Source: Acidimicrobiaceae bacterium
Lineage (GTDB): Bacteria > Actinomycetota > Acidimicrobiia > Acidimicrobiales > RAAP-2
Reading direction: 5' to 3'
DNA length: 13,872 nucleotides
Assembly: GCA_003164275.1 (NCBI GenBank)
Contig: PLSY01000152.1
Location: 148-14,019 of the forward strand
Numbering within the stretch: the first letter of the stretch is position 1; each line of letters begins with the position of its first letter. The notes under the pieces were generated by a model, which was not told where the DNA came from, ran no database searches, and worked only from the letters and a program-made list of their open reading frames with translations. Below are positions 1 through 13,872 of the stretch, piece by piece. Position numbers and translations under genes: made by a program.

Positions 1-2
1 CG

Positions 3-875
3 GCTCCGCTCAGCCGGGTGGGCGGCAAGTCGCTGTGGCCCGTCATCGTGCCGAGGCCGCTGTGGGACCGCTCGAACGCCGCCGACTCCGGAACCTTCGT
101 CACCGCCAACGTGCTCGGTCCAGGAATCGCCGGCATCGCCGTTGCCGTCGTCGGGCCGCGGGTGGCCCTCTTGCTCCCGGCGATCGTCATGGTCGCCGCG
201 GCCGCAGCGCTCATCGGCGTCGTCGTACCCGACACCCGCTCGAGCGGAGAAGTCTCGGTGCTCGCCGATGCCCGGGCCGCGATCGGCTACGTGTGGCGCA
301 ACCGCGTGCTGCGGATGCTCGCGGGCACGATGACGGTCTTCAACGCCTGCGGAGGGATATTGACGATCACCATTCCCTTCATCGTGCTGCGCGAGATCCA
401 TGGCGGGTCAGCCAAGGTCGGTCTCCTCTTCGCGATCATGGGTGCCTCCGGGTTCCTCGCCGGATTGATAACCGGCCGCTTCGGCACCGAGAACCGCGAG
501 AAGCACCTGCTCGCGATCTCATGCATGACGACCTCGGGGGCCTTCGTCCTCCTCGCGCTCGATCACCACGAGGTCGCCCTCATCGCCCTCGTCGCCGTGA
601 TCGGCTTCGCGAACGGGCCCCTCACGGTCGCGATGTTCTCGCTCCGCCAACGCGCCACGGAGCCGTCGTGGTTCGGCCGTGCCTTCGCTGTCTCGATGAA
701 CCTCAACTTCGCCGGGAGCCCGGTAGGCGCGGCGATTGCCGGAGCGCTCCTCTCGCGTTCTGTCGTGCTGACGCTGCTCGTCGCGGCCAGCTGTGCCCTC
801 ATGGGAGGCTTCTGGCCGGCGGTGCTGCCCGCCTCGAGCTACGAGCCCACGGCCCAGGTCGCGACGACGGGCTGA
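3..875 (+). CDS. MFS-family transporter, C-terminal part (5' end outside window)
   Basis: The reading frame is open to the left edge and stops at TGA 873-875, so the start lies outside the window. The first in-window GTG (18) falls inside a conserved-looking stretch and is not the real start. The visible part carries about eight hydrophobic segments, consistent with the last eight helices of a 12-helix major facilitator. A cytoplasmic loop containing VLADARAAIGYVWRNRVLR sits in the middle, as in the EntS/MFS_3-type drug and siderophore exporters. The entry VPRPLWDRSNAADSGTF resembles the conserved loop at the end of the first half of these proteins (a polar stretch followed by RxNAxDS). The likely role is proton-driven efflux of a small molecule across the cytoplasmic membrane; the substrate cannot be read from sequence. 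It is convergent with the next gene and separated from it by a hairpin. Family assignment is firm, substrate unknown. Confidence 0.85.
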   Translation, partial: APLSRVGGKSLWPVIVPRPLWDRSNAADSGTFVTANVLGPGIAGIAVAVVGPRVALLLPAIVMVAAAAALIGVVVPDTRSSGEVSVLADARAAIGYVWRNRVLRMLAGTMTVFNACGGILTITIPFIVLREIHGGSAKVGLLFAIMGASGFLAGLITGRFGTENREKHLLAISCMTTSGAFVLLALDHHEVALIALVAVIGFANGPLTVAMFSLRQRATEPSWFGRAFAVSMNLNFAGSPVGAAIAGALLSRSVVLTLLVAASCALMGGFWPAVLPASSYEPTAQVATTG

Positions 876-913
876 GAAGAGGCCCGGGCCTCACGGGAGG
901 CCGGGGCCTTCTC
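876..913. terminator. Hairpin between convergent genes, probable bidirectional terminator
   Basis: A GC-rich inverted repeat starts immediately after the transporter stop codon. The arms are 876-892 and 897-913 with a 4-base loop (ACGG). The inner 13 bp pair with one mismatch and the outer AGAAG/CTTCT-type part pairs imperfectly. There is no long T tract on either strand. Its place between two convergent genes (ends at 875 and 954) suggests it terminates both. Confidence 0.65.
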
Positions 914-953
914 GCGACAGCCGACGCGGGTCGGGCGGATCGTCAGCCGGACC

Positions 954-2765
954 TCAACAGGTCGTCGAGTTCATGGGGTTGGGCAGAACCGGGCTCGTCA
1001 GAGTCCCTCCGTAGCGGGCAGTATCGGCCGTGCCGTACTCAGAGTCGAAGTTGAAGTTCCTCACGGTCCGGCCCGGTATGACGTTGCCGAAGTTCCATGC
1101 GCAGCCCAAGAACGGGCTGCGGCCGATCGTCCAGAACGGGTAGAAGGCGGGCTGGTTGCCGTCGGTCAGGGGTGGCACCTCACAGCCTGACCCCGAAAAG
1201 ATGTCGCAATTGTTCTCGGACCCGGCGACGTCGGTCTCGAACTGGATCTTCGGATAACTTCGGCCGTTTGATATCGGCCCGACATAGGAGAAGGTCGTCG
1301 GGTGGTTCGGCGATCCGTCGGGCCAGTCCCGGATATAGGGCGTCCCGTCGAAGTCGAGATCGCCGTTCTGGAAGAAGTTGGCCTGACAACCGGCGATCGG
1401 CCAGCTGACGACCTGCGGAACGCCGTTCACCTCAATCGTTCGCGCCCCCGCCGGGAAACAGGCCGCGTCGGAGAATTCGCACAGGTAGCCGGAGGCGAAG
1501 TTGTTGCTGGGACACGCCGCGCCCCCCTCGGTGGTGGGGTTCTGACAGATGCCCGTGCTGAGATCGCAACCACCCTCACCCGACAAAGACGGTGCCTCCG
1601 ATCCGCCGACACAGGTCTGGAACATGCTGGGGTCGCTGAAGGTCTGGCCGTCCTGGTAGCCGGCGGTGTAAGGCAGGGAATTCCTCACCGAGCCGCACGC
1701 CTCGAAGTGCCCGATCTCCTGTTCCATCAGCACGCCGCCCTCGAGCGCGGCCCACGGCACCTGGTTCTGCTGAGCGGCCGTGTTGTACTCGGCATGGAAG
1801 TTGAAAGGAGTGCCGGCACAGGTCTGGTAGTTGGTGTTCATGAAGCCGTTCCGGCCGCTCGCCACCATGTAGCCGCTCTGGTGGGTCGTCAAGTCCGTGA
1901 CCTCGGTCAACAACCCCTGACTCGTGTCCTTGATGGTCGTGGCGAGCGTGTCACCGGGGTTCATGAGCAGCGTCTCTGAATTGGGGGTGAAAGTGCTCAG
2001 GTCGGTCAGCTGGGGGCTGGGCGGCCCGGCAGGGATGCCGTTGCGCTGCAGGTAGGCGAAGTTGACCGGCTCGGTACAGGCGGGGTTGAGGTCGACGAAG
2101 TTGAATTGCGCCTCGAGGCTGTCAATCGTGACCGCCGCGCACCAATGCGTCGGGTCGCAGCTTTGCGAGTCGACGAACGGTGTGAACCCGGGCGGGTAGA
2201 ACTGCAGCTCCATGAACGCCGAGCCGGCCGCGTTCGGGTCACTTATCGCCCCGCCGTTGGCGTCGCTGTCCGGCGTGCAGGGGTTCTCCGGGTAGGAATT
2301 GGGGTCGCAGATGGGCAGGCCGAACCATGGAGCGGGGCTCAGCTCGGCGTAGTCGCTAACCGCCTTGCCTTTGGACGGCACCGTCGGGGCGGCGACCGGG
2401 TCTGTGGAGAGCTGCATGATGTAGGTCATGTTGTTCCCGCTGCCGGGAGCGTTCGAGATGAACTTTACCGACGGCTCGTCGTGGCCGACGTAGCTGCCGT
2501 TGTCGCTGAAGCGCCAGGCCGAACCGTCCCAGTATCCGAGGGGATCGGTGCACCCCCCGCCGAGGTCCTGCTTCACGTCGCGGTACTTGGTGCTGTGACC
2601 GTTGCAGTCCATCATGCCCACCGGGTTCGGCATGACCGACACCGAGGCTTGCTGCGCGCCCACACCGGCCGAGACTGCAGAAGCCGCCACCGTACCTGCA
2701 GTCGCCACCAGCGCGGCGGTTGCAAGGCCAAGTGAAACGGAGATCGTGACCCACCGTCTACGCAT
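954..2765 (-). CDS. Secreted cysteine-rich protein of unknown family (603 aa)
   Basis: The ATG at 2765 is preceded by GGGAGG seven bases upstream, a good ribosome binding site. The N-terminus is a classical signal peptide: RRR at residues 2-4, a hydrophobic core at about 8-30 and small residues (ASA) near a likely cleavage site around 30-40. The mature part has no further membrane segment and no sortase or lipobox motif. It contains 20 cysteines (residues 54, 72, 153, 163, 203, 209, 230, 316, 357, 385, 400, 407, 418, 429, 436, 460, 520, 528, 555 and the last residue, 603). This is an even number, which suggests up to ten disulfides. It is rich in Asn, Gly, Pro and aromatics, typical of extracellular beta-rich proteins. 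I recognise no catalytic motif and no named domain. Its neighbours are also exported proteins, one of them a polysaccharide hydrolase, so a surface or substrate-binding role is possible but unproven. It could also be an enzyme of an unrecognised family. Confidence 0.85.
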   Translation of the reverse strand: MRRRWVTISVSLGLATAALVATAGTVAASAVSAGVGAQQASVSVMPNPVGMMDCNGHSTKYRDVKQDLGGGCTDPLGYWDGSAWRFSDNGSYVGHDEPSVKFISNAPGSGNNMTYIMQLSTDPVAAPTVPSKGKAVSDYAELSPAPWFGLPICDPNSYPENPCTPDSDANGGAISDPNAAGSAFMELQFYPPGFTPFVDSQSCDPTHWCAAVTIDSLEAQFNFVDLNPACTEPVNFAYLQRNGIPAGPPSPQLTDLSTFTPNSETLLMNPGDTLATTIKDTSQGLLTEVTDLTTHQSGYMVASGRNGFMNTNYQTCAGTPFNFHAEYNTAAQQNQVPWAALEGGVLMEQEIGHFEACGSVRNSLPYTAGYQDGQTFSDPSMFQTCVGGSEAPSLSGEGGCDLSTGICQNPTTEGGAACPSNNFASGYLCEFSDAACFPAGARTIEVNGVPQVVSWPIAGCQANFFQNGDLDFDGTPYIRDWPDGSPNHPTTFSYVGPISNGRSYPKIQFETDVAGSENNCDIFSGSGCEVPPLTDGNQPAFYPFWTIGRSPFLGCAWNFGNVIPGRTVRNFNFDSEYGTADTARYGGTLTSPVLPNPMNSTTC

Positions 2766-2830
2766 AGCTGTCCCTCCCCTCGGTCCCAGGGAACAACTGC
2801 GCCTCTGCGTGGGGGGGTCCGCGAGCGCGC

Positions 2831-2848
2831 CGTGACTGCGATGTCACG
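2831..2848. promoter_or_regulatory. Palindromic operator-like site CGTGAC-n6-GTCACG
   Basis: A perfect 6-bp inverted repeat (CGTGAC at 2831-2836, GTCACG at 2843-2848) with a 6-base spacer, 17-bp centre logic typical of a dimeric helix-turn-helix regulator site. It abuts the -10 candidate and would cover the transcription start of the minus-strand gene, a position suited to repression. The spacing differs from the CRP consensus (GTGA-n6-TCAC), since here GTGA and TCAC are eight bases apart. Confidence 0.4.
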
Positions 2849-2876
2849 AGTTACCCAGGGATGGCCTGTCAGTCAA
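2848..2876 (-). promoter_or_regulatory. Candidate promoter of the Cys-rich secreted protein gene
   Basis: Reading the minus strand, TTGACT (2876-2871) is followed by a 17-base spacer and TAACTC (2853-2848). The -35 matches the sigma-70 consensus at five of six positions; the -10 keeps only TA and is weak. The predicted start of transcription, about 2841, lies inside the palindrome listed next and about 76 bases upstream of the ATG. Confidence 0.4.
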
Positions 2877-2935
2877 CCAGTTCTTAAGCGAGAAGCCACG
2901 GTTTGTCAACAGCGACCGAGCAACGGCTTCACGAC

Positions 2936-2970
2936 GACGATCCTGGCGGCACGGGGACGATCCTGGCGGC
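2936..2970. repeat. Two direct copies of a 15-bp sequence, period 20
   Basis: The sequence GACGATCCTGGCGGC occurs at 2936-2950 and again at 2956-2970, separated by ACGGG. It lies in the intergenic region between the divergent secreted-protein genes, upstream of the plus-strand propeller gene. It may be a regulator site or a local duplication; no function can be assigned. Confidence 0.6.
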
Positions 2971-3063
2971 GCGCCGCCACCGGCGACGTCCGCCGCGACC
3001 GGCCGGGTGACAAGCACCGGGAAAGACTGCCTGCGGCCCGTGCGGTGTGACAGCATTCACCCC

Positions 3064-4260
3064 GTGTTACGAACTCGCGTCCTTGCCCTGATCGCCGTGG
3101 TCGTCATCTGCGGTGGGCTGTGCCTTTCCACCGCCGCCGCCGGCCCTGCCCGCTCGGCAGGCGGGACAAAATGGGCGGCAAGCACGCCCAGCGTCGCCGG
3201 AGCACCCCTCACGTCGCTCGCCGGCGTCACGTGCGTGTCAAGCAGCGACTGCTGGGCCGTCGGGGACCGGTTCAGGTCATCCTCCGCCAAGACCGGCCCT
3301 GCCCTGATCGAGCACTACACAGGTCACGCCTGGACCCCGATGTCCGCCGCGCCGGCCCAGGCGGGCACACTCGACGAGCTCTCCGGAGTCAGCTGCCTGT
3401 CGTCTGCGGACTGCTGGGCCGTCGGGATGCGGAGCGGCTCGCACCCGGGCAACCTTGTGGAGCACTACGGAAACGGGACCCGCTGGACGATGGTCGGCAC
3501 CCCCGGCCCGGAGGGCGAGCTGTCCGCCGTGACCTGTGAGCCCTCGGTCGGCCAGTGCTGGACGGTCGGATCCTCGAGCGACTTCCGGAGGGCGATCACC
3601 TTCCGGCTCGCAGGTGGTCGCTGGAGCTATGTGAGCTCGGCCCCGCTTCAGGCATCGTTCGTGCAGGTGGGCGGAGTGGCCTGCGCCACCGCCGACGACT
3701 GCCTTCTCGTCGGGTTCGTGACACCGAAGCACGGTTCGAGCCAGGCGCTCGCCGAGCGCTGGAACGGCCGCAATTGGTCGCGCGTCGCAGTCGCCGGCCA
3801 GCTGGCCGGCGGGGGATCTCTGGCGGGCGTCGATTGTCGTCCGGGGACGAGCCCGACCAGGTGCTGGGCCGTGGGCCAGACCGTCGGCAAGGGCTCCGGG
3901 CTCGTTCCCATCCACCCGCTCGTCGAGCGCTGGAACGGGCACTCCTTCGCTCTCGTCAACAGCCCGCTCGGAGGACCGGGCAACTACCCCGAGCTCAAGT
4001 CGGTCTCCTGCGGCGCTCCCAAGGTGTGCCAGGCCGTCGGCTCACGCGGTTCGGGAGAGGACGAGGCCTCGGTGCTCACACAGGGCTGGAACGGCTCGGC
4101 CTGGTCGAGGGAGTCAAGCCGCAGCCCGATGTACGGATTCCAAACTCTTGCGGGTGTCTCCTGCCCGACAGCTCAAGATTGCTGGGCCGTTGGCGAAGGA
4201 CAGAACCGCAGTTTCTCGGGCGTGCGGCTCATCATCGAGCACTTCACGGCAGGCCGGTAG
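3064..4260 (+). CDS. Secreted seven-repeat protein, predicted seven-bladed beta-propeller
   Basis: I chose the GTG at 3064 because it places the signal peptide (RTR, then a hydrophobic core at residues 6-26, AAAGPARSAG) at the N-terminus, giving 398 residues. The frame is open further up, and GTG 3007 and GTG 3040 are alternatives; none has a clear ribosome binding site. The mature protein has seven copies of a motif of the form L-x-G/S-V-x-C-(x5-9)-C-W-x-V-G, at about residues 52-67, 106-121, 153-169, 203-217, 253-271, 311-326 and 362-377. The period is about 50 residues, and each copy carries a closely spaced cysteine pair. Between motifs is a second recurring element, hhE-H/R-Y/W-NG-x-x-W. 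Seven such repeats fit a seven-bladed propeller. The last repeat lacks its closing Trp strand, while the N-terminus (KWAASTP) supplies one, as in ring closure. No catalytic residues are recognisable; binding of a polymer or partner is inferred only. Confidence 0.85.
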   Translation: MLRTRVLALIAVVVICGGLCLSTAAAGPARSAGGTKWAASTPSVAGAPLTSLAGVTCVSSSDCWAVGDRFRSSSAKTGPALIEHYTGHAWTPMSAAPAQAGTLDELSGVSCLSSADCWAVGMRSGSHPGNLVEHYGNGTRWTMVGTPGPEGELSAVTCEPSVGQCWTVGSSSDFRRAITFRLAGGRWSYVSSAPLQASFVQVGGVACATADDCLLVGFVTPKHGSSQALAERWNGRNWSRVAVAGQLAGGGSLAGVDCRPGTSPTRCWAVGQTVGKGSGLVPIHPLVERWNGHSFALVNSPLGGPGNYPELKSVSCGAPKVCQAVGSRGSGEDEASVLTQGWNGSAWSRESSRSPMYGFQTLAGVSCPTAQDCWAVGEGQNRSFSGVRLIIEHFTAGR

Positions 4261-4261
4261 C

Positions 4262-4319
4262 GTCGGGTTACCGTCCCGACCTGCACCGGTGACCGGTCCC
4301 CCGCTCCTGCAGGAGTGGG
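4262..4319 (+). terminator. Two consecutive hairpins after the propeller gene
   Basis: The first hairpin pairs GTCGGG (4262-4267) with CCCGAC (4275-4280) around a 7-base loop, starting directly after the TAG stop. The second, at 4300-4319, is a near-perfect palindrome centred on CTCCTGCAGGAG with a single mismatch that becomes a G-U pair in RNA. No T tract follows, so termination is plausible rather than certain. Confidence 0.4.
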
Positions 4320-4437
4320 CAGCCCGGCACAGCCGTCGCAAATTCATCGTGGAGTCACACAGATTTCACCCTGGGGACCTTCCCATGATCACCCGGCCGT
4401 GACAGCGTTGCTCTGGTGGCGACCGGGACGTTTGCTG

Positions 4438-4474
4438 TAGGGTCACGGCGCTACCGGCCGGTCTGGCGGCCGGT
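4438..4474 (+). promoter_or_regulatory. TAGGGT hexamer and inverted repeat upstream of the GH26/GH5 gene
   Basis: TAGGGT (4438-4443) fits the TANNNT form of actinobacterial -10 boxes, but no matching -35 is seen at 16-18 bases. Ten bases on is a perfect inverted repeat, ACCGGCCG (4453-4460) and CGGCCGGT (4467-4474), spaced by six bases. It lies between the -10 candidate and the ribosome binding site GAGGGG at about 4480-4485. It could be an operator or a 5' leader hairpin that affects translation. Confidence 0.35.
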
Positions 4475-4493
4475 TACGTGAGGGGATCGTGAG

Positions 4494-7049
4494 ATGCGAG
4501 GACTGGGATACGATCCGCGAGCGCGCGGACGACACCTTCGTACCCGGAAGGTTGGTGCCAAGTACGTCCGCCGGAGGGCTGCCTCGGCTCTCGTGCTCGC
4601 CGCGTTGGCGTTGTCCCTGACCGCTGCGGGAGCCGGAGCATCACTCAACTCGAACAGTGTCATCGTCGGCAACACCAGCCCCTCCGGCATCATCACCGCG
4701 GGCGACTCGAAGGCGGTCTGCATCACCGACGGCCCGAGCACCAACAACTTCTCGCGGCTTGCCTACACGACCCTCAACGGGATCACGTACAACTGCTTGG
4801 AGACGTTTTCCGACGCCATGCCGACCTGGTCCGACTGGGTGAACCCGTGGGTGGCTAGCCCAAATGGCCCCTTCGTGCCGTGGGTAGCGGCCGACCCGAC
4901 ACATCACCAGTTGATCGACACCCAGAACCTGATCCCCGACAGCGAAGCATCCAACCCGAACTGGACCGCGGAGTGCGCCGCGGGCGACTACAACTCCTAC
5001 GCCACCCAGTTTGCGACCAACATGATCGCCGCCGGTCTCGGCTCTTCTGTAATCCGCCTCGCCCACGAGATGAACGGCAACTGGTACAACGACAGCCTCG
5101 GTTCGACGCAGGCCCAGTGGACGCAGTGGGACGAGTGCTGGGACCAGGAGGTCTCGGTAATGCGCGGCGTAACCGGGGCGCACTTCCTCTTCGACTGGAA
5201 TGTGAACGCCAACGTCAGGGACATCCCGCTGGCGGACATCTACCCGGGCAACGCCTTCGTCGACATCATCGGCGTCGACTTCTACGACCAGACGGGGCTC
5301 TCCATCCCGGCAGTCGGGCAGCCCGGTCGCTTCCAGGCATTGGCAGCTGAGCCCGACGGCCTGAATGACGTGGCGGCCTTCGCCACCGCCATGGGCAAAC
5401 CCCTGTCGATTCCCGAATGGGGCACCGTGATCAGTCAGGGGGATGATCCCGCCTACGTGACCGCCATGGCGCAGTTCGCGGCGAACAACGACGTCGCTTA
5501 CCAAAGCTGGTTCAACGGTCCAGACGGGATCTACCCGCTGGACCCGAATCAGGACCCGCTGTCAGTCAACGCCTATGTCACGGCCTTCGGCAGCCCGCCA
5601 CCGCCGACGACGACGACGACGGAGCCTCCTACAAGCACGACGACGACTCTTTCGCCGACCACGACGACGACCGCGGCGCGGCCCACGACGACGACCACAC
5701 CGCGGCCCACGACGACGACCACACCGCGGCCCACGACGACGACCATGCCGCCGACGACGACCACATCGCCCACGGCAGCGCCGGCTCAGGCGATTGCCTT
5801 GTCCACGATCAACAACTGCCTCGTGCCGAGGGGCACCTTCACCATCAGCGTTTGCGGCAACAAGTTCGTGAACCAGTCCGGGCAGACCGTCGTGCTCCGC
5901 GGAGCCAATACGGAGGGGACGCAGTACGACTGCACCAATGGCGGGGCGGGATTTTACGCCGACCCGACGATCTCGGCGGGCGATTACGCAACCGAGATCA
6001 GGGCGATGAAAGCGTGGGGCATCAACGTCGTTCGAGTGAACCTGAACGCGGACTGCTGGCTCGGCCTCAACGGCGTGCCTCCGGCCACGTCCGCGACCGG
6101 TTACCCGATTCCCTCCGGCGACAGCTTCGACACGGCAGTCAACTCCTACATGAACGAGATGGGCAACTATGTCGACGCTCTCAACGCCGCTGGCATCTAC
6201 GCCGAGCTGGACCTGGAGCTGAGCACGCCGTTGAGCTTGACGAGCAACGGTGCAGGTTCTCCAAACCCTGTTTACGACGACACCACCCAGCAGTTCTGGC
6301 AGTCCGTAGCCAGCTACTTCCGAAACAATCCAGCCGTGATCCTCGGTGGGTTCAGTCAGCCTTTCCCACCTCAAGCAAATGGCTCCCCGCCCCCCGGCTG
6401 GTCGTGCATCCTCGATGGGTGCCTCGTGCCCAGCTATCCCAACGACGGCGTCGTCACGTCATCGGCTTACCCCAACCAGGGCGTTGCACAGCTCATCTCG
6501 GACATCCGCCAGTACAACACGACGGCACCTCTGGTCGTGCAGGGGCCCGAGACGTCCGGCGACATGAACCAGTGGCTCGCGTACTACTACCCGGGTGGAG
6601 CCTCGCTCGACCCGAGCAACGAGCTTGCATCCGGATTCAGCGTGTACTTCCCGTTCGGGAACTCGCCGTGCTCGTTCACCAAGGACGTCGCCACGGCCTG
6701 CCCGGCTCCCGACACGAGCGCCATGGTGCAGGTTGCCTCGTTGACGCCGGTTCTCGCCGACCAAGTGGGCGACTTCGGCTGTTCCAACTCCGACATGTTC
6801 CCCTTCCTGCAGTCCGTCGACGCCCAGAACTCGACTCACGGCGTCGACATCGGGTACCTCGGATGGGCCTGGACGACTTACAACTGCGACCCGAACCTCA
6901 TCACGGACTGGACCACGGGAGCACCTTCGACCATGGGCGAAGCCGAGTACTGCGAGCTCCTGGATATCGGAGTGGCGCCGCGCACGAATGGTCTGTTCTC
7001 TCCAGAGAACTATTGCACCGGAACGGCTCCGGACGCTGAGCCGAAGTGA
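4494..7049 (+). CDS. Secreted two-domain glycoside hydrolase: GH26-like, Thr/Pro linker, degenerate GH5-like
   Basis: The ATG at 4494 follows GAGGGG by nine bases. A signal peptide (hydrophobic core at residues 30-48, AGAGA-S) comes after an unusually long, Arg-rich N-region of 28 residues; no later in-frame start is available. Residues ~50-365 resemble GH26 (beta-mannanase and related endo-glycanases, a TIM barrel): RLAHEMNGNWY holds the expected acid/base E192 and PLSIPEWG the expected nucleophile E308, so this domain looks active. Residues ~368-432 form a Thr/Pro-rich linker. Residues ~435-835 match the actinobacterial cellulase-type GH5 fold, with INVVRVNLNADCWLG, FWQSVASYFRNNPAVI and GYLGWAWTTYNC as landmarks. 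In this domain the usual NEP reads SQP (Q622) and the usual nucleophile position (G/T-E-I/F-G) reads DQVGD (Q757). The DLHW and WHSYD signatures are also altered. The second domain is therefore probably non-catalytic. The natural substrate, likely a plant- or microbe-derived beta-glycan, is not determinable from sequence. Confidence 0.88.
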   Translation: MRGLGYDPRARGRHLRTRKVGAKYVRRRAASALVLAALALSLTAAGAGASLNSNSVIVGNTSPSGIITAGDSKAVCITDGPSTNNFSRLAYTTLNGITYNCLETFSDAMPTWSDWVNPWVASPNGPFVPWVAADPTHHQLIDTQNLIPDSEASNPNWTAECAAGDYNSYATQFATNMIAAGLGSSVIRLAHEMNGNWYNDSLGSTQAQWTQWDECWDQEVSVMRGVTGAHFLFDWNVNANVRDIPLADIYPGNAFVDIIGVDFYDQTGLSIPAVGQPGRFQALAAEPDGLNDVAAFATAMGKPLSIPEWGTVISQGDDPAYVTAMAQFAANNDVAYQSWFNGPDGIYPLDPNQDPLSVNAYVTAFGSPPPPTTTTTEPPTSTTTTLSPTTTTTAARPTTTTTPRPTTTTTPRPTTTTMPPTTTTSPTAAPAQAIALSTINNCLVPRGTFTISVCGNKFVNQSGQTVVLRGANTEGTQYDCTNGGAGFYADPTISAGDYATEIRAMKAWGINVVRVNLNADCWLGLNGVPPATSATGYPIPSGDSFDTAVNSYMNEMGNYVDALNAAGIYAELDLELSTPLSLTSNGAGSPNPVYDDTTQQFWQSVASYFRNNPAVILGGFSQPFPPQANGSPPPGWSCILDGCLVPSYPNDGVVTSSAYPNQGVAQLISDIRQYNTTAPLVVQGPETSGDMNQWLAYYYPGGASLDPSNELASGFSVYFPFGNSPCSFTKDVATACPAPDTSAMVQVASLTPVLADQVGDFGCSNSDMFPFLQSVDAQNSTHGVDIGYLGWAWTTYNCDPNLITDWTTGAPSTMGEAEYCELLDIGVAPRTNGLFSPENYCTGTAPDAEPK
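5677..5748 (+). repeat. Three tandem 24-bp units within the Thr/Pro linker
   Basis: Units at 5677-5700, 5701-5724 and 5725-5748. The first two are identical and the third differs near its end. Each encodes RPTTTTTP or a close variant (RPTTTTMP in the last). They lie in a longer ACG/CCG-rich low-complexity stretch (about 5595-5785) encoding the interdomain linker. Such perfect repeats suggest recent slippage or unequal exchange, and the linker length may vary between strains. Confidence 0.8.
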
Positions 7050-7248
7050 CCTGAGGATCGAGCTCTCCTCCCTAGAGGCACGCCGCCTTCGTTCGCCCTG
7101 CAGCTGTCCACGGTCGTCCCACGGCCGCGAGCCAGGCGACGCGGCTCATCGTCGAGTGAGTCGCGGCCACCTGATCGAAGTAATCGCCGACGGCCGATCG
7201 GACCGAGATTCCGTCTCAGAGGTGGCGCGGGGTCGCCCGCAACGGCCC

Positions 7249-7282
7249 CAGGGGCACGACCCAGGTTCGGGTCGTGCCCCTG
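7249..7282. terminator. Perfect 14-bp hairpin between convergent GH26/GH5 and ammonium transporter genes
   Basis: CAGGGGCACGACCC (7249-7262) pairs without mismatch with GGGTCGTGCCCCTG (7269-7282) around the 6-base loop AGGTTC. It lies 30 bases beyond the transporter stop on the minus strand and 200 bases beyond the hydrolase stop on the plus strand. It lacks a T tract but is the strongest stem in the window. It most likely ends the transporter transcript and may act on both strands. The rest of the gap (7050-7248) shows no gene or convincing structure. Confidence 0.65.
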
Positions 7283-7311
7283 CAGGCCGCGTTAAGGCTT
7301 CGTCAAGGCCC

Positions 7312-8886
7312 TCAGGTTCCGCCCGGGTCCGGATGTGTGCTCGGCGCCAAGCCGGGGTCGGGCGGCATGCCCTCGCCGAGGCCGGCCCCGACGAGGGCCT
7401 CCTCCAGAAGACGTGCGTCTTCGGGGCTGATGCCTTCGGGGAACGCCTCCTCGTCATGGATCGCAAGATCGCCGACTTCCAGGATCTCGTCGCTGTAGCG
7501 GGTCCCGTGCAGCACGAGGCCGATGAGTTTCATCAAGATGTAAGTCACCAGCGCCGACCAGAAGATGACCCACACGGCAGCCCTGAACTGTTCCCAGAGC
7601 TGGTGGGCTGAACCGGTGTACATGAGTCCGGCGACCGAGAAGGGCACACAGTGCAGGGTCGTTCCGGCATAAGTCGCCTGGGGCGTGTTGACGACCTGTC
7701 CGGCGGCATTCAAGGTGCCGCAGCCCGTCTGGAGCATGTTCGGGTCGCCGAAGATGCCGAGGAGCAGACCGCCGGTGAACCCTGCGATGCCGTGCGTGTA
7801 AACGACCCCGAGGGCGTCGTCCACCTTGGAGAACGGCCTCACCTTGGAAAGGTAGTTCCAGGCCACCCACACAATCGTCGTCGCGATGAGGCCTACGTAG
7901 ATGGCACCTCGACCGTTTACCCAGCCCGCACAGGGCGTGATGGCGACAAGACCGCAGATCATGCCGTTCACACCGCCCAGGAACGTGGGTTTCTTTGCTT
8001 TCGAGCCGACGGCGTCGAGAACCATCCACACGAGGACGCCGACCGCCGTGGCCAGGTTCGTGTTAATGACGGCCGCGGCCATGCTCGCGCCTGCGTAGTA
8101 CGGGTCTCCGCCGTTGAAGCCGTTCCACCCGAGCCACAGAATGCCGGCACCGACGGCTGCCATGACGAGGTTGTTCGGTATGGCATGTGTTCGATCCCGC
8201 AGCAGTCGTGGGCCCAAGACCCATGCCGCCACGAAGCCGGAAACACCGGCCGACAGGTGGATGACATAACCGCCCGAGAAGTCGAGAGCGCCTTCTTGGG
8301 CCAGGTATCCGCCGCCCCACAGCAAGAAGGCGTCCACGCCATAGACGAAGGTCGACCACAGCGGCACGAGGAGGCACCAGGCGCTGAACTTGATACGCCC
8401 GAGGACGCTTCCCATGAACAGCAGCGGGGTGATGGCAGCGAACACGAACTGGAAGTAGGCCAGTGTCGACGTCGGGAAGTGGAATGGGACGTCCGTGTTG
8501 GCGGCCGACACCGCTTGGCCCTGTTCACCAAGACTGGACGTTATCGGACCGGGTTTGCCCCAGAAGTTGTCGATGAAGTGTGTCCAGCCACCGACACCGG
8601 TTAACTGGGTTGGCACCCCGTTTTTGACGCCTCCACCTATCGAGTTGGGACCGAATCCGAACTTGTACTCGTACAAGAACCACACGATCATCACCAGCGA
8701 GAATCCGGCGAACATCATTCCCAATACGTTGACGGCCCACTTCTTCGGGACCAGTGACGCATAGAGAACCGCCAGACCAGGCAGGCTCATGAGGCCGACG
8801 AACGTGGCCGCTGTTATTTGCCACGTGTTGTCGCCGGTATTCAACCAGCTTGGGTAGGGGACATATGTCACTGCTGCTGCTAGCAC
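7312..8886 (-). CDS. amt: Ammonium transporter, Amt/MEP family (524 aa)
   Basis: The start is GTG 8886, with AGGAG about ten bases upstream. The protein has about eleven membrane segments and the Amt landmarks. W190 in FLLWGGG and D202 in DFSGGYVIH match the ammonium-site residues W148 and D160 of E. coli AmtB. H210 (YVIHLSAG) and H365 (THGIAGFTGG) match the twin pore histidines H168 and H318. It forms a trimeric channel in the cytoplasmic membrane for uptake of ammonium as a nitrogen source. Residues ~75-140 make a longer outer loop than in E. coli AmtB. A second insert between helices 10 and 11 (residues ~381-430) carries C389 and C413, which could form a disulfide outside the cell. The C-terminus is a long acidic, proline-ending tail. 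No PII (glnK) or glnD gene follows, unlike the common amtB-glnK-glnD arrangement. A GlnR-like box lies upstream, pointing to nitrogen control. Confidence 0.95.
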   Translation of the reverse strand: MLAAAVTYVPYPSWLNTGDNTWQITAATFVGLMSLPGLAVLYASLVPKKWAVNVLGMMFAGFSLVMIVWFLYEYKFGFGPNSIGGGVKNGVPTQLTGVGGWTHFIDNFWGKPGPITSSLGEQGQAVSAANTDVPFHFPTSTLAYFQFVFAAITPLLFMGSVLGRIKFSAWCLLVPLWSTFVYGVDAFLLWGGGYLAQEGALDFSGGYVIHLSAGVSGFVAAWVLGPRLLRDRTHAIPNNLVMAAVGAGILWLGWNGFNGGDPYYAGASMAAAVINTNLATAVGVLVWMVLDAVGSKAKKPTFLGGVNGMICGLVAITPCAGWVNGRGAIYVGLIATTIVWVAWNYLSKVRPFSKVDDALGVVYTHGIAGFTGGLLLGIFGDPNMLQTGCGTLNAAGQVVNTPQATYAGTTLHCVPFSVAGLMYTGSAHQLWEQFRAAVWVIFWSALVTYILMKLIGLVLHGTRYSDEILEVGDLAIHDEEAFPEGISPEDARLLEEALVGAGLGEGMPPDPGLAPSTHPDPGGT

Positions 8887-9005
8887 GGCTTAGGTGCTCC
8901 TCTCTTCGGTAACTACTTCTCAACAGCTGCACGCCAACTGGGCATGAGACCGTCGAGGGCAGGACGGGCAGTTCGGCCTGCCGACGCAAACAATGCTTGG
9001 TGGGG

Positions 9006-9043
9006 ATTTCCGCACGGTCACATCTGTGTTACCAGCGTGTGAA
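9006..9043 (-). promoter_or_regulatory. GlnR-type box upstream of the ammonium transporter
   Basis: On the minus strand four 5-mers occur at an 11-base period: TTCAC-n6-GTAAC-n6-GTGAC-n6-GAAAT. The actinobacterial GlnR consensus is GTnAC-n6-GaAAC-n6-GTnAC-n6-GaAAC. The second pair (GTGAC-n6-GAAAT) matches nine of its ten positions, counting the free base, and the first pair about eight of ten. The box ends 119 bases upstream of the GTG start. amtB is a classical target of GlnR, the global nitrogen regulator, which activates it when nitrogen is short. The fit was judged by eye. Confidence 0.5.
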
Positions 9044-9085
9044 CTGATTCATACTCCCTGGCAGGGGGCCAATTCGCGACGCCGA

Positions 9086-9115
9086 GGCGCGTTGATTAAG
9101 AGGTTTAGGCGCGTT
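9086..9115. repeat. Direct repeat GGCGCGTT spaced by 22 bp
   Basis: GGCGCGTT at 9086-9093 and 9108-9115, start to start exactly 22 bases (two helical turns), each preceded by A and set in AT-richer DNA (GATTAAG, GTTTA, AAAGG). It lies between the 3' end of the 226-residue membrane protein gene and the GlnR-like box. The even-turn spacing would let two protein units bind one DNA face. Function unknown. Confidence 0.45.
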
Positions 9116-9171
9116 AAAGGTGCTTGCTCATAGTCGCGGAGCGAATCGCGCCGAGAGGTGAGGCCTGAAGG

Positions 9172-9852
9172 TCAGCTGGCATCCCGTTGTTTGCCAGGCT
9201 TCTTCTGCTTCGCCACTGGTCGCGACGACACGGCGGGAGGGGTATACCGCTTGTTCGGCGCCGCCGGCTGGCCGGGGGCGCCGAAGCTGCCGCCACCCTC
9301 CGTCTTCAGCTTCTTCAACTTCTCTTGGAGTCGGAAGGTGCGGACCAGATACCACGCCCCGGCGAGGATATAGGGAACGCCGAACCCCCAGTAATGGAGG
9401 TTGAAGAGGGAGAGGCCATAGAGCGCCATGGCGACGCCCAGAAAGAATCGCTTCCGGAACCATGCAGATCCCAACATGACCAGTGCCAAGACAATGGCCA
9501 CGAGACCGAGTTCCACATAGAGCGTGGGGTTGGTGTGGTGGGGGTTGATCTGCCCGTTGATCAGTGCCTTCGGGTCGTTGGCCACCAGGCTTCCCGTGAC
9601 CAGCAGCCCGATGAGCGCAGCTACCGGCGCGGCGACAAGGCCGATGTTGCGCTCTTTGTCATTCGCCCGCTTGATCACCGCCTCCAGTTCGGGGACGGTG
9701 TCCGGAACGTCGTTCGATGCTGGTCGCTCAGGCGTACCCTCCGCAGAGATCACTGCCGGCTTCAGCACGAAGTTGCTCACAGCTCCCGAGAATCGCTGCC
9801 ATCTACTTGCATCGGACGGCACGCTGGCGGCATCGGGGTCACGGCTGGGCAT
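9172..9852 (-). CDS. Four-helix membrane protein of unknown function (226 aa)
   Basis: The start ATG 9852 lies eight bases after the TAA stop of the upstream gene, so the two are probably co-transcribed. There is no Shine-Dalgarno sequence; an internal GTG at VSNFV (residue 25) is an alternative. Residues 1-65 are hydrophilic and include a short, possibly helical segment (PELEAVIKRANDKER). Four membrane segments follow at about 70-90, 111-131, 136-152 and 156-171. The C-terminal 55 residues are basic, starting with a Lys-rich helix (LQEKLKKLK) and ending in a Pro/Ala/Lys-rich tail. I recognise no family; the architecture is that of an integral membrane protein with cytoplasmic tails at both ends. 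Its neighbour is also a small membrane protein, suggesting a shared envelope role that cannot be named. Confidence 0.75.
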   Translation of the reverse strand: MPSRDPDAASVPSDASRWQRFSGAVSNFVLKPAVISAEGTPERPASNDVPDTVPELEAVIKRANDKERNIGLVAAPVAALIGLLVTGSLVANDPKALINGQINPHHTNPTLYVELGLVAIVLALVMLGSAWFRKRFFLGVAMALYGLSLFNLHYWGFGVPYILAGAWYLVRTFRLQEKLKKLKTEGGGSFGAPGQPAAPNKRYTPPAVSSRPVAKQKKPGKQRDAS

Positions 9853-9860
9853 ACGGCAGG

Positions 9861-10463
9861 TTACCGCGGCTCAGGAGTCTCGGTTCTGGCCGGAGACGGC
9901 GGCCGGGCCTTCCGACGACTGAGAACAATCAGCAGTGCCAGCACGGCAAGGCAGACGATGAGGAGAACGGCCGGGATGATGAATACCCGCCAAGACGCGC
10001 GCTCCTCGGCCACCTCTCGCGGCGTCGAGAGGAGTTTCGGATCGCTGGCCACCGTCACTCCCTGCAAGGAGCTTCCAGTGGCATGGAAGGCAATTCCCGG
10101 TATGCCCTGTCTGTACTGATGCCCATGGAACGTGTACGTCCCGGTACAGGAGTAGCCAGCCAAGTTGCTGCCGCTTCCTCCCATCAGCCCGTCACATGAT
10201 GCCACCGTGACTGTCACCGGAACCCCGTGCTGGCGCAGATTAGTGACCTGGGAGTTCTTCTGGATGCCAGCGATCAACAGCACGATTCCGACGACGGCTA
10301 GGGCGGCCAGGCAGACACCGATTACCACTTGGCTGGCCCGCCGGGTATCGACGCTGACCGAGGCACCGCGCAAGGTGGTGACAGGTTGATCCGACGGCGC
10401 TGGCGGCGCTGCCACCCCGTCGGCGCCGTGGCTGGTGGTGGGATTGGATTCGGGTGCGATCAT
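9861..10463 (-). CDS. Two-helix membrane protein with DUF3592-like outer domain (200 aa)
   Basis: The frame is open further up to 10607, but I place the start at ATG 10463 because GAGGGA lies eight bases upstream. The upstream alternatives (ATG 10505 and the 10607 start) lack a ribosome binding site, and the longest would overlap the divergent gene at 10586. The protein has a Pro/Ser/Thr-rich cytoplasmic N-terminus, a membrane helix at ~46-67, an outer domain at ~68-159 with two cysteines (C90, C106) likely to form a disulfide, a second helix at ~160-182 and a short basic tail. The outer part (VPVTVTVASCDG followed by YSCTGTYTFHGHQYRQGIPG) resembles the beta-rich DUF3592 pattern in which an extracellular domain sits between two helices. 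The function of that family is not known. It precedes the four-helix protein by eight bases. Confidence 0.75.
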   Translation of the reverse strand: MIAPESNPTTSHGADGVAAPPAPSDQPVTTLRGASVSVDTRRASQVVIGVCLAALAVVGIVLLIAGIQKNSQVTNLRQHGVPVTVTVASCDGLMGGSGSNLAGYSCTGTYTFHGHQYRQGIPGIAFHATGSSLQGVTVASDPKLLSTPREVAEERASWRVFIIPAVLLIVCLAVLALLIVLSRRKARPPSPARTETPEPR

Positions 10464-10572
10464 GCGCGAGATCCCTCGGCTACGCGGCTTATGCCGAGCA
10501 CTCATGCGAGAGCGCAGGCAGCGTAGCAGGGGACCTGTCGCAAGATTCCAGCGCCGGTTGACCCGGCCGAGA

Positions 10573-10578
10573 TAGCCT
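10573..10578 (+). promoter_or_regulatory. Candidate -10 box giving a leaderless transcript
   Basis: TAGCCT (TANNNT form) is followed by seven bases and then the ATG at 10586, and no ribosome binding site is present. In actinobacteria this spacing commonly puts the transcription start on the first base of the start codon. No -35 at standard distance is seen; TTGACC at 10558-10563 is too close. Confidence 0.35.
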
Positions 10579-10585
10579 CCTGCGT

Positions 10586-11008
10586 ATGGCGCCACAATCC
10601 AAAGCACTCGACCTCAAAAGTATCTGGCTGTTCTCGGGGTGCTCGTCGTCAGAGCTCCGCAAGATCCGCAGCTCACTCGACGAGGTGACCGTTCCCGCCG
10701 GCAAGATGCTGGTCGAAGAGGGAAGGGTCGGACTCGAGTTCTTCCTGATCGTCAGCGGCACCGCCACGGTGAAGCGAAACGGGAGGAAAGTGGCCGCTCT
10801 CGGAGAGGGGGGCTATTTCGGCGAACTCGCCCTCTTGGACCGCAAGCCGCGCTCAGCATCGGTGGTCTCTGACACCGAGATGACACTCTTGGTCCTCTCG
10901 CAGCGCCAGTTCAACAGCCTCCTCCAGAGCGTTCCGACCATCGCCCGCAAGATGCTGGCTGCCATGGCCGAGAGGTTGCGGGTGTCTGACGCCAAGGCAT
11001 ACGGCTGA
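10586..11008 (+). CDS. Single-domain cyclic-nucleotide-binding (Crp-type sensor) protein (140 aa)
   Basis: Almost the whole protein is one cNMP-binding beta-roll followed by C-terminal helices. LKSIWLFSGCSSSELRKIRSSL is the usual N-terminal helical lead, and VPAGKMLVEEGRVGLEFFLIVSGTATV the first beta-strands. GGYFGELALLDRKPRSASV is the phosphate-binding cassette, with E80 (ribose contact in known members) and R89 (phosphate contact) both kept. Residues 105-140 form the C-helix region. The DNA-binding helix-turn-helix of Crp/Fnr proteins (about 70 more residues) is absent, and no other output domain is fused. It is therefore likely a cytoplasmic ligand-sensing subunit that acts through a partner, or a cAMP-binding buffer. 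It is divergent from the two membrane-protein genes and convergent with the EtfD-like gene. The ligand (cAMP or other) is inferred from the cassette only. Confidence 0.9.
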   Translation: MAPQSKALDLKSIWLFSGCSSSELRKIRSSLDEVTVPAGKMLVEEGRVGLEFFLIVSGTATVKRNGRKVAALGEGGYFGELALLDRKPRSASVVSDTEMTLLVLSQRQFNSLLQSVPTIARKMLAAMAERLRVSDAKAYG

Positions 11009-11019
11009 GCTTCAGTGCT

Positions 11020-11036
11020 GTCGGCGGGGTGCCGAC
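11020..11036. terminator. Short hairpin between convergent genes
   Basis: GTCGGC (11020-11025) pairs with GCCGAC (11031-11036) around GGGGT, a perfect 6-bp stem. It lies in the 31-base gap between the cNMP-binding gene and the EtfD-like gene. A T tract is missing, so it is a weak terminator candidate for both. Confidence 0.4.
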
Positions 11037-11039
11037 CGG

Positions 11040-13166
11040 CTATTCGCCGGCCGCGTCGCCAGGTCCGGCGAAGTCGTCACCAGCCGTCGGGTCGACCGGG
11101 GCGCCCCCACCGACCGGAACGGGCTCGTCGGGCACGCCCATCGACTCCTCGAGAAGTTGTGACAGATCGAGCACTCTGACGTCGTCCTCTTTGGCATGGG
11201 CCCGCACGGCGTCATCGAGCATGATCATGCAGTAGGGACACGCAGTAGAGACCACGTCGGCACCCGTGCCGATGGCCTCCTCCGTGCGTTCCATGTTCAC
11301 GCGCTTGCCGATGTTCTCCTCGAGCCACATGCGAGCACCTCCCGCTCCACAGCAGAATCCCTTCTCCCGACAGCGCTTCATCTCCACCTGCGTGGCTCCG
11401 GGGATCGAGTCGATCACTGATCGAGGCTCGTCGAAGACGCGATTGTGGCGACCGAGGTAACAGGGGTCGTGGTAGGTGACGGTTCCTTTGTAGCCACCTC
11501 CGGGCGTGAGTTTCCCGGCCGTCACCAAGTGGTCCAGCAACTGGCTGTGATGGATGACTTCGAAGTTGCCGCCGAGGGACGGGTACTCGTTGGCCAAGCT
11601 GTTAAAGCAGTGCGGGCAGGTGGCGATCACCTTCTTCACTCCTGCGTTTTCCAAGGTCTCGACATTCATTCGAGCCTGCTCTTGGTAGAGGTACTCGTTG
11701 CCGAGACGACGGGCGGGGTCGCCAGTGCAGCTCTCCTTCGGACCGAGAATGGCAAATGACACCCCGGCTCGGTGGAGCATCCGGGCCGTGGCCTGGGTAC
11801 CCTTCCGGGCCCGCTCGTCGAGGGCGCCGGCGCATCCCACCCAGTAGAGGTACTCGATCTCGTCGGGGATGGTCCCGGTGACGACCGGCACCTCGAAGTC
11901 GAGACCGGCCGTCCAGTCCGAGCGCTTCGATGAGCCGAGCCCCCAGGGATCGCCCTGGTTCTCGATGTTGCGGAGCATGAGTCCGGCCTCGGTTGGGAAC
12001 CTGGACTCCATCAGCACCTCGTAGCGGCGCATATCGATGATGGTGTCGATGTGCTCGATGTCCACCGGGCACTGTTCGACACAGGCGCCGCAGGTCGTAC
12101 AGGACCACAGCACGTCGGGGTCGATGACGGACGGAACGAGGGTCTCGACCTCGATGCCCGCTTCCCGGTTCTTCGTCATCACCCGGTCGGCCGAGGCGAA
12201 CAGGTTGTCCCGCAGATCCATGATCAAGAGCTTGGGGGACAACGGCTTACCCGTGTTCCAGGCAGGGCACTGGGACTGGCAACGACCGCACTCGGTGCAC
12301 GTGGCCATGTCCAGGAGCTGCTTCCACGAGAAGTCCTCGATGCGTCCCGCACCGAACACGACCTCGTCGTCGTCACCCACGTCCTCCATGGACATGTCGG
12401 GGGTCGATGCCAAGGCACCGAGCGCCCTCGGGCGCCTGGATGTGGCCACGTTGATCGGGGCCAGGAAGATATGGAGGTGCTTCGAATACGAGACGAAGAC
12501 CAAGAAGCCGGTGATGATGGCGATGTTGGCCAACAAGGCCACGGTCTCGATGACGCTGTTCACGCCCTCACCGAGAGGCCTCAAGGCGTTGGCCAGTCCG
12601 TGAGAGGCGAAGGCCCACCACCCGTAGGGGAAGTTGCCGGTGTTGACCTGTGCCGCTCTGTACAGGAGCAGCGAGGCGATCACGCCGAAGATCATGAGCA
12701 GGACCAGCCACGCTGCCCCGGTGTGGGACCCGAAGAATCGGGAGCGCCGGTTCTCACGCTTGGGAGAGTGCTTGACCCGGATGAGCACGAACACGAGCAG
12801 GGAGACAATGACGGCAACGGCGAAGAAGTCTTCCAAGAAGCCGATCACGGCGGTGTGGCCGATCAGTGGGATGTGGAAGTTGCGCTGGAAAAGGCAGCCG
12901 AAGGCCTCGATGATGGTGAGGAACAATATGGTGAAGCCCCAGAACGTGAAGGCGTGGGCCACGCCGGGGACGGTCCATTGGAGGAGCTTCTTCTGCCCAC
13001 CAACCTCGACGAGCTCGACCTTGATCCGCTTCGGCACGTCCCGGAACCGGGTCGGCACCGCAGGCTGGCCGGCGGAGATCAGCCTGAACAGCCAGAAGAA
13101 CCGACGGCCGGCGATGGCCAGCATCACGACGGTGATCCCGAGTCCTAAGCCGAGTCTGAGGGGCAC
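11040..13166 (-). CDS. etfD: Membrane (Fe-S) oxidoreductase, EtfD-like (Rv0338c family), 708 aa
   Basis: The start is GTG 13166, with AGGAGG six bases upstream. Residues 1-240 form a NarI-like membrane part of about five to six helices, with candidate haem-b histidines (H71, H104, H189, H230/H232). Two ferredoxin-type [4Fe-4S] motifs follow, C290-x2-C-x2-C-x3-CP and C356-x2-C-x2-C-x3-CP. Two cysteine-rich CCG-type domains, as in heterodisulfide reductase HdrB/D, come next: C445, C480 (in CTGD), C517 and C520; then C569, C605-C606 and C643-x2-C646. Long identical stretches recalled from the mycobacterial protein (such as MATCTECGRCQSQCPAWNTG) support the EtfD assignment. That enzyme takes electrons from the electron transfer flavoprotein (EtfAB) during fatty-acid beta-oxidation and passes them to menaquinone. 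The C-terminal 30 residues are acidic and Pro/Gly-rich. It lies 71 bases downstream of dcd in the same direction; etfAB are not in this window. Confidence 0.85.
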   Translation of the reverse strand: MPLRLGLGLGITVVMLAIAGRRFFWLFRLISAGQPAVPTRFRDVPKRIKVELVEVGGQKKLLQWTVPGVAHAFTFWGFTILFLTIIEAFGCLFQRNFHIPLIGHTAVIGFLEDFFAVAVIVSLLVFVLIRVKHSPKRENRRSRFFGSHTGAAWLVLLMIFGVIASLLLYRAAQVNTGNFPYGWWAFASHGLANALRPLGEGVNSVIETVALLANIAIITGFLVFVSYSKHLHIFLAPINVATSRRPRALGALASTPDMSMEDVGDDDEVVFGAGRIEDFSWKQLLDMATCTECGRCQSQCPAWNTGKPLSPKLLIMDLRDNLFASADRVMTKNREAGIEVETLVPSVIDPDVLWSCTTCGACVEQCPVDIEHIDTIIDMRRYEVLMESRFPTEAGLMLRNIENQGDPWGLGSSKRSDWTAGLDFEVPVVTGTIPDEIEYLYWVGCAGALDERARKGTQATARMLHRAGVSFAILGPKESCTGDPARRLGNEYLYQEQARMNVETLENAGVKKVIATCPHCFNSLANEYPSLGGNFEVIHHSQLLDHLVTAGKLTPGGGYKGTVTYHDPCYLGRHNRVFDEPRSVIDSIPGATQVEMKRCREKGFCCGAGGARMWLEENIGKRVNMERTEEAIGTGADVVSTACPYCMIMLDDAVRAHAKEDDVRVLDLSQLLEESMGVPDEPVPVGGGAPVDPTAGDDFAGPGDAAGE

Positions 13167-13188
13167 TGCATTCCTCCTGAGGGGTTAC

Positions 13189-13202
13189 TGATGAGTGATG
13201 AG
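13189..13202. repeat. Tandem heptamer TGATGAG x2 in the dcd-etfD gap
   Basis: TGATGAG at 13189-13195 is repeated directly at 13196-13202, about 20 bases upstream of the EtfD-like start codon. It may be incidental or a small regulator contact; nothing further can be said. Confidence 0.4.
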
Positions 13203-13211
13203 TGTAAGCAG

Positions 13212-13231
13212 TCGCCCTCTGAGCAGGGCGA
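13212..13231 (-). terminator. Hairpin just after dcd
   Basis: TCGCCCT (13212-13218) pairs perfectly with AGGGCGA (13225-13231) around a 6-base loop. It begins seven bases after the dcd stop on the minus strand, in the 71-base gap before the EtfD-like gene. There is no T tract. It may terminate dcd transcripts or reduce readthrough into the next gene. Confidence 0.45.
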
Positions 13232-13237
13232 GTCGGC

Positions 13238-13801
13238 TCACGATCGAAAGTTATCGGCGTAGCGACTCGGCGTCGGGCCCCACTGACCCTGGTATTTCGA
13301 CTTCAGGCCGTCGGACCCATACGGCTTGTCGGCCGCAGTGGTCATCTGAAGGAAGCTGATCTGGCCGATCTTCATCCCCGGGTAGACGGTGATGGGCAGA
13401 TTGGCGACGTTGGACAGCTCCAAGGTCAGGTGGCCGTCCCAGCCGGCGTCGACGAATCCGGCTGTCGAGTGGATGAGGAGACCGAGACGCCCGAGGGAGG
13501 ATTTGCCCTCGAGCCGGGCGACCAGGTCGGCCGGGAGTGAGACCCTCTCCTTGGTGGACCCGAGCACGAACTCCCCTGGGTGCAGGATGAGCGGTTCCTC
13601 GCCCGTATCGACCAGCTCAGTCAGGTCTTCCTGACTCTCCCTGACATCGATCACCCGACTGGTGTGATTTCGGAACAGTCGGAAGTACTGGTCGACGTGG
13701 AGATCGACCGATGAGGGCTGGATACAGTCCTCATCGAGGGGATCGATTTTGATCTGGCCGGCGGCGAGCGCCTCACGTATAGAGCGGTCTGAGAGAACCA
13801 T
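13238..13801 (-). CDS. dcd: dCTP deaminase, probably the bifunctional dUMP-forming type (187 aa)
   Basis: I chose ATG 13801 because the family begins M-x-LSDR; the frame is open to a GTG at 13831, which would add ten atypical residues. The protein aligns along its whole length with mycobacterial Dcd (about 190 residues). Key segments are [10 protein letters not shown] (28-37), [10 protein letters not shown] (74-83), the nucleotide loop [11 protein letters not shown] (98-108), [28 protein letters not shown] (111-138) with the expected catalytic E128, and [12 protein letters not shown] near the C-terminus. The mycobacterial enzyme both deaminates dCTP and removes pyrophosphate, making dUMP for thymidylate synthesis and keeping dUTP low; this one is predicted to do the same. 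Where relatives have DPG this protein has DAG (residue 119), a small change near the active site. The gene is divergent from a tRNA-Gly, with 30 bases between. Confidence 0.94.
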
Positions 13802-13809
13802 GCCGGACA

Positions 13810-13820
13810 GACGATAGTGT
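13810..13820. promoter_or_regulatory. Overlapping -10-like hexamers for divergent dcd and tRNA-Gly
   Basis: On the minus strand TATCGT (13815-13810) lies nine bases before the dcd ATG, with no ribosome binding site, so dcd may have a nearly leaderless transcript. On the plus strand TAGTGT (13815-13820) would start RNA about five bases before the tRNA. The two hexamers overlap by one base. Neither has a recognisable -35. Confidence 0.3.
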
Positions 13821-13831
13821 GACCCACGCAC

Positions 13832-13872
13832 GCGGGCGTAGTTCAGAGGCAGAACACGAGCTTCCCAAGCTC
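13832..13872 (+). tRNA. tRNA-Gly (anticodon CCC), 5' part, cut by window end
   Basis: The acceptor strand GCGGGCG (13832-13838) is followed by TA and the D-arm GTTC-AGAGGCA-GAAC, then A. The anticodon arm is CGAGC-TTCCCAA-GCTC, the last pair falling past the window end. Loop TTCCCAA puts U33 before anticodon CCC and A37 after it, reading glycine codon GGG. The sequence matches bacterial tRNA-Gly throughout. The variable loop, T-arm and 3' acceptor strand lie outside the window. Confidence 0.9.

Follow-up and report, generated by a model that had tools for sequence, protein, structure and literature searches.

The window analysed here, a stretch of 13,872 nucleotides from an Acidimicrobiaceae bacterium (contig PLSY01000152.1), encodes a secreted two-domain protein whose GH5-like domain carries glutamine in the place of both catalytic glutamates (Table 1). 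We consider this domain to be, probably, a former GH5 enzyme whose hydrolytic activity was lost by a whole lineage, most simply once, and which has been kept as a non-catalytic, glycan-holding module of a secreted GH26 glycosidase. The order of parts in the 851-aa protein is a signal peptide (recognized by eye only), a GH26 domain, a Thr/Pro linker and the pseudo-GH5 domain. Pfam searches placed PF02156 on residues 187-285 (E 3e-9, 37.1 bits vs a cut-off of 20.2), and this part of the protein also matched GH26 mannanases of solved structure (e.g., 2bvt, 2x2y, 4yn5 and 2whk). The alignment to Pfam Cellulase that an initial annotation of this DNA had recommended yielded a match of PF00150 to residues 461-700 (E 8.6e-14; 52.1 bits for the whole protein and 36.6 for the domain alone, with a cut-off of 23.5), and NCBIfam gave no match in the 851-aa GH26/GH5 protein. 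Third-position GC is similar in the GH26 and GH5 parts (0.87 and 0.83, respectively), which fits a single coding frame throughout 4494-7049.

Table 1. Features of the GH26/pseudo-GH5 gene, in window positions.
Feature	Position	Strand	Basis
Gene for secreted two-domain protein, 851 aa	4494..7049	+	ORF list; Pfam; signal peptide by eye
GH26-like domain, residues ~53-369 (ends by eye)	4650..5600	+	PF02156; solved GH26 mannanases
E192, predicted GH26 acid/base (LAHEMNG)	5067..5069	+	Glu in 10/10 loci; aligns with HE motif of 2x2y
E308, predicted GH26 nucleophile (SIPEWG)	5415..5417	+	Glu in 10/10 loci
Thr/Pro-rich linker, residues 370-432	5601..5789	+	62-76% identity, 12-54 gapped columns among four fusions
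Pseudo-GH5 domain, without catalytic glutamates, residues 433-851	5790..7046	+	PF00150; PDB profile matches 4hty, 5a8m, 8bn7
A519	6048..6050	+	Glu in 59/59 intact sister rows
E575	6216..6218	+	His in 54/59 intact sister rows; Glu/Asp in six pseudo rows read
S621-Q622, once Asn-Glu acid/base pair	6354..6359	+	Alignments, codon reading
S716	6639..6641	+	His in 59/59 intact sister rows
Q757, once nucleophile	6762..6764	+	Alignments, codon reading

That both GH5 catalytic glutamates have been replaced by Gln, as the initial annotation had claimed, was agreed on by three alignment methods. Reading of the codons (S621, AGT; Q622, CAG at 6357-6359; Q757, CAA at 6762-6764) confirmed the coordinates and residues given for both glutamines, and each of them is, by the genetic code, one base away from a Glu codon, as had been stated. 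In a MAFFT alignment with homologues, Q622 and Q757 fell on the catalytic Glu columns. By tblastn, Asn-Glu was found at the acid/base site in 13 of 13 genome loci, and Glu at the nucleophile site in the 12 of 12 loci that reach that column. Finally, comparison of a 50-row profile with solved GH5 structures placed the NEP motif and the nucleophile Glu of 4hty, 5a8m and 8bn7 on the NEP and Glu columns of the family, where the window protein reads SQP and Q. A catalytic GH5 domain has an acid/base Glu (in Asn-Glu) following strand 4 and a nucleophile Glu following strand 7; the corresponding residues of this domain are S621-Q622 and Q757.

Beside the Glu pair, the classical active-site columns of GH5 are those of an Arg, two His, an Asn, a Tyr and a Trp. 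The window protein retains R514, Y718 and W791 and has lost both His and the Asn. Two further signatures had been described as altered, and they are: the LDLH of relatives has become LDLE (E575), and ASVH has become SGFS (S716). Conservation of the fold is supported as far as the sequences go. Both carboxylates are essential to ordinary retaining hydrolysis in clan GH-A enzymes and, as both are gone, ordinary retaining GH5 hydrolysis by this domain is very unlikely. Neither of the alternative acids that the initial annotation had considered, in the region of E563 or at D760, stands in for them. Position 563 itself is not acidic, as Glu occurs within residues 550-580 only at 555, 571 and 575, and D760 was found in 52 of the 59 intact sister rows alongside their own Glu.

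Homologues that keep or lose the same residues were looked for, as had been proposed, among 105 proteins including the window's own, which came from two protein searches with length limits of 0.55 to 1.75 times the query. In the MAFFT alignment of the 105 GH5 parts, the acid/base column reads Gln in seven rows (P0001, which is the window protein, P0055, P0002, P0003, P0004, P0056 and P0053) and Glu in the rest wherever it is readable, i.e., in 94 of 94, the four others being fragments; the nucleophile Glu is present in all 98. As the acid/base Gln is common to 7 of 105 proteins, it is not a sequencing accident. These seven rows are the representatives, the ones actually read, of seven clusters with 25 member sequences. 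At the nucleophile column five of them carry Gln and P0056 carries Val, while P0053 gives no reading there, its frame being broken upstream. P0055 is a separate record with a shifted tail, 98% identical to the window protein over 307 columns. In both the P0053 and P0055 records the reading frame is shifted inside the GH5 domain, through either assembly errors or real pseudogenes.

In a maximum-likelihood tree (quick search, 97 rows) built with six active-site columns left out, all seven Gln rows formed one clade (SH-aLRT 97), nested inside the intact family and adjoining P0005, P0006 and P0057. The placement of P0053 and P0056 is unsure because both sit on long branches and P0053 fills just 44% of the columns. 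The three adjoining proteins (JGI records, "hypothetical" or unnamed) hold the same domain in sister position at 60-64% identity and retain the Asn-Glu pair, the nucleophile Glu and both His; the records found show no GH26 match. A third protein search, with the domain of P0053 as query, added P0106 and P0107, which are new but distant proteins and have the NEP motif in the GH5 part. Six pattern matches to relatives were obtained on viral contigs, and none of them was confirmed.

Changes in the clade extend beyond the Glu pair. N621 is replaced by Ser, or by Thr in P0053, H716 by Ser or Asn, and E519 by Ala, Ser or Pro. The six pseudo rows read have Glu or Asp at position 575, where the intact sisters carry His in 54 of 59 and Asp in one; an active-site His has here been swapped for an acid while two other acids disappeared. 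Acids were gained throughout the pseudo rows at 575, 641, 731 and 767, only the first of which lies among the eight classical columns. When the 116 columns with at least 95% conservation in the 59 intact sister rows were compared with six pseudo rows (P0055 left out), 11 were found changed in every pseudo row having a letter there, including 4 of the 7 classical catalytic columns left after this filter (Fisher p 0.0014). Over these 116 columns the window protein departs from the intact consensus 20 times; the median for intact rows is 1 and the highest value 8. From this comparison, the active site has been hit more than elsewhere, though not exclusively. Aromatic residues are conserved at 17 columns of the intact rows, and 13 of these columns, including 6 of 7 Trp, do not differ in any of the four fusions compared, a count that covers cleft-lining and other positions alike. 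The cleft is not uniformly kept, since Y718 has been lost in P0003 and P0056, and R514 and W791 in P0056.

Fusion to GH26 was detected by Pfam in 5 of the 105 proteins (P0001 to P0004 and P0053), all inside the Gln clade, and in none of the 98 intact proteins, for which other architectures could be hidden by the length limits and by the shortness of many records. The P0055 and P0056 records start within the GH5 domain, so that any N-terminal partner lies outside the record. The description of the GH26 domain as intact is supported for its two catalytic glutamates: at E192 and E308, all 10 loci compared carry Glu. Nine of these loci came from one genome search and one from that of the nearest genus; two have in-frame stops in the match, and the weak fragment L093 was left out. 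The domain therefore combines an above-cut-off PF02156 match with both catalytic Glu of GH26. The GH26 of P0053 is just 35% identical to that of the window over 238 columns, and its readable GH5 part 57%, so the pairing of GH26 with GH5 either outlasted the likeness of the partner or arose twice. Loss shared by a clade, together with the GH26 fusion, makes a stronger case for a maintained non-hydrolytic module.

Sequence identity among the four fusions is 87-92% in GH26, 76-86% in GH5 and 62-76% in the linker, and gapped columns number 0-2 in about 420 in the GH5 domain vs 12-54 in the linker. In the quick tree described above, the branch path from the shared node is 0.43 for the window protein vs 0.11, 0.21 and 0.26 for P0005, P0006 and P0057, respectively. 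The pseudo-GH5 domain is thus evolving faster than its GH26 partner and its intact sisters, yet far from freely, and the near absence of indels indicates that it seems to be under constraint. As 69% of the GH5 columns are invariant across the four fusions, the invariance of Q622 and Q757 among them is in itself weak evidence.

Genomes were searched with the GH5 domain as query in a larger order (397 genomes drawn from it, 34 with a match at E 1e-3), in one family (172 genomes, 10 at E 1e-30) and in another (17 genomes, 4 at E 1e-30), these groups overlapping, and with the full protein in the nearest genus (14 genomes, 4 with a match) and in 4 named genomes. The best identity was 63%. Among the 95 loci examined, some of which repeat one place, GH5 was matched in 78 and GH26 in 11, and no locus had the two together; Gln was found at either catalytic column in 0 of the 78 GH5 loci. 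The acid/base residue of these 78 is Glu in 73, unreadable in one and not Glu in four, L057, L058, L060 and L062 (same order, 26-32% identity, long ORFs), which read FASP, FAGP, FVTP and FASP, respectively, at this site. At the nucleophile column of the alignment L057 has Arg and L058 Ser, and both have Lys at the 716 His. Distant relatives have thus apparently also lost catalysis, independently and via other residues, with an alignment that is less sure at 26-32% identity, and such loss seems to be recurrent in the wider family. The Acidimicrobiales MAG JASHUM (G001, ~2.5 Mb) carries eight intact GH5 paralogues (L001-L007 and L011) with 57-63% identity to the window's domain.

Regarding the host genome, the nearest relative of the 708-residue Fe-S oxidoreductase encoded at 11040-13166 was found, among the 397 genomes of the order, in G345 (83% identity), which belongs to the same family as the Acidimicrobiaceae MAG palsa_650 (G002). 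G345 keeps the order ammonium transporter, small protein, Fe-S oxidoreductase and dCTP deaminase, and in the 18 kb of it that were examined there was no match to the GH26-GH5 gene, nor to the three genes on its left or the two at 9861-11008. As G345 keeps the neighbours without the GH26-GH5 gene, this gene looks accessory. Among the 14 genomes of G345's genus, two carry a match of GH26 type (at 43% in one and, as a fragment, at 29% in the other), two a match around the linker only, and none the GH5 domain. Just upstream of the GH26-GH5 gene, the plus strand at 3007-4260 encodes a protein of VSC..A.DCWAVG repeats, for which the single Pfam hit, to DUF6087, fell below threshold. By eye, P0005, one of the close relatives with an intact GH5, has a similar repeat stretch (VSCTSVKACIAVG) as its N-terminus, and because of this such repeats may accompany this GH5 family. 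On the minus strand, 954-2765 encodes a Cys-containing protein of 603 residues whose N-terminus is signal-like and which had nothing above cut-off in Pfam and nothing in NCBIfam.

How such a protein might work can be outlined as follows. The ancestor of a small clade would have lost hydrolysis, most simply in one event, with the near-isosteric Gln at both sites removing charge and chemistry and leaving hydrogen bonds to sugar. The old substrate cleft would keep holding a beta-glycan chain uncut, and the flexible linker would hold the GH26 domain close to its substrate, in the fashion of a carbohydrate-binding module. We infer that glycan binding and targeting of the GH26 domain is the likeliest job of the pseudo-GH5 domain, as the conserved aromatics are mostly retained, the linker is flexible and the partner is a GH26. 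An unlikely reading, though one to be taken seriously, is that the domain is maintained without catalysis and without any glycan binding, serving GH26 as spacer or stabiliser, offering a face for protein binding or acting as an inhibitor decoy. The available portions of two studies offer precedents: Segatella copri GH26B, with a conserved double loss, showed neither hydrolysis nor binding of the glycans tested (PMC12704710), and beetle GH28 pseudoenzymes were reported to be important without catalysis (PMC6549527). The variation of active-site parts among members (Y718, R514, W791) points the same way, and the unchanged aromatic columns, including nearly all Trp, argue against it.

The faster evolution of the domain relative to GH26 and the intact sisters would also agree with simple decay, in which activity is gone and the remainder persists through its fusion to a useful GH26, as would the frames shifted within the domain in P0053 and P0055, which are perhaps assembly errors. 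With almost no gapped columns at 76-86% identity, more than two thirds of columns invariant in four fusions and a state common to six lineages, we regard decay as distinctly improbable. It is still harder to see in the domain a re-wired enzyme in which the carboxylate at 575 does new chemistry, e.g., substrate assistance. Such a carboxylate is present in six pseudo rows vs 1 of 59 intact sister rows and aligns with a His of the classical GH5 active-site motif, and alternate mechanisms for incomplete GH5 were left open in the available text of Aspeborg et al. 2012 (PMC3526467). Against this, the domain has neither canonical carboxylate, nor the His at 716, nor the Glu at 519, and just one of the four acids gained throughout, that at 575, falls on a classical column. 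A sequencing or alignment artefact, finally, deserves hardly any credence: a second fusion record was not found by tblastn in 13 genome loci, but proteins encoded on separate contigs, 76-86% identical, have the same residues, as read in the representatives of seven clusters, and MAFFT, tblastn and the structure profile agree. A non-catalytic, glycan-holding module of GH26 is hence the reading that we prefer.

A 2012 paper described GH5 modules devoid of catalysis, among them one that binds cellulose; according to its relevant part, Rsi24C-GH5 is an inactive GH5 that interacts with cellulose (PMC3526467). As in GH5_30, the Xanthomonas GH5-expansin-CBM63 proteins, the GH5_8-like lipoproteins and Rsi24C-GH5, the GH5 machinery of the window protein is incomplete and occurs in a type of protein that is often multi-domain (PMC3526467, in part). 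Incomplete machinery common to a lineage, which characterizes such modules, is what the window's clade presents. The partners set them apart, which by the descriptions available in that source are an expansin, CBM63, an anti-sigma domain or a large extension (PMC3526467), whereas here the partner is GH26. The Segatella copri GH26|GH5_4 fusion, a type also found in Acetivibrio thermocellum, has GH26 followed by GH5, as here; in the portion of the study available it is presented as multifunctional, with GH5_4 treated as catalytic (PMC12704710), while the GH5 described here is without catalytic Glu. In S. copri GH26B both catalytic residues are replaced and the loss is conserved across genomes, as in the present clade, but the dead part is GH26 and not GH5; the same portion reports that hydrolysis by this protein was not found and that none of glucomannan, xyloglucan, galactomannan, mannan and mannooligosaccharides was bound (PMC12704710). 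No example of a GH26 joined to a GH5 without activity was found in the full-text literature, among the matches listed, as judged from titles and the starts of abstracts in a collection with few subscription journals. Inactive GH5 modules and active GH26-GH5 fusions are already known, and the clade is a new, well-delimited lineage.

Profile-based annotation scores this protein as GH26 plus GH5, i.e., as two activities, of which probably just one exists. Tentatively, and with some doubt on our side, the clade may have founded a GH5-derived carbohydrate-binding family that evolved specifically to partner GH26, in which the Gln-Gln pair and the carboxylate at 575 would take the place of the catalytic pair in a re-set subsite and so confer a specificity for another sugar, or even a novel chemistry. 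In any case, the intact sisters at 60-64% identity and the double-Gln pseudo-enzyme make up a natural series for following the conversion of a hydrolase into a module without catalysis, and the same series poses the question of what a dead catalytic domain contributes to a living one.
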